Assembly: GCF_028471905.1 (NCBI RefSeq) | Contig: NZ_CP116902.1 | Span: forward strand, 1,772,501 to 1,836,500 | DNA length: 64,000 bases | From: Aneurinibacillus uraniidurans | GTDB taxonomy: Bacteria > Bacillota > Bacilli > Aneurinibacillales > Aneurinibacillaceae | Direction: 5' to 3' | In this document: positions 1-64,000 of the stretch, one piece after another | Numbering within the stretch: position 1 is the first letter of the stretch | Layout of the letters: every line of letters starts with the position of its first letter | Notes under the pieces: model-generated | Told to the model about the DNA's origin: nothing | What the model saw: only the letters and a program-made list of their open reading frames with translations | Database searches by the model: none | Program-made: the position numbers and the translations under genes

Positions 1-817
1 TGGTTTTATGCCGTTCGGTATTCAATCGATTCTTCTTGGTATCGTTATTGTTATTTTCTCTTTCTTTGGAACAGAGATTGCAGCGATCGCAGCAGGTGAG
101 TCCGATAATCCTGAAAAAGGTGTTATGACGGCTATTAATAGTGTAGTATGGCGAATTCTTATGTTCTTTATCGGTTCCGTTGCGATTCTAGTAACACTTC
201 TTCCGTGGAATTCAGCGAACTTATTGAAAAGCCCGTTTGTTACGGTGTTTGACATGATCGGTATCCCGGCAGCTGCACAAATTATGAATGTTGTTGTACT
301 GACATCTGTTCTGTCTTGCTTGAATTCAGCGCTGTACACAAACTCTCGTATGTTGTATGCGCTCGCACAAAAAGGTGATGCACCGAAGTCTTTATTGAAG
401 GTAAGCGCACGAGGAATTCCGGCTCGTGCTGTATGGGCAAGTACAGCGTTTGCATTTTTGGTTTCGTTCTTTAACTTTGTATCGCCGGACAAGCTGTTCC
501 TGTTCCTTGTAAACGCATCCGGTGCGATTGCGCTGCTTGTTTACATTGTTATTGCATTCTCGCACATTAGTTTCCGTAAGCAGATGGAACGTGAAAATCC
601 GAGCGGTTTGAAAATTAAAATGTGGCTCTTCCCGTATCTGTCTTATGCAACGATTGTTGTTCTGTTTGGCATTTTGATTTCAATGGCATTCATTGAATCG
701 ATGCGTTCACAGTTTTATCTTACGATGCTCATTACAGGTTGTACATTAGTGTATTACTTCTTCTTTCATCGTAAAAAAGCACAGGCTGCTGATAAAGCTG
801 CATCTGCGAAAATCTAG
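1..817 (+). CDS. APC-family amino acid permease, C-terminal part
   Basis: The gene is cut by the left edge; the frame is open from base 2 and an internal Met lies at 8. The visible ~270 residues hold about seven hydrophobic segments. The E-N-P-E-K-G loop and the S-R-M-L-Y-A-L-A motif are typical of amino acid/polyamine/organocation permeases of the GABA/proline/aromatic type (GabP, ProY, AroP). The protein would be a proton-coupled amino acid importer in the cytoplasmic membrane. The substrate cannot be told from this part. It converges on the next gene and they share a terminator. Confidence 0.85.
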   Translation, partial: GFMPFGIQSILLGIVIVIFSFFGTEIAAIAAGESDNPEKGVMTAINSVVWRILMFFIGSVAILVTLLPWNSANLLKSPFVTVFDMIGIPAAAQIMNVVVLTSVLSCLNSALYTNSRMLYALAQKGDAPKSLLKVSARGIPARAVWASTAFAFLVSFFNFVSPDKLFLFLVNASGAIALLVYIVIAFSHISFRKQMERENPSGLKIKMWLFPYLSYATIVVLFGILISMAFIESMRSQFYLTMLITGCTLVYYFFFHRKKAQAADKAASAKI

Positions 818-837
818 CTAAGACTAAAGAAGTTACT

Positions 838-889
838 AAAAGAGGCTGACTCTCTTGCTATTTCATAGTGAGGAGACAGCCTCTTCTTT
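838..889. terminator. Bidirectional Rho-independent terminator
   Basis: An AGAGGCTG...CAGCCTCTT stem with A-rich and T-rich flanks lies between the convergent permease and hydrolase genes. Confidence 0.7.
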
Positions 890-891
890 GT

Positions 892-2283
892 TTAATACGG
901 TTCTATTTCTTGTCCGGTTTTTATGTCTCGTACATGTGTCCGTATCTGAGGGGTACCAATCGTGCCGCTTGCAGGTGGTTCCACCCCTTGTTCGATCCAT
1001 TCCACCAGCAGATCAAATGCTTGATGTGCATAGGGGAGCAGGGGCTGAAGCTCGTCGTTCACATCAATTCCCGGCGCCTGTACAAGACCGTCAATATGGT
1101 TCCCTTTTTCGATGAGATACATCCGATGCTGCTCGCTTTTTCCTGCCTTGCGAACAAGTTCGGCGTATGGCACAGCGTGAATGGATGGGAAGATCAAGGT
1201 ATCAAGTGATCCGGTCAAACTGATTAATGGAGCATGCAATTTGCCCGTATTTTCAATGCGCTGTACTTGATTTCGTACACTGGCTGGACGGGTAAAATAA
1301 TCATAGTCGGCAAAGATAGCATCGTGCGTCCGATCGCGTGTTAGGCCATTTAGTCGTAAATAATCCGACCAGTGCAAACGATGCGGGGCGTGAGGATCAA
1401 ATACATCCCGGTATATGTTCAGTGTGATAAACCAATAGTAGTCGTCATGAAACGGCCAGAGCATGTCTGAATGATGCGGCACTCCCGCTTGATAAAGTGC
1501 GGCTTGTGCCGCTTTTTGTGTTTCTCCTGTTGCAAAAATAGCATGTGTAGCGTGATTGATGACCGTGCTCAGCGAAGAGATCAAATTCGGTTCATCAGCC
1601 CGCCAAAGTACACCTTCCCAGTCAACACCCCCGTCAAAGAGCGCAGGTTCCCCGGTTTGCTCCGGGTGGTCATGTTCTAATGCGTAGCGCACGACGTAGC
1701 CTCCATTTGAGAGGCCAATCGCGTATGTGGGAATGCGGGTACGACGAGATTTCGTATCATTTGTGCACAAATAATGCTGGGCTGCTTTCGTTATCTCTCG
1801 AAAGCGCAGATGCCATTCCGCCAGGCCGTTGTCGCTTGTTATGAGTGCGTTTTTGGCGGAAGCGAATGGGTCGAGGGGATCGGGAGTCCCCGGCGTGCCT
1901 TTATCGGTTGCGGCGAATGCATAGCCTTTTTCTAGTACATAATCGCTGAATAATAGGTCGGTTGATGTTTCCCCGCGTGTTGCTGGTATGCCTGCCACCA
2001 CGAGTTTTCCATTCCAGTCATCGGGAATGCGAATGACAAAATGTGCATTTGCAAATCGACCATTTATCTGGGTACCTGTTATCGCTGCCGGTCGGTACAT
2101 ATGATGCCACCCTGTTTTTTGGGTTGCATCTCCCCATAGGTGAGGGGTAAGTCCGAGGTTGCCGTTTACAATCGCTGCGTTGTATTGGAGGGGATTCCGT
2201 GTCGTGAGCCAGCCAGTGTTCTGTCCGTCAAATACAGTTACTTGTACGTCCTCGGCGCCTGGGATAAGTGTGTATTCGCTCAT
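892..2283 (-). CDS. Alpha/beta hydrolase, tannase/feruloyl-esterase or hydroxybutyrate-oligomer-hydrolase type
   Basis: 463 residues. The start at 2283 is chosen over one 33 bases upstream because CAGGGAGG sits just before it. The G-L-S-N-G-G motif (about residue 187) is a nucleophile elbow with catalytic Ser. A late G-N-H-I-D-G motif (about residue 403) can supply the His, and S-L-D near residue 365 the acid. There is no signal peptide, so the enzyme is probably cytoplasmic. Overall it resembles large esterases related to tannase/feruloyl esterase and 3-hydroxybutyrate oligomer hydrolase. The exact ester substrate is unknown. It is a single-gene unit. Confidence 0.7.
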
Positions 2284-2410
2284 ATTTTCCTCCCTGTATA
2301 AATAACTCACTTTCACTGAAATTCTGGGTTGTTATCTACCGTTTCTCTAAATGATTAGGATATTCCTTTTTTATAGACCCTGCTAAACATTCGGGTTGAT
2401 AATTTGAGCA

Positions 2411-2437
2411 AAAGAAAAAGGACCAAGCTCTGGTCCT
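2411..2437 (-). terminator. Rho-independent terminator of the 2474-3166 gene
   Basis: Read on the minus strand, an AGGACC/GGTCCT stem is followed by a T-rich run, 37 bases past the stop codon. Confidence 0.75.
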
Positions 2438-2473
2438 GTTGTGTGTCTTATTGAACTAAAGATTCCCGGTAGC

Positions 2474-3166
2474 TTAATAAATTCCTCTTGAAAGATACCA
2501 ATTAATATAAGTTTCATTATTACAAATTATAGCTTCCCAATTCCTTGACTGAACAATCTGAGTTATGTTTTCATCTTTGGTAAAAAATAATGTGAAAAAG
2601 GAGTCGTACACACTCATAAAAGCAAACTTCATGTTTTCATCCATCAAAATTAATTCTTTATCTGTTAATTCACTTATTTCTAAAAGGGTTATATTATCTA
2701 TTTCCAAAATCCCACTTTTATCGAAAATTGGTTCGGAGAAGAAAAATTTATTAGCACCGTTTGAACCGAGAACTTTCAGCAATCCACTAATCAAGAACAC
2801 TGACGTAGAATCTTCAGTCGGGTAATAGAGGTCTGTTTTGAAATTCAGATTTAATTTATCAGCTAAATCTGTCCTAGCATATTCTTGCCTTAATGCACCA
2901 ATAGATGTTTTTAGTGCTAGTGCAAGCTCTTCGTGTGTTTTTAAACCACTATCTTTCAGTACCTGTTCCCAAGATACTGGTTCTCCCAAATTTAATATCT
3001 CTTCATTACTTGGATATATAGGCTCACATTCGTTTTTCTGCTTCGATTGCGCCCAACCCAAAGGCATTTGAACGAAAGGGTGGAGCAAAATTGCTGCTGT
3101 TTTAAAACCTTGTGGTAATTGTTTTAAAATAGAGGACTTATCATTAAGCCATATATAATTCAACAT
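2474..3166 (-). CDS. Hypothetical protein (possibly DUF2711-like)
   Basis: 230 residues, soluble, no signal peptide. The start at 3166 has AAAGGGGTGG upstream; an earlier in-frame Met has none. The motifs H-P-F-V-Q-M-P-L-G-W and L-Y-Y-P-T-E-D-S recall an uncharacterised Bacillus family I know as DUF2711, but that is from memory and weak. The gene is clearly more AT-rich than the hydrolase before it, like the adjacent IS element, so it was probably acquired. No function can be assigned. Confidence 0.6.
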   Translation of the reverse strand: MLNYIWLNDKSSILKQLPQGFKTAAILLHPFVQMPLGWAQSKQKNECEPIYPSNEEILNLGEPVSWEQVLKDSGLKTHEELALALKTSIGALRQEYARTDLADKLNLNFKTDLYYPTEDSTSVFLISGLLKVLGSNGANKFFFSEPIFDKSGILEIDNITLLEISELTDKELILMDENMKFAFMSVYDSFFTLFFTKDENITQIVQSRNWEAIICNNETYINWYLSRGIY

Positions 3167-3257
3167 ATAAACCACCCCTTTGAAAAAGTATATCAAAAGA
3201 ATGGCTCATTGCGTTAAACTGCTCGTTAATTGAATAAGAAAATCAATAACAAACGAT

Positions 3258-3266
3258 AACAGAGCC
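3258..3266. repeat. Extra IS1595-type end abutting the target site
   Basis: AACAGAGCC, identical to the outer 9 bases of the right IS end, lies two bases before the left target duplication and faces it. The preceding bases (AT-rich, TCAATAAC) loosely match the rest of the right inverted repeat. This may be a relic of an older insertion. Confidence 0.4.
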
Positions 3267-3268
3267 TT

Positions 3269-3276
3269 TTTATAAA
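3269..3276. repeat. Target-site duplication, left copy (TTTATAAA)
   Basis: This 8-bp sequence directly precedes the left IS end at 3277 and is repeated exactly at 5134-5141. Eight-base AT-rich duplications are typical of IS1595-family elements. Confidence 0.8.
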
Positions 3277-3366
3277 GGCTCTGTTAAAGGTAAATGTTGA
3301 TATTTGTTACCTATCCGAATTCTTGATATAATCAACGCAAGAACAAATGTTCGAGTGGTTATCAAG

Positions 3367-4397
3367 GTGAGCAAAGCGTTTAGCAACTTGTTAAAGTATA
3401 TTGACAAATTACCACATATACAAAAAGAACAAGTTTACCAATGGGCTAAACGCTATGTTGAGCCTTCTTCCTCTGCTGGTGGTAGATTAATCAATGAATT
3501 GAGAGAAACTCGATTCAAGGATGGATTTGAGTGTCCCCATTGTTCATCAGAACACGTTGTTCGGTTTGGAAAATATAATGGTCGAAAACGGTATCGCTGT
3601 AAATGCTGTGTCAAAACCTTCACTGACACAACGAATAACGTCTTGTACCCGTACAAGAAAAGGCAACGAATGGATTACATTTGTTGATTGTATGTTCAAA
3701 GGATATTCCCTGCGAAAATCTGCTGAAATCGTAGGAGTTACTTGGGTTACGCTTTTTTATTGGAGGCACAAACTGCTAAATGCCCTAAAACAAATAGATT
3801 TTGAGCATTTTGATGGTATCGTTGAAATTGACGAGACCTATTTCCTGTATTCTCAAAAAGGTCAACGGGGCATTACTGAACGAAAACCAAGAAAACGTGG
3901 TGGAAAGTCCAAACATAGAGGCATAAGTCACGAACAGGTCTGTGTTCTGGTTGCCAGAGACCGAACCAAGGCAACCGTCTCAAAAGTTGCTTGTATGGGG
4001 CGTATTGTAAAATTAAAAGTTGATACTTTAATTGGTTCTAAACTTTCCAACGAAAACGTGCTTGTCACAGATGCTTGGAGAGCCTATAAAACCTATGCAA
4101 AAGAAAAGGGTTTAGAGCATTTTTAAATTAAATCAGACAGTGGCAAACACGTTACAAAGGGTTTGTATCACATCCAAAATGTTAAACGGTCTCCATTCTC
4201 GCTTGAAACAATGGATAGACCGCTTTAAAGGCGTGGCTACAAAGTATCTTGATAATTACCTTGCTTGGTTTTTATTTGTCGATAGTCGTAGTAATGAAAG
4301 CACGAAACAGCACATTAAAGAATTTCTACTAACTTCTTTTGTATTTGAAATGAAAGATACATATAATAGTCTACGTTTATCTAAATTCGTTGTGTAA
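3367..4397 (+). pseudogene. IS1595-family transposase, disrupted
   Basis: The product can be followed through three reading frames. The N-terminal part (GTG at 3367) carries a zinc-ribbon pair, C-P-H-C and C-K-C-C, typical of the IS1595 zinc domain. The catalytic domain follows, with V-E-I-D-E-T-Y-F and L-V-T-D-A-W-R-A-Y. There is a frameshift near 3645-3660, an in-frame TAA at 4124-4126 and a second frameshift near 4180. The C-terminal H-S-R-L-K-Q-W-I-D motif is then in the third frame. With three lesions it cannot make an active transposase. Confidence 0.9.
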
Positions 4398-4453
4398 TCC
4401 TTATTCAATGGGACAGAAGAATCAAAATCTGAATGATAAAAGGATGGGAAATT

Positions 4454-5023
4454 ATGACAAATAACGTGAAACAGAGAAGAATAATTTTAGATTTAGCAGT
4501 TACTTTAGATGGTTTTATTGAAGGGAAAAATGGAGAAGTTGATTGGTGCATTATGGACCCTGATATGGGGTTCACTGATTTCTTAAATCATATTGATACT
4601 ATTTTATATGGTAGAAAAAGCTACGATTTATGGGGACAATATATTCCGAAAAATGAAGACTCTGATACCGAAAAGGAAATTTGGAAATTGGTTCATAGTA
4701 AAAAGAAATATGTTTTTTCCAGAACACAAAAAGAGACTGGTAATCAAGCAATATTTATAAATGATAATATTCTTGAAGAAGTAAATAAATTGAAGAAAAA
4801 GTCTGGTAAAGACATCTGGCTATATGGTGGAGCAAGTCTCATTACAACTTTTATAAATTTGGGGCTTGTTGATGAATTTAGATTATCTATTCACCCTGTT
4901 GTTTTGGGAGAAGGAAAACCGTTGTTTATTGATTTAAAACAGAGGATAAATTTAAAAATGGTTAATACAAGAACATTCTCCTCTGGCGTTGTGCAAATAA
5001 ACTATCATTGGAATGGTAACTAA
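4454..5023 (+). CDS. Dihydrofolate-reductase-family protein (RibD C-terminal type), IS passenger
   Basis: 189 residues. Start ATG at 4454 after AAAGGATGGG. The fold signature is clear: an N-terminal I-I-L-D-L-A-V-T-L-D-G-F-I strand, L-Y-G-R-K-S-Y-D, W-L-Y-G-G-A-S-L (NADPH loop) and H-P-V-V-L-G-E-G-K-P-L-F. These mark the RibD C-terminal/DHFR-like reductase family (YwjB/YyaP type), a cytoplasmic NADPH-dependent reductase whose substrate is usually unknown. It lies inside the IS ends downstream of the transposase relic. A drug-resistance role such as a trimethoprim-insensitive DHFR is possible but not shown, because the family is broader than true DHFR. Confidence 0.85.
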   Translation: MTNNVKQRRIILDLAVTLDGFIEGKNGEVDWCIMDPDMGFTDFLNHIDTILYGRKSYDLWGQYIPKNEDSDTEKEIWKLVHSKKKYVFSRTQKETGNQAIFINDNILEEVNKLKKKSGKDIWLYGGASLITTFINLGLVDEFRLSIHPVVLGEGKPLFIDLKQRINLKMVNTRTFSSGVVQINYHWNGN

Positions 5024-5133
5024 AAATATCTTTCACTCCAAAGATATATTGTAATAAATATTATTAAGGTAATACTCGACAGTGGTTCCCCCTTAATATT
5101 ATGGAATTATCAACATTAAATTTTAACAGAGCC

Positions 5134-5141
5134 TTTATAAA
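5134..5141. repeat. Target-site duplication, right copy (TTTATAAA)
   Basis: Exact direct repeat of 3269-3276, adjoining the right IS end. Confidence 0.8.
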
Positions 5142-5208
5142 AAACAACCGTGGCTTTCCAACTGAAACTCCTGCATGAAAATGGAAGGAGGAGACGGCGA
5201 GAGTTTTT

Positions 5209-5460
5209 GTAAATCGAAACGTTGTGCGGGGAGTGGGAGAAGGGGGGAGCAAGAGAGTGCTTGTATGCGTCTACTCAGTGGAGGGAGAACGGCGAACGAG
5301 CCTTTGCCCGCAACTCTTCAGTGAACGGGCATCACAGGCTTTTCTTTGCGGGCCAGCTCGCCGGGCTCCTCCCTTCTCCCACTCCCTTACCACCAAACGT
5401 TGTCAATATCACAAAAAAAGCTGTCCCGTCCACCATGTTCTGGCTTTTGGGACAGCTTTG
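5209..5460 (+). repeat. Structured repeat, copy A
   Basis: Copy A of a three-copy family (B at 9041-9352 minus, C at 9471-9769 plus). An outer stem pairs 5229-5250 with 5365-5386 (22 bp with one wobble). An inner stem pairs GGCGA with TCGCC and TTGCCCGCAA with TTTGCGGGC. A separate 3' hairpin, GCTGTCCC...GGGACAGC, ends it. Against copy C it lacks about 55 bases between two GGCTCC motifs, an apparent deletion by short direct repeats. No convincing coding frame is present. Confidence 0.8.
5413..5460 (-). terminator. Terminator of the 5478-5651 gene
   Basis: AAAGCTGTCCC...GGGACAGCTTTTTTT read on the minus strand, 18 bases past the stop. It is also the 3' hairpin of repeat copy A. Confidence 0.75.
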
Positions 5461-5477
5461 TCTATAGATCGGTCTTA

Positions 5478-5651
5478 TTACGCTCGTTCTTTACGACGCG
5501 AGCGGACAAAATATTGGACGACAGCTAACACGACTGTCCAGACGGCTGTCGCTTCAATCGTAACAAGCAGCCAGTGTGTGGTGCCAAGCAATAAATACAG
5601 GGCAGCGTGTGCGACGAAAATGATCGCAACCCAGATTAATAAGTTCATCAT
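5478..5651 (-). CDS. Small two-helix membrane protein
   Basis: 57 residues, beginning with two adjacent Mets (5651 and 5648) just after GGAAGGTGG. Two hydrophobic stretches (about residues 4-22 and 28-47) are joined by a short T-T-H-W turn, and the tail is very basic (R-S-R-R-K-E-R). By the positive-inside rule both ends probably face the cytoplasm. A proper ribosome site and a downstream terminator support it as a real gene. I do not recognise the family. Confidence 0.7.
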   Translation of the reverse strand: MMNLLIWVAIIFVAHAALYLLLGTTHWLLVTIEATAVWTVVLAVVQYFVRSRRKERA

Positions 5652-5959
5652 TTCCACCTTCCTGATGGGGAGTTACTTTGTAGTGTAAACAAACAGCCGG
5701 AAGAGTATACATACGGATGTTGAGCAGACAATAGAAAAGGGTGCTGAACTTGCGGCTGTGCCTGAGAATGCATGGTGGATGTGTAACCTGTCTTTTTTAA
5801 TGTTTAGGTAAAAAGTAAGCACACTTTTTCACAAAGATGTCGTGACTTTGTTGGCTATCGGGAGTAAAATGATAAGGGAGTGTAATTTGTAATATATACA
5901 TTATTCTAATATATGTGGAACCAATGTATGAGAATTGCTGGTAGAAAGGAAGAGAACAA
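5652..5959. other. Divergent intergenic region, no gene seen
   Basis: About 300 bases between the divergent small membrane protein and the DUF1641 gene. It is AT-rich near 5880-5930, where promoters are likely. I see no strong -35/-10 pair or repeat. Confidence 0.4.
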
Positions 5960-6565
5960 ATGGAAGCTGAAACAAAACAACAAGACGTACAGGCAGTCCC
6001 ACAGTGGATGGAAGAACTGGAAAAGCCGGAAGTGCAGCAGGCACTTAGCATGCTTGTTCAAAAACTGCCACAAATTAGCAACGCAGTAGCAAAAGCTGAG
6101 CAGGGCATTGATCTAGCTGCTGCTTTTGCAAGCGATACAGAATCGCTTAATTATCTCGCAGATCGGGCGAGCAGTGTTTCGAAGTTCGCCTTGAATAAAG
6201 AGAATCTTGAAGCGCTTAGCACGCTCATGGAGAGCCTGCCGCGTCTGGCGAAAATGGTTGGAGCACTTGACCGTCTGTACACAACACTTGAGCCAGTTCT
6301 TACTGATAAGGACATTCTGGTTGACATGGCAAGTATGGTTCAGGTGGTAGCAGCACCGGTGACAGAACGCGTTCGAGAAGGTGTATCGATGGCGAAAGAA
6401 GGCATGTCCATGGTACAAGAAGCAAAAGAACGTGCTTCTCGTAACCATGATACGCTGTCGATCTTTGGTGTTCTAAGAATGCTGAAAGAACCAGCTGTTC
6501 AGGAAGGCCTGAAATTCGCGCAAGCACTGTTTGCTGTAATGGCTGAGCGCAAAGTATTGAAATAG
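5960..6565 (+). CDS. DUF1641 domain protein
   Basis: 201 residues, mostly helical and soluble, with GAAAGGAAG before the ATG. The segments V-Q-Q-A-L-S-M-L-V-Q-K-L-P-Q and G-V-L-R-M-L-K-E-P-A-V-Q-E-G-L are typical of DUF1641 (B. subtilis YrhD type). These proteins often sit beside formate dehydrogenase or quinone-linked oxidoreductase genes, but none is present here. The role is unknown. It is transcribed alone and ends at a strong terminator. Confidence 0.8.
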   Translation: MEAETKQQDVQAVPQWMEELEKPEVQQALSMLVQKLPQISNAVAKAEQGIDLAAAFASDTESLNYLADRASSVSKFALNKENLEALSTLMESLPRLAKMVGALDRLYTTLEPVLTDKDILVDMASMVQVVAAPVTERVREGVSMAKEGMSMVQEAKERASRNHDTLSIFGVLRMLKEPAVQEGLKFAQALFAVMAERKVLK

Positions 6566-6576
6566 TACGAATCAGA

Positions 6577-6618
6577 AAAGAGCCGATTCCCAGTAAGGGA
6601 AATATCGGCTCTTTTTTT
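6577..6618. terminator. Rho-independent terminator
   Basis: AGAGCCGAT...ATCGGCTCT followed by seven T's. It serves the DUF1641 gene and overlaps the stop of the convergent 6617-6943 gene. Confidence 0.9.
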
Positions 6619-6943
6619 ATACAGCAAGTGCAGCCTGATTAAAATAATCAAGGCGTTTTTGGAGGAGCTTACGCTGAAAATCATCAATGACAAGCCATTC
6701 AAAATCAGCAAAAGCCCAAATAAACGTATCAATGTCATTTGCTTCCCGGCGATCCAGTGCAATAAATTCACGATTGTCACGCTGTTTCCAGTACACTTCT
6801 AGCATGGTACCGCTTGCACCAAGCTCGTACAAAGTAGCGACAATTTCTTTTGTTTCATACAGAGGAAACACCTTCTCAGCCTGCTGAAGTAGCCCTTCTC
6901 GTACGAGGGAACTAAAAAATTCATTCATTTCGATACGTTCCAT
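6617..6943 (-). CDS. Hypothetical small soluble protein
   Basis: About 108 residues with M-E-R-I-E-M at the N-terminus. An AAGGAG lies 12 bases before the ATG at 6943. An earlier ATG at 6955 directly touches AAGGAG, and a later Met (M-N-E-F-F) is also possible. It is acidic and aromatic-rich (W-A-F-A-D-F-E-W), with no membrane segment. I do not recognise the family. It is divergent from the aromatic regulator gene. Confidence 0.55.
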   Translation of the reverse strand: MERIEMNEFFSSLVREGLLQQAEKVFPLYETKEIVATLYELGASGTMLEVYWKQRDNREFIALDRREANDIDTFIWAFADFEWLVIDDFQRKLLQKRLDYFNQAALAV

Positions 6944-7047
6944 GTGTAAGATCATCTCCTTGCATAATAAATTACAAAAGATTATAGTCAGAATATATAC
7001 AATAAGTCAAATATTATAATAGTTAAAAGGTGAAGGGGAGCAAACAG

Positions 7048-9030
7048 ATGACAAGTAGGGAGCGGATGGACACAACGAAAGCGAATGAATTATCACTGCG
7101 AAACTTGCTTCGTTTCTATCCCAAGCAGGGCGAAATTTTCTTGAAAGATCGCCGGATGGTCATCTCGAGTGCCGATGCATGGGGTGTGCTGCGTCATGAT
7201 TTGATCGCTGCGCTCGGTACGGAGCGGGCAAAGCGATTTTTACTCCGATATGGCTGGCACTGTGGGCGCAATGATGCCCGCAATTTGAAGGAAATGTTTG
7301 AGTGGGAGAGTGACATTGAATGGCTTTTGGCCGGGCCACAGATGCACACTATTTCAGGGAACGTATTCTCGCGTGCGACACGTGTCGAGGTAAATCGCGA
7401 GCAAGGCACCTTTTATTTGGAGGGCACCTGGGAAAATTCGTACGAGGCTGAGCAGCATTTGCTGCACTTTCCGAAGCATCATGAATCGGTATGTTATATG
7501 CTATCTGGGTATGCAGGCGGATATTCGACAGAATATTTCGGAAAAAAAGTGGTGTACAAGGAAGTGGAATGTGTCGGGAAAGGGGATACAACCTGTCGCT
7601 TCATTGGGAAAACGGTGGAAGAGTGGGGTGACGAGATTCTAGAGGAGTTGGCTGATTACGAGGATGAGAATTTGGCAGATGAACTCGATCTGGCCTATCA
7701 GCGCATCGAAAAGCAGCAGCATATCATGAGCATCGGGATGAGACTTAGTCAAAAACTGACACAAGTTGTACTGCAAGGGAAGGGACTGAGTACGATTGCT
7801 CAGGTGCTGGGGGAAAGTCTTTCGTGTTCCGTTGTCGTAGAAAGTCCTGAATTCGAAACGATTGCTAGTTATGGTCGAGTGCCGCATGGGGCGGTTCGGG
7901 CGCTGCGATGTGGAGAAATCGGGAGCGAAAGTGAGCGGACTGTGATCAAGAAGCTATTTGATGAGCAGCAAACGGTACAAGTGGACATGCCCGCTGGAGG
8001 CGGATTGTACGCCCATAAACGTGTGATTGCGCCGATTCTGGTAAAAAGCCAGGTGCGCGGCTTTATTTCTTTACTGAAGGAAGAAGGTAGCTTCGGTCAG
8101 ATCGAGCTGATGTCATTGGAGCGAGCTGCTAGTGTATGTGCCCTGCAAAAGTTAAACGAGCAAACGGTCATTGAAACCGAGCAGCGAATTAAAGGCGAAT
8201 TGTTAGCGGAGCTTTTAAACAAGGACGCGGATATGTCGGTAATCATGAAGCGATTTCAGTATCTTGGTTATCAAGCCGATACTCCGCATTATGTATTCGT
8301 GTTTCAGATGGATTCCTGTGAAAAAGAAGGTACGTATGAAAACATCGCGTATATGGAGCGGCGTCCCCAACTCATTGATTTTCTGTCGGGTAAGCTGGAG
8401 CGGGCCGGATATCGGGCGCTCGTTTCTACCCAGTTGAATCGCGTATATGGACTTATTCCGGTGGCGTATATCGAACAACAAAAATTAAGCGTCGAAGCGT
8501 ATGGAACGTATCTGCTTACCCAGTTGAATGAGCTGATGGATAGTAAGGATGTTGTCCTTGGAATTAGTAACGTATGCTACACGTTATCCGTGTTTGCACG
8601 TGGGTATCAGGAGGCGATTCAGGCGATTGAGATTGCCCGTCTCAAAAAACAAACGTGTCCGGTCGTACGCTTCGCAGAACTGGGACATTTGACATTGCTG
8701 CTTAATGCTCGTCATCCAGAAGAACTGGAAGCGTTTGCGTACGAGAAGCTCGGAATGCTGCACACGTATGACGAGAAAAATGAAAGCGAATTAGTAAAAA
8801 CACTGTATTACTACATTGAGAATGAATGCAACCTGCACAAAACAGCCAGGGTCATGAATGTATCGATTAGCGGTATGCGGTATCGGCTCCGTCGGATTCA
8901 GGAACTAACAGGTACAGATCTAACGGTTTCCTGTAATCGATTTGAAACGCAGCTAGCGCTTGAAATTATGCTGGTTCTTGGCAAAATTTCACTCAATCCG
9001 GTTGTGCCGACTTCCGTATCTAATTCGTAA
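7048..9030 (+). CDS. Aromatic-responsive activator: XylR_N and V4R sensor fused to a PucR-type output
   Basis: 660 residues. ATG at 7048 is preferred over GTG at 7030 because AAGGGGAG lies between them. Residues ~15-115 match the XylR/DmpR N-terminal sensing domain (G-P-Q-M-H-T-I-S-G). Residues ~120-200 form a V4R domain with Cys149, Glu172, Cys175 and Cys183, the same spacing as the zinc site I recall from the phenol sensor MopR. A GAF-like stretch (~250-380) and a CdaR/PucR-like region follow. A C-terminal helix-turn-helix (~605-645, M-R-Y-R-L-R-R-I) is typical of PucR. There is no AAA+ module, so unlike DmpR it should work with ordinary sigma-A polymerase. Phenol or cresols are the inferred effectors. 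Confidence 0.88.
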   Translation: MTSRERMDTTKANELSLRNLLRFYPKQGEIFLKDRRMVISSADAWGVLRHDLIAALGTERAKRFLLRYGWHCGRNDARNLKEMFEWESDIEWLLAGPQMHTISGNVFSRATRVEVNREQGTFYLEGTWENSYEAEQHLLHFPKHHESVCYMLSGYAGGYSTEYFGKKVVYKEVECVGKGDTTCRFIGKTVEEWGDEILEELADYEDENLADELDLAYQRIEKQQHIMSIGMRLSQKLTQVVLQGKGLSTIAQVLGESLSCSVVVESPEFETIASYGRVPHGAVRALRCGEIGSESERTVIKKLFDEQQTVQVDMPAGGGLYAHKRVIAPILVKSQVRGFISLLKEEGSFGQIELMSLERAASVCALQKLNEQTVIETEQRIKGELLAELLNKDADMSVIMKRFQYLGYQADTPHYVFVFQMDSCEKEGTYENIAYMERRPQLIDFLSGKLERAGYRALVSTQLNRVYGLIPVAYIEQQKLSVEAYGTYLLTQLNELMDSKDVVLGISNVCYTLSVFARGYQEAIQAIEIARLKKQTCPVVRFAELGHLTLLLNARHPEELEAFAYEKLGMLHTYDEKNESELVKTLYYYIENECNLHKTARVMNVSISGMRYRLRRIQELTGTDLTVSCNRFETQLALEIMLVLGKISLNPVVPTSVSNS

Positions 9031-9040
9031 TGTATCATGT

Positions 9041-9100
9041 AAAAGAGGTTGTCTCAAAAGCTGTAACACAGCGATTGAGGCAGCCTCTTTCTTTTCTTGG
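9041..9100 (+). terminator. Terminator after the regulator gene
   Basis: AAAGAGGTTGTCTC pairs with GAGGCAGCCTCTTT, followed by CTTTTCTT. The hairpin is also the 3' end of repeat copy B, which is on the other strand. Confidence 0.7.
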
Positions 9101-9352
9101 GGGATGGTTTCTCCAAGGTGTGGTGGAGGAGTCGGGATCGGGTGGGACCTCGTCACTTCGGTACGCTTGCTATGAAGTAGAGGCTGTCCGCTCCAGGTGC
9201 CCGACGAACTCGCCCACAAAAGATGACAGTGATGTATATGCATCGAAGTATTGTGGGCAAAAGCCCGTTCGTCTGTCCCCTTCCGCTGGGGAGTCACGTA
9301 CAGGCGTTCCGTTGCCCCACCCGATCCCGCTCCTAGCACACTTTGGGTAAAC
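9041..9352 (-). repeat. Structured repeat, copy B
   Basis: Inverted relative to copies A and C. On the minus strand the outer stem pairs 9316-9328 with 9134-9146 (13 perfect base pairs), with bases quite unlike the stem in A and C. The core is conserved: G-C-C-T-G-T-A-C-G-T-G, CCCAGCGGA, GACGAACGGGC and GCGAGTTCGTCGGGC. The inner stem reads GCCCACAA/TTGTGGGC where A and C have GCCCGCAA/TTGCGGGC, so pairing is kept while sequence changes. Confidence 0.75.
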
Positions 9353-9470
9353 ACCATCAAGCAAGATCAAGAAGCTGAGCTTTGCTATGCAGGTAAAAAA
9401 ATTAAAAAAGTCGTCTTTCTAAAAGCCAGTAGCTACCGAGCAAATCCATTCTGGCGTCGCATGTTTTTTT

Positions 9471-9769
9471 GTAAACCGAAACGTTGTGCGGGGAGTGGGA
9501 GAAGGGAGGAGCACAAGCGCCTGTACGTGCCTCCCCAGCGGAGGGAGAACGACGAACGGGCCTTTGCCCGCAACCCTTCAGTGAAAGAGCATCTGGGCTT
9601 TTCTTTGCGGGCGAGTTCGTCGGGCTCCCGGAGCGGACAGCTACTACTTCTCTGTAAACGTACCGAAGCGAACGGCTCCTCCCTTCTCCCACACCCTCTC
9701 ACCACACGTTATCGATTCTATAACAAAAAGCTGTCCCGTCCGCCATGTCCTGGGGCTTTTGGGACAGCC
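9471..9769 (+). repeat. Structured repeat, copy C
   Basis: Fullest copy. The outer stem pairs 9495-9512 with 9675-9692 (18 perfect base pairs). The inner stem pairs 9551-9557 (GACGAAC) with 9615-9621 (GTTCGTC), then 9566-9573 with 9605-9612. A 3' hairpin, GCTGTCCC...GGGACAGC (9724-9769), has a loop nearly identical to that of copy A. It lies between the regulator and the phenol hydroxylase promoter region. Confidence 0.8.
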
Positions 9770-9787
9770 TGCTTGTTGTTTAGAACC

Positions 9788-9825
9788 GAATCGTACCAAG
9801 TGAATCGGTTCGATTTGTACGAATC
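9788..9825. promoter_or_regulatory. Candidate operator for the aromatic regulator, phenol hydroxylase side
   Basis: GAATCGTAC, 20 bases, then GTACGAATC: a perfect inverted repeat of two 9-mers. The same arms with the same 20-base gap (one mismatch) recur at 16566-16603 before the meta-cleavage operon. It lies 168 bases before dmpL and downstream of the regulator gene, which makes that regulator the likely binder (inference). Confidence 0.7.
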
Positions 9826-9949
9826 GGTTGCGATGATTTGGACACCACGTAAAATAATTTAGAACATTTTGAGTTATATGAAAACATTGAGAAATATTTT
9901 ATCCTGTATCATAGTACAGCGAGTTGTATACGGCTTTTTTATATAACAT

Positions 9950-9963
9950 TGAAAGCGTATACG
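9950..9963. promoter_or_regulatory. Candidate CcpA (cre) site
   Basis: TGAAAGCGTATACG matches 12 of 14 positions of the cre consensus TGWAARCGYTWNCW. It lies 30 bases before the dmpL start, where binding would block transcription when a better carbon source is present. Confidence 0.45.
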
Positions 9964-9993
9964 TACTTGTATTTTCTGCAAGGGGGGATATGA

Positions 9994-11046
9994 ATGACGT
10001 ATCAATTTCAACCAGGCTCAGAAATGATTAAGCCGCTGCGCCAGACGTACAAATATATGTCGGGGCTTAAGGTGAAGCGGCCAACCACATATGACGAGGC
10101 TACATATAATCTGCAGCCGTATGAGAATTTTCACTATCGTCCGATCTGGAATCCGGACATTCAAATTTATGATGAGAACATTACAAAGCTTGTCTGCACA
10201 GACTGGGAACAGTTCCGCGATCCGGCACGCTTGTATTATGCAACGTACTGCTACGATCGTGCTGAATTACAGACACGGATCAAAGGACAGTTCAATGCAT
10301 GTGAACGACTCGGCGTATTTCGCACGATGGATGATTCGTTTGTTCGTACAGTAAGTGAGTTCTTCCCGGTATTGCGCCATCTGTTCTTCGGTGAATCGGT
10401 TGTATACATGTATGTAGGCCGGTTCTCCGTTGGTACTGCAATTGAACAGTGTGCGACGTATCAATCATTTGATTTGCTTGGCTCGGCTCAGTTGATTACA
10501 AAAATCTGTGCGGAGCTGGAAAGCAGGAATCCGGCGATTCTGTCGGCCGGCAAGCAGAAGTGGCTAGAAGATGAGAAGTTCCAACCATTGCGTGCCTTGA
10601 CTGAAAAACTGATGGTGACATGGGATTGGGGCGAAGCTGTTGTTGCGGTTAATTTGCTGCTGAACCTGATTGTCTATCCACTTTTCTTTGAGGAAATGTC
10701 CGAGAGTGCGCTGGAAAATGGCGGCGCAGGGTATGCGATGTTCAGTGAGTTTTTCTGGCATATGTTTGACTACGAGCGCAACTGGGCTGCTGCGTTGATG
10801 AAAATGTTGATCGCAGATACGCCAGCGAACCAGGCTGTGATTCAGTCATTTGTCGATGAATGGCTGCCGCAAGTGATCGCAGCGATAAAACCGATATTGC
10901 CGATATTTGCGATGCCTGGACAAGCGAAGGATGGGGAAGTTGTCCTGCAAAACGTACTGGATAAACATGTGCGCCCGGTACTGGAAACAGAATTGGGACT
11001 GATTATGCCGCCGTTGTCTGGTGAATTGCATGTGACAGAGGTATAG
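9994..11046 (+). CDS. dmpL: Phenol hydroxylase beta subunit (P1)
   Basis: 350 residues after AAGGGGGG. It matches the DmpL/TouE-type structural subunit of soluble diiron monooxygenases, for example Y-E-N-F-H-Y-R-P-I-W-N-P, and E-R-N-W-A-A-A near residue 255. It pairs with DmpN to form the hydroxylase that converts phenol to catechol in the cytoplasm, and carries no metal site itself. It opens the operon dmpL-M-N-O-catechol dioxygenase-ferredoxin. A dmpK-like assembly gene, usual before dmpL in Pseudomonas, is absent. Confidence 0.9.
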   Translation: MTYQFQPGSEMIKPLRQTYKYMSGLKVKRPTTYDEATYNLQPYENFHYRPIWNPDIQIYDENITKLVCTDWEQFRDPARLYYATYCYDRAELQTRIKGQFNACERLGVFRTMDDSFVRTVSEFFPVLRHLFFGESVVYMYVGRFSVGTAIEQCATYQSFDLLGSAQLITKICAELESRNPAILSAGKQKWLEDEKFQPLRALTEKLMVTWDWGEAVVAVNLLLNLIVYPLFFEEMSESALENGGAGYAMFSEFFWHMFDYERNWAAALMKMLIADTPANQAVIQSFVDEWLPQVIAAIKPILPIFAMPGQAKDGEVVLQNVLDKHVRPVLETELGLIMPPLSGELHVTEV

Positions 11047-11062
11047 AAGGGAAGGGATATGG

Positions 11063-11359
11063 ATGACAGTGGCAGGAGAGCGTAGTCGGTATGTTGGCGT
11101 TGATCTGACGAACGGACATGTAACAGATGCAGTGATCGAATCAGTCGAGCAGGACAATCCAAGCGCAAAAATCACCCGGTTTCCAGGGTATGCGAAGGTC
11201 GAGGCGATTGAGAAGCTTGTGATTAATCGCGAGACCGTAGAAGAAGCGCTTGGAGAAGAATGGAATACAGAAGATTTGCAGCTGATTGTAACGTCGTATT
11301 ACGGATTTATTGGCGAATGGGACGACGATCAAATTATTATTCAATGGGACAACGTGTAA
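11063..11359 (+). CDS. dmpM: Phenol hydroxylase effector protein (P2)
   Basis: 98 residues, ATG at 11063. It belongs to the small MmoB/DmpM family of cofactor-free proteins that bind the hydroxylase and couple oxygen activation to substrate turnover. Visible signatures are V-G-V-D-L-T-N near the start, F-P-G-Y-A-K-V-E-A and I-I-Q-W-D-N at the end. It lies 16 bases after dmpL and 12 before dmpN, so it is co-translated with the other subunits. Confidence 0.88.
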   Translation: MTVAGERSRYVGVDLTNGHVTDAVIESVEQDNPSAKITRFPGYAKVEAIEKLVINRETVEEALGEEWNTEDLQLIVTSYYGFIGEWDDDQIIIQWDNV

Positions 11360-11371
11360 GGGGGGAGAAAT

Positions 11372-12871
11372 ATGAGTAAAAAGAAAAAGCGTGGATTGAA
11401 AGAAGAATACAATCTGTTCACTCGCGATCTGGATTGGGAACCAGGCTATGTATCCTGGGATGAGATGTATCCATATGCCAAGATGGAAGGTATCAAAATT
11501 CATGATTGGTCGCGCTGGGAAGATCCGTTCCGTGTAACAATCGAGAACTATGTTCGCATTCAGGCAGAAAAGGAGCGGAAATTCCAGGCAATTCGCGAAA
11601 ACATTGACCTGATGCAAAGCCAGCTTGATATTAGTGATGCCCGCTGGCTGGAAGCGATGAAATTGTTTATGGGTGCTGCTGCACCGTCTGAATACAATGC
11701 ACACCGCCTGTTCCAATTCGTGGCTCGTCATGTGCCAAGCCCGGCGATTCGCTTCGCGGCTCTGACGCAATCGGTTGACGAACTGCGCCACGTGCAGGAT
11801 CAAGTGCTGATGTTTAATAATTACAATAAATACTACCAGGGATTCCACAGCTGGCGTCAGATTGCAAGTCGTCATTGGCTGATGTCCGTACCGAAGTCAT
11901 TCTTTGAAGATGCCCTGACTGCCGGGCCGTTTGAAGCGCTGGCTGCGATTTCATTTGGATTCGAAGTTGTGTTCACGAATATTTTATTCGTTACAGTTGG
12001 TTCGATGGCGGTGAAAAATAGCGACCATACGTATACCGGGGTTGGCTTTACCTCACAGTCTGACGAGTCCCGCCATATGACGCTTGGCATGATGGCTATC
12101 CGCGCGATGCTTGAGGAAGACCCGGATAATGTGCCGATCGTGCAGCGCTGGCTTGATAAGTGGTACTGGCGTGCCTATAAAGGATTTGCGGTTGTGCCGT
12201 ACATGCTCGATTATATCGCGCCACGCAAGCTGATGTCATGGAAAGAAGCGTTTGAGATGTACATTGAGGATCAGGTGTTTAACGGTCTGTTTAAAGATCT
12301 GGAGCCGTACGGCATTCGCCTGCCGCTTCATGCTAAGGACAGCATTAAGGAGAAAGATCATTTGACCCATCAGGTTGCGCTGTTGCTGCATCGTCTGCCG
12401 CACGTAACGTTCTTCCACCCGTTTGCGCCAAATGAGCAGGATAAAGCATTTCTTGCTGAAAAGTATGGCAGTACATGGACGGATTTATGGGCGAAGAAGT
12501 GGGAGCAGCAGACTGACCCGAATCACGATCATATTTATCCGGGTCTGCCACAGCTGTGCCAGACGTGTCAAATTCCGATGATTTTCAGCGAGCCGGATAA
12601 CCCGGAAGAGACATGTTTCCGTCACTCGGTGCATGAAGGGGAAACGTATCACTTCTGTTCGGATGGATGTAAATGGATTTTTGATCAGGAACCAGACAAA
12701 TACAAGCAGGCATGGCTGCCGGTGCATGAAATCCTTCAGGGGAACTGTGGACCAGCAGAAAAGCTGCCGGAGTACTGGGGCCTTGAACCGGAAGACACTG
12801 GCGATTACTATGAGTCTCTTAACTATAAAAACTTTACAAAATGGAAGGAAATGCGTGCCCAAAGCATATAA
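11372..12871 (+). CDS. dmpN: Phenol hydroxylase alpha (oxygenase) subunit (P3)
   Basis: 499 residues, near the usual length. The six carboxylate/His ligands of the diiron centre are all visible: Glu107 (S-E-Y-N-A), Glu137 and His140 (D-E-L-R-H), Glu198 (F-E-V-V-F), Glu232 and His235 (D-E-S-R-H). The C-terminal third carries a YHS-type metal-binding segment with C-Q-T-C near residue 394 and H-F-C-S-D-G-C near 430. The catalytic subunit inserts one oxygen atom into phenol to give catechol. A multicomponent enzyme of this type is unusual in a Firmicute, where phenol hydroxylase is more often a flavin monooxygenase. Confidence 0.93.
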   Translation: MSKKKKRGLKEEYNLFTRDLDWEPGYVSWDEMYPYAKMEGIKIHDWSRWEDPFRVTIENYVRIQAEKERKFQAIRENIDLMQSQLDISDARWLEAMKLFMGAAAPSEYNAHRLFQFVARHVPSPAIRFAALTQSVDELRHVQDQVLMFNNYNKYYQGFHSWRQIASRHWLMSVPKSFFEDALTAGPFEALAAISFGFEVVFTNILFVTVGSMAVKNSDHTYTGVGFTSQSDESRHMTLGMMAIRAMLEEDPDNVPIVQRWLDKWYWRAYKGFAVVPYMLDYIAPRKLMSWKEAFEMYIEDQVFNGLFKDLEPYGIRLPLHAKDSIKEKDHLTHQVALLLHRLPHVTFFHPFAPNEQDKAFLAEKYGSTWTDLWAKKWEQQTDPNHDHIYPGLPQLCQTCQIPMIFSEPDNPEETCFRHSVHEGETYHFCSDGCKWIFDQEPDKYKQAWLPVHEILQGNCGPAEKLPEYWGLEPEDTGDYYESLNYKNFTKWKEMRAQSI

Positions 12872-12885
12872 GGAGGGGAGAGGAC

Positions 12886-13110
12886 ATGATATTTGTTTAT
12901 TTGTTCGAACATGGGAATCCACCTGCACTATGTCTGCCGGTTGATCCGGCTGCGACCTGGGCGGAATTCAAGGAAGTGATTCGTCAGATGTATAAGCGTG
13001 ATCCGGATGCTGCGCAGTTAACATACTTTGACGACCCGTTCACACCGGATGATAGCAAGACGCTCACAGAACTTGGCATTGCTCATAAGGGGCTGCTTAA
13101 AATTAAATAA
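12886..13110 (+). CDS. dmpO: Phenol hydroxylase subunit P4
   Basis: 74 residues, about 40 fewer than the usual DmpO. ATG at 12886 follows AAGGAGGGGAG; an upstream in-frame extension overlaps dmpN and lacks a ribosome site. F-D-D-P-F-T-P-D-D-S-K-T-L-T-E-L-G-I is the familiar DmpO-type core (gamma subunit of the hydroxylase). The reductase gene dmpP that normally follows is missing; the next gene is catechol 2,3-dioxygenase. Confidence 0.8.
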   Translation: MIFVYLFEHGNPPALCLPVDPAATWAEFKEVIRQMYKRDPDAAQLTYFDDPFTPDDSKTLTELGIAHKGLLKIK

Positions 13111-13127
13111 AACGAGGAGGAAGTCGT

Positions 13128-14039
13128 ATGGCAATTATGCGTCTCGGTCGCGTACAAATTCGTGTACCAAATTGGGAGAAGTCAATCTTTTATTATAAAA
13201 ATGTACTCGGATTAATTGAAACCGCTCGCGATGACAATCATGTGTATTTAAAAGCATGGGATGAGCACGATCACCATAGTGTAATTCTGCAAAAAGCAGA
13301 TACGGCAGGCTTAGACCACTTAGCGTTCAAGTGTGAATTTGCCCAGGACCTTGATCTATACGAGCAGAAGCTAAGCGACTACGGCATTGCTGTGCAGCGA
13401 GTTCCGAAAGGCACGCGTATCGCAGAAGGCGAAGCGATTCGCTTCCAGCTTCCAACGGAACATTGGGTGGAACTCTATCATGAAATTGAAGTGGTAGGCA
13501 ACGGGATGTCGCTTGTGAATCCAGATCCGTGGCCGGACCATCTGGTTGGAATCGCACCGCCACGCCTCGATCACCTGCTGGTGACAGGCGATGATATTGA
13601 AGGAGTAAGCCGCTTATTTATGGATGTGTTTGATTTCAAAATGAGCGAGCAGCTTGTGGACCATAGTGGAGAGGGACAGCTGGCAACGTGGCTGTTCAAA
13701 ACGAATACGGCGCATGACATCGCATTTGTGAAAGGACCAAATGGACGTCTGCATCACATCGCTTTCTGGCTGGATGAATGGGTCGAACTGCGTAAAGCGG
13801 CAGATATCATGGCGAAAAACGATGTAGCGATTGATATCGGGCCGACTCGCCATGGCATTACGCGGGGGACGACGATCTACTTCTTTGATCCGTCTGGTAA
13901 CCGCAATGAAGTGTTCTGCGGCGGTTATATCACGTATCCGGATTCTCCAACGATTACATGGACGGAAGATACGATTGGCAAAGCGATTTTCTATTTCGAG
14001 CGCGAGCTGAATGATCGGTTCATGAATGTAAATTCGTAG
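13128..14039 (+). CDS. dmpB: Catechol 2,3-dioxygenase, copy 1
   Basis: 303 residues after GAGGAGG. Type I extradiol dioxygenase with two vicinal-oxygen-chelate modules. The iron ligands are His149 (R-L-D-H-L), His210 (L-H-H-I-A-F) and Glu261 (N-R-N-E-V-F). It cleaves catechol to 2-hydroxymuconate semialdehyde. It sits inside the phenol hydroxylase operon, so catechol can be opened as it is made. The protein differs from copy 2 (16754-17665) at only two residues by my reading, Asp36Glu and Leu77Met. Confidence 0.95.
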   Translation: MAIMRLGRVQIRVPNWEKSIFYYKNVLGLIETARDDNHVYLKAWDEHDHHSVILQKADTAGLDHLAFKCEFAQDLDLYEQKLSDYGIAVQRVPKGTRIAEGEAIRFQLPTEHWVELYHEIEVVGNGMSLVNPDPWPDHLVGIAPPRLDHLLVTGDDIEGVSRLFMDVFDFKMSEQLVDHSGEGQLATWLFKTNTAHDIAFVKGPNGRLHHIAFWLDEWVELRKAADIMAKNDVAIDIGPTRHGITRGTTIYFFDPSGNRNEVFCGGYITYPDSPTITWTEDTIGKAIFYFERELNDRFMNVNS

Positions 14040-14069
14040 ACTTCACGATAGAACAGGAGCAGAAGCGTA

Positions 14070-14354
14070 ATGGCATATGATATTGTAATTGAACCGCTTG
14101 GTGTGACGGTTGCCTGTGAAGAAGAACAGACGATTATGGATGCCCTCGTGTCCAATGGGGTAAAAGTAAAAAGTTTATGCCGTACAGGCCGATGTGGCAT
14201 GTGCAAATCGCACATTCATGAAGGGGAAGTGGACTACGGAGAAGCAAACCCTCATACGCTGTTTGAGTCAGAGCGGGAAGAAGGAAAAGTGCTGCTCTGT
14301 ACAGCCACACCGCTGAGCGACCTAGTTATTGAAATTGAAGATAGTGTTTTATAG
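14070..14354 (+). CDS. [2Fe-2S] plant-type ferredoxin, phenol hydroxylase operon
   Basis: 94 residues. Cysteines in C-R-T-G-R-C-G-M-C (about residues 37-45) and a later L-L-C-T-A form the C-x4-C-x2-C...C cluster of plant-type ferredoxins. It matches either the N-terminal ferredoxin half of DmpP or XylT, which reactivates oxidised catechol dioxygenase. Because dmpP is missing, it may carry electrons to the hydroxylase, repair the adjacent dioxygenase, or both. It is the last gene of the operon. Confidence 0.85.
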   Translation: MAYDIVIEPLGVTVACEEEQTIMDALVSNGVKVKSLCRTGRCGMCKSHIHEGEVDYGEANPHTLFESEREEGKVLLCTATPLSDLVIEIEDSVL

Positions 14355-14375
14355 TGGATGAATAAATAAGTAATA

Positions 14376-14418
14376 AAAACACCTGTATCTCTTTATAAAC
14401 AAAGAAATACAGGTGTTT
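14376..14418 (+). terminator. Terminator of the phenol hydroxylase operon
   Basis: AACACCTGTAT...ATACAGGTGTT stem, 22 bases past the ferredoxin stop. The T run is short. Confidence 0.7.
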
Positions 14419-14569
14419 GCTGTGGAAATGGATGGGGAGAGGAAAGATGAAAGGGGGAGAAAACATAAGACCTCTTCCTGCCTAGCTGCCGCTGCCAGAC
14501 CATATGCATCATTAACTTCAACAATCGGTTCAAAAGCGTTATAGACTACTTTTTTTCATTCATTTTCTA

Positions 14570-14652
14570 CCAATGTTTTAATTTTTCATCGAGTGATTCT
14601 AATACTTCCAATAATTCTTTACCGTTCACAACAGGAAGCCATGATTCCCTAT
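14570..14652 (-). pseudogene. Possible remnant of a gene's 3' end
   Basis: About 27 codons open on the minus strand (E-S-W-L-P-V-V-N-G-K-E-L-L-E-V-L-E-S-L-D, ending K-H-W-stop) directly after the metallophosphoesterase stop, without a start codon. It has plausible protein character but nothing identifies it. Confidence 0.3.
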
Positions 14653-14653
14653 G

Positions 14654-15466
14654 TTAGATCGAGATTGTTTTGATTTTTACATCCGGATTATCACGTGGAT
14701 ATCCGATAGCGTTATTCACAAAACGGCATCCATTTTTGATATAGTCAAAATGGTCATGAATGTGACCAAAACACCAAACCTTTCCCTGTAATTGATCCAT
14801 CCACTTGCTTCCATCAAAGAAATAAAAACTGGGGGTTAATCCTTGAACATATTTAGAGTTAGGTGACAGCATAGACCAATCTCCGCCTACATGCGTTATG
14901 ATTACTTCGCTGTCGTTAATTATGTTGCTGAGTTTAGCAGATTCCTCAATAAAATCAGGTAATCCTCTAATCAGCCCAGCATCATTCATTTCTTTTTTCC
15001 AAAGACGAACCAATTCTTCTTCTGTTTTATCATGCCCAAGCATACCGTATGAAAAATCGTACCACATGCCCGTCCCACCAAAGGTAATACCCTTTAAGGT
15101 GATAACATCTCCTTCAAGGATATATACACCTTCAATCTGCCCTGCAATTTCTTTCATCTCATTCCATCGCTTTGAAGAATTACGCCCGTATTTCTTTTCT
15201 TGTTGTCCCGAAACAAGATATAAATCATGATTACCACGAACAATGAGAATGTACTCGTAATACCGCTTGAAACTATTCAACATCAACTCATTTTGGCGAT
15301 TGTAATGTCCCATGTCTCCTGCAATTACAAGTATCATAGAATGGTCTGGATGGATAATTGAATCAATAAACCCATCTGTCTTTTGTTTCATTTTGATCGG
15401 ATTAGAATCGAACTTTACCCAAAAATCCACATGTAAGTCAGAAGCCAGATCAAAACGCCTATTCAT
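14654..15466 (-). CDS. Calcineurin-like metallophosphoesterase
   Basis: 270 residues with the full set of two-metal motifs: S-D-L-H-V-D (residues 9-14), A-G-D-M-G-H, R-G-N-H-D, I-T-H-V-G-G and G-H-I-H. It is a cytoplasmic phosphatase or nuclease-like hydrolase of unknown substrate. It lies on the opposite strand between the two aromatic operons and is more AT-rich than they are, so it looks like an insertion that split one catabolic cluster. Confidence 0.88.
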   Translation of the reverse strand: MNRRFDLASDLHVDFWVKFDSNPIKMKQKTDGFIDSIIHPDHSMILVIAGDMGHYNRQNELMLNSFKRYYEYILIVRGNHDLYLVSGQQEKKYGRNSSKRWNEMKEIAGQIEGVYILEGDVITLKGITFGGTGMWYDFSYGMLGHDKTEEELVRLWKKEMNDAGLIRGLPDFIEESAKLSNIINDSEVIITHVGGDWSMLSPNSKYVQGLTPSFYFFDGSKWMDQLQGKVWCFGHIHDHFDYIKNGCRFVNNAIGYPRDNPDVKIKTISI

Positions 15467-15487
15467 TCTATCTCCTCCTACTCATAC

Positions 15488-15866
15488 TCATACAGCCAAC
15501 CCTTCATACTCCTCGTTTTCACAAAAAATTTCATGAAAGTATTCATGGAGAGAACCAGAGAGAATAGAGCCGGTGTGTATAAAACCAGAGAGGTCTTTTT
15601 CGATCAAAATTCCGTTTTTATAAATAACCGCAATAGGCTTCAATCCGATAATGTTAAAACTCATTCCAGCGACTCCATCCAATAAAACGCACAATGACCA
15701 AGCGATTCCTTCTAGCTGTTCTTTCGTGTAATGAGCTACTTGAAGGCAGTAATCAATAAATTGGCTAAGATGCTGCTCGATAGCTGTGTGTGTTTCTTCT
15801 GAAACAACATATCCAGAAGAAGATGTAAAGGAACAGAGAACAGCAAAGCGACCAATTACCTCATGT
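15488..15866 (-). pseudogene. 5'-truncated gene of unknown family
   Basis: An open frame of about 126 codons runs to the stop at 15488, but upstream it meets a TAG near 15867 with no start. The shortest ATG-initiated version (15694) would begin mid-domain at M-C-V-L-L-D-G-V-A-G and has no ribosome site. The sequence (V-S-E-E-T-H-T-A-I-E-Q-H, L-H-E-Y-F-H-E-I-F) looks like real protein. A perfect palindrome lies just upstream. Probably a truncated relic. Confidence 0.5.
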
Positions 15867-15879
15867 TCGATCTAGGGAC

Positions 15880-15904
15880 AGGAAAAGGCGCTCGCCTTTT
15901 CCTA
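15880..15904. terminator. Perfect palindrome AGGAAAAGGCG/CGCCTTTTCCT
   Basis: A 24-base hairpin about 80 bases past the end of the 15986-16420 gene. No T run follows on either strand, so its role as a terminator is uncertain; it also marks the break point of the truncated gene. Confidence 0.45.
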
Positions 15905-15985
15905 CATTGAAGTCATACTCGTTTTTTCTCTCTTGTTTTCTTCCCTCTTACCACTTCAGTTTGACGAAGTAACGAACTCTCATTT

Positions 15986-16420
15986 TCATGCTGGGGCTTG
16001 TGTTTCCACGAATTCTAGAGCAGCTAGACAGCATGCCATATCCTGTTCCGTACTTCCCCCGCTGACCCCGATCGCACCGATGAGATCGCCCTCTACGGTA
16101 ATCGGATAGCCACCGCCAAATGTAACGAGCCGTGGTGTGTGGACGATGCCTTCGCGTAGCGCAGGTTCTTCCCTAATCAATGGATGCCATTCATGAGTTG
16201 GAAGACCGAAAGCAGCCCCTGTGTAAGCTTTATTGATCGCAATCTCAATGCTTAGAAGAGGGGCACCATCCATGCGGGAAAAATGGACCAGATGGCCGCT
16301 TTCATCCACGATGGCGATATTGACTTGTATGCCTAACTCGTTTGCTTTTCTAACAGAACGCTCTACCATATAGGCAGCCAGTTCACTCGTGATTGATTTT
16401 TTTATCCGGTACTGGTTCAT
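15986..16420 (-). CDS. GlcG/HbpS-family (DUF336) protein
   Basis: 144 residues. Three ATGs in a row (16426, 16423, 16420) follow AAAAAAGGG; the last gives the best spacing. The motifs A-I-V-D-E-S-G-H-L, N-K-A-Y-T-G-A-A-F and G-G-G-Y-P-I...G-A-I-G-V-S-G-G are typical of the family, some members of which bind haem. Such genes are often found in aromatic meta-cleavage clusters, but their job there is unclear. It is divergent from the second catechol dioxygenase and shares its regulatory region. Confidence 0.85.
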   Translation of the reverse strand: MNQYRIKKSITSELAAYMVERSVRKANELGIQVNIAIVDESGHLVHFSRMDGAPLLSIEIAINKAYTGAAFGLPTHEWHPLIREEPALREGIVHTPRLVTFGGGYPITVEGDLIGAIGVSGGSTEQDMACCLAALEFVETQAPA

Positions 16421-16565
16421 CATCATCACCCTTTTTTATTAATGTATAAATTTTCTGAATAATTACAGAGGATATTGTAATTTATCCCCTATTCAGATGT
16501 CAATGTACGATAATAAAGCGGGCTATTTTCTTTCACCAATTTGCAATATAGGTGTGTTTGTAGCC

Positions 16566-16603
16566 GAATCGTACGAATTGGCGCGAAGGAATTTGTACGA
16601 TTC
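16566..16603. promoter_or_regulatory. Candidate operator for the aromatic regulator, meta-cleavage side
   Basis: GAATCGTAC, 20 bases, GTACGATTC: the same arms and gap as 9788-9825 with one changed base in the right arm. It lies in the 333-base gap between the divergent DUF336 gene and catechol dioxygenase copy 2, and could control both. Nothing else stands out in this gap. Confidence 0.7.
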
Positions 16604-16753
16604 ATTGCAACCGGTTTCATTTAGAAATCACAGGAATTTTCAACCTTCACTGTTGTATTCAGAAAAGACAGAATTAACTATCATTTTACTAACAGCTGTA
16701 CAGGCTGGGTGATGAGAATATTTATAAGATAGCTTATCAAAGGAGGAAGTTGA

Positions 16754-17665
16754 ATGGCTATTATGCGTCTCGGTCGCGTACAAATTCGTGTACCAAATTG
16801 GGAGAAGTCAATCTTTTATTATAAAAATGTACTTGGGTTAATTGAAACCGCTCGCGATGAAAATCACGTGTATTTAAAAGCATGGGATGAGCATGATCAC
16901 CATAGCGTAATTCTGCAAAAAGCAGATACGGCAGGCTTAGATCACCTGGCGTTCAAGTGTGAATTTGCCCAAGACCTCGACATGTACGAACAGAAGCTAA
17001 GTGACTACGGCATTGCTGTGCAGCGAGTTCCAAAAGGCACGCGTATCGCAGAAGGCGAAGCGATTCGCTTCCAGCTTCCGACGGAGCATTGGGTGGAACT
17101 CTATCATGAAATTGAAGTGGTAGGCAACGGGATGTCGCTTGTGAATCCAGATCCGTGGCCGGACCATCTGGTTGGAATCGCACCGCCACGCCTCGATCAC
17201 CTGCTGGTGACAGGCGATGATATTGAAGGAGTAAGCCGCTTGTTTATGGACGTATTTGATTTCAAAATGAGCGAGCAGCTTGTGGACCATAGCGGAGAAG
17301 GGCAGCTTGCAACGTGGCTATTCAAAACGAATACGGCGCATGACATCGCATTTGTGAAAGGACCGAATGGGCGTCTGCATCACATCGCTTTCTGGCTGGA
17401 TGAATGGGTCGAACTGCGCAAGGCGGCAGATATCATGGCGAAAAACGATGTAGCGATTGATATCGGACCGACTCGCCATGGCATTACGCGAGGGACGACA
17501 ATCTACTTCTTTGATCCGTCTGGCAACCGTAATGAAGTGTTCTGCGGTGGCTATATCACGTATCCGGATTCTCCAACGATTACATGGACGGAAGATACGA
17601 TTGGCAAAGCGATTTTCTATTTCGAGCGCGAGCTGAATGATCGATTCATGAATGTGAATTCGTAA
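16754..17665 (+). CDS. dmpB: Catechol 2,3-dioxygenase, copy 2
   Basis: 303 residues after AAAGGAGGAAG. Same domains and iron ligands (His149, His210, Glu261) as copy 1, with two amino-acid differences and scattered silent changes. The flanking DNA is not similar, so the duplication or gene conversion covers just the gene. It opens the meta-cleavage operon. Having its own operator and leader, it can be made separately from the hydroxylase, for example when catechol comes from another source. Confidence 0.95.
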   Translation: MAIMRLGRVQIRVPNWEKSIFYYKNVLGLIETARDENHVYLKAWDEHDHHSVILQKADTAGLDHLAFKCEFAQDLDMYEQKLSDYGIAVQRVPKGTRIAEGEAIRFQLPTEHWVELYHEIEVVGNGMSLVNPDPWPDHLVGIAPPRLDHLLVTGDDIEGVSRLFMDVFDFKMSEQLVDHSGEGQLATWLFKTNTAHDIAFVKGPNGRLHHIAFWLDEWVELRKAADIMAKNDVAIDIGPTRHGITRGTTIYFFDPSGNRNEVFCGGYITYPDSPTITWTEDTIGKAIFYFERELNDRFMNVNS

Positions 17666-17690
17666 AGCTCAAAACCGTTAAGACGGGGGA

Positions 17691-17718
17691 AAGAGGAGAG
17701 CGAATTCTCCTCTTTTTC
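17691..17718 (+). terminator. Intra-operon terminator/attenuator
   Basis: AAGAGGAGA...TCTCCTCTT followed by TTTCTC lies between catechol dioxygenase copy 2 and the ferredoxin gene. Partial termination would give more dioxygenase than downstream enzymes, or stabilise the first message. Confidence 0.6.
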
Positions 17719-17766
17719 TCTTCATTATATTAAGTGATCTATTTTGAGAGAAGCGGAGGTTGAGTC

Positions 17767-18045
17767 ATGAATACATATAACATGTATGTACGTGGTCAGG
17801 ACAAGGAAATCAAAGCTTCTGCACAGCGGACGCTGCTCGACGCTGCTGCCGCTGCCCGGTTGCCGCTGCTTGTCGGTTGCAAAGGTGGCGGATGCGGGGT
17901 ATGTAAAGTCCGAGTTGTCGATGGCACAATCGAACATGGTTTTTATTCGAAATCCGTACTTACCGATGAAGAAAGATCTGTCGGATACGTGCTCGCATGC
18001 CAGGCAAAACCGTTATCAGATGTGACAATTGACTTGTGCAAATAA
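17767..18045 (+). CDS. [2Fe-2S] ferredoxin, XylT-like
   Basis: 92 residues; GCGGAGG upstream. Cysteines in G-C-K-G-G-G-C-G-V-C and L-A-C-Q-A form a plant-type cluster. In Pseudomonas TOL/dmp systems the equivalent ferredoxin (XylT/DmpQ) re-reduces the oxidised iron of catechol 2,3-dioxygenase after inactivation by substituted catechols. Its place right after the dioxygenase fits this. It differs clearly from the first operon's ferredoxin. Confidence 0.85.
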   Translation: MNTYNMYVRGQDKEIKASAQRTLLDAAAAARLPLLVGCKGGGCGVCKVRVVDGTIEHGFYSKSVLTDEERSVGYVLACQAKPLSDVTIDLCK

Positions 18046-18076
18046 AGCAATGGACAGATAAGGAGGAAGAAGCAGC

Positions 18077-18862
18077 ATGATAGCGACAGAAAAACATAGG
18101 GAGCTTGCATCCCAACTGTATCGCGCTGATCAGGAGCGTACCCCGATTTCCCCGCTGACAGAAGCGTACCCGGATTTAAGCGCGGAAGATGCGTACTTGA
18201 TTCAATTGGAGTGGGTACGCTTGCAGCAGCAGGCAGGCCATCGCATTGTCGGCAAGAAAATCGGCCTCACATCAAAGCCGATGCAGCAGATGATGGGGGT
18301 GAACGAACCGGATTACGGACACTTGTTTGATCACATGGTGTTGTCGGATCAGGATGTAATGCAAGCGGCAGAATTACTTCAACCGAGAATTGAGGCGGAA
18401 GTAGCCTTTATTTTAAAGCATGATTTGAAGGGGCCGGGTGTTACCGTAGCGGATGTCCTCAGTGCTACAGACTACGTCGTCCCTTCAATTGAAATTATCG
18501 ACAGCCGCATTAGTGATTGGAAAATCAAGCTTCCAGATACGATTGCGGATAATGGCTCATCGGCACGCGTCGTACTTGGCAGCAAGCCTATGCCAGTGGA
18601 CGGTCTTGATCTGCAGCTGATGGGGATGGTGCTGGAGAAAAACGGTCAGCAGATCAGCACAGGGGCAGGTGCCGCAGCGCTTGGTCATCCAGCCTATGCG
18701 ATTGCGTGGTTGGCCAATAAACTGGCTGCATATGATATCGGTCTGCATGCCGGAGAAATTATTTTGCCAGGGGCCGTTGCCAAAGCTGTGCCCGTCGAAA
18801 AAGGGGATCACATTACGGTGCGCTTTAGTGAGATTGGCTCCGTATCGGTTACATTCGGATAA
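18077..18862 (+). CDS. dmpE: 2-oxopent-4-enoate hydratase
   Basis: 261 residues; start after AAGGAGGAAG. Adds water to 2-hydroxypenta-2,4-dienoate to give 4-hydroxy-2-oxovalerate. It shares the fold of 4-oxalocrotonate decarboxylase (dmpH, 20801-21592). The D-S-R-I-S-D-W-K-I-K-L segment is the hydratase form, where DmpH has D-S-R-Y-x-N-F-K-F. Metal-site motif I-E-A-E-V-A near residue 110. In other organisms DmpE and DmpH form a complex. Confidence 0.85.
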   Translation: MIATEKHRELASQLYRADQERTPISPLTEAYPDLSAEDAYLIQLEWVRLQQQAGHRIVGKKIGLTSKPMQQMMGVNEPDYGHLFDHMVLSDQDVMQAAELLQPRIEAEVAFILKHDLKGPGVTVADVLSATDYVVPSIEIIDSRISDWKIKLPDTIADNGSSARVVLGSKPMPVDGLDLQLMGMVLEKNGQQISTGAGAAALGHPAYAIAWLANKLAAYDIGLHAGEIILPGAVAKAVPVEKGDHITVRFSEIGSVSVTFG

Positions 18863-18886
18863 GTGGAAGAGAAGGAGAGATACACA

Positions 18887-19786
18887 GTGGCAAAATTAAA
18901 AGCAGCGATTATTGGTTCAGGTAATATCGGGACCGATCTGATGTATAAACTGGAGCGCAGTGACGTACTTGAACTGACAGCCGTGATCGGGATTGACCCG
19001 GAATCGGATGGACTGACGCGTGCGGCAGAACGTGGGTATTTGACATTTGCGAATGGGATTACGGCTCTCGAGGAAAATCCGGATCTGGCTGATGTTGTAT
19101 TTGATGCGACATCGGCGAAAGCGCATGTACGCCACGCCAAAACATTGCGAGAGCTAGGCAAGCTGGCGATTGACTTAACACCAGCTGCTCGCGGACCGTT
19201 TCTCTGCCCGGTTGTGAATCTTGGCAGCAATCTTGATGCGGATAACGTGAACTTGATTACGTGCGGAGGGCAGGCGACCATTCCGATGGTGCATGCCATT
19301 AATCGCGTGGCAGACGTTTCATACGGAGAGATTGTTGCAACTGTGTCGAGCAAAAGCGCTGGTCCTGGTACGCGGGCCAATATTGATGAGTTTACGATTA
19401 CAACGCGCCGTGGCATTGAGGAAGTAGGCGGCGCCGATCAAGGTAAGGCGATTATTATTTTAAATCCGGCTGAGCCGCCGATTTTGATGCGGGATACGGT
19501 GCATTGTGAAGTGAAAAACATGGACGAGGAGAAAATTCGCGCCTCGATTCATGACATGGTCGCCGATGTTCAATCGTACGTGCCAGGCTATCGCTTGAAG
19601 CAGGAACCGTTATTTGATGGAAACCGTGTTACGGTATTTCTGGAAGTGGAAGGCGCAGGCGACTATTTCCCGCCGTATGCCGGTAACCTTGATATTATGA
19701 CAGCGGCAGCGGTGCGTGTGGCAGAAGACTTTGCACGTCACAAGCTTGCGACGGAAGGAGAACGTTATGAAGCGAAACAGCAATAA
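18887..19786 (+). CDS. dmpF: Acetaldehyde dehydrogenase (acylating)
   Basis: 299 residues with GTG start at 18887 behind AAGGAGAG; an upstream frame-matched GTG lacks a site. It has the N-terminal NAD fold [10 protein letters not shown], and T-C-G-G-Q-A-T with the catalytic Cys near residue 126. It oxidises acetaldehyde to acetyl-CoA. It overlaps dmpG by 20 bases, consistent with the known DmpG-DmpF complex that channels acetaldehyde between active sites. Confidence 0.93.
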
Positions 19787-20801
19787 ACCGATTCGGATTA
19801 CAGAAGTGTGCCTGCGTGATGGCAGTCATAGCGTTGCCCATCAGTTCACCGAAGAGCAAGTGCGCTCGGTCGTGCGTGCTTTAGATGACGCAGGGATGCA
19901 TTATATTGAAGTCTCACACGGAGATGGCCTGGGCGGCTCCACGCTGCAATATGGGCGCTCGCTTGTCGATGAGATGAAGCTGATTGAAGCGGCTGTATCA
20001 GAATGTACAACCTCTAAAATTGCCGTGCTGCAATTGCCGGGCATTGGAACCGTACACGAATTAAAGCAAGCGAATGCACTTGGTGCGAAGCTTGTACGTG
20101 TCGCCACACATGTGACGGAGGCAGATGTATCAGCGCAGCATATTAACATCGCCCGCGAACTTGGCATGGAGACACTCGGCTTTTTGATGATGGTACATAC
20201 CGCCACACCGGAAAAGCTGCTTGAACAGGCGAAGCTCATGGAGAGCTACGGGGCGGAAGCGGTGTATGTGACTGATTCTGCCGGTGCCTTATTGCCAGAT
20301 GATGTACGGGAGCGAGTACGTTTGCTGCGGCAGGAATTATCATGTGAAATCGGCTTCCACGCCCATAATAATTTATCACTTGCGGTTGCGAATACGCTTG
20401 CTGCTATTGAAGAAGGAGCAACACGCATTGATGGCAGTGTGCGCTGTCTCGGTGCGGGAGCGGGCAATACGCAGACAGAAGTATTAATCGCGGTACTGGC
20501 GCGTCTGGGATTGGATACAGGCATTGATTTGTATAAAATGATGGATTTGGCGGAAGATGTAGTTGGCCCGATCTTACCGCGCTCGCAAGAAATTCGCAAA
20601 GGCAGTCTTGTGATGGGATATGCCGGTGTGTATTCAAGTTTCTTGCTTCATGCCGAGCGTGCTGCGCAGCGCTTTGGCCTGGATGCACGTGATATTCTTG
20701 TCGAGCTTGGTCGTCGCAAAACGATCGGGGGACAGGAAGATATGATTATTGATGTGGCAGCAGAGATGGCGAAACAGCGGAAACAGGAGGTCGTTCAATA
20801 A
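19767..20801 (+). CDS. dmpG: 4-hydroxy-2-oxovalerate aldolase
   Basis: 344 residues, ATG at 19767 after GAAGGAGAA. HMGL-like TIM barrel with C-L-R-D-G-S-H near residue 15 and H-A-H-N-N-L (about 199-204) for the divalent metal, and a C-terminal communication domain for DmpF. It splits 4-hydroxy-2-oxovalerate into pyruvate and acetaldehyde. Its stop overlaps the dmpH start (TAATG). Confidence 0.93.
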
Positions 20802-21592
20802 TGAGTTTGACACCGGAGCAGCTTGAACATTGTGTCGATATTGTCGAAGGTGGAGAAGCAGAGCGGAAAGAAATTGAGCGTCTGACAGCACAATATCCTG
20901 ATTTGACGATGGAAGAAGCGTATGACATTCAACAGCGCCTCATCGCCCGGAAACAGGAACGGGGCCAGCGCGTGCTAGGCCGCAAGCTCGGCTTAACAAG
21001 TCGTGCGAAGCAGCAAATGATGGGGGTTCATGAGCCAACATACGGCACACTTGTAGATTATATGCTGATTAACGAGGGCGAGGCGGTTCGTTATTCGGAA
21101 CTGATTCATCCGAAAGCAGAGCCGGAAATCGCATTTTATTTAAAAGAAGACCTAGAAGGACCAGCGGTGACAGGGGCACAAGTGCTTGCTGCAACTGAAT
21201 ACGTGTTCCCTGCGCTTGAAGTGATTGACAGCCGGTACTTGAATTTTAAATTTACACTGGTTGATGTAATCGCAGACAACTCATCGTCTGCCCGCTATGT
21301 GCTCGGGGGTAAGCCGAGCCGCGTGACGGATCTGGATCTGAGCTTGATGGGGATGGTGCTGTATAAGAACGGAGAAATTGTCGACACAGCAGCAGGTGCA
21401 GCTGTCCTTGGCCATCCGGCAACAGCGGTTGCCTGGCTCGTTCGTAAGCTGCATGAACGAGGGGAAAAGCTGCATAAAGGCGATGTTGTCCTGAGCGGTG
21501 CATTAACCGGAGCGATTGATTTTCATCCGGGGGATATCGTACAGGCGCATTTTGAAAAGCTTGGCAGCGTAACGCTGACGTGCAAGGAGTAG
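20801..21592 (+). CDS. dmpH: 4-oxalocrotonate decarboxylase
   Basis: 263 residues. Same fold as dmpE but with the decarboxylase signature D-S-R-Y-L-N-F-K-F and V-I-A-D-N-S-S-S-A-R-Y. Converts 2-oxo-3-hexenedioate (from 4-oxalocrotonate) to 2-hydroxypentadienoate plus CO2. It is translationally coupled to dmpG. Confidence 0.88.
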   Translation: MSLTPEQLEHCVDIVEGGEAERKEIERLTAQYPDLTMEEAYDIQQRLIARKQERGQRVLGRKLGLTSRAKQQMMGVHEPTYGTLVDYMLINEGEAVRYSELIHPKAEPEIAFYLKEDLEGPAVTGAQVLAATEYVFPALEVIDSRYLNFKFTLVDVIADNSSSARYVLGGKPSRVTDLDLSLMGMVLYKNGEIVDTAAGAAVLGHPATAVAWLVRKLHERGEKLHKGDVVLSGALTGAIDFHPGDIVQAHFEKLGSVTLTCKE

Positions 21593-21602
21593 GAGGAAAC
21601 GT

Positions 21603-21794
21603 ATGCCACTGATTCAAATTCATATTGTAGAAGGGCGCTCTGATGAGATGAAGCGCGCGTTAATGAAAAATGTAGCAGAGGTTGTGTCTGAAACGCTCGG
21701 CTCTCCGAAAGAAGCGATTCGGATTATGATTAATGAAATGCCGAAAAACCACTGGGGCATTGGTGGGGTACCAATGTCTGATCTCAAAAAATAA
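21603..21794 (+). CDS. dmpI: 4-oxalocrotonate tautomerase
   Basis: 63 residues, typical for the family. After Met removal the N-terminal Pro (P-L-I-Q-I-H) is the catalytic base; Arg residues near 11 and 39 match the usual helpers. It isomerises the enol to the keto form of 4-oxalocrotonate. GGAGGAAAC precedes the ATG. Confidence 0.93.
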   Translation: MPLIQIHIVEGRSDEMKRALMKNVAEVVSETLGSPKEAIRIMINEMPKNHWGIGGVPMSDLKK

Positions 21795-21813
21795 AAATAG
21801 CGGAGGAGAACAT

Positions 21814-23292
21814 ATGCCACAGACAAAAGTAGACGTGCGTGAAGTGAAGCTGTATATTAACGGACAGTATGTGGATGCGACATCGAACCGTTTGTTCGAT
21901 GTGCATGACCCATCGACAGGGGAGTTGGTTGCCCGTGTTCATGAAGCGAGCGAAGCAGACGTACATGATGCGGTCATGGCAGCACGCCGCGCATTTGAAG
22001 AGAGTGAATGGCGGACAATGTCGGTTAAGCAGCGCTGTGCACTTGTGCGCCGCATGGGCGATATTATGATCGAACGCAAGGAAGAATTAGCTCGTCTTGA
22101 AGCGCTCGATGTAGGCAAACCATATCGGGATGCGCTTGAACACGAAATTCCACGTGCGGCGAATAATATGAAGTTTTTTGCTGATTTTATTGAACAGCAC
22201 GGTTCAGAAGCGTTTCCAGTAGATGATCAATTTCTGAACTATACACTGTATGAGCCAGTCGGGGTAGCCGGATTGATCACGCCGTGGAATCTGCCGTTTA
22301 TGCTGACAACATGGAAGCTTGGTCCATGTCTGGCGACAGGGAATACAGCCGTTATTAAACCAGCGGAATTAACGCCGCTTACGGTAAGTTTGCTTGGCGA
22401 AATTGCCAAAGAAGCCGGGATTCCAGACGGGGTTGTGAATGTCGTGCAAGGGTTCGGTCCAAAGTCAGCGGGCGAGTTCATGACGACGCACCCGGAGATT
22501 GATCTGATTACGTTCACAGGTGAGACAGCGACGGGTAAAGCGATCATGAAAGCGGGATCGGATACGTTGAAGCGTGTATCTTTTGAGATGGGCGGCAAAG
22601 CAGCGAATATCGTATTTGCGGATGCCGATCTTGATCAAGCTGTATCGACCTCCATTCGTGCGGCATTTATGAATGCAGGGCAAGTATGTCTGGCAGGTTC
22701 GCGCTTGCTTGTACAGCGCGAGATTTATAATACATTCGTTGATAAGCTCGTAGAAGCAGCCAGTCGTCTGAAAATCGGTGATCCGCAAGATCCGACGACA
22801 AATTTGGGACCGCTAATTGGGGAAGAGCATTATCGCAAAGTAACCGGATATTTGGAAGTGGCCGCACAGGACGGGGCAGTGCTTGCATATGGTGGCAGAC
22901 GTCCTGAACTGCCGGAACACTTACAGAACGGCTACTATTTGGAGCCGACAATTTATACGCATGTAAACAATCAAATGCGTGTCTGCCGGGAAGAAATTTT
23001 CGGGCCGGTCGTTGTAGTTGTGCCGTTCGATACGGAAGAAGAAGCGATTCAAATCGCGAATGATACGGAATACGGACTGAATGGCATGGTATGGACACGC
23101 GATGTGAAGCGAGCACACCGTGTAGCGGCGAAAATTCGGGCCGGTACGATCTGGGTGAATTGCTGGTTCGTGCGCGACTTACGTGCTCCATTCGGCGGCT
23201 TCAAAAAGAGCGGCATTGGTCGAGAAGGCGGCAAGTTCAGCCTTGAATTTTTCACAGAAGCAAAAAATGTGTGTGTAAGTCTGGTTGAATAG
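21814..23292 (+). CDS. dmpC: 2-hydroxymuconate semialdehyde dehydrogenase
   Basis: 492 residues from ATG 21814 behind GCGGAGGAG. Aldehyde dehydrogenase with F-T-G-E-T-A-T-G-K (NAD loop), F-E-M-G-G-K (catalytic Glu) and N-A-G-Q-V-C-L-A (catalytic Cys). Oxidises the ring-cleavage aldehyde to 2-hydroxymuconate, entry to the oxalocrotonate branch. It is the last gene of the operon. No hydrolase gene (dmpD) for the alternative branch was found anywhere in the window. Confidence 0.92.
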   Translation: MPQTKVDVREVKLYINGQYVDATSNRLFDVHDPSTGELVARVHEASEADVHDAVMAARRAFEESEWRTMSVKQRCALVRRMGDIMIERKEELARLEALDVGKPYRDALEHEIPRAANNMKFFADFIEQHGSEAFPVDDQFLNYTLYEPVGVAGLITPWNLPFMLTTWKLGPCLATGNTAVIKPAELTPLTVSLLGEIAKEAGIPDGVVNVVQGFGPKSAGEFMTTHPEIDLITFTGETATGKAIMKAGSDTLKRVSFEMGGKAANIVFADADLDQAVSTSIRAAFMNAGQVCLAGSRLLVQREIYNTFVDKLVEAASRLKIGDPQDPTTNLGPLIGEEHYRKVTGYLEVAAQDGAVLAYGGRRPELPEHLQNGYYLEPTIYTHVNNQMRVCREEIFGPVVVVVPFDTEEEAIQIANDTEYGLNGMVWTRDVKRAHRVAAKIRAGTIWVNCWFVRDLRAPFGGFKKSGIGREGGKFSLEFFTEAKNVCVSLVE

Positions 23293-23314
23293 CGTTTCAC
23301 GTATAGAAGTGGCA

Positions 23315-23344
23315 GGCTGTCGAGAAGATCTCGACAGCTTTTTA
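23315..23344 (+). terminator. Terminator of the meta-cleavage operon
   Basis: GCTGTCGAGA/TCTCGACAGC stem followed by five T's. Confidence 0.9.
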
Positions 23345-23357
23345 CGTTTTATAGTTT

Positions 23358-24494
23358 CTACTCGATTACGCCATTTTTTTGGATTTTTACTACGGGTATG
23401 ATCGATACGTTTGCCTTTGAGAACTCCAGGGGCCAGTGCTCCTCAACCTTTTTCCATTCTGGATATAAGTAAGCGCGTACATGCCATCCGAATCCAAAGG
23501 GATCAAGTTGTTTTTTTTGTATTTTTCTAACTAGACTATTCAGCTCCTTTGTGAATTGCTTGGTAAGGATCGCTTCAAGCTGCTCCTTATTTTTGTCTAA
23601 ATTCATATCGAATGTACGTTCCGTTAAATCAACATTCATCTCTAGCTGTACCATAAAAGAAAAATGATTATGCTCATGAGTAACCGAAATCTTACGCTTG
23701 ACTTTATAAACATCAACGGATATAAAATCTGTCCCTTTTTTGTTTTGCAGCGGGTTTGGAGTTTTAAAAGAAAAAGAGGGCATACGCATCGTAAAAGATA
23801 CCGGCGGATGTTCACTTTTTTGCAGCATGAGAAGGAGTGCGCTTTCATGACGATTGAGTGACAGCTTATAAATTCCTCCATTATCTAAAAGAGCGGAGCC
23901 GGTTATTGTAAGTGCCTTTGGTCCCGTCTTGATTTCGGTGATGAAGGGAGTAATCCCTTTATCGAACGCTAGTTTATGGAAGTGTTGTGCGGTAACAAAA
24001 ACTCCTTGGTTGGAATCTCTTCCTACATCGATTACGTTTTTTATGTACATAGGCAGGATTGGCTTATCGTTAAATTTACTGTTCATTAGCGGAGCGATGG
24101 GTCCTTTTACAACAACCAGGCACGTATTCCCGGAGTTTTTTGGATCCCGATAGATACTGTCAATCAAAGCCATAATCCCTTGTTTTCTCAATAAGTGCTC
24201 GCTAAACATAATGACTTGTACTTTTCCAGTCGTGATCGTTCCGTTCATCATACTATCAAATACTTGTCTAGCTTGTCTGTTGGTAGTTACTTTTGCGCTG
24301 TGGACTTCATATTTGTTCTTTGCCTCTTTATTGAAAACAGGGTTCAGCTGGTAGACCGTTAATTTCCCTTTTTCATCTATATCCAACGCGTATACTAACG
24401 ATAAGGTTGTTTCCTCCACACTAAGTCGGTCTCCGCAACCTGAGAGAAATAGTAAGCAAAAACAGAGTAGAATAAACTTAGCTTGTTTTTTCAC
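23358..24494 (-). CDS. gerAC: Ger(x)C-family germinant receptor lipoprotein
   Basis: 378 residues with GTG start at 24494 after GGAGGAGAGG. A lipoprotein signal ends at L-S-G-C, so Cys20 should be lipidated and anchor the protein on the outside of the spore inner membrane. It matches the C subunit of GerA-type receptors. It overlaps the B-subunit gene by 17 bases, completing an A-B-C operon. The germinant is not predictable. Confidence 0.9.
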   Translation of the reverse strand: MKKQAKFILLCFCLLFLSGCGDRLSVEETTLSLVYALDIDEKGKLTVYQLNPVFNKEAKNKYEVHSAKVTTNRQARQVFDSMMNGTITTGKVQVIMFSEHLLRKQGIMALIDSIYRDPKNSGNTCLVVVKGPIAPLMNSKFNDKPILPMYIKNVIDVGRDSNQGVFVTAQHFHKLAFDKGITPFITEIKTGPKALTITGSALLDNGGIYKLSLNRHESALLLMLQKSEHPPVSFTMRMPSFSFKTPNPLQNKKGTDFISVDVYKVKRKISVTHEHNHFSFMVQLEMNVDLTERTFDMNLDKNKEQLEAILTKQFTKELNSLVRKIQKKQLDPFGFGWHVRAYLYPEWKKVEEHWPLEFSKANVSIIPVVKIQKNGVIE

Positions 24495-25581
24495 GAGATT
24501 TTCCTCTCCTCCAGTATGTATACACCGTCACATATAAAAAGAATAGAACAGGAAATGTATACCCAACAATGTAATCTGCGATACCCCACCATTGCTTTAG
24601 GATTCCAAGTTCTTCATAAGAAAGCGTGAATACAGCAGATAAAATTACAATAAATGGTAATATGAGATAAGGGATTTTCCACTTTGGTTTATTGAAAAGC
24701 TGGCGAAGACTATCTATGGCAAAAAAGAAGTAAGATATAAATGCAGCAGAGAAAAGAAAAATATAAAACGATAAAAAGATAATTTCCAATCGTTCAAGGA
24801 ATGGAAATTTGATGGGCTTTACAAGTGTAAGTGTCGGCCATAAAAATTGTGTGATTTCATCGGGGCTAAAATAAACAAAGCAGCTTAGTGTAATTTGCAA
24901 ATAGATGATTAATGTAAGCGTATTAGCAATCACCATTCCTTTAACGGCAGCTTGTTTGTTTTTTAGATAGGGATAAAAGAGAACGGCCATCTCAAATCCC
25001 AAAAAACCTACAGCTGTTTCTTTTATCCCATAAAAGATTGGAATCCATCCATCTTTTAAAATAGGGAGGATATAAAGCAACTGACTGTCCTTAAGGGGGA
25101 TCAGCAACAAGGCGGGCAAAAAAAGTGTGAAGAAAAAAACAAAGACAGCATAGCGTGCTAAAACGTTTACACCTCCGCGAAAAAGAGGAAAAGCACTACA
25201 CATAAAGAGTGCTGCTATAACATAGCGAGGCATATGGGGTAAAATCCATTCCTGAAGGAGAAATAATGTGATGAATAGAATGGAGATGCCAGAAAACATA
25301 GCGTAGAATATCCATACGATCATGATCGCTTTCCCTAGTATCTTTCCTGTGTAACGGATTAAGATTTCCTGAAAAGTTTCCCCAGGGTATTTGGACATGA
25401 AGGAAACCACACATAGGCCAACGATAATGGACAAAATCCATCCAAGGACAATCGAAATCCACCCGTCTGTTCCTGCGATTTTCGCTAAGGATGAAGGAAG
25501 GGTTAATATACTGGTAGCTACCTCGACTCCATGGATGGCGAGGACATACTGCATAAAGCTTATTTCTTTGAATGTATTCAT
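24478..25581 (-). CDS. gerAB: GerAB-type spore germination permease
   Basis: 367 residues with about ten membrane helices. APC-superfamily fold used by germinant receptor B subunits, which bind the amino acid or nucleoside germinant. AAGGAGG precedes the start, which overlaps the A-subunit stop (ATGA). Confidence 0.9.
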   Translation of the reverse strand: MNTFKEISFMQYVLAIHGVEVATSILTLPSSLAKIAGTDGWISIVLGWILSIIVGLCVVSFMSKYPGETFQEILIRYTGKILGKAIMIVWIFYAMFSGISILFITLFLLQEWILPHMPRYVIAALFMCSAFPLFRGGVNVLARYAVFVFFFTLFLPALLLIPLKDSQLLYILPILKDGWIPIFYGIKETAVGFLGFEMAVLFYPYLKNKQAAVKGMVIANTLTLIIYLQITLSCFVYFSPDEITQFLWPTLTLVKPIKFPFLERLEIIFLSFYIFLFSAAFISYFFFAIDSLRQLFNKPKWKIPYLILPFIVILSAVFTLSYEELGILKQWWGIADYIVGYTFPVLFFLYVTVYTYWRRGKSREKTS

Positions 25582-27116
25582 GGGTCCTCCTTATGGTTTT
25601 GCGCGCGTCCTTGCCGGTTTGTTTGTTTAGGACGAATGGATAGAGGGCGCTTTTTCATCATCCAGATCGGTACGCGAAGAAACGTATCTTTTATGTCTGA
25701 TAGGCTCGAAAATGAAAGGAAGTTCATGTAGGGACTTCCTAATGACTTTAAAGACAGCAAATGTCCGATCAGTAACATCATTCCTGAAATGATGCCGATC
25801 ATCCCGAATATAGAAGCGAGAACCATCATAGGGAAGCGAAGAATTCGGATTCCAGCTGACATATCTAGATTCGGAATGATAAAAGAAGCGATGGCAGTCA
25901 CAGCTACTACGATTACCATGATATTACTGACAAGCCCGGCTTGCACGGCAGCTTGTCCAATTACGATACCCCCAACCACACCGATCGTTTGTCCGATAGG
26001 TGCAGGGAGGCGAATGCCGGCTTCACGAAGCATCTCTAGAGTTAGTTCCATCAGCAGCGCTTCAATAAGGGGCGGGAAAGGAACCCTTTCGCGTGATTCT
26101 GCAATGGATAAGAGCAGCTTAAGCGGAATAATTTCATAATGAAAAGAAACCATAGCGATATAAAATGCAGGCGCAAAAATCGCAATGAAAGCTCCAATAA
26201 AACGGAGCAGGCGAATAAAGGAGGCGACAATCCACCGGATGTTATAATCGTCAACCGTTTGAAAGAAAGCAGAAAAAGACATAGGTCCAATCAGAACCCC
26301 TGGCGAGCGATCTACAATAGTGGCGATTCGTCCCTGTAGAATATGCGAGGCTGCTGTATCAGGGCGTTCTGTAACGAAAAATTGAGGAAAAGGTGTATAG
26401 GCATGATCTTCAATAAATCCTTCTAGCTCACCCGTGTTAAGAATCGTATCGACCTTGATTTGGGCAATTCGCTTTTGCATTTCTTGAAGAAAATCTTGAT
26501 TTACAACATCCTGGAGATAAAGGAGTGAGACGGTTGACTTGCCCCGTTCACCGACTGTACATTTGATAACTTTTAATTCTCGAGTAGGGATATAACGACG
26601 AATCATCGAGATATTTTGACTGGCTGTTTCGGTGAAACCTTGATGCGAACTTTTAATCGATGATTCTACTTGCGGTTCCTGGATGGCACGCTGCGGCCAA
26701 TTTTGTGTTTCGAAACCGAATGCAAAAGAACATCCGTCAATAAACAGGATACTTTTTCCACCGAGAAGGTTCTGTTCAATCTCAGACCACTGCTCCATTT
26801 TTTTGATGGGGCTCATAGAGAGTGTTAATTCTAGGGGACCTTCTTGTTCCCACTTTTTATAGAGGAGTGGCGGAAGGATGTCTTTATTAATCATGTTCCG
26901 ATCTACTAAGCCATCTATATAAAAAAGGGCGGCCTTTTTTTGTGTTTGTAATAAGAATGTATGGGAAGTAAGATCCGGCATATTACTAAAAAACCTAGTT
27001 AGGTCCTGCATATTAACAGAGAGTGAAGAATCAATCTTGCTGTGTAAGAGAGCAGTCGCTTCATTTTGTGTAGAAATTGAGTTCTTTCCTCTGATCCAAT
27101 TGGTGAAAAAAGTCAT
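25578..27116 (-). CDS. gerAA: GerAA-type germinant receptor subunit
   Basis: 512 residues. An N-terminal soluble domain (to about residue 300) is followed by five or six membrane helices. The motif P-F-P-P-L-I-E-A-L-L-M-E and the R-L-P-A-P-I-G-Q-T-I-G-V-V-G-G segment are hallmarks of GerA/SpoVAF proteins. It is first in the three-gene operon; such operons are expressed in the forespore under sigma-G, but I did not identify the promoter with confidence. Confidence 0.92.
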   Translation of the reverse strand: MTFFTNWIRGKNSISTQNEATALLHSKIDSSLSVNMQDLTRFFSNMPDLTSHTFLLQTQKKAALFYIDGLVDRNMINKDILPPLLYKKWEQEGPLELTLSMSPIKKMEQWSEIEQNLLGGKSILFIDGCSFAFGFETQNWPQRAIQEPQVESSIKSSHQGFTETASQNISMIRRYIPTRELKVIKCTVGERGKSTVSLLYLQDVVNQDFLQEMQKRIAQIKVDTILNTGELEGFIEDHAYTPFPQFFVTERPDTAASHILQGRIATIVDRSPGVLIGPMSFSAFFQTVDDYNIRWIVASFIRLLRFIGAFIAIFAPAFYIAMVSFHYEIIPLKLLLSIAESRERVPFPPLIEALLMELTLEMLREAGIRLPAPIGQTIGVVGGIVIGQAAVQAGLVSNIMVIVVAVTAIASFIIPNLDMSAGIRILRFPMMVLASIFGMIGIISGMMLLIGHLLSLKSLGSPYMNFLSFSSLSDIKDTFLRVPIWMMKKRPLSIRPKQTNRQGRAQNHKEDP

Positions 27117-27310
27117 GTTGTTTCTCTTGCTCCCTTTTTATTTTTATTTAGTATGTGTAGCGTAGATAAGAAGATACACTTTAACTTTTCGAATCTATAT
27201 AAAGTGTGGCGTAAAAATAAAAAGGAAAGTCGGCAGGAAATAGCGAATGATTTATAATAGATAATAACCAAGTATGCCGATTTGTATTTTATTTTGAGGA
27301 GGACGTAAGT

Positions 27311-27871
27311 ATGTATGATATTCTCGTAATCGGAGCCGGACCAGCCGGTGCAAGCGCTGCTCTTATCGCGGCAAAGTCAGGCAAGAAAACGCTACTTCTG
27401 GACAGCAATCAAAGTATTACTAAAAAAGCGTGGATCGAAAATCATTACGGTGTAAAAGAGATTACAGGACCTGCTCTTGTTGAACTCGGACAGGAACAGG
27501 CGAAAAAGTTTGGTGCTGAGCTTGTGCAAACAAAAGTAGAGAACATCGAAAAATCGAGTGAAGGACTGCGGATCGACACCGAAAACGGTTCATTTGAAGC
27601 TCGCCATGTCATTCTTGCAACCGGTCTTTTCACTGATTTGGCAGAAAAAATCGGTGTTCAAACAAAAGCGGGTACCGAACCGCGTGTTAAAACAATTGTT
27701 GATGTCGATGCTTCTGGAAAGACAAGTGTAGAAGGGATCTGGGCTGCGGGAGGTATTGCGGGGAAAAGTTTGCATACGATTATTGTCGCAGGCGATGGTG
27801 CGAATGTTGCCATTAATATTATTAGTGAGTTGAATGGCGAGCGATATGTCGACCATGATGTGTTGAAATAA
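27311..27871 (+). CDS. Short thioredoxin-reductase-like flavoprotein
   Basis: 186 residues after TTGAGGAGG. FAD-binding G-A-G-P-A-G-A-S-A near the N-terminus and the second FAD motif G-I-W-A-A-G-G-I-A-G near residue 140. The central NAD(P) domain with the C-x-x-C disulfide, present in thioredoxin reductase, is absent. It is therefore a single FAD-domain protein of unknown electron donor. The next gene is another flavin enzyme. Confidence 0.8.
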   Translation: MYDILVIGAGPAGASAALIAAKSGKKTLLLDSNQSITKKAWIENHYGVKEITGPALVELGQEQAKKFGAELVQTKVENIEKSSEGLRIDTENGSFEARHVILATGLFTDLAEKIGVQTKAGTEPRVKTIVDVDASGKTSVEGIWAAGGIAGKSLHTIIVAGDGANVAINIISELNGERYVDHDVLK

Positions 27872-27929
27872 TTCGAGGTGATCCTTCGTATTATTGGGGA
27901 AGCAATGTCTAAAAAGGGGTAGAGAGCAG

Positions 27930-28952
27930 ATGACAACCTTATTTTCTCCATTCGCAAGTAAAGATTTACACGTGAAAAATCGTATCGTTCTACCACCGAT
28001 GTGCCAGTATGAAGTACATAAAAAAGACGGGGTTCCGACAGACTGGCATTTTGTGCATTATGTCAGCCGGGCTGTTGGTGGCTTTGGCCTGATTATTTTG
28101 GAGATGACGGCAGTCGAGCCGGATGGTCGGATCACAAATCGCGATCTTGGCTTGTGGTCGGATGAGCACATTCCAGCATATAAAAGAATCGTGAATAAGC
28201 TGCATGAATACGGTGCAAAAGCGGCGATTCAGCTTGGACATGCCGGAAGAAAAGCGACCGATGCTGCGATTCCGGTTGCTCCGTCGGCGATTCCGTTCGA
28301 TCAGGCATCAAAAGTGCCGCATGCATTAACAATGGAAGAAATCGAGCAGCAGATTGCCTATTTCCAACAAGCAGCGCTGCGTGCTGTGCAGGCGGGCTTC
28401 GACACGATTGAGATTCATGGTGCACATGGCTACTTGCTGCACCAATTTCACTCTCCACTCACTAATCAGCGGTCGGATGAGTACGGCCGCGATTTGACCC
28501 GATTCGGTGTAAAAGTTGTTGAGGCTGTTAAGAAAGTTATTCCAGAATCGATGCCGCTGATTATGCGTGTGTCGGCACAGGAGTATGTCGAGGGTGGATA
28601 CGACGTTTCGTATGCGATTGACATTTGCCGTGCTTACAAAGAAGCGGGCATTGATATTTTTCACATTACATCTGGCGGGGAAGGCCCGATCGGTTCTGGT
28701 GGTAGACCGGGAGTGGAAGCAGGGTATCAAGTTCCACTCGCCCAGGCGGTGAAAGAGGCGCTTGCAGTACCTGTAATTGCCGTCGGAAAGCTGGAAAATC
28801 CGACAGATGCGGCCCGTGTTGTGGAGAGTGGGCAGGCAGATTTTGTGGCAATTGGTCGCGGGGCGCTGCGCAATCCTTTCTGGGCGCTTCATGTAGCACA
28901 GGCCGAAGGGAATAAAGAAGTCATTCCGGCTGCGTATCAACGAGCATTTTAA
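27930..28952 (+). CDS. namA: NADPH dehydrogenase, old yellow enzyme family
   Basis: 340 residues, close to B. subtilis YqjM/NamA (338). ATG at 27930 after GGGGTAGAGAG. FMN barrel with P-P-M-C-Q-Y (Cys tuning the flavin), Q-L-G-H-A-G-R-K, H-G-A-H-G-Y-L-L-H-Q-F and A-I-G-R-G-A-L-R-N-P-F. It reduces activated C=C bonds of enones and nitro compounds with NADPH; in Bacillus it belongs to an oxidative/electrophile stress response. Confidence 0.9.
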   Translation: MTTLFSPFASKDLHVKNRIVLPPMCQYEVHKKDGVPTDWHFVHYVSRAVGGFGLIILEMTAVEPDGRITNRDLGLWSDEHIPAYKRIVNKLHEYGAKAAIQLGHAGRKATDAAIPVAPSAIPFDQASKVPHALTMEEIEQQIAYFQQAALRAVQAGFDTIEIHGAHGYLLHQFHSPLTNQRSDEYGRDLTRFGVKVVEAVKKVIPESMPLIMRVSAQEYVEGGYDVSYAIDICRAYKEAGIDIFHITSGGEGPIGSGGRPGVEAGYQVPLAQAVKEALAVPVIAVGKLENPTDAARVVESGQADFVAIGRGALRNPFWALHVAQAEGNKEVIPAAYQRAF

Positions 28953-28956
28953 AAAG

Positions 28957-29012
28957 AAAAAACATCCCGTATCCACCCTGATGCATAGCGATCGGATACG
29001 GGATGTTTTTTG
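28957..29012. terminator. Bidirectional terminator
   Basis: AAACATCCCGTATC...GATACGGGATGTTT with flanking A and T runs, between convergent namA and the rhodanese gene. Confidence 0.9.
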
Positions 29013-29013
29013 T

Positions 29014-29358
29014 TTATTTTTTACTTTCGACACACTCGTTCCAGGCGGTCATTCCGCCTTCAAGTGAGATCGCGTTTCGTCCACGTTCCTGCAGTAGCTG
29101 CGCAGCTTTTCCAGCTTTATTGCCGGTTGTACAGACAGTAATAATCTGTACGTCCTGCGGCAGACGATCAACTCGATCAAGGGCTTCCTTATCGTTGTCT
29201 CGCATGGCGACATAGGCAATATTATGAGTTTCTCGCCCCTCTACGTGCAGACTGCCTGCCTCGTATTTTTCCACATCCCGCACATCGAGAAACAGAACAG
29301 GCTTTCCTTCCGTGAGCATGCTCTGTACTTGTTGTGGTGATAGCTTCTCTTGATTCAT
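29014..29358 (-). CDS. Rhodanese-like sulfurtransferase
   Basis: 114 residues, ATG at 29358 behind GGAGGG. Single rhodanese domain: F-L-D-V-R-D near residue 26 and an active-site loop V-C-T-T-G-N-K-A-G with Cys near residue 73. Transfers sulfane sulfur between thiol carriers in the cytoplasm. A single small gene; partner unknown. Confidence 0.88.
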   Translation of the reverse strand: MNQEKLSPQQVQSMLTEGKPVLFLDVRDVEKYEAGSLHVEGRETHNIAYVAMRDNDKEALDRVDRLPQDVQIITVCTTGNKAGKAAQLLQERGRNAISLEGGMTAWNECVESKK

Positions 29359-29381
29359 TATGTATACCCTCCTTTTTTTGT

Positions 29382-30296
29382 TCATTGTAGCATAGTTTTT
29401 TCTACACACCCATTCTTTACATACGAAAACGTATCAAGAAACCGGCGAGCGCTCTGTGACACATATCGGTCACGGAGCCAGATGACCGCTGATTCGGACT
29501 GAATGCTAGCATCAATAAGATTCAGAATAGCAAACTCTTGTGCAGACTGTCTGGTCAGTGCGGAAGTGGGAAGTAAGGTGGCACCTACGCCTTCCCGAAC
29601 GAGCGAGAGCAGCATACTGGCGTTCGGGCATTCGCATACGACATTCGGTTTACACCCGTGCCGTCGGAATTCTTCGATTGTAACCTCATACGTTCCCGTT
29701 CCATTAATACGGTGCAAGAGCAGCAGGGGAACTTTCGCTAGGTCGGTTACATGAATGCTCCCATCTGGAAAATCAGCTTCCCATTCTTTGGGCATAACGG
29801 CAACGAACGGCTCGGGCGGCAGCGGAATCGAGGCGAACGTTGTCATGTCTACTGGGAGACGTACAAGTGCCAGCTCAATTTTTCGGCCGTGCAAATCTTC
29901 GGATAAGCGGAAGGAATCACCTTCCCGTAATTGAAAACGAAGCAGCGGATACTGTTCGCGGAAGTGACGAATGCGCTCGGGCAGGTAGGAAAAACAAGAT
30001 TGCACACACCCGATTGATAGCACGCCGCTGATTCCTTTACCGACTTGCTGTACTTCGGTTACAGTTTCAGTAAGCTGGTGCAATAGTTGCTCCGCTTTTT
30101 CATATAAGACGACTCCCGCCTGTGTAAGCTCCATTTGTCTGCCATTTCGTTCTATCAATTGTACACCAAGCTTCTGTTCGAGAAGCTTGAGCTGCAAGCT
30201 TAATGGCGGCTGAGCCATGTGCAGTCTCTTCGCTGCTCGTGTGATTTGTCCTTCCTCTGCGATTGTTACAAAATACCGCAGTTGCTTGATATCCAT
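29382..30296 (-). CDS. LysR-family regulator, divergent from hpa genes
   Basis: 304 residues. N-terminal winged helix (I-T-R-A-A-K-R-L-H-M-A-Q-P-P-L-S) and a periplasmic-binding-like effector domain. It is divergent from hpaB with a 145-base gap, the usual arrangement for LysR control of the neighbouring operon, so an aromatic acid inducer is likely (inference). Confidence 0.88.
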   Translation of the reverse strand: MDIKQLRYFVTIAEEGQITRAAKRLHMAQPPLSLQLKLLEQKLGVQLIERNGRQMELTQAGVVLYEKAEQLLHQLTETVTEVQQVGKGISGVLSIGCVQSCFSYLPERIRHFREQYPLLRFQLREGDSFRLSEDLHGRKIELALVRLPVDMTTFASIPLPPEPFVAVMPKEWEADFPDGSIHVTDLAKVPLLLLHRINGTGTYEVTIEEFRRHGCKPNVVCECPNASMLLSLVREGVGATLLPTSALTRQSAQEFAILNLIDASIQSESAVIWLRDRYVSQSARRFLDTFSYVKNGCVEKTMLQ

Positions 30297-30441
30297 TTAA
30301 TCGCTCCCGTCTGCTGATTTCTATACTTTTTTCATATACATAATTAATAAAATCGGTATTTTTCATATAGAGTAGCACATGCTAGTATAATAAATAAAGA
30401 AAATTATGTAATTTCAGATAATATATGAGGGGGAATTGTAC

Positions 30442-31917
30442 ATGGCGGCACGTACGGGACAGCAGTATTTGGAAGCGCTTACTAAAGCGAATAATGAAGT
30501 ATGGATTCACGGAGAGCGGGTAGAGAACGTTGCGGAACATCCGGCGTTCCGCAACATTGTGCAGAGCCTGGTGAATCTGTATGATCTTCAGCATGAAAAA
30601 GCAGACAAAATGCTTTATACATCACCGACAACGGGCAATCAAGTAGGTCTGTCGTTCATTGAACCAAAGACAAAAGAAGATTTGTTCGCCCGCCGTGAGA
30701 TGATTACAGAATGGGCTCGCTACTCGGGCGGCATGATGGGGCGTTCCCCGGACTATTTGAATACGAGTGTCATGTCGTTTGGAACAGCTGGTTCTTTCTT
30801 TGCCCAGGGTGATCCGCGGTTCGCAGAAAATGCACGCAACTACTATGAATACTGTCGGGAGAATGACATTAGCCTAACGCATACGCTCATTCATCCACAG
30901 GTGAATCGCTCGAAAATGCAGTCTGAACAAAAAGACCCGTATCTCTCAGCTCGTATCGTCGAGAAAAACGAGGACGGCATTGTCGTAAATGGCTGCCGCC
31001 TTCTAGCAACACTCGGTGGGGTAACAGACGAAATCGTGGTGTTCCCTTCTACATTGAATAAGGCGACATCGCAGGATGATCCGTATGCGTTTGCGTTTGC
31101 GATTCCAAACAATACGCCAGGCTTAAAATTCATGTGCCGTGAATCGTTCGATTATGGTCGCAATCAGTGGGATCACCCACTTGGCGCACGCTTCGATGAA
31201 AGTGATGCGATTGTCGTATTTGATAATGTATTAGTACCTTGGGATCGTGTGTTTGTGTGTGAAAGCACAGACATTTGTAACCGTACGTACGTCGAGACGA
31301 ATGCCGTTGTTCATATGACGCATCAAGTTGTCGCGAAAAACATCGCTAAAACAGAATTTACGCTCGGTGTCATCTTGAGCATTATTGATGCAATCGGGAT
31401 TGAGCAGTTCCAGCACGTGAAAGAAAAAGCATCAGAAGTAATGATCGCGCTTGAGGTGATGCGCTCGCATATGTACCGTGCGGAACATAATGCGGCAATT
31501 GATAAATATGGCAATATGACACCGGACTTCGCACCGCTTAATGCGGCACGTAACTGGTATCCGAAAATGTATCAGCGCATTGTAGAAATCATTCGTATCT
31601 TAGGTTCCTCCGGTCTGATGGCGATTCCGACAGAGGCTGACTTTGATCATGCCGAGATTGGTCCGCTTATGCACCGTTTCAACCAGGGGGCAAATATTGA
31701 TGGCTATGATCGCGTACAGTTGTACCGTCTCGCATGGGACATTGCGATTAGCGCATTCGGCAATCGGCAGGCGCTGTATGAGTACTATTTCTTCGGTGAT
31801 CCGGTTCGCATGTCGAATGTGTATTATGACATGTACAATAAACAGCCGTACAAAGATCTCGTAACAGAGTTCTTGAGCCGTGCCAAAAATCCAAATCATA
31901 AATACGCAGGGGTATAA
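30442..31917 (+). CDS. hpaB: 4-hydroxyphenylacetate 3-monooxygenase, oxygenase component
   Basis: 491 residues. ATG at 30442, eight bases after GAGGGGG. HpaB/HpaH-type flavin-dependent hydroxylase: R-M-I-T-E-W-like N-terminus, the D-Y-L-N and F-Q/F-A-like substrate region, and A-R-N-W-Y-P-K-M-Y-Q-R. It uses FADH2 from a separate reductase (HpaC), which is not in this window, to make homoprotocatechuate. It begins the hpaB-hpaG1-hpaG2-hpaF operon. Confidence 0.88.
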   Translation: MAARTGQQYLEALTKANNEVWIHGERVENVAEHPAFRNIVQSLVNLYDLQHEKADKMLYTSPTTGNQVGLSFIEPKTKEDLFARREMITEWARYSGGMMGRSPDYLNTSVMSFGTAGSFFAQGDPRFAENARNYYEYCRENDISLTHTLIHPQVNRSKMQSEQKDPYLSARIVEKNEDGIVVNGCRLLATLGGVTDEIVVFPSTLNKATSQDDPYAFAFAIPNNTPGLKFMCRESFDYGRNQWDHPLGARFDESDAIVVFDNVLVPWDRVFVCESTDICNRTYVETNAVVHMTHQVVAKNIAKTEFTLGVILSIIDAIGIEQFQHVKEKASEVMIALEVMRSHMYRAEHNAAIDKYGNMTPDFAPLNAARNWYPKMYQRIVEIIRILGSSGLMAIPTEADFDHAEIGPLMHRFNQGANIDGYDRVQLYRLAWDIAISAFGNRQALYEYYFFGDPVRMSNVYYDMYNKQPYKDLVTEFLSRAKNPNHKYAGV

Positions 31918-31937
31918 CGTGTGAGTGAACGGCAGGC

Positions 31938-31972
31938 GGACCGGTGAAAGAGCTTTCTTTTCCCGGTCTGTT
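31938..31972 (+). terminator. Intercistronic hairpin after hpaB
   Basis: GACCGG.GAAAG/CTTTC...CCGGTC stem followed by TGTTTGTG, between hpaB and hpaG1. It could be a weak terminator or an mRNA-stability element. Confidence 0.5.
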
Positions 31973-31999
31973 TGTGCATTTGAAAAAAGGAGGAACGAG

Positions 32000-32791
32000 A
32001 TGAGTAGAGCGGTAATCAAGCAAGCAGGACGGCCCCAGACAGAAGAAGCGACGGTACATTTGGCCGAACGTACAGTAGAAGTGAACGGAACCCAGTACGA
32101 TAGTAATTATCTGACCTTTGAAGCTCCAGTAGCAGGCACGATTTATGGTGCACAGTTAAACTACAAAGGGGCACTTGCTGCACTCGGTGAGGCAGTGAAC
32201 GAAGCGCCATATATGGCAGCGCCTAATGCACCAATTTTGTACATGAAACCCGCTAATACCATTGCAGCGCATAAGGCTGCTATTCCACTGCCGGATGATG
32301 TGCCAGAGCTTGCGATGGGAGCAGCACTTGGCGTTGTTATCGGTCGCACCGCGACCCGTGTGTGTGAGTCGGAGGCACTCGATTACGTAGCTGGCTATAC
32401 CGTAGTGAATGATGTAAGCATTCCCCACATAAATGTGTACCGTCCGGCGATTCGCCAGCAAGCACGGGATGGGTTTTGTCCGATTGGACCGTGGGTAATC
32501 GAGCGAGATGCTGTTGCGAATCCGGATGTACTCGGAGTGCGGGTGTTTATTAATGGTGAGCTGCGTCAAGAAAATACGACCGCGAATCTGATTCGTTCGG
32601 TCGCTCGTCTCCTGGTAGACGTGACGGATTTTATGACGCTCAATCCCGGGGATGTGCTGCTTGTCGGCGTGCCGGAAGATGCTCCACTCGCTGGAGCAGG
32701 CGATCAGGTGCGGATCGAGATTGATGAAGTGGGCTGGTTGGAGAATACAGTTGTACCGGAACGTGACTGGATGGAGGGGAGAGCGGTATGA
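32000..32791 (+). CDS. hpaG1: HpcE/HpaG N-terminal-half protein (FAH family)
   Basis: 263 residues, ATG at 32000 after AAAGGAGGAAC. It corresponds to the N-terminal half of the duplicated E. coli HpcE/HpaG enzyme (Y-R-P-A-I-R-Q-Q-A-R-D-G-F-C-P-I-G). Where the partner gene has the metal motif E-C-E, this one has G-A-A, so it probably does not bind metal there. It likely works with the next gene in decarboxylation and isomerisation steps of homoprotocatechuate breakdown. Stop overlaps the next start (ATGA). Confidence 0.85.
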   Translation: MSRAVIKQAGRPQTEEATVHLAERTVEVNGTQYDSNYLTFEAPVAGTIYGAQLNYKGALAALGEAVNEAPYMAAPNAPILYMKPANTIAAHKAAIPLPDDVPELAMGAALGVVIGRTATRVCESEALDYVAGYTVVNDVSIPHINVYRPAIRQQARDGFCPIGPWVIERDAVANPDVLGVRVFINGELRQENTTANLIRSVARLLVDVTDFMTLNPGDVLLVGVPEDAPLAGAGDQVRIEIDEVGWLENTVVPERDWMEGRAV

Positions 32792-33546
32792 AACGAGCAC
32801 GTGTAGCCTATATGGGAGCCATTCATAGCGCAGTCGAAATAGAAGGGAACGTGAAGCTGGAAGATGGACGTGTTGTGGCCGAAGAAGAGGTGATCTGGCT
32901 GCCGCCGATTGAGCCGCGCACCGTGTTTGCCCTCGGCCTAAACTATGCGGATCATGCGGCGGAGCTGGCGTTTACGGCACCGACCGAACCGCTTGTGTTT
33001 CTCAAAGGGCCAAATACGTTTATTGGTCATCGCGGACAAACGCGCCGTCCCGCAGATGTGACATACATGCATTATGAATGTGAACTTGGTGTCGTGATTG
33101 GGCGTCCGGCACGCAACGTAAAGAAGGAAGACGCATATGACTATGTTGCTGGCTATACGGTTGCGAATGATTATGCGATCCGTGACTATTTAGAGAACTA
33201 TTATCGCCCGAATTTGCGAGTTAAAAATCGGGATACGTGTACACCGATTGGGCCGTGGTTAGTGGATGCTGCGGACGTAGCCGATCCGATGAATCTAACA
33301 CTGCGCACGTATGTAAATGGCAAGGTTGTGCAAGAAGGAAATACAGCTGACATGATTTTCAGCATCCCTGTGTTGATTGAATACTTGAGTAGTTTTATGA
33401 CGTTAAGTCCAGGGGATATCATTTTGACCGGTACGCCAAAGGGCTCGGTTGACACAAAAGTGGGGGATGAAGTCGTAACGGAAGTCGAGGGAATTGGACG
33501 CTTGTGCAATACGATTGTCGGAGATGAGACATTTACGTGTACATAG
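32788..33546 (+). CDS. hpaG2: HpcE/HpaG C-terminal-half protein (FAH family)
   Basis: 252 residues. Matches the C-terminal half of HpcE: G-L-N-Y-A-D-H-A-A-E, the metal ligands in Y-E-C-E-L-G-V-V-I-G, N-D-Y-A-I-R-D-Y-L-E-N-Y-Y-R-P-N-L-R and T-G-T-P-K-G. Together with hpaG1 it reconstitutes the bifunctional 5-oxopent-3-ene-1,2,5-tricarboxylate decarboxylase/HHDD isomerase from two chains rather than one. Confidence 0.88.
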   Translation: MKRARVAYMGAIHSAVEIEGNVKLEDGRVVAEEEVIWLPPIEPRTVFALGLNYADHAAELAFTAPTEPLVFLKGPNTFIGHRGQTRRPADVTYMHYECELGVVIGRPARNVKKEDAYDYVAGYTVANDYAIRDYLENYYRPNLRVKNRDTCTPIGPWLVDAADVADPMNLTLRTYVNGKVVQEGNTADMIFSIPVLIEYLSSFMTLSPGDIILTGTPKGSVDTKVGDEVVTEVEGIGRLCNTIVGDETFTCT

Positions 33547-33580
33547 TCAGCAGCACTTGTAAACAGGGGGGAGAAAAAGC

Positions 33581-33967
33581 ATGCCGCATATTATTGTCGA
33601 ATATACGGATAACGTAAAGGCAGAAGGGGACATTTCCGGACTTCTCCAAAAAATCAACGATGTTTTGATCGGGCGTGCGCCGCTATTTCCGATTGGGGGC
33701 ATTCGTTCGCGGGCGATTGAATTGCAGGATTACTGCGTGGCGGACGGAACAGCGGACGATGCGTTCGTCCATGTGACGCTAAAAATTGGGGCAGGGCGGT
33801 CTGAAGCAGATAAGAAGGCTGTATGTGATGAACTGTTTGCGACGGTAAAAGATCATTTTGCCGAGCTGTTTGCGACACGTTATCTGGCGCTGTCTATGGA
33901 ATTAGTAGAATTCAGTGAAGCGGGGACATATAAGCATAACAATATTCATGTGCGTTACAAGAAATAG
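33581..33967 (+). CDS. hpaF: 5-carboxymethyl-2-hydroxymuconate isomerase
   Basis: 128 residues, near E. coli HpcD (126). Starts M-P-H-I-I-V-E, leaving the catalytic Pro1; G-I-R-S-R and V-T-L-K-I-G-A-G-R-S are conserved. It isomerises CHM to COHED in the homoprotocatechuate meta pathway. It is the last gene of the operon; the ring-cleavage dioxygenase (hpaD) and aldehyde dehydrogenase (hpaE) are not here. Confidence 0.9.
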   Translation: MPHIIVEYTDNVKAEGDISGLLQKINDVLIGRAPLFPIGGIRSRAIELQDYCVADGTADDAFVHVTLKIGAGRSEADKKAVCDELFATVKDHFAELFATRYLALSMELVEFSEAGTYKHNNIHVRYKK

Positions 33968-33970
33968 GGT

Positions 33971-34008
33971 AGGGAGCTGCCTGCAATGGTAGCTAGTTCG
34001 GCAGCTCG
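33971..34008. terminator. Terminator-like hairpin between convergent genes
   Basis: GAGCTGCC...GGCAGCTC stem directly after hpaF, overlapping the end of the convergent TRIC-type gene. No clear T run. Confidence 0.5.
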
Positions 34009-34601
34009 CGTAATCGTAAATGCCATTTGTATACAATAGAAAGCATACGCAGTATCGTTACAACTACGAACAACGAATACAATTCGACTACATTGTTTGG
34101 ATCTACCCACCGTAAGCCAATCACGACCCCGACTAGAATGGCCCATACGGCATAAATCTCCTGTTGGAGAATCATCGGTTTTCGGCGGGCCAGTACATCG
34201 CGCAGCATTCCCCCGCCGATGCCGGTTACAATCGAAGACAGAATAACGGCCCCAAGCGGCAAATGGAAGCTAAGCGCAAAAATCGCTCCTTGTATCGCAA
34301 ATGCCGATAGTCCGACGGCATCAAAAAAGTCATTCCAGCGATTCCAGGAATCCAACCATTTTTTCGGCAGCATATAAATGATCGTAATAGCCACTAACGC
34401 AATGTAAAGCAGTGAGCCTTGCTCCCAGATTGGTTTAACAGGTAGACCCATTAATACACAGCGAATATAGCCGCCTCCAAATGATGCGGCCAAACCGAGA
34501 ACGTATACGCCGAATATATCATATTTTTCCTGGAGGGCAACAATTGCGCCACTAAAAGCAAAAGCGATAATCGCCATACTATTAAAAAAGTCCCATTCCA
34601 T
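33993..34601 (-). CDS. TRIC/UPF0126-family membrane channel protein
   Basis: 202 residues with seven hydrophobic segments in two repeats. Each repeat carries the family glycine motif: G-G-G-Y-I-R and G-G-G-M-L-R-D-V-L-A-R-R-K-P. Bacterial relatives (YicG/YadS) form trimeric cation channels resembling animal TRIC. It forms a single-gene unit with a weak GAGGCGAT ribosome site. Confidence 0.85.
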   Translation of the reverse strand: MEWDFFNSMAIIAFAFSGAIVALQEKYDIFGVYVLGLAASFGGGYIRCVLMGLPVKPIWEQGSLLYIALVAITIIYMLPKKWLDSWNRWNDFFDAVGLSAFAIQGAIFALSFHLPLGAVILSSIVTGIGGGMLRDVLARRKPMILQQEIYAVWAILVGVVIGLRWVDPNNVVELYSLFVVVTILRMLSIVYKWHLRLRELPN

Positions 34602-34810
34602 GCTGATCGCCTCAAGTCAAGAAGTCATTTTACAAAATGCTGATTCAAAGTATAAAGTTGTAAGCGTTTTTCGTTCAATGTGGAAGTAACCAAAAAAAGC
34701 ATATGTAATTTGTGGATTTCCACAAACCCGCTGAAAAATAATCATCCATTTGTCACACTTCATAAACTCAGATAAAATAAACCTACATATAAAATATAGG
34801 CGGGGATTGC

Positions 34811-36229
34811 ATGCATGCTCAGACTTCCTCTTCTTCGATCCAGACAGCGGAGCCCACTCTGCGAATTCAGGAGAAACTACAAGGTATTTTTATCGGACTA
34901 TTAGCTTGCGGCTACATTCTGCTTCAGTTTTTTCATGAGCATTGGCTGGAAACAGGACTCAGCATCATAATCGGACTGATCATTGTCGCCATTCTGCCAA
35001 TACTTCGGGGCAGTACGATGATCGTGAGCGTCGTGCTTCTCGTAAGTGGCATCCTCTTGTTTAGTTTGAATCGGGCTCCTGTTCAACAATGGCTCGATGG
35101 GTTTCGAATTAACTTAACGCTGGTGGCATTATTTATTTTTTCTCCGCTGCTCGGGATTCCGATCAAGATAGGCGGGTACGTGCAGGCACTGAAAGTCGTG
35201 TGTAAGAATAAGATGGATCACCCATACTTTTTCTTTCTCGGGTCGTCGATGCTAACGCACCTATTAGGTACGGTGTTAAATATCGGGTCTACGGCGATTG
35301 TGTATCATCTGTCAACCGCTTCTAAAATTCGGGTTCCCCGCTTGCTTGCAGATGGGATTAGTCGAGGGTTTGGGAGCGCGATCTTTTGGTCGCCTTACTT
35401 CGCGGCTATGGCGCTTGTGCTCAGTCAGCTGCCGATTACCTGGTCGTCCATTGTTTTACCGTCAATCGGTCTTGTTCTAATTAGTTTTATCGTGAGTCTG
35501 CTTATTGATTTGCCTATTATCAGGCAAGTTACGGTTGAGAATGCCCTCGATGATGAAGATGAGAATATACATAGTACGACAAGAACAAGCGGTATCAAAA
35601 AAGTAGTCGAGTTATTTACGATCCTGTTTGCGATTATGGCGCTGATTTTAGTAATTGAGAAACTATTTGCTTTTGGGATGGTTCTCATTATTTGTCTTGT
35701 CTCGCTCGTTTTTTCGTTTGTATGGTGTATGCTAGCAGGAAAAACAGGTGAGTACGCAAGAGAGCTTCGTGATCATACCTTTCTTGCGATTCCCCGGATG
35801 AAAAAAGAAGTTGTGTTATTTTTAGTGGCCGGCTTTTTTAGCAGTGCGTTAAGTCATGTGAACCTGGGGAATTTTTTGGTTGAGCAGCTCAATTACGGAT
35901 TTGGATCTTTTGTCATCGGGAAGGCATGTTGTCTCTCGCTCATCGTTGTACTTTCCGCGATGATCGGCCTGCATCCCATTATTATGATTAGCATTTTTGT
36001 GACAACGATCCATCCGGAGTTGATCGGAATGAGCACTGCTTATTTTGCCGTGCTACTTCTGGGGAGTTTTGGGATCGCCAATGTGATTTCACCTGCATCC
36101 GGTGCGAATAACCTGCTTGCAAATGTGTTACAGGTAGACATACTTGATGTCTCGATTCGCTGGAATCGCAAATATGTGTTCATTATGGCGCTTATTTTGC
36201 CGCTTTATTTACAACTGATTCATTTGTAA
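34811..36229 (+). CDS. Polytopic membrane protein, transporter-like
   Basis: 472 residues, about 11-12 membrane helices with a charged loop in the middle (D-D-E-D-E-N near residue 240). G-I-S-R-G-F-G-S-A-I-F-W-S-P-Y and N-V-I-S-P-A-S-G-A-N-N-L-L-A-N in matching halves suggest the re-entrant hairpins of the ion-transporter superfamily (citrate, arsenite, DctM-like). I do not recognise a specific family or substrate. It is transcribed alone and has its own terminator. Confidence 0.7.
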   Translation: MHAQTSSSSIQTAEPTLRIQEKLQGIFIGLLACGYILLQFFHEHWLETGLSIIIGLIIVAILPILRGSTMIVSVVLLVSGILLFSLNRAPVQQWLDGFRINLTLVALFIFSPLLGIPIKIGGYVQALKVVCKNKMDHPYFFFLGSSMLTHLLGTVLNIGSTAIVYHLSTASKIRVPRLLADGISRGFGSAIFWSPYFAAMALVLSQLPITWSSIVLPSIGLVLISFIVSLLIDLPIIRQVTVENALDDEDENIHSTTRTSGIKKVVELFTILFAIMALILVIEKLFAFGMVLIICLVSLVFSFVWCMLAGKTGEYARELRDHTFLAIPRMKKEVVLFLVAGFFSSALSHVNLGNFLVEQLNYGFGSFVIGKACCLSLIVVLSAMIGLHPIIMISIFVTTIHPELIGMSTAYFAVLLLGSFGIANVISPASGANNLLANVLQVDILDVSIRWNRKYVFIMALILPLYLQLIHL

Positions 36230-36232
36230 GAT

Positions 36233-36276
36233 CGAAAAACCAGGTGTGGAGGAACGTCTCTGCACCTGGTTTTTCT
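36233..36276 (+). terminator. Terminator
   Basis: AAAAACCAGGTG...CACCTGGTTTTT. A very similar AACCAGGTGTA hairpin recurs at 45204-45255. Confidence 0.9.
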
Positions 36277-36349
36277 GTGTATTGGCGAATAGTAGAACGA
36301 GAATGCGGACAAGGTAAGAAAGGAAAAATGAAGCAGGAGGCATTTACTT

Positions 36350-37177
36350 ATGAAGCGAAAACTTTTGCTCGGGATTTTTTTAGCACTTTTATGTTTTCCA
36401 GAAACAAGTTTTGCGGTTCCGTATGATCAATACACATCGACGGGAAAGGATACATTTTGGTCGCTTGCACAGCGGGCAGGAGTACGTGCGTCTGACTTAC
36501 AAGCGATCAATCCACTCGTTGATCCGAAAAACATTTGGAAGGGATTGATGATTAATCTTCCAAACGGGCATAAACCAATGCCTGGATTAATTCCTGCGAG
36601 TGAAGTATCGAGGAGAACGTATACAGTTCAGAGCCAGGATACGTTTTGGACGATTGCCAAGAAATTTGGCATCAGCTTTTCGTACTTGATACAGGCAAAC
36701 CCGCAAGTCAAAGATAAGCATAACATTGAGCCGGGATTGGTCATTACTATCCCAACCGTTCCCCCGTCCATTTCACCTACTGCTAATTGGGAAACAAAAG
36801 CGGATTACGTCATCGGGCTGTCAAAAGACCAGTTCGATGTCCCGTATGTGTGGGGAGACACCACCCCGTGGGTGGGGTTGGACTGTTCGAGCTTGGTGCA
36901 ATACGTATTCGGTAAAATCGGAGTTAAACTTCCCCGTACTTCAAATTGGCAATTTCAATATGGAACTCCTGTAGCGAAAGATCAATTGCGCAAAGGTGAT
37001 CTCGTATTTTTTAAGGAACACGGTTCTTCTATCATTACACATGTTGGCATCTATATGGGAAATGATCAAATGATTAATGCGGATACAGGCCCGAAAAACG
37101 GTGTGCAAATTGAGTACATCTTTGGGGATGAGTATTATAATGCCTGTTATGCAGGAGCAAGGCGCTATATTAAATAA
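36350..37177 (+). CDS. Secreted LysM-NlpC/P60 peptidoglycan endopeptidase
   Basis: 275 residues. Signal peptide (to about residue 22), two LysM domains (about 28-73 and 87-134), then an NlpC/P60 domain (about 147-275) with catalytic Cys in L-D-C-S-S-L and His in T-H-V-G-I-Y. It binds peptidoglycan by LysM and should cut the gamma-D-Glu-diaminopimelate bond of stem peptides. GCAGGAGGC precedes the ATG. Role in growth, sporulation or germination is open. Confidence 0.92.
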   Translation: MKRKLLLGIFLALLCFPETSFAVPYDQYTSTGKDTFWSLAQRAGVRASDLQAINPLVDPKNIWKGLMINLPNGHKPMPGLIPASEVSRRTYTVQSQDTFWTIAKKFGISFSYLIQANPQVKDKHNIEPGLVITIPTVPPSISPTANWETKADYVIGLSKDQFDVPYVWGDTTPWVGLDCSSLVQYVFGKIGVKLPRTSNWQFQYGTPVAKDQLRKGDLVFFKEHGSSIITHVGIYMGNDQMINADTGPKNGVQIEYIFGDEYYNACYAGARRYIK

Positions 37178-37190
37178 CAGTATCAGTTCA

Positions 37191-37231
37191 ACCCCTTCTC
37201 AATGAAGTTCATTGAGGAGGGGTTATTTTTG
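37191..37231 (+). terminator. Terminator
   Basis: AACCCCTTCTCAATGA...TCATTGAGGAGGGGTT followed by ATTTTTG. Confidence 0.9.
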
Positions 37232-37350
37232 TGGAGATGAGAACAATTCATATAAACTAAAGGACTATATGAGGAATAATAACGATACTAAATACCTACA
37301 GACTATAAGCCTTATTTTTATACTTGATAGTGTAAGAAAGGATGTATTTC

Positions 37351-37378
37351 TTGTTTGCGGAAAAACATCCTTTATAAT
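37351..37378 (+). promoter_or_regulatory. Candidate sigma-A promoter of the secreted protein gene
   Basis: TTGTTT, 16 bases, TATAAT, 44 bases before the ATG at 37422. Confidence 0.5.
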
Positions 37379-37421
37379 ACTAGTTAGTATTTTACAATTA
37401 TTTAAAATCGTAGGAGGAATT

Positions 37422-37970
37422 ATGAAAAAAATCGTTAAGACAACACTCGCATGTTTGCTCGCACTCACAGTTTCCGCTCCTGTTGCGTTACTACCTGCTC
37501 AGGCAGAAGCAGCAACAAAAAAAGCTGCTGCCAAAAAAGCAGCGTATACGACGGCAGAACGTACATATATCAAATATCAAAGTGATATTTTGTATAAACT
37601 ACGCACACAGTCAAGTGACATCGTCCAATTTGCACTAAAGGCCGATCAATATGAGAACAAAGAGGAAGAGTTTTATACGATTATGGTAAATAAGCTGACC
37701 GCCTGGGAGAAAACATATAAGCAAGCTAGTAAATATCAGCCAAAAGATGTACCAGCTAAGCTGAAACAAGCACACGCATCGTATACGCAGGCAGTACAGC
37801 AGCAAGGAATCGCGATCCAGTCAATGAAAAAAACGCTTCTTGAAGATACGCTAACAGATGAGCAAATGGATACTTACGCGGAAAAGTTCTTTACAGCTAC
37901 CGACGCATTTGGAAAGCCTGCGGCTGCATTTGATGCAGAGATTAAACGGTTAAATAAGATATACCAATAA
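37422..37970 (+). CDS. Secreted hypothetical protein
   Basis: 182 residues, ATG at 37422 right after AGGAGG. A signal peptide with A-E-A-A near residue 30 is followed by a short Lys/Ala-rich stretch and an all-helical domain. I do not recognise the family. The last 42 bases of the gene have a diverged duplicate at 43005-43046, at the far end of the following five-gene cassette. This implies a second copy once existed there. Confidence 0.75.
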   Translation: MKKIVKTTLACLLALTVSAPVALLPAQAEAATKKAAAKKAAYTTAERTYIKYQSDILYKLRTQSSDIVQFALKADQYENKEEEFYTIMVNKLTAWEKTYKQASKYQPKDVPAKLKQAHASYTQAVQQQGIAIQSMKKTLLEDTLTDEQMDTYAEKFFTATDAFGKPAAAFDAEIKRLNKIYQ

Positions 37971-38002
37971 AACAACGCCAGCGTGTTTGTTTTATAGTTA
38001 CC

Positions 38003-38040
38003 AAAACCTGAATCAAAAACATGATTCAGGTTTTTCTTTT
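38003..38040 (+). terminator. Terminator
   Basis: AAACCTGAATCA...TGATTCAGGTTT followed by TTCTTTT. Confidence 0.9.
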
Positions 38041-38120
38041 CTCCACTCATGTCCGTTTCCCCAATGGGTTCGCTTCCATATACATAAAAAAAGAATTTGT
38101 AATGAGGGTGAGGTGGATAA

Positions 38121-38777
38121 ATGGGTGGAAATGTGTTAGTCATTGCTGCGCATCCCGATGATGAACTCCTCGGCACCGGTGGAACGATAAAGAAACTAAT
38201 GAATCACGGATGTAAAGTCACCACCGTTATTGTCGCAAACGGACGTGAGGAAGAGAAAGATCATATTCGGCCGTTTATGGTAAAAGCAAACAAACAGGTA
38301 GGAGTAGAAGAGACTATTTTTTTGGAATATCCCAATCTATTATTGGAAACCCTTCCGCTGCATGTCATCAATAAAGAGATTGAAGTCTTACTGAACAAAT
38401 ACGAACCCTCTATGATTTTTACGCATCATTATGGTGACCTTAATCGTGACCATCAAATTCTCTTTCAAGCCGTTCTAACGGCAGCCCGTCCCCTACCTGG
38501 CAAACAACCCGTTGAAATTCTTTGCTTCGAAACGGTTTCTTCTAGCGAATGGACCCAGCATACGAATGATAAAGCATTTAAACCGAATTATTTTGTGGAC
38601 ATTACAGACACCATAGACGAAAAACTGAAGGCTCTTCAGTATTATGATATGGAGATGAGACCGTTTCCTCATCCACGTTCTTATAAAGGGGTAAAATATT
38701 TAGCTCATGTACGAGGAATGACGGTAGGAGTTAAGTATGCAGAAGCATTTGAAATCATAAGGAGGGTATGGAAATGA
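38121..38777 (+). CDS. PIG-L family de-N-acetylase
   Basis: 218 residues. Zinc motif A-H-P-D-D-E (residues 10-15) with a later T-H-H-Y-G-D-L-N-R-D-H supplying further ligands. Family members (MshB, BshB, PIG-L) remove acetyl from GlcNAc-type conjugates. It is first of five same-strand genes and overlaps the glycosyltransferase by 4 bases, so deacetylation of a sugar added by that enzyme is the natural inference. GGTGAGGTGG precedes the start. Confidence 0.9.
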   Translation: MGGNVLVIAAHPDDELLGTGGTIKKLMNHGCKVTTVIVANGREEEKDHIRPFMVKANKQVGVEETIFLEYPNLLLETLPLHVINKEIEVLLNKYEPSMIFTHHYGDLNRDHQILFQAVLTAARPLPGKQPVEILCFETVSSSEWTQHTNDKAFKPNYFVDITDTIDEKLKALQYYDMEMRPFPHPRSYKGVKYLAHVRGMTVGVKYAEAFEIIRRVWK

Positions 38778-40096
38778 CAGATAAGAAGAACCATTCGAAT
38801 CAAGATGAACGAATGAGTGAGATTTCCTCTCAGTTAATTCCATACCCTTATTTGATCTCTGCAATGGATCAATATTATGGCACAATTCCCTCCCATAAAA
38901 AACAATCAGGGACAAAGGAAGCTCAGACAAAGCCCCGCAAAAAGATGCGCATATTACTTACAACATTTTGGAAGTATCCCGCCATTGGAGGATTGCAGAA
39001 TTATTTAACAATGCTTAAGTCCGGTTTGGAAGAACGAGGACATCATGTTGATATTATGGCTTCCACCCAATTTGACAGGGATAAACTTATCGGTTTACGC
39101 AAGGAAATAGGGAAAGATAATAAACGATTTTATAGTGACCGATACGGGTGCTATAGTGAAAAAATACTAGATAATGACCAACATCTCTACAGTTATGAAA
39201 TGATGCTGCGAGATATGAATTTAGAGAGATATGATATTTTCCACGCTCAGGATCGGTTTACCGCCAATATATTAGGCGTATTAAACGAACACTACAAAAA
39301 ACCGCTGCTTTTCACTCCCCATGGATTTATGACGCATAGCAAATTAAAGTTCAATCTAATGGAAAAGGATTCAATAGAAGCAGCATACTTTTTGGCATTG
39401 GATAGGAAAGCGATTGAAAGTTCAAGCCAGGTAATCATGCTCTGTGAAGCCTTTCGCCCCATTCTAAAAAATTTAGGTGCCGAAGATAGCAAAATGACAA
39501 CGGTTTATACCGGTATTAATTTTAGGGCGGAGAACATCAAGAAGAAAGCAAAAACGGTAGAAGACAAAATGATCATTACTTGTATCTCCCGTCTTCGCCC
39601 TCGTAAAGGACATAAATATTTGTTTGAAGCTATCGCTTTACTTAAAAATCAATTGAACAATGTTGATGTATGGATTGTAGGAGATGGGGTCATGAGAGAA
39701 GAGCTGGAGAATCAAGTTCGTGCTCTCCAATTAGACAACGTCTTCTTTTTAGGAAGCAGAACCGATATTCCTGAATTGTTAGGTCAATCCGATATTGTCG
39801 TGCTGCCAACCACGAGTGATACGCTGCCGATTTCGATCATTGAGACGATGTTCGCACAGCGAGCGATTGTTACGACGAATTGCGGTGGTATACCGGAACT
39901 GATTCAAGATTATCATACTGGATTACTTGTTGAACCGGGAAACGTTCAACAGCTAGCTGCAAAATTATTGCTTCTTTTACACGACTCAACCTTAAGAGAA
40001 AGAATAGCTCAAAATGCCAGAGAGTTTGCGGAAAAACATTTAACCGTTGCGAACATGGCAAAAAAAATAGAAGAGGTGTATCGATCGTTACTCTAA
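38774..40096 (+). CDS. GT4-type glycosyltransferase
   Basis: 440 residues. ATG at 38774 gives the best spacing to AAGGAGG and an ATGA overlap with the deacetylase. An unusual ~55-residue charged N-terminal extension comes before the GT-B fold (I-L-L-T-T-F-W-K-Y-P-A-I-G-G). The donor site is seen in S-R-L-R-P-R-K-G-H and the E-x7-E-like S-I-I-E-T-M-F-A. A retaining transferase using a nucleotide sugar; the acceptor is unknown. It resembles BshA/MshA and spore-coat CotSA in general class only. Confidence 0.88.
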   Translation: MTDKKNHSNQDERMSEISSQLIPYPYLISAMDQYYGTIPSHKKQSGTKEAQTKPRKKMRILLTTFWKYPAIGGLQNYLTMLKSGLEERGHHVDIMASTQFDRDKLIGLRKEIGKDNKRFYSDRYGCYSEKILDNDQHLYSYEMMLRDMNLERYDIFHAQDRFTANILGVLNEHYKKPLLFTPHGFMTHSKLKFNLMEKDSIEAAYFLALDRKAIESSSQVIMLCEAFRPILKNLGAEDSKMTTVYTGINFRAENIKKKAKTVEDKMIITCISRLRPRKGHKYLFEAIALLKNQLNNVDVWIVGDGVMREELENQVRALQLDNVFFLGSRTDIPELLGQSDIVVLPTTSDTLPISIIETMFAQRAIVTTNCGGIPELIQDYHTGLLVEPGNVQQLAAKLLLLLHDSTLRERIAQNAREFAEKHLTVANMAKKIEEVYRSLL

Positions 40097-40111
40097 CAGG
40101 AGGAAGAAGAA

Positions 40112-41293
40112 ATGCGACATGATATTCCGGCAGTTGTCCTTGATTTAAGTGCAACTGGGATCGGTATTATTCGGAGTTTGAAAAAAAAAGGAATTCGAGT
40201 GTATGCGTATGATACGAAAGGAAAATATGAAATCGGCAAAACCCGGTATGCGACCTGCGGGATTTGCCCTAATCCCGCTTCTGAGGGAGAGGAACTGCTT
40301 CGATTTTTAACGAGTGTCGGAAAAAACTTTGTAGAGAAAGCGGTACTTTATGCCGGTTCTGATGACTTTGTGCAGTTTATTTCCAAATACAGAACGGAAT
40401 TATCCGGGTACTATCGTTTCCTGCTTCCAGAACACGCACTCGTTGAAGCGGTATTAGATAAAAGATTAACGTATGAACTGGCCCGCAAGCATAACATTCC
40501 ATGTCCTAAAACATTTGTGATTCACGATGAGCATCAGCTTGAACAAATCATTCATGAAGTTACCTTCCCTTGTATTTTAAAACCAGTCTATTCTTCTGAT
40601 TTCCGTAAACGAATCGATTACCGGCTGTATAAAAAAGCAATTATGGTAGAGCAGGCATCCGAATTACGAGAAGAGTACCTTTTTTATCGCCAATTTGGCG
40701 AACTCATGATTCAAGAAGTGATTCCCGGAAATGAGGCGTGCATTTATTCCGTTAAAACATTTTTTGATGAACAGATGAACGTAATCGGTGTATGGATGAA
40801 CCAAAAAATCCATCAATTCCCCCCTCACTTTGGCTCTACGGCTCTTGCCCTAAGTATAAGAGATGAAAAAGTGGTGGAAGCGTGTGTATCATTCTTGAAT
40901 GAACTGCAGTTCAAAGGATTAGCAATCACAGAATTCAAAAAAGATCCACGAGATGGAACGTTAAAATTTATTGAAATCAATCCAAGAGTTGGGTTAACAC
41001 AAAGATTATCGATTGCTTGTGGTGTTGATTTAGCCTACTTGTACTACTTGTCGCTAACAGGTCAGAATCCATCGCCTGTAAGTAGACAAAAAGAAGGGAT
41101 CAAGTGGGTGTATTTGGTGCGTGATTTTCTTTCCTTCCGCCAAAAGCAAAAAAATGGGGAGATGACGTTCACTGAATGGATAAAGTGTTTATTAGGAGGA
41201 GAGAAGGTAGAAGCTTTGTTTGCCTGGGATGATCCTTTGCCGTTTGTGAGGAGCTTTATCTCGCACTTGCGTAATTTATGGGGAAGGAAATAG
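40112..41293 (+). CDS. ATP-grasp ligase
   Basis: 393 residues. N-terminal pre-ATP fold (V-V-L-D-L-S-A-T-G-I-G-I-I-R), lysine sites F-P-C-I-L-K-P-V, and metal ligands in F-I-E-I-N-P-R-V. Proteins of this class join a carboxylate to an amine, or otherwise activate it, by acyl phosphate. Position after deacetylase and glycosyltransferase suggests coupling to the freed amine of a sugar. GGAGGAAGAA precedes the ATG. Confidence 0.85.
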   Translation: MRHDIPAVVLDLSATGIGIIRSLKKKGIRVYAYDTKGKYEIGKTRYATCGICPNPASEGEELLRFLTSVGKNFVEKAVLYAGSDDFVQFISKYRTELSGYYRFLLPEHALVEAVLDKRLTYELARKHNIPCPKTFVIHDEHQLEQIIHEVTFPCILKPVYSSDFRKRIDYRLYKKAIMVEQASELREEYLFYRQFGELMIQEVIPGNEACIYSVKTFFDEQMNVIGVWMNQKIHQFPPHFGSTALALSIRDEKVVEACVSFLNELQFKGLAITEFKKDPRDGTLKFIEINPRVGLTQRLSIACGVDLAYLYYLSLTGQNPSPVSRQKEGIKWVYLVRDFLSFRQKQKNGEMTFTEWIKCLLGGEKVEALFAWDDPLPFVRSFISHLRNLWGRK

Positions 41294-41323
41294 GATGATA
41301 CCCTTGAAGGTGGAACGTTCAGA

Positions 41324-42418
41324 ATGTATAGAAGCGAGGGGATTGTTCCGTTGAGCAGTAAAGAAGAAATTTTAAGCAATTGGCAAAAATTTCGTTGGGG
41401 AAATAAATTTACATCTGTTTCCGGTAATACAGTTACGCTAGTCGATCATCAAATAGAGTCTCTTAAAAACTCACGCAAAAAAACGAGTATTTGGAAACTA
41501 GTTGTTACGGATGGGATCGAATCGATTCCGGTTGTTCTTAAAATTTTCAAACTGCCACTGAAAGAAAATCAAATGGTTGAAATTAATATGTATCAGAGGG
41601 CTTATACACTTTTGCATGAATTTATGCCGCAGATGTATTGGATCGATAATGTAAACAAGGAAGAAATCTGGCTATTCACCCAGTATGTAAAGCCATTACG
41701 CGGACAAATTAAATTAGTTCCAAAACATTTGGACCAAATCATTCCCACCGTAGCAAATTTTCATGCGCTCACATTTGAAAACCGTTTTTTGCAGCATGCA
41801 GACGTGTTCGATTCCTGGCTCCCCCGTTATGATTCAAACTTGATCGCTTTGGAGAGAAGCAACCATATCGAGAAAACAAAGGAGTATCTCGATCGGGCCA
41901 TGAAAGAACCGGGTCTAAGAGAAATGGTGGCACCTAGCTATAACGTCATCCATAACATATTGCAAAAAGGTCCTGTCTTTTTCCCTGAAATCATGGAAGC
42001 GGGGCAGAGTCTCATACACGGCGATCTCCATATTCACAATGTTTGCTGTACAAACGTACATGAACAGCAAGCCTGGCCCATTCAATTGATTGATTGGGAG
42101 TCTGTGAAATATGCTCCGATCTGGTATGACCTAGTAGTTCTTGTTGAATTATTAATTGATTTCCGTAAAGATTGGCATGCGAAAGCCGAAGACATTCGCA
42201 GTCATTGTGTTCATTTATATAGTAAAGAAATGCAAAAGAAGGGAATTATCTTCCGTGAGGATCCACTGAACTTGTTGAAAATGACCTATTTACAGAGAGT
42301 TTTAGAAAAAAGGCTGCTTAATCATTTGCGCAGGGTGTTGAACGGAGAACAGAGCGCACTTCTAGGAAGATACCTGGAGAAAATCGTACTCTGGGGAAAA
42401 GAGCTTGGACTTCTATAG
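41324..42418 (+). CDS. APH-like phosphotransferase
   Basis: 364 residues with catalytic loop I-H-G-D-L-H-I-H-N (about 228-236) and I-D-W-E-S metal motif (about 252-256). It belongs to the aminoglycoside/choline kinase-like group that phosphorylates small molecules (also spore-coat CotS-type relatives). A TTG start at 41351 behind GAGGGG is an alternative. Fourth gene of the cassette. Confidence 0.8.
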   Translation: MYRSEGIVPLSSKEEILSNWQKFRWGNKFTSVSGNTVTLVDHQIESLKNSRKKTSIWKLVVTDGIESIPVVLKIFKLPLKENQMVEINMYQRAYTLLHEFMPQMYWIDNVNKEEIWLFTQYVKPLRGQIKLVPKHLDQIIPTVANFHALTFENRFLQHADVFDSWLPRYDSNLIALERSNHIEKTKEYLDRAMKEPGLREMVAPSYNVIHNILQKGPVFFPEIMEAGQSLIHGDLHIHNVCCTNVHEQQAWPIQLIDWESVKYAPIWYDLVVLVELLIDFRKDWHAKAEDIRSHCVHLYSKEMQKKGIIFREDPLNLLKMTYLQRVLEKRLLNHLRRVLNGEQSALLGRYLEKIVLWGKELGLL

Positions 42419-42445
42419 AATAGAAATGGGGGAGAAGGATTAGGA

Positions 42446-43009
42446 ATGGAAGATTTCCGGAAGATCATCACTAAGAATAACGGTACAGTCAGCGTTCAAC
42501 ATCTAGCCGGATACAGACTGATAGGCCAAGGAGGGGATGGAGCGGTCTATCAATTGACTGCTGAGCGGTGCGTCAAAATTTTTTATAAGGAAGAAACTCA
42601 ACAAAGGGAGCTGGAGGCACTACAGGTGGGACAATTGACGCCCATAATTCCCCGGCTTTATGAGTATGGCTCAAACTATATAGTCATGGAGTATGTGAAC
42701 GGAATCTCTCTTAAGGGGCACATAAAAAAAGAGCGACAATTGTCTGAATCAATCGTAAGAAAAATTTTATTCATGCTGGAAGAAATGAAAAGAGTGGGAT
42801 TTGTGAGATATGATACGGAGGTGCGTCACATTTTATTTAATGAGCAGGGGGCAATAAAAGTAATCGATCACAAGCGGGCGCTGACTTCGGCTCGATCTAT
42901 TCCTACTAAATTAATAGCTGGATTAAGAAAGATGGGGGTTTTAAACGAGTTTTTGGAACATGTGAATAAGCTTTACCCATCCCTTTATGAGGAATGGAAA
43001 AACATTTGA
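42446..43009 (+). CDS. Small protein-kinase-like protein
   Basis: 187 residues, shorter than a full kinase domain. Glycine loop G-Q-G-G-D-G-A-V-Y, Lys in C-V-K-I-F, hinge V-M-E-Y-V-N-G. The catalytic loop is degenerate: R-Y-D-T-E-V-R-H-I-L-F replaces H-x-D-x-x-x-x-N, and V-I-D-H-K replaces D-F-G. It may still bind ATP, as do YrzF/RIO-like Bacillus relatives. Its stop codon lies inside the duplicated tail of the secreted-protein gene. Confidence 0.75.
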   Translation: MEDFRKIITKNNGTVSVQHLAGYRLIGQGGDGAVYQLTAERCVKIFYKEETQQRELEALQVGQLTPIIPRLYEYGSNYIVMEYVNGISLKGHIKKERQLSESIVRKILFMLEEMKRVGFVRYDTEVRHILFNEQGAIKVIDHKRALTSARSIPTKLIAGLRKMGVLNEFLEHVNKLYPSLYEEWKNI

Positions 43010-43046
43010 TGCAGGGAGTAAACGATTAAATAAGACATATCAATAA
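43005..43046 (+). pseudogene. 3'-end remnant of a second secreted-protein gene
   Basis: 37 of 42 bases match 37929-37970, including the stop codon; it would encode F-D-A-G-S-K-R-L-N-K-T-Y-Q against F-D-A-E-I-K-R-L-N-K-I-Y-Q. It begins within the last codons of the kinase-like gene and is followed by its own terminator. Confidence 0.75.
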
Positions 43047-43095
43047 GAAGCCCGCGTATATGGACATACTTCATACGCTGGCTTCTTATTGTTTT
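43044..43095 (+). terminator. Terminator of the five-gene cassette
   Basis: AATAAGAAGCC.GCGTAT...ATACGC.GGCTTCTTATTGTTTT. Confidence 0.85.
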
Positions 43096-43216
43096 CCAAA
43101 TATTACTCAATTATATTGTGCAAAATTTGCTATTATCCTAAAATTCATACATTTATATGGTATGATAGTCATGTTAATTATGTTGCTATAGGATGATGCA
43201 CGGAGGGGGCGCCAGG

Positions 43217-45187
43217 ATGAAAAGTATAAAATCAAAGTTATTGATAGTTATAATTCCAATCATGTGTCTGGCTCTAATTGGAGTAGCGTGGTTAAACCAT
43301 AACAAAGCAAAAGAGTTTCTCGAACAAAACTTTCGTGAAAAGTCGATGGTTGAACTAGAGTTGCTAAGCACCAAATTAAATGATCAATTACAAATGCATG
43401 TGGAGCGTCTGTCTAACATTGCAACAGGTGAAGAGATGACAAGTATGAATCCGGTTGCACAAATGACCTATTTGAAGCAAAAGCTAAAGGAATACCCGGA
43501 ATATACGATGTTATTTGTAGCGAACAGTAACGGAGATGCGCTTACAACAGAGGACAAACGAGCGAATGTTGCAGACCGTCCGTACTTTCAACAAATTATG
43601 AAGGGAAGCCAGCATGTTATTTCGGAGCCGGTTGCAAGTAAAACAACGGGAAAGCTGAGCATTGTAGTAGCCAATCGAATTCAAAATAAGGAAGGAAAGA
43701 CGATTGGAGTAGTAGGAACGACATTTCCAATTGATACACTGACTAAAGTTGCCAGCGAAGTGAAAATCGGACAAACTGGCTATGCATTCATAGCGCAAAA
43801 AGATGGGCTTATTATTAGCCATGCAAAGAAAGAATTAGTGATGAAAAGCAATGTGACAAAGCTAAATATACCAAAACTTACCGAAGCGCATGAAGCTGCG
43901 CAGCGCGGTGAAATCGGTGAGGTACGCTATGTATTTGATGGTGTGGACAAGTATACCTTCTATAAGAAACTCCCGATTACCGGATGGAGTATTTTTTTAA
44001 CAGCACCTGTGGCAGAAGCATCGGTACAATTAACATATTTAGCCAAGCTATCACTTGTCACCGCTTCCGTTGTCTTGATTTTCGCTATTATCGCTGTGGT
44101 TATCTTCTCTACTCGTTTAGTTCGCCCGATTCAAAAAATGAGTGAGTTAACCTCACATGTGGCGAATGGAGACCTGACCCTTAAGGTAGAGCATGCTGCA
44201 AACGATGAAGTCGGCCGATTGGGAGAGAATTTCAATGTGATGGTGAGAAAAATTCAGGATCTATTGGGTCAGATTGGAAAAGTGTCGACCCATATTAAAG
44301 CGTCATCTGATACACTCGCGATTACAAGTCAGGAAACGAAAATGTCGGCCGAACAGGTCGCGATTACGATTTCAGAATTAGCTTCTGGCACCGTAGATAT
44401 CGCGTCATCAGTTACGCATGCGGCAAGTCAAATGAATGACATGGTGCAGACAGTCAACCGGATTGCCAATCATACAGGTGAAGTATTATCCGCCTCCAAT
44501 CAAAGTAAAGAATCAGCAGAGAATGGCTTAGGATACGCTAATGAAGCGATTCAAAAAATGACCGAAGTAAATGAAACGGTAAAGCATACATCCGAGATGA
44601 TTCAAAAGCTGGATGAACGTTCAAAAGAAATTGGAAACATTGTTGGAATGATCACGAATATCGCGGAACAGACCAACCTCCTGGCGTTAAATGCCTCCAT
44701 TGAAGCGGCGCGAGCAGGTGAGCATGGGAAAGGATTTGCGGTAGTAGCGGAGGAAGTGAGAAAGTTAGCCAATGAGACAAGCAGCTCGGCTTCTCAAATC
44801 GCGGCGCTCATTAAGGAAACACAACATGACAGTCAACGTGCTGTACAGTCCGCACAAAGCGGTACGCGTGTGGTGGAAGAAGGCTCGAGAACGGTCTATC
44901 AGGCAGGACAAGTGTTCGAGGAAATTGTCCAGCATATTGACAATGTGCTGCATAAAAATAAGGAAATCTATACCGCCATTAAAAGCTTAGAGGGGGTAGG
45001 GCAGCAAATCGGGGAAAGTATGGAGCGCATTTCTGCTGTTACGGAGGAAGCATCGGCGGGAGCTGAAGAAGTGAGTGCAGCCAGTCAACAGCAGGCAGCA
45101 GGAGCGAATCAGATTTCCGGTGATGCGAACAGCTTAGCTTCCCTTGGTGATGAGCTGCAGCAAGTAATGAATCAGTTCAAAATCTAG
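43217..45187 (+). CDS. Methyl-accepting chemotaxis protein
   Basis: 656 residues, ATG at 43217 after GGAGGGGGC. Membrane helix near residues 9-28, extracellular dCache-type sensor (about 35-280; F-R-E-K-S-M-V-E and Y-F-Q-Q-I-M are typical), second helix (about 282-304), HAMP, then the cytoplasmic coiled coil. The hairpin tip reads [20 protein letters not shown]. Signals to CheA. The ligand is unknown; with aromatic and amino acid genes nearby, one of these is possible but unproved. Confidence 0.93.
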
Positions 45188-45203
45188 TAGGGATAGAATC
45201 GTG

Positions 45204-45255
45204 TAAAAACCAGGTGTAGAGGGACAAGATCGTTCGCTACACCTGGTTTTGTTTT
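45204..45255. terminator. Bidirectional terminator
   Basis: AAAAACCAGGTGTAG...CTACACCTGGTTTTGTTTT between the convergent chemoreceptor and CoA ligase genes. Confidence 0.9.
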
Positions 45256-47230
45256 ATACGTTGAGCGTGTTCGCTAGCTCAACAAAGAAAGGAAGTGAAT
45301 CAGGATTGCTCATGGAATCAGGGCTTACACAGTTCGCAAGTGGGAAACCAAGTAGAATTTTACGAATCGGAACTTCCATCTTCTTGCCGTTTATCGTTCG
45401 TGGAATTTGCTGAACCTGATAGATTTCATCGGGAATATGGCGGGGAGACGCCAGCTTGCTAATTCTTGCTTGAATCTGCTGCTTGTGTTCATCCGTAAGC
45501 GAGACACCATCCTTGAGAACCACAAAGCAGAGCATCAATGATTTTCTGCCTACGTATTCCAGGTCGACAATCAAGCTGTCGAGCACGTTATCCAGCCCTT
45601 CCACTGCCTGATACAGTTCACTTGTTCCCATGCGAACGCCATGGCGGTTAATCGTAGAGTCTGAGCGTCCATAAATCACACAACTCCCCGTTGCTTTAAT
45701 TTTGATCCAATCGCCATGCCGCCACAAACCGGGGAACATCTCAAAGTAACTTTCGCGGTAGCGGCTTCCATCTGGATCATTCCAGAAGTAAACAGGCATC
45801 GTAGGCATCGGAAGGGTAATGACGAGTTCGCCTACCTCATCTAAAGCAGGATGCCCTGCGTCATGAAGGGCCTCTACCTTCACCCCTAATAACCGACATT
45901 GTATTTCGCCTGCTCGTACCGGCAGGATGGGAGTTCCTCCCACAAAGCCCGTACATACATCTGTTCCTCCGCTCGTACAGTTTACCCATATATCTTTTTT
46001 GACAGCCGTATATAACCAGTTGTATCCGTCCGTGGTCAGCGGTGCTCCGGTTACACCAATGTCTTGGAGTTTGTCTAGATTAAACTGTGTTCCCGGATGA
46101 AGACCTGATTTCATACAGACCCCGATAAGTGCAGGACTAATGCCCAGCGAGGTAATCTGTGCTTTTTCTGCTAACTCCCACAGAACATGAGGCCCTGGGT
46201 AGGTCGGGCTTCCATCATACTGCACAATCGTTGCGCCAACGAGAAGCGACCCGACTACGTAATTCCACATCATCCAACCGGTCGTCGTAAACCAGAATAA
46301 ACGCTCTTCTGAAGTAAGCCCCTGCTGGATGGCGAAGGTAGTCAGCTGCTGCAAGATCATCCCGCCTTGTGGATGAACGATTGCTTTCGGAATGCCCGTT
46401 GTGCCGGAGGAATACAAAATCCATAACGGATGGTCAAACGGCAGGTGTTCATAGGTGAGTTCGGTTTCATTTCGTACAAGGTGTGCGAACTTTAATATTT
46501 CTGTACGGTCTTCCGTATCTGGCTCATCATAAACATAAGAGACGATAATTGTTTTTTCTACACTCGGAAGTGCTGCCTGTAATTCTTTGTTGACAGCTCT
46601 CCTATCATGTAGTGTTCCGTTATACCAATATCCATCGACTGTGAGGAGTACTTTTGGTTCGATTTGCTTGAAGCGGTCAATCACGCTTGGTGTCCCGAAA
46701 TCAGGCGAGCAGCTTGACCAGATGGCACCGATACTAGCGCAAGCTAAAAAGGCGATAGTCGCTTGCGGAATATTTGGCAGATAAGCGGCTACACGATCCC
46801 CCGGTGTTACGCCTATGTCTTGTAAGGTTTTGGCGAGTGAAGCGGTTTGTTTCTTGAGTTCACACCAGGAAATCTCGGTTAATGGCACATGTTCGGATTG
46901 AAACACAATGGCAGGATTGGTATCGGAAGCATGCCTGAATATATGCTCCGCATAATTTAACTTAGCTCCTGTAAACCATTTGGCTCCTGGCATGATCCGT
47001 TTTTCCAGTACAGTTGTATACGGAGCTGTTGACCGAATTCTATGATACTGCCAGGCGCTTTCCCAGAAATCTTCTAGTGACTCCACTGACCATGTCCACA
47101 GGGAGTTATAATCTGAAAATGATAAGCCTTTATTATTTTTCAACCAGGCCATAAACTTGTAAATACCGGAATTCTGTATTCGTTCTTGATCGGGCTGCCA
47201 GAGAAGAGTCCCTTCTGTAATCGGTGTCAT
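45254..47230 (-). CDS. aacS: Acetoacetate-CoA ligase
   Basis: 658 residues. AMP-forming acyl-CoA synthetase with P-loop Y-S-S-G-T-T-G-I-P-K-A, and C-terminal I-P-R-T-I-N-G-K-K-M-E-V-P with the adenylating Lys. The N-terminal G-A-K-W-F-T-G-A-K-L-N-Y-A-E segment and overall length fit acetoacetyl-CoA synthetase rather than acetyl-CoA synthetase. Links ketone bodies and PHB-type metabolism to acetyl-CoA. Single gene with GAGGTGAG before the ATG. Confidence 0.88.
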   Translation of the reverse strand: MTPITEGTLLWQPDQERIQNSGIYKFMAWLKNNKGLSFSDYNSLWTWSVESLEDFWESAWQYHRIRSTAPYTTVLEKRIMPGAKWFTGAKLNYAEHIFRHASDTNPAIVFQSEHVPLTEISWCELKKQTASLAKTLQDIGVTPGDRVAAYLPNIPQATIAFLACASIGAIWSSCSPDFGTPSVIDRFKQIEPKVLLTVDGYWYNGTLHDRRAVNKELQAALPSVEKTIIVSYVYDEPDTEDRTEILKFAHLVRNETELTYEHLPFDHPLWILYSSGTTGIPKAIVHPQGGMILQQLTTFAIQQGLTSEERLFWFTTTGWMMWNYVVGSLLVGATIVQYDGSPTYPGPHVLWELAEKAQITSLGISPALIGVCMKSGLHPGTQFNLDKLQDIGVTGAPLTTDGYNWLYTAVKKDIWVNCTSGGTDVCTGFVGGTPILPVRAGEIQCRLLGVKVEALHDAGHPALDEVGELVITLPMPTMPVYFWNDPDGSRYRESYFEMFPGLWRHGDWIKIKATGSCVIYGRSDSTINRHGVRMGTSELYQAVEGLDNVLDSLIVDLEYVGRKSLMLCFVVLKDGVSLTDEHKQQIQARISKLASPRHIPDEIYQVQQIPRTINGKKMEVPIRKILLGFPLANCVSPDSMSNPDSLPFFVELANTLNV

Positions 47231-47280
47231 CGTCTCACCTCATAAGTTATATTGCTAATTTCTTTATATGTATGATGATC

Positions 47281-47309
47281 TTGAAAAATCAGACTGAACT
47301 AGCTATAGT
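47281..47309 (+). promoter_or_regulatory. Sigma-A promoter of the guanidine exporter operon
   Basis: TTGAAA, 17 bases, TATAGT, about 24 bases before the riboswitch. Confidence 0.75.
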
Positions 47310-47332
47310 AAAAAGAATGATATACGTCATGT

Positions 47333-47420
47333 TTTCTAGGGTTCCGCGAGCATACATCGGTCTGGTCCGAGAGAAAACGCACAGCACCGCTGTGGCACGG
47401 AGGGATAAAAGCCCGGGAGA
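47333..47420 (+). promoter_or_regulatory. Guanidine-I riboswitch (ykkC class)
   Basis: Carries the conserved blocks of the class in order: CTAGGGTTCCG, GGTCTGGTCCGAGAGA, and ACGGAGGGATAAAAGCCCGGGAGA. It senses free guanidinium. The last block overlaps the 5' arm of the downstream terminator, so ligand binding should block terminator formation and turn on the SMR genes. Confidence 0.95.
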
Positions 47421-47454
47421 TATCTGTCAAACACAGAATATCTCTCTTTTTTTT
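47416..47454 (+). terminator. Riboswitch expression-platform terminator
   Basis: GAGATAT...ATATCTC followed by a long T run, before the SMR genes. Confidence 0.9.
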
Positions 47455-47499
47455 GGTTAAATACGCCAAAGAAACGTGAGAAAAGAGAGGAGAAAGAAA

Positions 47500-47847
47500 A
47501 TGAATAAGGAATGGATGAAAGTGTTGATTGCGGCATGTTTCGAGGTGTTCTGGGTAATCGGTCTCAAGCATGCTTACGATGGATGGACGTGGCTTGGAAC
47601 GGCGATTTCGATTGGGATTAGCTTTTATTTACTCATTATGGCAGGTGAAAAATTGCCGGTCGGCACCGTGTATGCTGTTTTCGTCGGAATGGGTACAGCC
47701 GGAACTGTGCTTTCCGAGATGATCTTGTTTGGTGAGCCGTTCAATCTCGTGAAAGTGCTGCTCATTTTGCTGCTTCTGATTGGCGTGATTGGCTTGAAAA
47801 TGGTGACAAAAGATGAAAAGGCAAAAACAGAAGGAGCTGAATCATAA
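47500..47847 (+). CDS. SMR-family guanidinium exporter subunit 1
   Basis: 115 residues, ATG at 47500 after GAGAGGAGAAAG. Four membrane helices with Glu in A-A-C-F-E-V-F-W (the essential acid of SMR exporters) and a Lys-rich tail. The riboswitch and the paired second SMR gene point to a YkkC/YkkD (GdnC/GdnD)-type heterodimer that exports guanidinium in exchange for protons. Confidence 0.9.
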
Positions 47848-48161
47848 TGGCATGGATGTATTTGGTGATAGCTGGATTGTGTGAAATGTTTGGCGTTGCC
47901 ATGATTAATCAATGGCATCAAGATCGAAAAGGGCGCTCTTTTTTACTCTTGCTTGCTGGTTTTGGTGCCAGTTTTCTTTTTCTTGAACTGGCGATGGAAA
48001 CATTGCCGATGGGAACCGCGTATGCGGTTTGGACCGGAATCGGAGCATCTGGCGGAGCGATCTTAGGTATGGTGTTATATGGAGAATCGAAAGACTGGCG
48101 CCGGATTTCGTTTATCTTGCTGGTGCTTGGTGCAGCCATTGGACTTAAGGTAGTTTCATAG
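47847..48161 (+). CDS. SMR-family guanidinium exporter subunit 2
   Basis: 104 residues, four helices, essential Glu in A-G-L-C-E-M-F-G-V. Start overlaps the previous stop (TAATG), as expected for subunits made in equal amounts and inserted in opposite orientation. Confidence 0.9.
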   Translation: MAWMYLVIAGLCEMFGVAMINQWHQDRKGRSFLLLLAGFGASFLFLELAMETLPMGTAYAVWTGIGASGGAILGMVLYGESKDWRRISFILLVLGAAIGLKVVS

Positions 48162-48279
48162 AGAAGAAAAGGAAGCGATCCCCTGAACGTTGGATGTAAC
48201 TTGTGCGATCGCCCCGTTACCCTTGTATCCTGTCAAAAATAGAATAATAGTATCTATTTTAGAAGGAGAGGGAACATGT

Positions 48280-48543
48280 ATGGACATAAACCGTATTATC
48301 AATATTGTAAAGGCGATTCCCAAGAATAAGCTGCATGATGATAAGACAATTCGCAAAGCCATTCAAGAGGCAGGCAAGGCAGCAGGAAAGACGTTTTCAG
48401 ACGCTGAACTTAACAAATATGTTCGACAATTTAGAGGGTTTGCTAAAGGTGGATCGTCTTTGTCCTTACTATCCATGCTGTTAAAGTCCGGGGTTACGAA
48501 AAGTCAAATTGACGACATCAAGAAAAAAATGGGACGTAAATAA
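48280..48543 (+). CDS. Small protein, possibly SpoVIF-like
   Basis: 87 residues, ATG at 48280 after AGAAGGAGAGGG. Soluble and basic, with D-K-T-I-R-K-A-I-Q-E-A-G-K-A-A-G-K and a Gly-Ser-rich patch. The length and the D-x-K-T-(I/V)-R core recall stage VI sporulation protein F, but the match is from memory and moderate. Confidence 0.6.
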   Translation: MDINRIINIVKAIPKNKLHDDKTIRKAIQEAGKAAGKTFSDAELNKYVRQFRGFAKGGSSLSLLSMLLKSGVTKSQIDDIKKKMGRK

Positions 48544-48544
48544 G

Positions 48545-48587
48545 TAAAACAAAGCCATTCCTATGAAAGGAGTGGCTTTGTTTTATA
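48545..48587. terminator. Terminator
   Basis: AAAACAAAGCCA.TCC...GGA.TGGCTTTGTTTT. Confidence 0.9.
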
Positions 48588-48612
48588 GAAAGCTACGTAG
48601 ACAGAAAGTCGA

Positions 48613-48699
48613 TTAATCGCATGCACAAGCGATAATCACAAGAAGAATAAAGAGAACCAGAATTACACCGATCGCCTCATCATTATTGAAGAACCCCAT
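48613..48699 (-). CDS. yjcZ: YjcZ-family sporulation protein
   Basis: 28 residues, too short for most gene finders. ATG at 48699 follows TGGAGGTG. The chain is a short polar start (M-G-F-F-N-N-D-E-A) and one hydrophobic helix with a C-A-C-D tail, the standard layout of YjcZ-type tiny spore membrane proteins. Confidence 0.85.
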   Translation of the reverse strand: MGFFNNDEAIGVILVLFILLVIIACACD

Positions 48700-48824
48700 G
48701 AAATTCACCTCCATATTTACCGAGAGATGATAATACTCTATGTGTATGGGGCAGGACGAGTGTTAGGCAAATGTCATCAGACACAAGCCTAATTTTGAAT
48801 CTCATGCTTGAATGGGCGAATTGA

Positions 48825-49262
48825 CTAAATAGCTTGCCTGCTTTTTTGGAGTAATGCTTCTGCAACGCCAATAAAATATTCAGATTCACGTCTGATATGA
48901 TTTAACACAGTAATCGCAGTTGGATTACTTTTTAATGCGGTGCTTTCTGCTGCAAGCTGATTTAAAAACTGAACAAATTGCTGGCTTTGCTGTAAGGCAA
49001 AGTAGACCAGCTGCATCATTTGATTGTAGATCATAGGAGAAATATGGTACCCTGCTCCCACTACAATCTCGATATATCGGATAAAAAGCGCATGTGTTTG
49101 TGAAAAAGCCTGTTCCCATGCTTGCAAAGCCTGCACGAAAACTGGTTCTAGATTAGGGACTAACGCACGAATTACCTGGGTATGTTCCGCTTCTTGCATT
49201 TTCCAAAACTCACCCTCATCTAATATGCGAAGGGGCATTTTTTCCCCATAATAAAATTGCAT
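48825..49262 (-). CDS. DUF2935 domain protein
   Basis: 145 residues after CAGGAGG. Helical, with E-F-W-K-M-Q-E-A-E-H-T (about 17-27) and later H-I-R-R-E-S-E-Y-F: His/Glu spacing like small metal-binding four-helix bundles. DUF2935 proteins in Bacillus are usually longer with two such units; this one seems to have a single unit. Function unknown. Confidence 0.75.
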   Translation of the reverse strand: MQFYYGEKMPLRILDEGEFWKMQEAEHTQVIRALVPNLEPVFVQALQAWEQAFSQTHALFIRYIEIVVGAGYHISPMIYNQMMQLVYFALQQSQQFVQFLNQLAAESTALKSNPTAITVLNHIRRESEYFIGVAEALLQKSRQAI

Positions 49263-49525
49263 AGTGTATTCCTCCTGGCTTCTAGCCTTGTGTAGTATTC
49301 AATACACAGCCTATGTAGGAAGAAAGAAAAAGGCTACATACTGGATAACCAGATCACCTATTTTAACAAATTTATCAAGTTAAAAAGGATTACCGTGGTT
49401 TTAGTAGAATTTCTATACAAGTATACCGAGGAGCGAGAATGTTGGTGAGCAAATCTAGGATTATTTCAAAAATGTAGAAGAACTAAAACAATGTTGAACA
49501 TAAAAAAGAAAAGAAAGTAGCAGCT

Positions 49526-50815
49526 ATGAATGTAACTAGCGGAATCAATCATATTTTATTACAGATTTTATTAATCCTGTTTCCCATTTTGCTTTATCAC
49601 TTATATTGGGGGGATAAGGATTTACTTGAAGATAAGAGGAAACATAAGCTTGCATACGGTTTGATATCGACAGTATCAATTATATTGTGTATGGGTTTTG
49701 CTTTTCCGTTCCACAATGGATATCTATTAGATTTAAGAGCAGTTCCTTTGCTTATCGCATTTTTATATGGAGGATATTATTCTGGACTTTTTGTTACTGT
49801 AGTTTTTTTAGCGTACAGATATTATCTAGGTGGCGAAGGGGCTTGTATACCGTTGTTAGTTTCCTCCGTTTTAGTCCCGTCTATGCTAGTAATTACTCCA
49901 ACTTATATAAGGCATTCTTCCCGGTATAAAATTCTTCTCGCAACAGTTATAACGATTTGTACATCATTTTTAATTGCGATTATAACGTATATAAAATTGA
50001 GTTGGACACACATGCAGATTAAAGAAGGGACTTTAGAGTTTTTTATTGGATACGGTATTATTCAGGTATTTACGATGTGGATTACTGTTTCTTTAATAGA
50101 AAGTTTACGAGAAAAAGCCATGATTACGTATCAATTACGTCAATCCGATCAGTTGAATACGATGAGCGAACTGGCTGCTTCTGTAGCTCACGAAATTAGA
50201 AATCCTTTAACTGTTGTAAGAGGCTTCATGCAATTGTTTACTGAAAATAAGCAAATTCCCGAGGATGTTAAGCCGTATATAGGATTAATGATAAGTGAGG
50301 TAGATCGAACGCAAGAAATTATTATAAACTTTTTATCCTTGGCTAAACCGAAGTTGGAGAGAATTGAAAAGATTTCTGTCGCTGAGCATATTCAACATAT
50401 AAAAAGTTTGATGTACTCTTACGCGATCCTACAAAATGTGGATGTACAAGTTGTCACTGCTGATCTTCCTTATATAGAAACAGATCCTGATAAATTTAGC
50501 CAAGTCTTAATTAATATTATAAAAAATGGAATTGAGGCCATGCCGAGCGGAGGAGAGTTAAAAATAAGTGTAAAAGAAAGCAAGGATATGGCTGAAATAT
50601 GTATTAAAGACCAGGGAGTTGGAATGACTGAGGAAGAGGTCAAACGTCTTGGAACCCTGTTTTATTCAACTAAAACGAAAGGAACGGGTGTAGGATTGAT
50701 GGTTAGTTATCGACTTATAGAAAAAATGAATGGTCAAATCGAGGTTAAAAGCCAAAAAGAAGTCGGTACACAGTTCACTCTTAAATTTCCAAGGATAGCA
50801 GGCAAACAAAATTAA
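49526..50815 (+). CDS. Sporulation-type sensor histidine kinase (5TM-LYT domain)
   Basis: 429 residues. Five or six N-terminal membrane helices (about 10-205) resembling the 5TMR_LYT sensor of KinB/LytS. HisKA follows with S-V-A-H-E-I-R-N-P-L (phospho-His near residue 222), then HATPase with N-I-I-K-N-G-I-E-A-M (N box), D-Q-G-V-G-M (G1) and G-T-G-V-G-L. No response regulator is adjacent, so it may feed a phosphorelay such as Spo0F/Spo0A (inference). Confidence 0.9.
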   Translation: MNVTSGINHILLQILLILFPILLYHLYWGDKDLLEDKRKHKLAYGLISTVSIILCMGFAFPFHNGYLLDLRAVPLLIAFLYGGYYSGLFVTVVFLAYRYYLGGEGACIPLLVSSVLVPSMLVITPTYIRHSSRYKILLATVITICTSFLIAIITYIKLSWTHMQIKEGTLEFFIGYGIIQVFTMWITVSLIESLREKAMITYQLRQSDQLNTMSELAASVAHEIRNPLTVVRGFMQLFTENKQIPEDVKPYIGLMISEVDRTQEIIINFLSLAKPKLERIEKISVAEHIQHIKSLMYSYAILQNVDVQVVTADLPYIETDPDKFSQVLINIIKNGIEAMPSGGELKISVKESKDMAEICIKDQGVGMTEEEVKRLGTLFYSTKTKGTGVGLMVSYRLIEKMNGQIEVKSQKEVGTQFTLKFPRIAGKQN

Positions 50816-50943
50816 ATAGTAGCACTTTCTAGGCGCGAGCTATCGCGTCTGTTTCTATTTTCCAGAAAACGAGGACAAATAAACAAGCAGATATGAATGA
50901 ACAAGCATACTATGCAATACAGTGAAGGTCGGGGGGTAACATC

Positions 50944-51204
50944 ATGGACGTAGGGTCAGTGATTTCTCAGATTCAGTTAGCACCAGGTATGCTAGTGATT
51001 CCAGCAGTACTAATGGTTATTGGATATGTGGCAAAGCAGAGTTCGATTATACCGGATAAGCATATTCCACTGCTGATTTTAGCGGCGGGAATTGGATTTG
51101 GATTATGGGTGGTGGGGCTCAATGTATCCGGAGTTGTACAAGGGATTGGAGCAGCTGGGATAACGGTATTAGGGCATCAGACTATAAAGCAACAAATGAA
51201 GTAA
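50944..51204 (+). CDS. Holin-like small membrane protein (superfamily V type)
   Basis: 86 residues with two or three membrane helices and a short charged tail (K-Q-Q-M-K). V-I-G-Y-V-A-K-Q-S-S-I-I-P-D-K-H-I-P and V-V-Q-G-I-G-A-A-G-I-T-V match the Hol44/phage holin pattern. There is no phage neighbour, so it is a stand-alone chromosomal holin-like gene. Confidence 0.75.
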   Translation: MDVGSVISQIQLAPGMLVIPAVLMVIGYVAKQSSIIPDKHIPLLILAAGIGFGLWVVGLNVSGVVQGIGAAGITVLGHQTIKQQMK

Positions 51205-51220
51205 CGAAAAAATGGATGTG

Positions 51221-51265
51221 AGTCAAATAGCTACCCTTGGCTAGAACTAGGGTAGCTATTTGACT
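51221..51265. terminator. Bidirectional terminator
   Basis: GTCAAATAGCTACCCT...AGGGTAGCTATTTGAC, 16-bp perfect stem between convergent genes. Confidence 0.85.
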
Positions 51266-51277
51266 ATATTGTGAAAA

Positions 51278-52081
51278 TTAACATGAAGGTAAGATGAGTT
51301 TTCCTTGAAAAATTGTGAGCGCTTGTCCGGTAAGTAACACACGGTTTTCTACTAACTCTACGTTAACTTTTCCCCCGCGATAGGAAGCTTGATAGCCTAT
51401 TAACCTTTTCTTTTGAAGCTTTTCGCTCCAATACGGTCCAAGTCCACAATGAGCAGAACCCGTTACGGGATCTTCATTAATTCCGATTCGAGGAGCAAAG
51501 TAACGTGAAATAAAATCAAAATCTGGGGAAGATGAAAGACTCGTCACAATAATTCCGGTAACGGGGATTAAAGACAATAAGTCAAGGTTAGGCTCTAGTT
51601 TTTTGACTACTTCCTCTGTTTCGACTTCAACAATGTAGCCCAGCATATTTTTTACAACGTTTCTAAAAGGAACCTGTATTGCTTGTTCTAGTTCAGCAGG
51701 TACTTCTGTTTTTTGTACTGGATTGGCTGGAAAATCAAGTTGAATACCTTCGTTTACTTGTTTAACAGGAAGAAGACCACTCTTTGTATGAAACTGAATA
51801 CACTCATCAGGGTTAACATGTTTTTGCTCCCACAAAATATGAGCGCTTCCTAGTGTACCATGGCCACATAAGTTTAGCTCTGTTGTTGGGGTGAACCAAT
51901 ACAGTTCGTACTTATTATTTTTTCTTGGAGATACAAAAGCTGTAACAGGTTGATTCATTTCTTGTGCCATGCGCTGCATCCACGATGTATCTTTAGGTGT
52001 ATCTAGTATACAAACAGCAGCTGGGTTTCCAGAAAAAGGGGTAGTGGTAAATGCATTGATTTGAAAAATATTTTGGTTCAT
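51278..52081 (-). CDS. PhzF-family isomerase-like protein
   Basis: 267 residues with two-fold PhzF fold signatures: N-A-F-T-T-T-P-F-S-G-N-P-A-A-V near the start and C-G-H-G-T-L-G-S-A. The canonical catalytic Glu of N-x-S-E-T-x-F is replaced: this protein reads N-Q-P-V-T-A-F-V. It may therefore use another acid/base or not be an isomerase. No phenazine genes are nearby. The ribosome site is weak. Confidence 0.85.
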   Translation of the reverse strand: MNQNIFQINAFTTTPFSGNPAAVCILDTPKDTSWMQRMAQEMNQPVTAFVSPRKNNKYELYWFTPTTELNLCGHGTLGSAHILWEQKHVNPDECIQFHTKSGLLPVKQVNEGIQLDFPANPVQKTEVPAELEQAIQVPFRNVVKNMLGYIVEVETEEVVKKLEPNLDLLSLIPVTGIIVTSLSSSPDFDFISRYFAPRIGINEDPVTGSAHCGLGPYWSEKLQKKRLIGYQASYRGGKVNVELVENRVLLTGQALTIFQGKLILPSC

Positions 52082-52167
52082 TATTTTTCATCTCTTTTCT
52101 TATGTAAGATAATAACTGTCCTTATAAATTATCTCAAAAATCTTTCCTATTTGGTATATAAAGAGAG

Positions 52168-52214
52168 AAACAAGACACCCCCACTGCCCGTTTGGGGGGT
52201 GGGGGTGTCTTGTT
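52168..52214 (-). terminator. Terminator
   Basis: AACAAGACACCCCCA/TGGGGGTGTCTTGTT, a long stem after the DUF4025 gene on the minus strand. Confidence 0.75.
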
Positions 52215-52275
52215 AACAGTATCTTAATATCTTAATCTTATCCGGGATTAGTGGAAAATTAGCAGTCAGCGGCTC

Positions 52276-52470
52276 CTATTTTCCCTCGGATTCTGAGCTC
52301 TCAATCACAGCTTCCAGCGTACCTTCTGTGTAAGTATCGCTAACTTGTTCATGTGTAGCAGCTAATCCTTTAGAGACAAATGTATTAGATTGATAATCAC
52401 GGACATCATACTGCTTGTCACCAATCGTACGAGCGTCATTCATTACGTTTGTGTTGTTTTTCTTGTTCAT
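52276..52470 (-). CDS. DUF4025 (YozQ-like) small protein
   Basis: 64 residues, highly polar and acidic, no hydrophobic segment. S-K-G-L-A-A-T-H-E-Q-V-S-D-T-Y-T-E-G-T is the family core, known from B. subtilis YozQ. AAAGGGAGA precedes the start. Function unknown; members occur in spore formers. Confidence 0.85.
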   Translation of the reverse strand: MNKKNNTNVMNDARTIGDKQYDVRDYQSNTFVSKGLAATHEQVSDTYTEGTLEAVIESSESEGK

Positions 52471-52581
52471 TAGATGTCTCCCTTTTTATTTTGATGGTTT
52501 CTTCATACAGTGTGCGTCTTTTTACGAAGGATATTCATAACAATTTAAACGTCGATCAGTCGTTTGCTGTGGAATGAAAAT

Positions 52582-52613
52582 AAGCCCTTTTGGTATCGCT
52601 ACCGAGAGGGCTT
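52582..52613 (-). terminator. Terminator of the MFS gene
   Basis: AGCCCT...TGGTA/TACCG...AGGGCTT stem overlapping the stop at 52599, followed by T's on the minus strand. Confidence 0.7.
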
Positions 52614-53870
52614 TTGTGTGGCTTTCTGTTTTCTTCGTACAGGAAGCGTAGGAGAATAGGAAGTAGGAGAAGCAGTTTTGGATTCGGATGGTCGAACAGC
52701 AAACAAGGAAAGAAGAGCAGCTAGTATGCCTACTCCTGTTGCGGTAAAAAATACTGCTTTTTGTGAAACAGTAAGTAAAATCGCGAACAAGGGAGGGCCC
52801 AGCGCGACCCCGATAAAGCGCATACTGCTGTAAATAGAGGTAATAGTACCCCGTTCCTGCTTTTCGAATCCTTCTGTGATCAGGGCATCCAGACTTGGCA
52901 GAGCTGCCCCAATGCCAATCCCGCATAACGACAGGGCGATTAGAAGGACATACAGACCTTGCAGAAAACCCATCCACAATACACTTCCCGTTACGAGCAT
53001 CAATCCGGTAAAGGTGATCCACTTCATCCGGACTTTATTTTGTCCAATGTATTTACCGGTCAGATACGAAGTAAGACAGAGGGCGATCAGAGGAATCGCC
53101 AGAATGAATCCCTTTGTAATCCCTTCAATTTTATAAGTACGCTCTAGCAGGGACGATAAATAAAACTGGACCCCAAACAGGATGTACATGCAGATAATTC
53201 CGATCGCAAAGATCGCGTACAACCACCGACCATTTGTCACAAAAATATGAACGATTGAGTTTTTAAATTCAGTAACAGAAGGTGGTTGTTCTTGTCTTTT
53301 CGGAACCTTAACGAGAAAAAGTACGAGGAGAAGAGAAACCAAACAAAAAACCGGCGTAGCGAAAAATGGTAGGTACCAAAAGAAGGTAGCTAAAAATGCC
53401 CCGAGTATTGGGCTGAGCACCTTGCCGAACGTATTCGAAGTTTCGATGAGGCCAAGACTGCTGCTTACCTCACTTTCCTTTTTAAACATATCCCCTACAA
53501 GCGGCATGACAATGGGGGCTGCCCCCGCTGCCCCGATTCCTTGTAGGAAGCGGCCAACCAGGATCATGATGTACGGGCTTGAACTTTTCCATGCAGCCCA
53601 TCCTGAAATAAGACCACCAATTCCGGCGATCACTAAACCGGGAATAATCACCATCTTGCGGCCGAATCGATCCGATAAAAAGCCGGCGATTGGAATGAGA
53701 AGAATGGCAATAACGGAATATACCGTGATAATCAGGCTGGACTGCAGAGAAGAGATGGTAAGTTTCTTTTCCATCAAAGGCAGGATGGGAATGAGCATGG
53801 AGTTGCCCAGCGTCATGATTAAAGGAATCGAGCTGAGGGCAAGTAGATCCCACTTTTTCCTTTGTTCCAT
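52599..53870 (-). CDS. MFS multidrug-type exporter
   Basis: 423 residues, 12 helices. Motif A in the first loop (G-F-L-S-D-R-F-G-R-K), and the antiporter motif C-like G-x-G-x-G-G-A region (F-L-Q-G-I-G-A-A-G-A-A-P). It fits the DHA1 drug-proton antiporter group. The tail is long and basic. AAGGAGAC precedes the ATG. A terminator-like hairpin lies in its leader. Confidence 0.87.
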   Translation of the reverse strand: MEQRKKWDLLALSSIPLIMTLGNSMLIPILPLMEKKLTISSLQSSLIITVYSVIAILLIPIAGFLSDRFGRKMVIIPGLVIAGIGGLISGWAAWKSSSPYIMILVGRFLQGIGAAGAAPIVMPLVGDMFKKESEVSSSLGLIETSNTFGKVLSPILGAFLATFFWYLPFFATPVFCLVSLLLVLFLVKVPKRQEQPPSVTEFKNSIVHIFVTNGRWLYAIFAIGIICMYILFGVQFYLSSLLERTYKIEGITKGFILAIPLIALCLTSYLTGKYIGQNKVRMKWITFTGLMLVTGSVLWMGFLQGLYVLLIALSLCGIGIGAALPSLDALITEGFEKQERGTITSIYSSMRFIGVALGPPLFAILLTVSQKAVFFTATGVGILAALLSLFAVRPSESKTASPTSYSPTLPVRRKQKATQKPSR

Positions 53871-53899
53871 ATTAGTCTCCTTAAAAAAATATTTTAAGA

Positions 53900-53928
53900 A
53901 AGAAGCCTATCACGAAGATAGGCTTCTT
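53900..53928 (-). promoter_or_regulatory. Leader hairpin (possible attenuator) of the MFS gene
   Basis: AAGAAGCCTATC...GATAGGCTTCTT, 12-bp perfect stem 30 bases before the MFS start and inside its leader. On the minus strand it is followed by TCTTAAAATATTTTTTT, so it could end transcription early. No upstream gene needs a terminator here. Confidence 0.55.
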
Positions 53929-54314
53929 GGATATGATGGCTTTACTATAGGGTTGTCACTCCGCTTTGATAGCTCTGTTTTTCAATGTTAGTATGACAAG
54001 AAGGATAAAAATTTATCCGTACATCGTTAGCCTTTTATCGATTCCAGCCATTCGGCGTAGCATTCATGGCATAGAAGTTAACCTCCTTACTTTAAGTGAA
54101 GAATACTGTTTATTTATCACGTCAACTATGGTGTGTAGGACTGAGTATTGCATACGTTTTTTAACAAAGGAGAATTGTTACAACTTAGTGAATACATTAG
54201 TAATCATGTGTTAGCGTTTAATTACAAAGGCTAACTTCTTACCCCAAAAAACAGGAAATACTCTTACAATAGACAGGACTTCAAATTAAACGAGTACATA
54301 CCTAGGAGGAGACG
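53929..54314. other. Divergent intergenic region, no gene seen
   Basis: About 390 bases between the MFS leader hairpin and the ABC permease gene, AT-rich. An open frame at 53966-54214 has no ribosome site and no protein-like character. Confidence 0.4.
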
Positions 54315-55118
54315 ATGAAGCAGATCCGCGTTTATCTTGCGTTTTCCCATAAGGCTTTTCAGCGTTCGGCCGCGTATCGGTTTGATGCGTGGACCCGGCT
54401 CTTTTCCAATGTCATTTTTTTATGTATGTGGGGCTTTATCTGGTATGGTTTATACAATGGAAAACAATCGGTCGCAGGGGTTTCGTTTGAAGCGATGCTA
54501 AGCTATATCGTGATTAGTCAGATGCTGCAAGGGATTCACGGTGCAGGTACGCCACTGTGGGAAATCCAGGAGCGGGTACGAACTGGCGACATTGCGATGG
54601 AGATGATGCGGCCATACGATTATCCGACGCGAACATTGTTTTCCGATTTCGGTAGCATCGCATTTTATTTCCTGACGGCGGTTCTACCGCTGTACGTTGT
54701 ATTATTCTGGGCATTCGATCTTTACCTGCCGTCCTCAGCGGCTCAATGGGGGCTGTTTCTGTTTTCCGCTGTGATCGGATATTTCATTCGCTACAGTATT
54801 GAATTGACCTTTGGGCTGTTTACGTTTTGGCTCATTGAGACCGGTGGCGTGGAAGATATTTTTTATTTTTCGATTTCGTTATTTTCTGGATCAGTCATTC
54901 CGCTATGGTTTTTTCCGGATTGGCTGAAGGGAGTTGCTCAATATTTACCGTTTCAGGGCATCTTTTTTATTCCAAGTTCGATTTTCACGGGAAAACTGCA
55001 TGGGCAGGCGCTGATAGAAGCGCTCGTTGTCCAGCTTGTCTGGCTTATTATCTCATTTGCGATTCTTCGCTTGGTGTGGGCAAAAGCATCGCGTAAGATC
55101 GTGGTGCAAGGGGGATAA
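54315..55118 (+). CDS. ABC-2 type transporter permease 1
   Basis: 267 residues, six helices, CTAGGAGGAG before the ATG. Matches the uncharacterised ABC-2 permease group COG4587. With the next two genes it forms a permease-permease-ATPase operon, a common exporter set of Gram-positives whose substrate is unknown. Confidence 0.85.
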   Translation: MKQIRVYLAFSHKAFQRSAAYRFDAWTRLFSNVIFLCMWGFIWYGLYNGKQSVAGVSFEAMLSYIVISQMLQGIHGAGTPLWEIQERVRTGDIAMEMMRPYDYPTRTLFSDFGSIAFYFLTAVLPLYVVLFWAFDLYLPSSAAQWGLFLFSAVIGYFIRYSIELTFGLFTFWLIETGGVEDIFYFSISLFSGSVIPLWFFPDWLKGVAQYLPFQGIFFIPSSIFTGKLHGQALIEALVVQLVWLIISFAILRLVWAKASRKIVVQGG

Positions 55119-55122
55119 GGAT

Positions 55123-55935
55123 ATGATTCAATCGTGGCTGCAAGGCTCACGTTTGTATTTTCGGATGGTGGGAGCGAGTGTGCGGGCACAGATGCAGTAC
55201 CGCTATGCATTTTTTATGAACATCCTTGGCTGGGCGATGAGTTATGCGGGAACGACGGTGACAATGTGGGTCATGCTGTCCTCTTTTCACGCCTTGGAAG
55301 GCTGGACGTTGTGGGAGCTGATCTTTCTATTTGCTCTGGCGGTTTTATCATGGGGTGTATGTGTTCTGTTTTTTGTTCATTTTCGCAGTATGGATCAATA
55401 TATCGTAAACGGCACATTTGATCGCTTTCTTGTGCGCCCGATTCATCCGTTCTTTCATTTTATGGCGATGAAATTTGACATTGGGGCGTTTGGTCAGATT
55501 TTGTTCAGTCTTGTGGCTATTGCGATTACGTATGGGCAGCTTCAACTTGATTGGCCGTTATGGAAATGGGGCGTATTTCTCGGAACTGTGGGCGGAGGGG
55601 TGTTGATTCAAGGCGGGATTCTTGTGCTTATCTCGGCAATTGCTTTCTGGACATCCCGCTCGGAGCGGTTTTACTGGGTGGTGATGTTTCCGGCAAAAAG
55701 CATGATGAACTATCCGCTGACGCTGTACCCACATCTTCTGCAGTGGATCGTCATTTTTATCCTGCCGTTTGCGTTTGTGAATTACTTGCCGGCGCTGCTT
55801 TTGCTGGATAAGACGTATCCGCTGTATTCCTCACAGTGGGGGTTCTTTAGTTTTCCGGTAGGCATCCTCTTTTTCTGGATGTGCTATCGGATTTGGATGA
55901 TGGGGCTTAATCGGTATAAAAGTGCAGGATCGTAA
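55123..55935 (+). CDS. ABC-2 type transporter permease 2
   Basis: 270 residues, ATG at 55123 behind GGGGATAAGG, four bases after the previous stop. Six helices; COG3694-like, partner of the first permease (heterodimeric membrane domain). Confidence 0.85.
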   Translation: MIQSWLQGSRLYFRMVGASVRAQMQYRYAFFMNILGWAMSYAGTTVTMWVMLSSFHALEGWTLWELIFLFALAVLSWGVCVLFFVHFRSMDQYIVNGTFDRFLVRPIHPFFHFMAMKFDIGAFGQILFSLVAIAITYGQLQLDWPLWKWGVFLGTVGGGVLIQGGILVLISAIAFWTSRSERFYWVVMFPAKSMMNYPLTLYPHLLQWIVIFILPFAFVNYLPALLLLDKTYPLYSSQWGFFSFPVGILFFWMCYRIWMMGLNRYKSAGS

Positions 55936-55976
55936 GGGAATTTTAGGAAAATGAAGAAAGGAGGCGGGGAAGAATA

Positions 55977-56960
55977 GTGAAGACAATCGAAGTGAAAAAT
56001 CTATCTAAACAGTATTTGATTGCAAAGCGGCAGGAAGGCATGTGGGGAGCGGTCCGCAGTTTATTTCACCGTGAATACATCACCAAGACAGCGGTCGAGG
56101 ATGTGTCCTTTTCGATTGAAGAGGGAGAGGTGGTTGGATACATTGGTCCGAACGGGGCAGGGAAGTCGACTACCATTAAAATGCTGACGGGCATTCTCGT
56201 GCCAACGTCTGGAGAGGTGCACGTGGGTGGGCTTGTTCCGTATCAGGAGCGGCAGAAAAATGCTCGTCAGATCGGCGTAGTATTTGGACAGCGATCGCAG
56301 CTGTGGTGGGATTTGCCGACGATTGAATCGTTTGAGCTGCTGAAGCAGGTGTACCATGTATCGGATCAGCAGTACCGTAAAAATATGAATATGTTTACGG
56401 AAATACTCGGGTTGGATGAGTTTTTTCAAACACCAGTCCGACAGTTATCTCTCGGGCAGCGGATGCGCGCCGATATTGCCGCTTCTCTTCTGCACGATCC
56501 GTCGATTTTATTTCTAGATGAGCCGACGATTGGGCTCGATGTCGTGGCGAAGGAACGAATGCGGACATTCATTCAGGAAATGAACAATGAGCGAGGGATT
56601 ACGGTCATTTTGACCACGCATGACATGTCGGATATTGAGAAGCTGTGCAAACGGATGATTCTGATTGATCGTGGTCGGGTGATGTATGATGGAGCATTGG
56701 AAACAATTAAAGAACATTTTGGCACATCCCGTATTCTCATTGTCGATGTAGAACAGAATACGTCCTTACACATCGAAGGGGTGGAATTGATTCGGGAGGA
56801 AGGTAAGCGAAAGTGGCTGCGGTTTAATCGTCAGGAATATACGGCAGCGCAGCTCATCCAGCGCATTTCGGAGCGGACAGAAATCGTGGATATATCCCTT
56901 CAGGAGCCAGAGATTGATTCGATTATTCGCCAGATGTATGAGCGGGGGGAATACCTATGA
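55977..56960 (+). CDS. ABC transporter ATP-binding protein
   Basis: 327 residues, GTG start at 55977 after GGAGGCGGGG. Walker A G-P-N-G-A-G-K-S-T, signature L-S-L-G-Q-R-M-R, Walker B L-F-L-D-E-P. COG4586-like with a C-terminal regulatory extension. Its stop overlaps the next gene (ATGA). Confidence 0.93.
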   Translation: MKTIEVKNLSKQYLIAKRQEGMWGAVRSLFHREYITKTAVEDVSFSIEEGEVVGYIGPNGAGKSTTIKMLTGILVPTSGEVHVGGLVPYQERQKNARQIGVVFGQRSQLWWDLPTIESFELLKQVYHVSDQQYRKNMNMFTEILGLDEFFQTPVRQLSLGQRMRADIAASLLHDPSILFLDEPTIGLDVVAKERMRTFIQEMNNERGITVILTTHDMSDIEKLCKRMILIDRGRVMYDGALETIKEHFGTSRILIVDVEQNTSLHIEGVELIREEGKRKWLRFNRQEYTAAQLIQRISERTEIVDISLQEPEIDSIIRQMYERGEYL

Positions 56961-57658
56961 ATTATATTGTACTGGATACGGAAATAAACGGGCGTGTATG
57001 GAAAAGCACAGACCCGATGGAGATTATATCGATCGGGGCAGTGAAAATAAAGGAAGAACATATCCGACACCAACCGGACACGTACGAAATGTTTTATGAA
57101 TATGTTAAACCGCTTTACACTTATACCGATTATGCCCGGAAGTTCACGCAAATACCGAGGCAAGCGATCGCAAAGGCAGAATCATTCGGGCGTGTTATCG
57201 AAATGTTCAAGCGGTGGATTGGAGAAGAAGAGTATGTGTTTATCGGGTGGAGCGAATCGGACAAACTCGCTTTGATTCGTGACTGTAAAATGCATAAGCT
57301 TGAGGAAGAGTGGGTAGATCGGTATATCGATCTGCAGGCGTACATAAAAAGGTATCGTCCCGAGGCGGACCATCAGCAGCTTTCCCTGCGAAAGGCGGTG
57401 GAGTTGTTTGGCCTGCCGTGGATCGGCGAGGAGCACAATGCTCTTGATGATGCGATAAATACGGCTAGAATTTTTACGCTGCTTTGTAAAGATAAACCGG
57501 GAAATCTCGTTCAGGAATTTATGCGGGGCAGCATATGCAAGGTTTATCGAAAATGCCAAAAGTGCGGAGGTTTTTATTATCCGAAATCGAATCGCATTAG
57601 ACGGGCGAAAATGTGCGGGAAGTGCTTTAAGGAGATGACAAAAGCACGAATGGAGTAG
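56957..57658 (+). CDS. DnaQ-like 3'-5' exonuclease with C-terminal zinc ribbon
   Basis: 233 residues. DEDDh exonuclease fold: V-L-D-T-E-I (Asp7, Glu9), and H-N-A-L-D-D-A near residue 161. A C-terminal C-x2-C...C-x2-C (C-Q-K-C and C-G-K-C) zinc ribbon is added. KapD-type proteins look similar. Coupled by overlap to the ABC ATPase gene, but a functional link is not obvious. Confidence 0.85.
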   Translation: MNYIVLDTEINGRVWKSTDPMEIISIGAVKIKEEHIRHQPDTYEMFYEYVKPLYTYTDYARKFTQIPRQAIAKAESFGRVIEMFKRWIGEEEYVFIGWSESDKLALIRDCKMHKLEEEWVDRYIDLQAYIKRYRPEADHQQLSLRKAVELFGLPWIGEEHNALDDAINTARIFTLLCKDKPGNLVQEFMRGSICKVYRKCQKCGGFYYPKSNRIRRAKMCGKCFKEMTKARME

Positions 57659-57726
57659 AAACAGTTAGGCAGTCTGCTTGTCCAATTTTCTTTACTGTTT
57701 AAATGAAGTATGAAAATTCGATGGCA

Positions 57727-58707
57727 TCAGAAACGGACACCATCGAAGGAATTTTGTTCTTTTTCTTTTTGTATACAAATCCTAATTATTTCTTTTTCCA
57801 GTAATCTAAAAGCTAGCGAATGCTTGTGAGTCTGTGGATTGATCGGCCCACCGAAATTTGCCTCGCGTCTATCCACATTGCATATGATTTTCGCTTCTTT
57901 GATTGTGTAATGCTCTCCCTCTTTTATGTCTTCGTTTTCGATGATTCCATGAAAAGGAATTTCGTCTACTATCTGTTGATTAGGAACTTCTTCTTTATTT
58001 ATAACAGCTGTATAGGTAATCGTTTTACGAACCATTCCACTGATAAAAACAATCCCATCACAAATTTTTTTAACCTGGGCAAAGAGTTCTCTCTCAACAC
58101 GAGTAGAATTACGTTTGGCTGGAGGAATAAGCTGTGTTCTGTGATCGGTCAATATGATGCAACAAGTGGGCTTTTGTGGAGGTCCCGGAGGTCCCGGAGG
58201 TCCCGGAGGTCCCGGAGGTCCCGGAGGTCCCGGAGGTCCTGGAGGTCCTGGAGATCCCGAAGGTCCCGGAGGTCCCGGAGGTCCTGGAGGTCCTGGAGGT
58301 CCTGGAGATCCCGAAGGTCCCGGAGGTCCTGAAGGTCCTGGAGATCCCGGAGGTCCTGAAGGTCCCGGAGGTCCTGAAGGTCCTGGAGATCCCGGAGGTC
58401 CTGAAGGTCCTGAAGGTCCCGAAGGTCCTGAAGGTCCCGAAGGTCCTGGAGATCCCGGAGGTCCCGAAGGTCCTGAAGATCCTGAAGGTCCTGGGGGTCC
58501 TGGAAGTCCCGGAGGACATTGGAAACGTATCCGGCATATGTGACATTTGTTTTTTCGCCGGGGCTTTGCAAGACATGAGAGATAATGTGGCTTTGGCCGC
58601 TTTCTTTTCTTACAACTCTTACAACATAAAGAATTGCTTATTTTACAGGTTTTATATGGTATTTTTCGCCGATTTTTCTGACCTGTTTTTTTCCTCCTTT
58701 TATTCAT
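57727..58707 (-). CDS. Collagen-like probable spore-surface protein
   Basis: 326 residues, start at 58707 eight bases after AAGGGAG. A very basic Cys-rich N-terminus (about 1-65) is followed by about 37 uninterrupted Gly-X-Y triplets (about 66-177, mostly G-P-P, G-P-S and G-S-P), then a globular C-terminal domain from T-C-C-I-I-L-T. That domain is related to the end of the divergent gene's product: T-Q-L-I-P-P-A against T-Q-L-V-P-P-A, and K-T-I-T-Y-T-A-V against K-Y-K-Y-T-S-V. It resembles DUF3794/SPOCS-like domains. Trimeric stalk with globular head, like BclA, is the inference. No signal peptide, as usual for spore-surface proteins. Confidence 0.85.
58172..58515 (-). repeat. In-frame coding tandem repeat of Gly-X-Y triplets
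   Basis: 9-base units (GGTCCCGGA and GGTCCTGAA type on the plus strand) encode the collagen-like stalk; no interruption in the Gly periodicity. Confidence 0.9.
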
Positions 58708-58737
58708 CAATAGCACTCCCTTGACATTCCTCTATTG

Positions 58738-58766
58738 GACTATATGCGTAAGAGAAAGTAAAGGTG
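58738..58766 (-). promoter_or_regulatory. Candidate sigma-K promoter of the collagen-like gene
   Basis: CACC, 16 bases, CATATAGTC against the sigma-K pattern (A-C near -35, CATANNNTA at -10), 31 bases before the start codon. One mismatch in the -10. Fits late mother-cell expression. Confidence 0.35.
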
Positions 58767-58908
58767 AAAGGAAAGCATTCTGCATTGTTACTTGCTGCGG
58801 TTTAAAAAGGGGCTTTTTATCATGATAATTACCAGAACTTTCATACAAGAGATACATAAAATTAAGTATTGTTGATTTTATAAAATATAGAGAGGAGCAA
58901 CTGAGCGT

Positions 58909-60519
58909 ATGGCTGTTATCGCCAGTATAAAGGGGACTGGGCCTAAGGGAGAGGTATTAGCAGGAACAATTACAGTAGAAATTCCTGCACAAGGCGGGTC
59001 TGCTCAAATAACGGTTTGTAATGATAGTGCTGTTGGATTCATAGGATCAGCTTGTTTTGATGTACAGAACTCCGGAACAATTACAGCATCCGTTGGAGTA
59101 AACTTAAATGCGAGCTGTGGTGGAGGTTCAGGCTGTAATAGTTTTAAGGTAAAATTGAATATTTCAAGTGCGAAAGATAGAGTATTGGCTGGGCAATGTA
59201 AAACATATACTCTTTCTTCGACTCAACCGCTTACGGAAGCACAGTTTCTTAATCAAAGGGCAGGATTTAATTTACAGGGATCTGTAAACATGTGTTTAGA
59301 GGGAACTTTTAAGGATACGCACACGGAAACGGATACACACACGGACACGCACACAGACACGCACACAGATACGCACACGGATACGCACACGGAAACGGAC
59401 ACGCACACAGATACGCACACGGATACGCACACGGATACGCACACGGATACGCACACGGATACGCACACGGAAACGGATACGCACACGGAAACAGATACGC
59501 ACACGGATACGCACACGGAAACGGACACGGACACGGACACGCACACGGACACGCACACAGATACGCACACGGACACGCACACAGATACGCACACGGATAC
59601 GCACACGGAAACGGATACGCACACGGAAACGGATACGCACACGGAAACAGATACGCACACGGATACGCACACGGAAACGGACACGCACACAGATACGCAC
59701 ACGGACACGCACACGGACACGGATACGCACACGGATACGCACACGGAAACGGATACGCACACGGATACACACACGGATACGGATACGCACACGGAAACGG
59801 ACACGGATACGCAAACAGATACACACACGGATACGCAAACAGATACACACACGGATACGGAAACGGATACGCACACGGAAACGGACACGGATACGCAAAC
59901 AGATACACACACGGATACGCAAACAGATACACACACGGATACGGATACGGATACGCACACGGATACACACACAGATACGCACACGGATACGCACACGGAC
60001 ACGCATACAGAAACGCATACGGAAACAGTCACAGAGACAACTTCAATAACGACGACAATGACTACTACACAATGCCCAATTCCGAATCCACAAACGTGCT
60101 GTATTTACCCTGTAGAGTTTAAGACTCAGCTTGTGCCTCCAGCTTTAGAAGGCAGTTTTGAAGTCTACGATGTATCTGTAGATGCTGTCATTGAAGCAGT
60201 TTGTCCAGAGAAAGTAATCATCTGTGGTAAGGTGACCAAAAAATATAAGTATACGAGCGTTAAACAGGATGGGACGAGAAATCCAGAGTGGAGAACCGAC
60301 GAAAGGGCATTCCAGTGTATAATCGACCGGGATGATGCTGATGAAGGCGATCCAAACGATTATGTTATTACGGGAATGGCTGTTCTAAGTAAAGGGTATG
60401 CATCCTTGCACAATATAAGTAAAATGCCGGATATTAATCATCCAGGCAAAACCGTTAATGTATTCTGGAGTTTCCGGGAAACGGATCTAATTAAGGTATG
60501 TATTAGAAAAAGAACATGA
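58909..60519 (+). CDS. Asp-Thr-His-Thr repeat protein, probable spore-surface protein
   Basis: 536 residues after GAGAGGAGC. Residues 1-135: a beta-rich domain with several Cys ([25 protein letters not shown]). Residues ~136-374: about 240 residues built almost only of D-T-H-T, with E-T-D-T and occasional D-T-Q-T variants. A Thr-rich linker follows, then residues ~395-536: a domain related to the collagen-like neighbour's C-terminus (T-C-C-I...T-Q-L-V-P-P-A...K-V-C-I-R-K). The repeat is acidic and His-rich, a possible metal-binding or O-glycosylated stalk. No signal peptide. I do not know a described family with this repeat. Confidence 0.85.
59308..60032 (+). repeat. In-frame coding tandem repeat (ACGCACACGGAT type)
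   Basis: About 725 bases of near-exact 6- and 12-base units encoding Thr-His-Thr-Asp/Glu. Third-position changes (GAT/GAC, ACG/ACA) are scattered. Such DNA is prone to slippage, so length should vary between strains. Confidence 0.9.
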
Positions 60520-60552
60520 TCATTAATCACACAAAGTAATAGATTTATGGTA

Positions 60553-60591
60553 TAAAAGGGCAGGTTCGTGGTTGAACCTGCCCTTTTTTGA
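60553..60591. terminator. Bidirectional terminator
   Basis: AAAAGGGCAGGTTC...GAACCTGCCCTTTTTT between the convergent repeat-protein and glycosyltransferase genes. Confidence 0.9.
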
Positions 60592-60604
60592 TCGGGAAAA
60601 AGAT

Positions 60605-61900
60605 CTAACTAAAAGAATGGATAATAGGCTCCAATTGATTTTTCCAAATCCAATGAGGTGTATAACGCTGTCTTGCCATTGTTTTCGCATAAACAATGGG
60701 ATTACTGTAGATTCTATTCATAATGATTTGTGCGTGCTCTTCCAGATAGGCTTTCTCAGAAGGATGGTATGTTTCCCGTGTATCGAATCCGAAATTTCGC
60801 GCATCCCATTTCATAAAATAAGCCTGCAAATGTTTACCTAATTCTTCTAAGGCAGGAACGCGTTCATTCAAGACGAGGAAGTTCCCTTTACTAGCAGCTT
60901 CAAGAACCGTTAAACCAAATGATTCGGAATAAGAGGGACATATGAACAAGTTCGATAGGGAGAATAGTTCTAAAATTCCTTTTCGAGGGAAGCCTTTGTG
61001 GAACTCTTTTATATCCGAGGTAAATAACATATCTCCGTTTTCCAAACCAAACGAAACACCACATGCACGAACGAAATCTTTATAAGTCTGAGGTGAAATA
61101 TCACTTCCGGGGAAACAATCACAGAAGACGACTTTGACGTTTTTATCGCATTTCTTTTTGATTGCCCCGCATATAGCGGCTACTTTATCAAATTTTTTCG
61201 CAGTCGTTAATCGTCCGGGATAAACAACAAGTATATCTGCGTTCATAATAGTAAGATGTTCCGCGACCAATTTAACATCATCACTTGCAAAGTTTAGCAG
61301 ATCAAGACTATTGTTAACGACTCTGCATCTTTCCACAGGCACGTTATATTGTTTTGCCAGGGCAGAGATTCCAGATTGTGTAGGGTATACATATATGGTG
61401 TTTGGCATGGGAGTATAACGTGCGGAAAATGGCCATTTAGGGCTTGCCGGACGATTTACTGGTGCAGAATGCGTAAAGGCAATAAATTTTAGATGGGGTA
61501 AGCGTTCCTGAGCTTTTCTTACTGCTATGTTATGCAATAAATGCCATCCTTGATAATGAATATCATGCATAAAACAAACGTCGGTGTCGCCTAGCTTTTG
61601 CACTAAGTCGTCGGCAATAGCATTTGCTTCTTCGAAAAATGTATCATGAACCTGTCCTTCAGACTGATTGTAATTCTGCCAATGGATTTGTTTTCCGTTG
61701 AGATGATTACAAACTTTCACCCAGTTGATTCGTTTATCCAGAAAAATTCCATATCGTTTATCCAATGGACAAATATCACTAACTAACACGCTTGTCTCAA
61801 TGCCCGCATCCAATAACATGCGAACTTGTTCAGCTACCACATTAACTAGAGAGTACGAACTATCCAAGCCGTTAAACATCGTTAGAAGTGCCACTTTCAT
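60605..61900 (-). CDS. GT4-type glycosyltransferase
   Basis: 431 residues, ATG at 61900 after AAAAGGAGGA; a longer frame upstream has no site. GT-B fold: K-V-A-L-L-T-M-F-N-G-L-D, a middle Y-P-G-R-L-T-T-A-K-K, and a donor motif with S-E-S-F-G-L-T-V-L-E-A-A (E-x7-E). It lies next to two repeat-stalk proteins, one extremely Thr-rich, so it may glycosylate them as happens to BclA (inference). Confidence 0.85.
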   Translation of the reverse strand: MKVALLTMFNGLDSSYSLVNVVAEQVRMLLDAGIETSVLVSDICPLDKRYGIFLDKRINWVKVCNHLNGKQIHWQNYNQSEGQVHDTFFEEANAIADDLVQKLGDTDVCFMHDIHYQGWHLLHNIAVRKAQERLPHLKFIAFTHSAPVNRPASPKWPFSARYTPMPNTIYVYPTQSGISALAKQYNVPVERCRVVNNSLDLLNFASDDVKLVAEHLTIMNADILVVYPGRLTTAKKFDKVAAICGAIKKKCDKNVKVVFCDCFPGSDISPQTYKDFVRACGVSFGLENGDMLFTSDIKEFHKGFPRKGILELFSLSNLFICPSYSESFGLTVLEAASKGNFLVLNERVPALEELGKHLQAYFMKWDARNFGFDTRETYHPSEKAYLEEHAQIIMNRIYSNPIVYAKTMARQRYTPHWIWKNQLEPIIHSFS

Positions 61901-62239
61901 CCGTTTCGGTTCCTCCTTTTTCACGTATGATCTCACAGGGAGAAAAAGAAGGGACAACGCCCCATAAGTAGTGACCATTGCTAAGGGTTTGTCCTGATTG
62001 TTTTCTTCTTTTTTCAACACTGCACAGGTAGTAATGGACGATTTATTATATGATGCTGTTTTGCAGTATGTGAAAACAGCTCTTTTCGCATAACTATTTG
62101 AGGGGCGCTATCTATGTGTAGAAAGAGTATAATAAATTGGCAGAAGTAGACACTAAAAGAGGTTATTTTGTATTGGCTATAGAAAACAGAAAAATATTAT
62201 GGAATGCCTCTGATTTTTGTTTTATGTAAAGGAGATACG
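61901..62239. other. Divergent intergenic region, no gene seen
   Basis: About 340 bases between the glycosyltransferase and selO. On the minus strand CATATAATA (about 62045-62056) fits a sigma-K/sigma-E -10 box for the glycosyltransferase; on the plus strand TATAAT near 62131 may serve selO. Neither has a convincing -35. Confidence 0.35.
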
Positions 62240-63715
62240 ATGACAAAGGGAAAAGAAATAATCGAAACAGGATGGAACGTAGACAACAGTTATGCACGTC
62301 TGCCGAAATCATTTTTTACCCGCCTCAACCCAACCCCTGTACGCTCACCGAAGTTAATGGTGCTCAATGATTCGCTGGCAGCATCCCTCGGGTTAAATGC
62401 CCAGGCACTGCAAAGCGAAGATGGGGTAGAAGTGCTTGCTGGCAATCGGATTCCTGAAGGCGCCCTGCCTCTTGCTCAAGCTTATGCAGGGCATCAATTT
62501 GGGCATTTTACGATGCTAGGGGACGGTCGGGCTGTACTGCTTAGCGAACAAATTACCCCTTTAGGCGAACGGTTTGATATTCAGCTTAAAGGTTCGGGCC
62601 GAACACCCTATTCCCGCGGGGGAGATGGGCGAGCGGCACTTGGACCGATGCTGCGCGAATACATCATTAGTGAAGCCATGCATGCGCTTGGGATTCCTAC
62701 CACCCGTAGTCTAGCGGTGGTGACAACCGGTGAGTCCGTCATCCGTGAAACCGATTTGCCTGGGGCAGTTTTGACCCGCGTGGCTGCGAGTCACCTGCGC
62801 GTTGGCACCTTCCAATACGCTGCAAACTGGGGCACAGATGAGGAACTACGGGTCTTGGCTGACTACACACTACAGCGTCATTATCCAGACGTGGAAGTAG
62901 ATGAGCATCGCTATCTTTCGTTACTTCAGGAAGTGATTAAGCGTCAGGCTGGGCTGATTGCCAAATGGCAGCTGGTTGGCTTTATCCACGGGGTGATGAA
63001 CACTGATAACATGACCATTAGCGGAGAAACCATCGATTACGGTCCTTGCGCCTTTATGGATGCTTATGATCCGGCAACGGTATTCAGTTCCATTGACCGT
63101 CATGGTCGCTATGCTTATGGCAATCAGCCGCATATTGGTGTTTGGAATCTTGCACGATTTGCGGAAACCTTATTGCCATTGCTGCATGCTGATCAGGATG
63201 AGGCTATCAAACTGGCCGAGGATGCCCTTTCAAATTTTGCTGAGTTGTATCAGCGTAATTGGCTTTCAGGAATGAGAGCAAAGCTGGGGATATTTAATGA
63301 AGAGACGCAGGATGAATCCTTGATTGAAGACCTGCTTAGTATGATGCAGAAGTATCGTGCGGACTATACGAATACCTTCCGTGCTTTAACTTTTGATAAG
63401 CTGGAGGATGCGGTCTTGTTTGGTACTCCGGAATTTGTTCAGTGGCATGAGAAGTGGCAGGCGCGACTAGGCAGGCAGGAGGAATCAAAAGCTTCTTCGC
63501 ATGAGCTGATGCGGAACAGCAATCCGGCACTTATTCCGCGGAACCATCGCGTAGAAGCTGCATTAGAGGCGGCAGTGAAACAAGGGGACTACAGTGTAAT
63601 GGAGCGGCTTCTTGCGGTTCTGTCTAACCCCTACGCGCATTCTCCTGAACAGGCTGAGTACGCTACACTGCCTGAGCCATCAGATCGTCCGTACCGAACC
63701 TTTTGCGGTACCTGA
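62240..63715 (+). CDS. selO: SelO-family protein adenylyltransferase
   Basis: 491 residues, full length; ATG at 62240 after AAAGGAG. Pseudokinase fold of YdiU/Sel[36 protein letters not shown] and I-D-Y-G-P. It binds ATP upside-down and transfers AMP to Ser/Thr/Tyr of target proteins in redox stress. Bacterial copies usually lack the selenocysteine of the eukaryotic form; here the C-terminus reads R-T-F-C-G-T with Cys at that place. Confidence 0.93.
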
Positions 63716-63746
63716 TATAGAAGTAGGAGATCAACTACATGGTTAC

Positions 63747-63777
63747 AGAAAAGGGCATGCTAATTGGCCCTTTTTCT
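63747..63777 (+). terminator. Terminator of selO
   Basis: AAGGGC...GCCCTTTTTCT, about 35 bases past the stop. Confidence 0.75.
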
Positions 63778-63945
63778 ATTGCGGATATTTTTCAAAGGGT
63801 TATAGTAAAATGTTCAGATGACTGGGTTTCCCTTGGTCTGGATCTCTGTCAATAGATTGGACACATTTAAAGGCTATAGCGAATCGCAAATGTCTCCGCA
63901 AATGAAGGTCGCGGATTACACGAGCTATGGAAAGGAGGTTTCAAA

Positions 63946-64000
63946 ATGAAATTTGCATACAGCTTTCGTGAAGCCACAGAAAATGAACGTACCATTGCCG
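63946..64000 (+). CDS. Start of an unidentified gene, cut by the window
   Basis: ATG at 63946 behind AAAGGAGG. Only about 18 residues (M-K-F-A-Y-S-F-R-E-A-T-E-N-E-R-T-I-A) are visible. Too short to assign a family. Confidence 0.6.
   Translation, partial: MKFAYSFREATENERTIA

Follow-up and report, generated by a model that had tools for sequence, protein, structure and literature searches.

Two divergent genes and a glycosyltransferase

Within the window, a stretch of 64,000 nucleotides from Aneurinibacillus uraniidurans, a collagen-like protein and a protein with a Thr-alternating stalk are divergently encoded, and the stalk gene lies tail-to-tail with a gene for a GT4 glycosyltransferase (GT), 85 bases away. 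All three ORFs are intact. A sequence-only reading of this DNA had described a divergent pair with a shared C-terminal domain, unrelated stalks and an adjacent GT4 enzyme, an arrangement confirmed by the ORFs, by BLASTP between the end domains (E 4e-14) and by a match to PF00534. The features are as follows.

57727..58707, minus strand: collagen-like protein gene, 326 aa from ATG 58707 (PF01391, 65.9 bits)
57757..58182, minus strand: C-terminal SPOCS-like domain, collagen-type (profile match to residues 179-320; SipL 21.1 bits, cut-off 23.6; tree side 100/99)
58177..58509, minus strand: 37 Gly-X-Y triplets, counted on the translation (9-bp tandem repeat, 37.6 copies)
58510..58707, minus strand: Lys/Arg- and Cys-rich N-terminal segment, from the translation
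58738..58765, minus strand: sigma-K-like promoter AC-17-CATATAGTC, 7 of 8 consensus positions
58837..58863, plus strand: sigma-K-like promoter AC-16-CATAAAATT, 7 of 8 consensus positions
58909..60519, plus strand: Thr-alternating stalk protein gene, 536 aa
58909..59313, plus strand: N-terminal CBM2/Ig-like beta-sandwich, putative distal tip (AF2 pLDDT 84.7, pTM 0.81; best Z 10.1; homologues in other family proteins)
59314..60024, plus strand: (D/H/E/Q)-T stalk of 237 residues with 118 Thr, from the translation (12-bp tandem repeat, 59.4 copies)
60073..60516, plus strand: C-terminal SPOCS-like domain, stalk-type (profile match; AF2 pLDDT 95.5, pTM 0.83; tree)
60605..61900, minus strand: GT4 glycosyltransferase, putative stalk O-glycosyltransferase (PF00534; co-occurrence with Thr/Ser stalks)
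62044..62071, minus strand: sigma-K-like promoter AC-17-CATATAATA upstream of the GT gene, 8 of 8 consensus positions

The ORF list gives the collagen-like gene as 57727-58716 on the minus strand (329 aa), and on a reading of the sequence ATG 58707 has a better ribosome site than the longest-ORF start, GTG 58716. The GT4 gene, 60605-62020 on the minus strand as an ORF, has a clear ribosome site at ATG 61900, which would give 431 aa, in agreement with homologue ORFs of 426-435 aa; the same start had been chosen in the earlier reading.

The Gly-X-Y run occupies residues 70-180 of the 329-aa ORF and includes 18 GPP and 12 GPS triplets. The stalk of the other protein (residues 136-372) alternates strictly, with Thr at 118 of the 118 positions of one phase, while the other phase consists of Asp (56), His (44), Glu (15) and Gln (4). 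The earlier estimates of about 37 triplets and about 240 residues thus agree with the exact counts of 37 and 237. As the stalks are encoded by 9-bp and 12-bp tandem repeats, they might be regarded as slippage products of little function in a vestigial, horizontally acquired locus; the shared domain has no match in any of the six congeners searched, which implies that the genus is viable without it, and in the tree analysis the stalk protein's domain is nearest to one from Neobacillus (61% identity). This explanation is nevertheless very improbable, because the three frames are intact, the set of collagen, stalk and GT genes recurs across genera, and the stalk's Thr codons are kept at their first and second positions (0 of 236 vary) while the wobble position changes (21 of 118 third positions).

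No support is found for the faint likeness to Ena (DUF3992) proteins previously suggested for the stalk protein's N-terminal domain: there is no such Pfam match up to E 5, and the model resembles a CBM2/Ig-type sandwich. The VIA structural list is led by CBM2-type and SOD-type sandwiches, and the lack of Ena from it does not exclude an Ena fold. With a single PDB sequence match at E 1.4 and a structural list of generic CBM2, SOD and Ig sandwiches, an Ena origin is not claimed.

The shared end domain and its relatives

The C-terminal domains of the collagen-like and stalk proteins are homologous, with 29% identity over 143 columns. Different C-terminal folds, which the sequence-only reading had named among the observations that would count against it, are not indicated at the sequence level; the structure model covers the stalk protein's domain only. 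With the stalk protein's domain as query, a search of the window's own genome recovered these two copies and no others at E 1 or better. Profile-profile comparison of the shared domain with SPOCS/SipL gave an hhalign probability of 90.6% (E 1.3e-6, 55 columns), against 0.3% and 0.1% for the controls. In Pfam, the SipL family (PF12673, cut-off 23.6 bits) matches the window's collagen-type domain at 21.1 bits and has no match to the stalk-type domain, but is found in four of the first six family members and reaches 24.7 bits, over the cut-off, in two oxidase-fused relatives. The shared domain hence shows a likeness to SPOCS, which has a role in coat assembly in SpoVID, CotE and SipL; it would itself be a putative coat-assembly domain. 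For SpoVID, contacts of its SPOCS domain with CotE and SafA are reported (PMC10867305). The core motif and the coat setting are held in common with SPOCS of these proteins (PF12673, DUF3794). By contrast, the shared domain is longer (about 145 aa), is fused to display modules, falls under the curated cut-off in the window's copies and, in stalk-type members, has a Cys-rich CP..NPQ(T/S)CC lead.

Sequence searches up to E 5 identified no solved relative of the C-terminal domain, and Foldseek with the stalk protein's domain model reached no PDB entry at an E value of 0.001 or below. A likeness to alpha-crystallin, the best of the VIA rows, was set aside because its Z score of 4.5 is too low for use. 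A jackhmmer search from a SipL domain, run on a small preselected set that included two family members, recovered both and was used for domain borders only; the rows of A4 include no family member.

The suggestion that one end domain is mounted on different stalks proves to be real, and to extend far beyond this pair. In relatives the domain is fused to collagens, Thr/Ser-rich stalks, NHL beta-propellers, multicopper oxidases and other modules, and it also stands alone; in two relatives (L029 and L042) it is N-terminal rather than C-terminal. The tree places collagen-type domains on one side and stalk-type domains on the other, both well supported, which implies that the collagen/stalk pair is old. 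Among the labels on this tree, L035, an oxidase fusion in which the label motif was not matched, counts as 'other', and L029 and L042, which have C-terminal extensions, count as stand-alone. The family set leaves out L010, L040 (same protein as L004), the two-piece copy of L021 and the cut copy of L024. Also rejected were L005 (E 0.003), a match on an unrelated gene with an internal stop, and the weak matches L043-L046, the one of which that was read, L043, is an unrelated protein. No description of domain fusions of this kind was recognised in the literature searched, a limited search that leaves their absence from print unproven.

The collagen-like protein combines this domain with a BclA-type collagen repeat (PF01391, 37 triplets). 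The C1q/TNF-like BclA-C domain is absent from its Pfam matches up to E 5, and its C terminus aligns to SPOCS, not to BclA-C, in profile-profile comparison. NCBIfam matches to MSCRAMM and Scl proteins were dismissed as low complexity and far under cut-off.

Co-occurrence of the glycosyltransferase with Thr/Ser-rich stalks

The third gene encodes a member of the GT4 family (PF00534, Glycos_transf_1; 37.8 bits, cut-off 26.4); its NCBIfam matches are far under cut-off and were not used. Of 29 searched genomes carrying the shared domain, 11 have a homologue of this GT, and these 11 coincide exactly with the genomes that have a Thr/Ser-dense stalk, under a density cut-off (0.6 Thr/Ser over 30 residues) chosen after the data were seen. 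The Litchfieldia genome, which has a weaker Thr-rich stalk (TTTPAV, density 0.50), has no GT. Across the class, the GT is found in four of 398 genomes, and the adjoining gene is Thr/Ser-rich in all four, three of which have no match to the domain. Among background ORFs, five of 379 have a Thr/Ser density of at least 0.8, all in L011, L012, L014 (twice) and L023, and these belong to three genomes with the GT elsewhere. Counts of genes between the GT and its neighbours are approximate where ORFs overlap. Glycosylation of the Thr stalk, raised as a possibility in the earlier reading, is well supported by this co-occurrence, and the GT4 protein is most likely the stalk's O-glycosyltransferase, an activity that is putative.

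That the GT might instead modify the collagen protein, or make a general spore polysaccharide, its adjacency to the stalk gene being a chance of locus history, would fit its tail-to-tail position with a collagen gene in L015, L019, L022 and L025 (and with the cut domain copy in L024), and BclA-type collagens are reported to be glycosylated (PMC11952670). However, the GT is lacking from five genomes with a collagen fusion and no dense stalk (Salimicrobium, Paenibacillus, Allobacillus, G025 and Litchfieldia), and adjoins Thr/Ser-rich proteins in the three genomes without a domain match, making this alternative rather improbable. An equally low probability is given to the stalk being mainly a metal-binding segment or acidic polyelectrolyte, rather than a glycan scaffold, as its composition (44 His, 71 Asp/Glu) might suggest. 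The dense stalks of relatives are rich in Thr/Ser and lack His/Asp, yet the same GT is present in their genomes; the common feature is Thr, which in the window's stalk occupies every other residue without exception. Any metal binding would therefore be a lineage-specific extra.

A comparable activity is reported in Clostridioides difficile, where SgtA attaches O-GlcNAc to Thr residues in peptides of the spore fibre protein BclA3 (PMC7157674). The acceptor there is the collagen repeat, in contrast to the Thr stalk proposed here, and no sequence kinship between SgtA and the GT4 protein is implied.

Links to the spore and a proposed display system

The earlier designation of the two proteins as a spore-surface pair receives indirect support from the SPOCS-like domain, from gene neighbours in relatives and from promoters. 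In G025, cotJB and a gene for a CotJC-type Mn catalase are immediately preceded by a propeller fusion and by a copy of the domain that stands alone. In four of the six loci with ORFs listed, a CotZ gene is divergent from the collagen gene. This last link does not carry over to the window's own genome, in which the CotZ gene has no match; CotZ as the window's own anchor was rejected on this ground.

Promoter sites were scored against an eight-position sigma-K consensus. Full sites precede 13 of 52 domain genes, compared with 52 of 2600 shuffles and 12 of 147 other ORFs, a count that leaves out L010, L040, duplicates and genes less than 200 bases from a locus end. The window's two fibre genes are not among these 13, and the level of 7/8 that they reach is attained by 24% of shuffles. 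Sites of at least 7/8 precede 34 of 62 genes, against the same 24% of shuffles and 45 of 178 other ORFs; this count included duplicate entries as well as SPOCS genes belonging to other families.

The locus is probably a modular spore-surface display system with a C-terminal anchor and a Thr stalk glycosylated by the GT4 enzyme. The shared SPOCS-like domain would fix each of the two proteins in the outer protein layer of the spore, with the variable parts facing outward: a collagen rod in one case, and a long Thr-alternating stalk with a beta-sandwich tip in the other. Judging by the co-occurrence, the GT4 enzyme may act in the mother cell to glycosylate the Thr residues of the stalk, which would give a stiff, hydrated glycoprotein brush. 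With the anchor at the C terminus and the variable part outward, the polarity would thus be the reverse of that of the N-terminally anchored BclA. Anchoring by the N-terminal part is unlikely, if less so than the alternatives above. It has a precedent in BclA and F-Anchor, both reported to be anchored via an N-terminal leader (PMC11952670), and the Cys-rich N termini of the family's collagen proteins could be crosslinked into the coat and could equally be the collagen protein's anchor. Against this, the N-terminal parts are diverse (oxidase, propeller, collagen, sandwich), and it is the end domain alone, with its resemblance to a coat-assembly domain, that is common to all.

Such a C-terminal anchor would be a concrete candidate for attaching spore-surface proteins beyond the BclA leader system, and the locus would tie one dedicated, putative glycosyltransferase to a defined Thr-rich acceptor. 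More tentatively, the SPOCS-like domain could be a general component of a so far undescribed outer layer of the spore: stand-alone copies would form a lattice into which fused copies dock structural rods, glycan brushes and enzymes, multicopper oxidases among them, and a dedicated GT4 enzyme would glycosylate the Thr/Ser brushes. If so, it would amount to a plug-in system for surface display that occurs naturally across Bacilli and Clostridia. Were the domain alone sufficient for docking, the route by which unrelated cargo (rods, brushes, oxidases) reaches the spore surface would be explained, and the domain would be a useful C-terminal tag for spore display.

Parts of this arrangement have counterparts elsewhere. 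The collagen protein's domain has a weak profile match (E 0.0027) to the family of CsxC (NCBIfam NF045794), a protein described from the exosporium of Clostridium sporogenes (PMC4942563), at 17.8 bits under a curated cut-off of 135. BclA-type nap proteins are likewise described as having a collagen rod on a spore-surface protein and a nearby glycosyltransferase gene (PMC11952670, PMC7333573), but with an N-terminal leader as the anchor and a C1q-like head, which the window's collagen-like protein lacks among its Pfam matches. In F-Anchor and F-ENA of Bacillus thuringiensis, the small end domain DUF4183 is reported to serve alone as a fibre subunit or to end a collagen rod (PMC11952670). DUF4183 is absent from the Pfam matches of the window's proteins up to E 5, so the end domain itself differs; the feature in common is one end domain put to several uses.

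The shared end domain and its likeness to SPOCS

The open reading frames of the window confirm the collagen-like, stalk and glycosyltransferase genes described in the sequence-only reading, as well as its estimates of repeat length: the collagen-like protein contains exactly 37 Gly-X-Y triplets (approximately 37 were claimed), and the stalk comprises 237 strictly alternating residues (approximately 240). Thr fills one phase of the stalk (118/118 positions), and the other is composed of D (56), H (44), E (15) and Q (4). The underlying DNA arrays are tandem repeats, of 9 bp in the collagen-like gene and 12 bp in the stalk gene. The Thr codons are ACG (97) and ACA (21), such that third positions depart from the majority in 21/118 codons and first and second positions in 0/236, these not being independent sites, as the repeat copies share ancestry. 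Thr is retained in the stalk.

The C-terminal domains of the two proteins are homologous (29% identity, E 4e-14), as had been supposed, and searching their own genome with the stalk protein's domain recovered only these two copies. Searching GTDB contigs with a six-sequence alignment identified 34 loci in 28 Bacillota genomes. The domain is rare, being found in 5/398 genomes of the class, with no match in the six congeners and four other members of the taxonomic family searched; both horizontal gain and repeated loss are possible causes of this distribution. At loci L053-L056, four of the six congeners have a different protein, with open frames of 254-266 aa and a borderline SPOCS match; two exceed the SPOCS cut-off, and the sequences inspected were those of L053 and L054.

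Predicted from a 54-row alignment (A2), the stalk protein's domain is modelled with confidence as an all-beta fold of six long strands (pLDDT 95.5, pTM 0.83), for which the PDB contains no structural match at E 0.001 or better. The Pfam SipL/SPOCS coat-assembly family is weakly matched by four of the first six family members, and its cut-off is passed by two oxidase-fused relatives (24.7 bits). A profile-profile comparison aligned A2 across 55 columns (probability 90.6%, E 1.3e-6) with A4, a profile built from 14 SPOCS domains encoded in three clostridial genomes, none belonging to the shared-domain family. As controls, the N-terminal domain gave probabilities of 0.3% against A2 and 0.1% against A4. 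SPOCS denotes SpoVID-CotE-SipL; CotE and SafA are reported as contacts of the SPOCS of SpoVID (PMC10867305; see also PMC10659427).

The system noticed in the sequence-only reading is real and conserved. In its most likely working, the SPOCS-like domain would dock the proteins by their C terminus, with the rods pointing outward and the Thr brush coated in sugar. The concept is paralleled by BclA, F-Anchor/F-ENA and SgtA/BclA3, but the end domain, range of cargo and proposed polarity differ here.

Cargo modules and domain phylogeny

The proposal of one end domain mounted on different stalks was borne out by the many module types in full-length relatives. The domain is preceded by collagen rods; by Thr/Ser-rich stalks (TSTS, SSSS, TTTT) that follow N-terminal domains of at least two types, one related to that of the window's stalk protein; by a GIDAEDGG-type domain; by a DUF3344-like domain (22.7 bits, under its cut-off of 27.2); by NHL-type propellers; by a region weakly matching NF038132 (31.7 bits, cut-off 90); and by multicopper oxidases (seven by homology, with PF07731, PF07732 and PF00394 all over cut-off in the one fusion scanned). 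It also stands alone in some relatives, and is N-terminal at L029 and L042. The oxidase fusions (L026, L027, L028, L030, L035, L036 and L038), of approximately 740 aa with the SPOCS-like domain at the end, occur in clostridia, Vallitaleaceae and Chengkuizengella; they may be spore-surface laccases that carry their own anchor.

An unrooted maximum-likelihood tree of 54 domains has a branch that sets apart every one of the 11 collagen-fused domains, together with three stand-alone copies (14 rows, support 100/99), and 13 of the 14 stalk-fused domains lie within a set of 19 (support 99/96). This split implies that the window's pair represents two old paralogous lines, rather than the product of a recent duplication. 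The window's stalk domain is partnered with one from Neobacillus cucumis (support 100/99) in a protein with an N-terminal part of another type, which suggests module exchange.

The window protein's own tip domain is predicted to be a beta-sandwich (8-row alignment; pLDDT 84.7, pTM 0.81), most similar in structure to chitinases (Z 10.1, 2.8 A over 112 residues), followed by a cellulose-binding domain (Z 9.0), then SOD and other sandwiches; sugar binding would be a guess. In Ectobacillus, a second Thr/Ser-dense protein (400 aa; L014 3755-4957), whose start is much like this N-terminal domain, is encoded beside a stalk gene.

Association of the glycosyltransferase with Thr/Ser stalks

Homologues of the glycosyltransferase (GT; 64-72% identity) are present in 11 of the 29 domain-bearing genomes searched (G025 and 28 reached via named loci). 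They coincide exactly with the genomes whose stalk proteins reach a Ser/Thr density of at least 0.6 in a 30-residue stretch, a cut-off picked after the data were seen; as the genomes share ancestry, no probability is given for this co-occurrence. No GT was detected at E 1e-30 in the remaining 18, five of which have collagen fusions; the borderline negative is Litchfieldia (density 0.50). The reverse search, at E 1e-80, found the GT in 4/398 genomes of the class (the window's own, G022, G268 and G275), with a Thr/Ser-rich tail-to-tail neighbour in every case (densities 0.60, 1.00, 0.97 and 0.90). The shared domain has no match at E 1e-5 in G022, G268 or G275, the last of which has a stalk protein carrying an ice-binding-like adhesive domain. 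At loci lacking a GT in the DNA examined, 5/379 ORFs reach a density of at least 0.8, all in genomes with a GT elsewhere. This pattern implies that the GT follows Thr/Ser stalks, not collagen or the end domain.

Sugar genes cluster near some stalks: a GDP-mannose dehydratase and a GT11 enzyme at L017, and DUF7164 and galactosyltransferase-type genes at L022. In Aquisalibacillus, genes for ATP sulfurylase, APS kinase and a sulfotransferase separate the stalk gene from the GT (L024 2470-4981), which suggests a sulfated stalk glycan. DUF7164, which may belong to the glycan pathway, recurs near GT and Thr/Ser stalk genes, including near the GT of G022, where the shared domain had no match:

L015, 4313-5296: DUF7164 gene
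L022, 4313-5161: DUF7164 gene
L090, 5577-6419: DUF7164 gene

The Thr/Ser-stalk proteins at L090 9402-11678 and L093 3819-4700, from two genomes, have, by eye, a common N-terminal region, IALEELALAHI(I/V)NAEAEKIQ, which has no Pfam match and is not seen in the window's protein.

Evidence for a spore link

In genome G025, cotJB (PF12652) and the gene of a CotJC-type Mn catalase (PF05067) are immediately preceded by two genes with the domain, one a beta-propeller fusion and the other a stand-alone copy:

L003, 222-3050: beta-propeller fusion and stand-alone SPOCS-like gene, upstream of the cotJ genes

A CotZ gene (PF10612) is divergent from the collagen gene at four of the six stalk-gene loci with ORFs examined (L015, L017, L019, L022, L024 and L025); L017 has none there, and the DNA of L024 ends at that point. 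The absence of any CotZ match at E 0.001 in the window's genome counts against a spore link.

Sigma-K-like promoters have the consensus AC, 16-18 bp, CATANNNTA. Upstream of the window's genes, sites match at 7/8 (collagen), 7/8 (stalk) and 8/8 (GT) positions, the 7/8 level being common by chance (24% of shuffles reach at least 7). Full sites are found upstream of 13/52 domain genes, relative to 52/2600 dinucleotide shuffles and 12/147 other ORFs of at least 250 aa at the same loci (Fisher p 0.0028).
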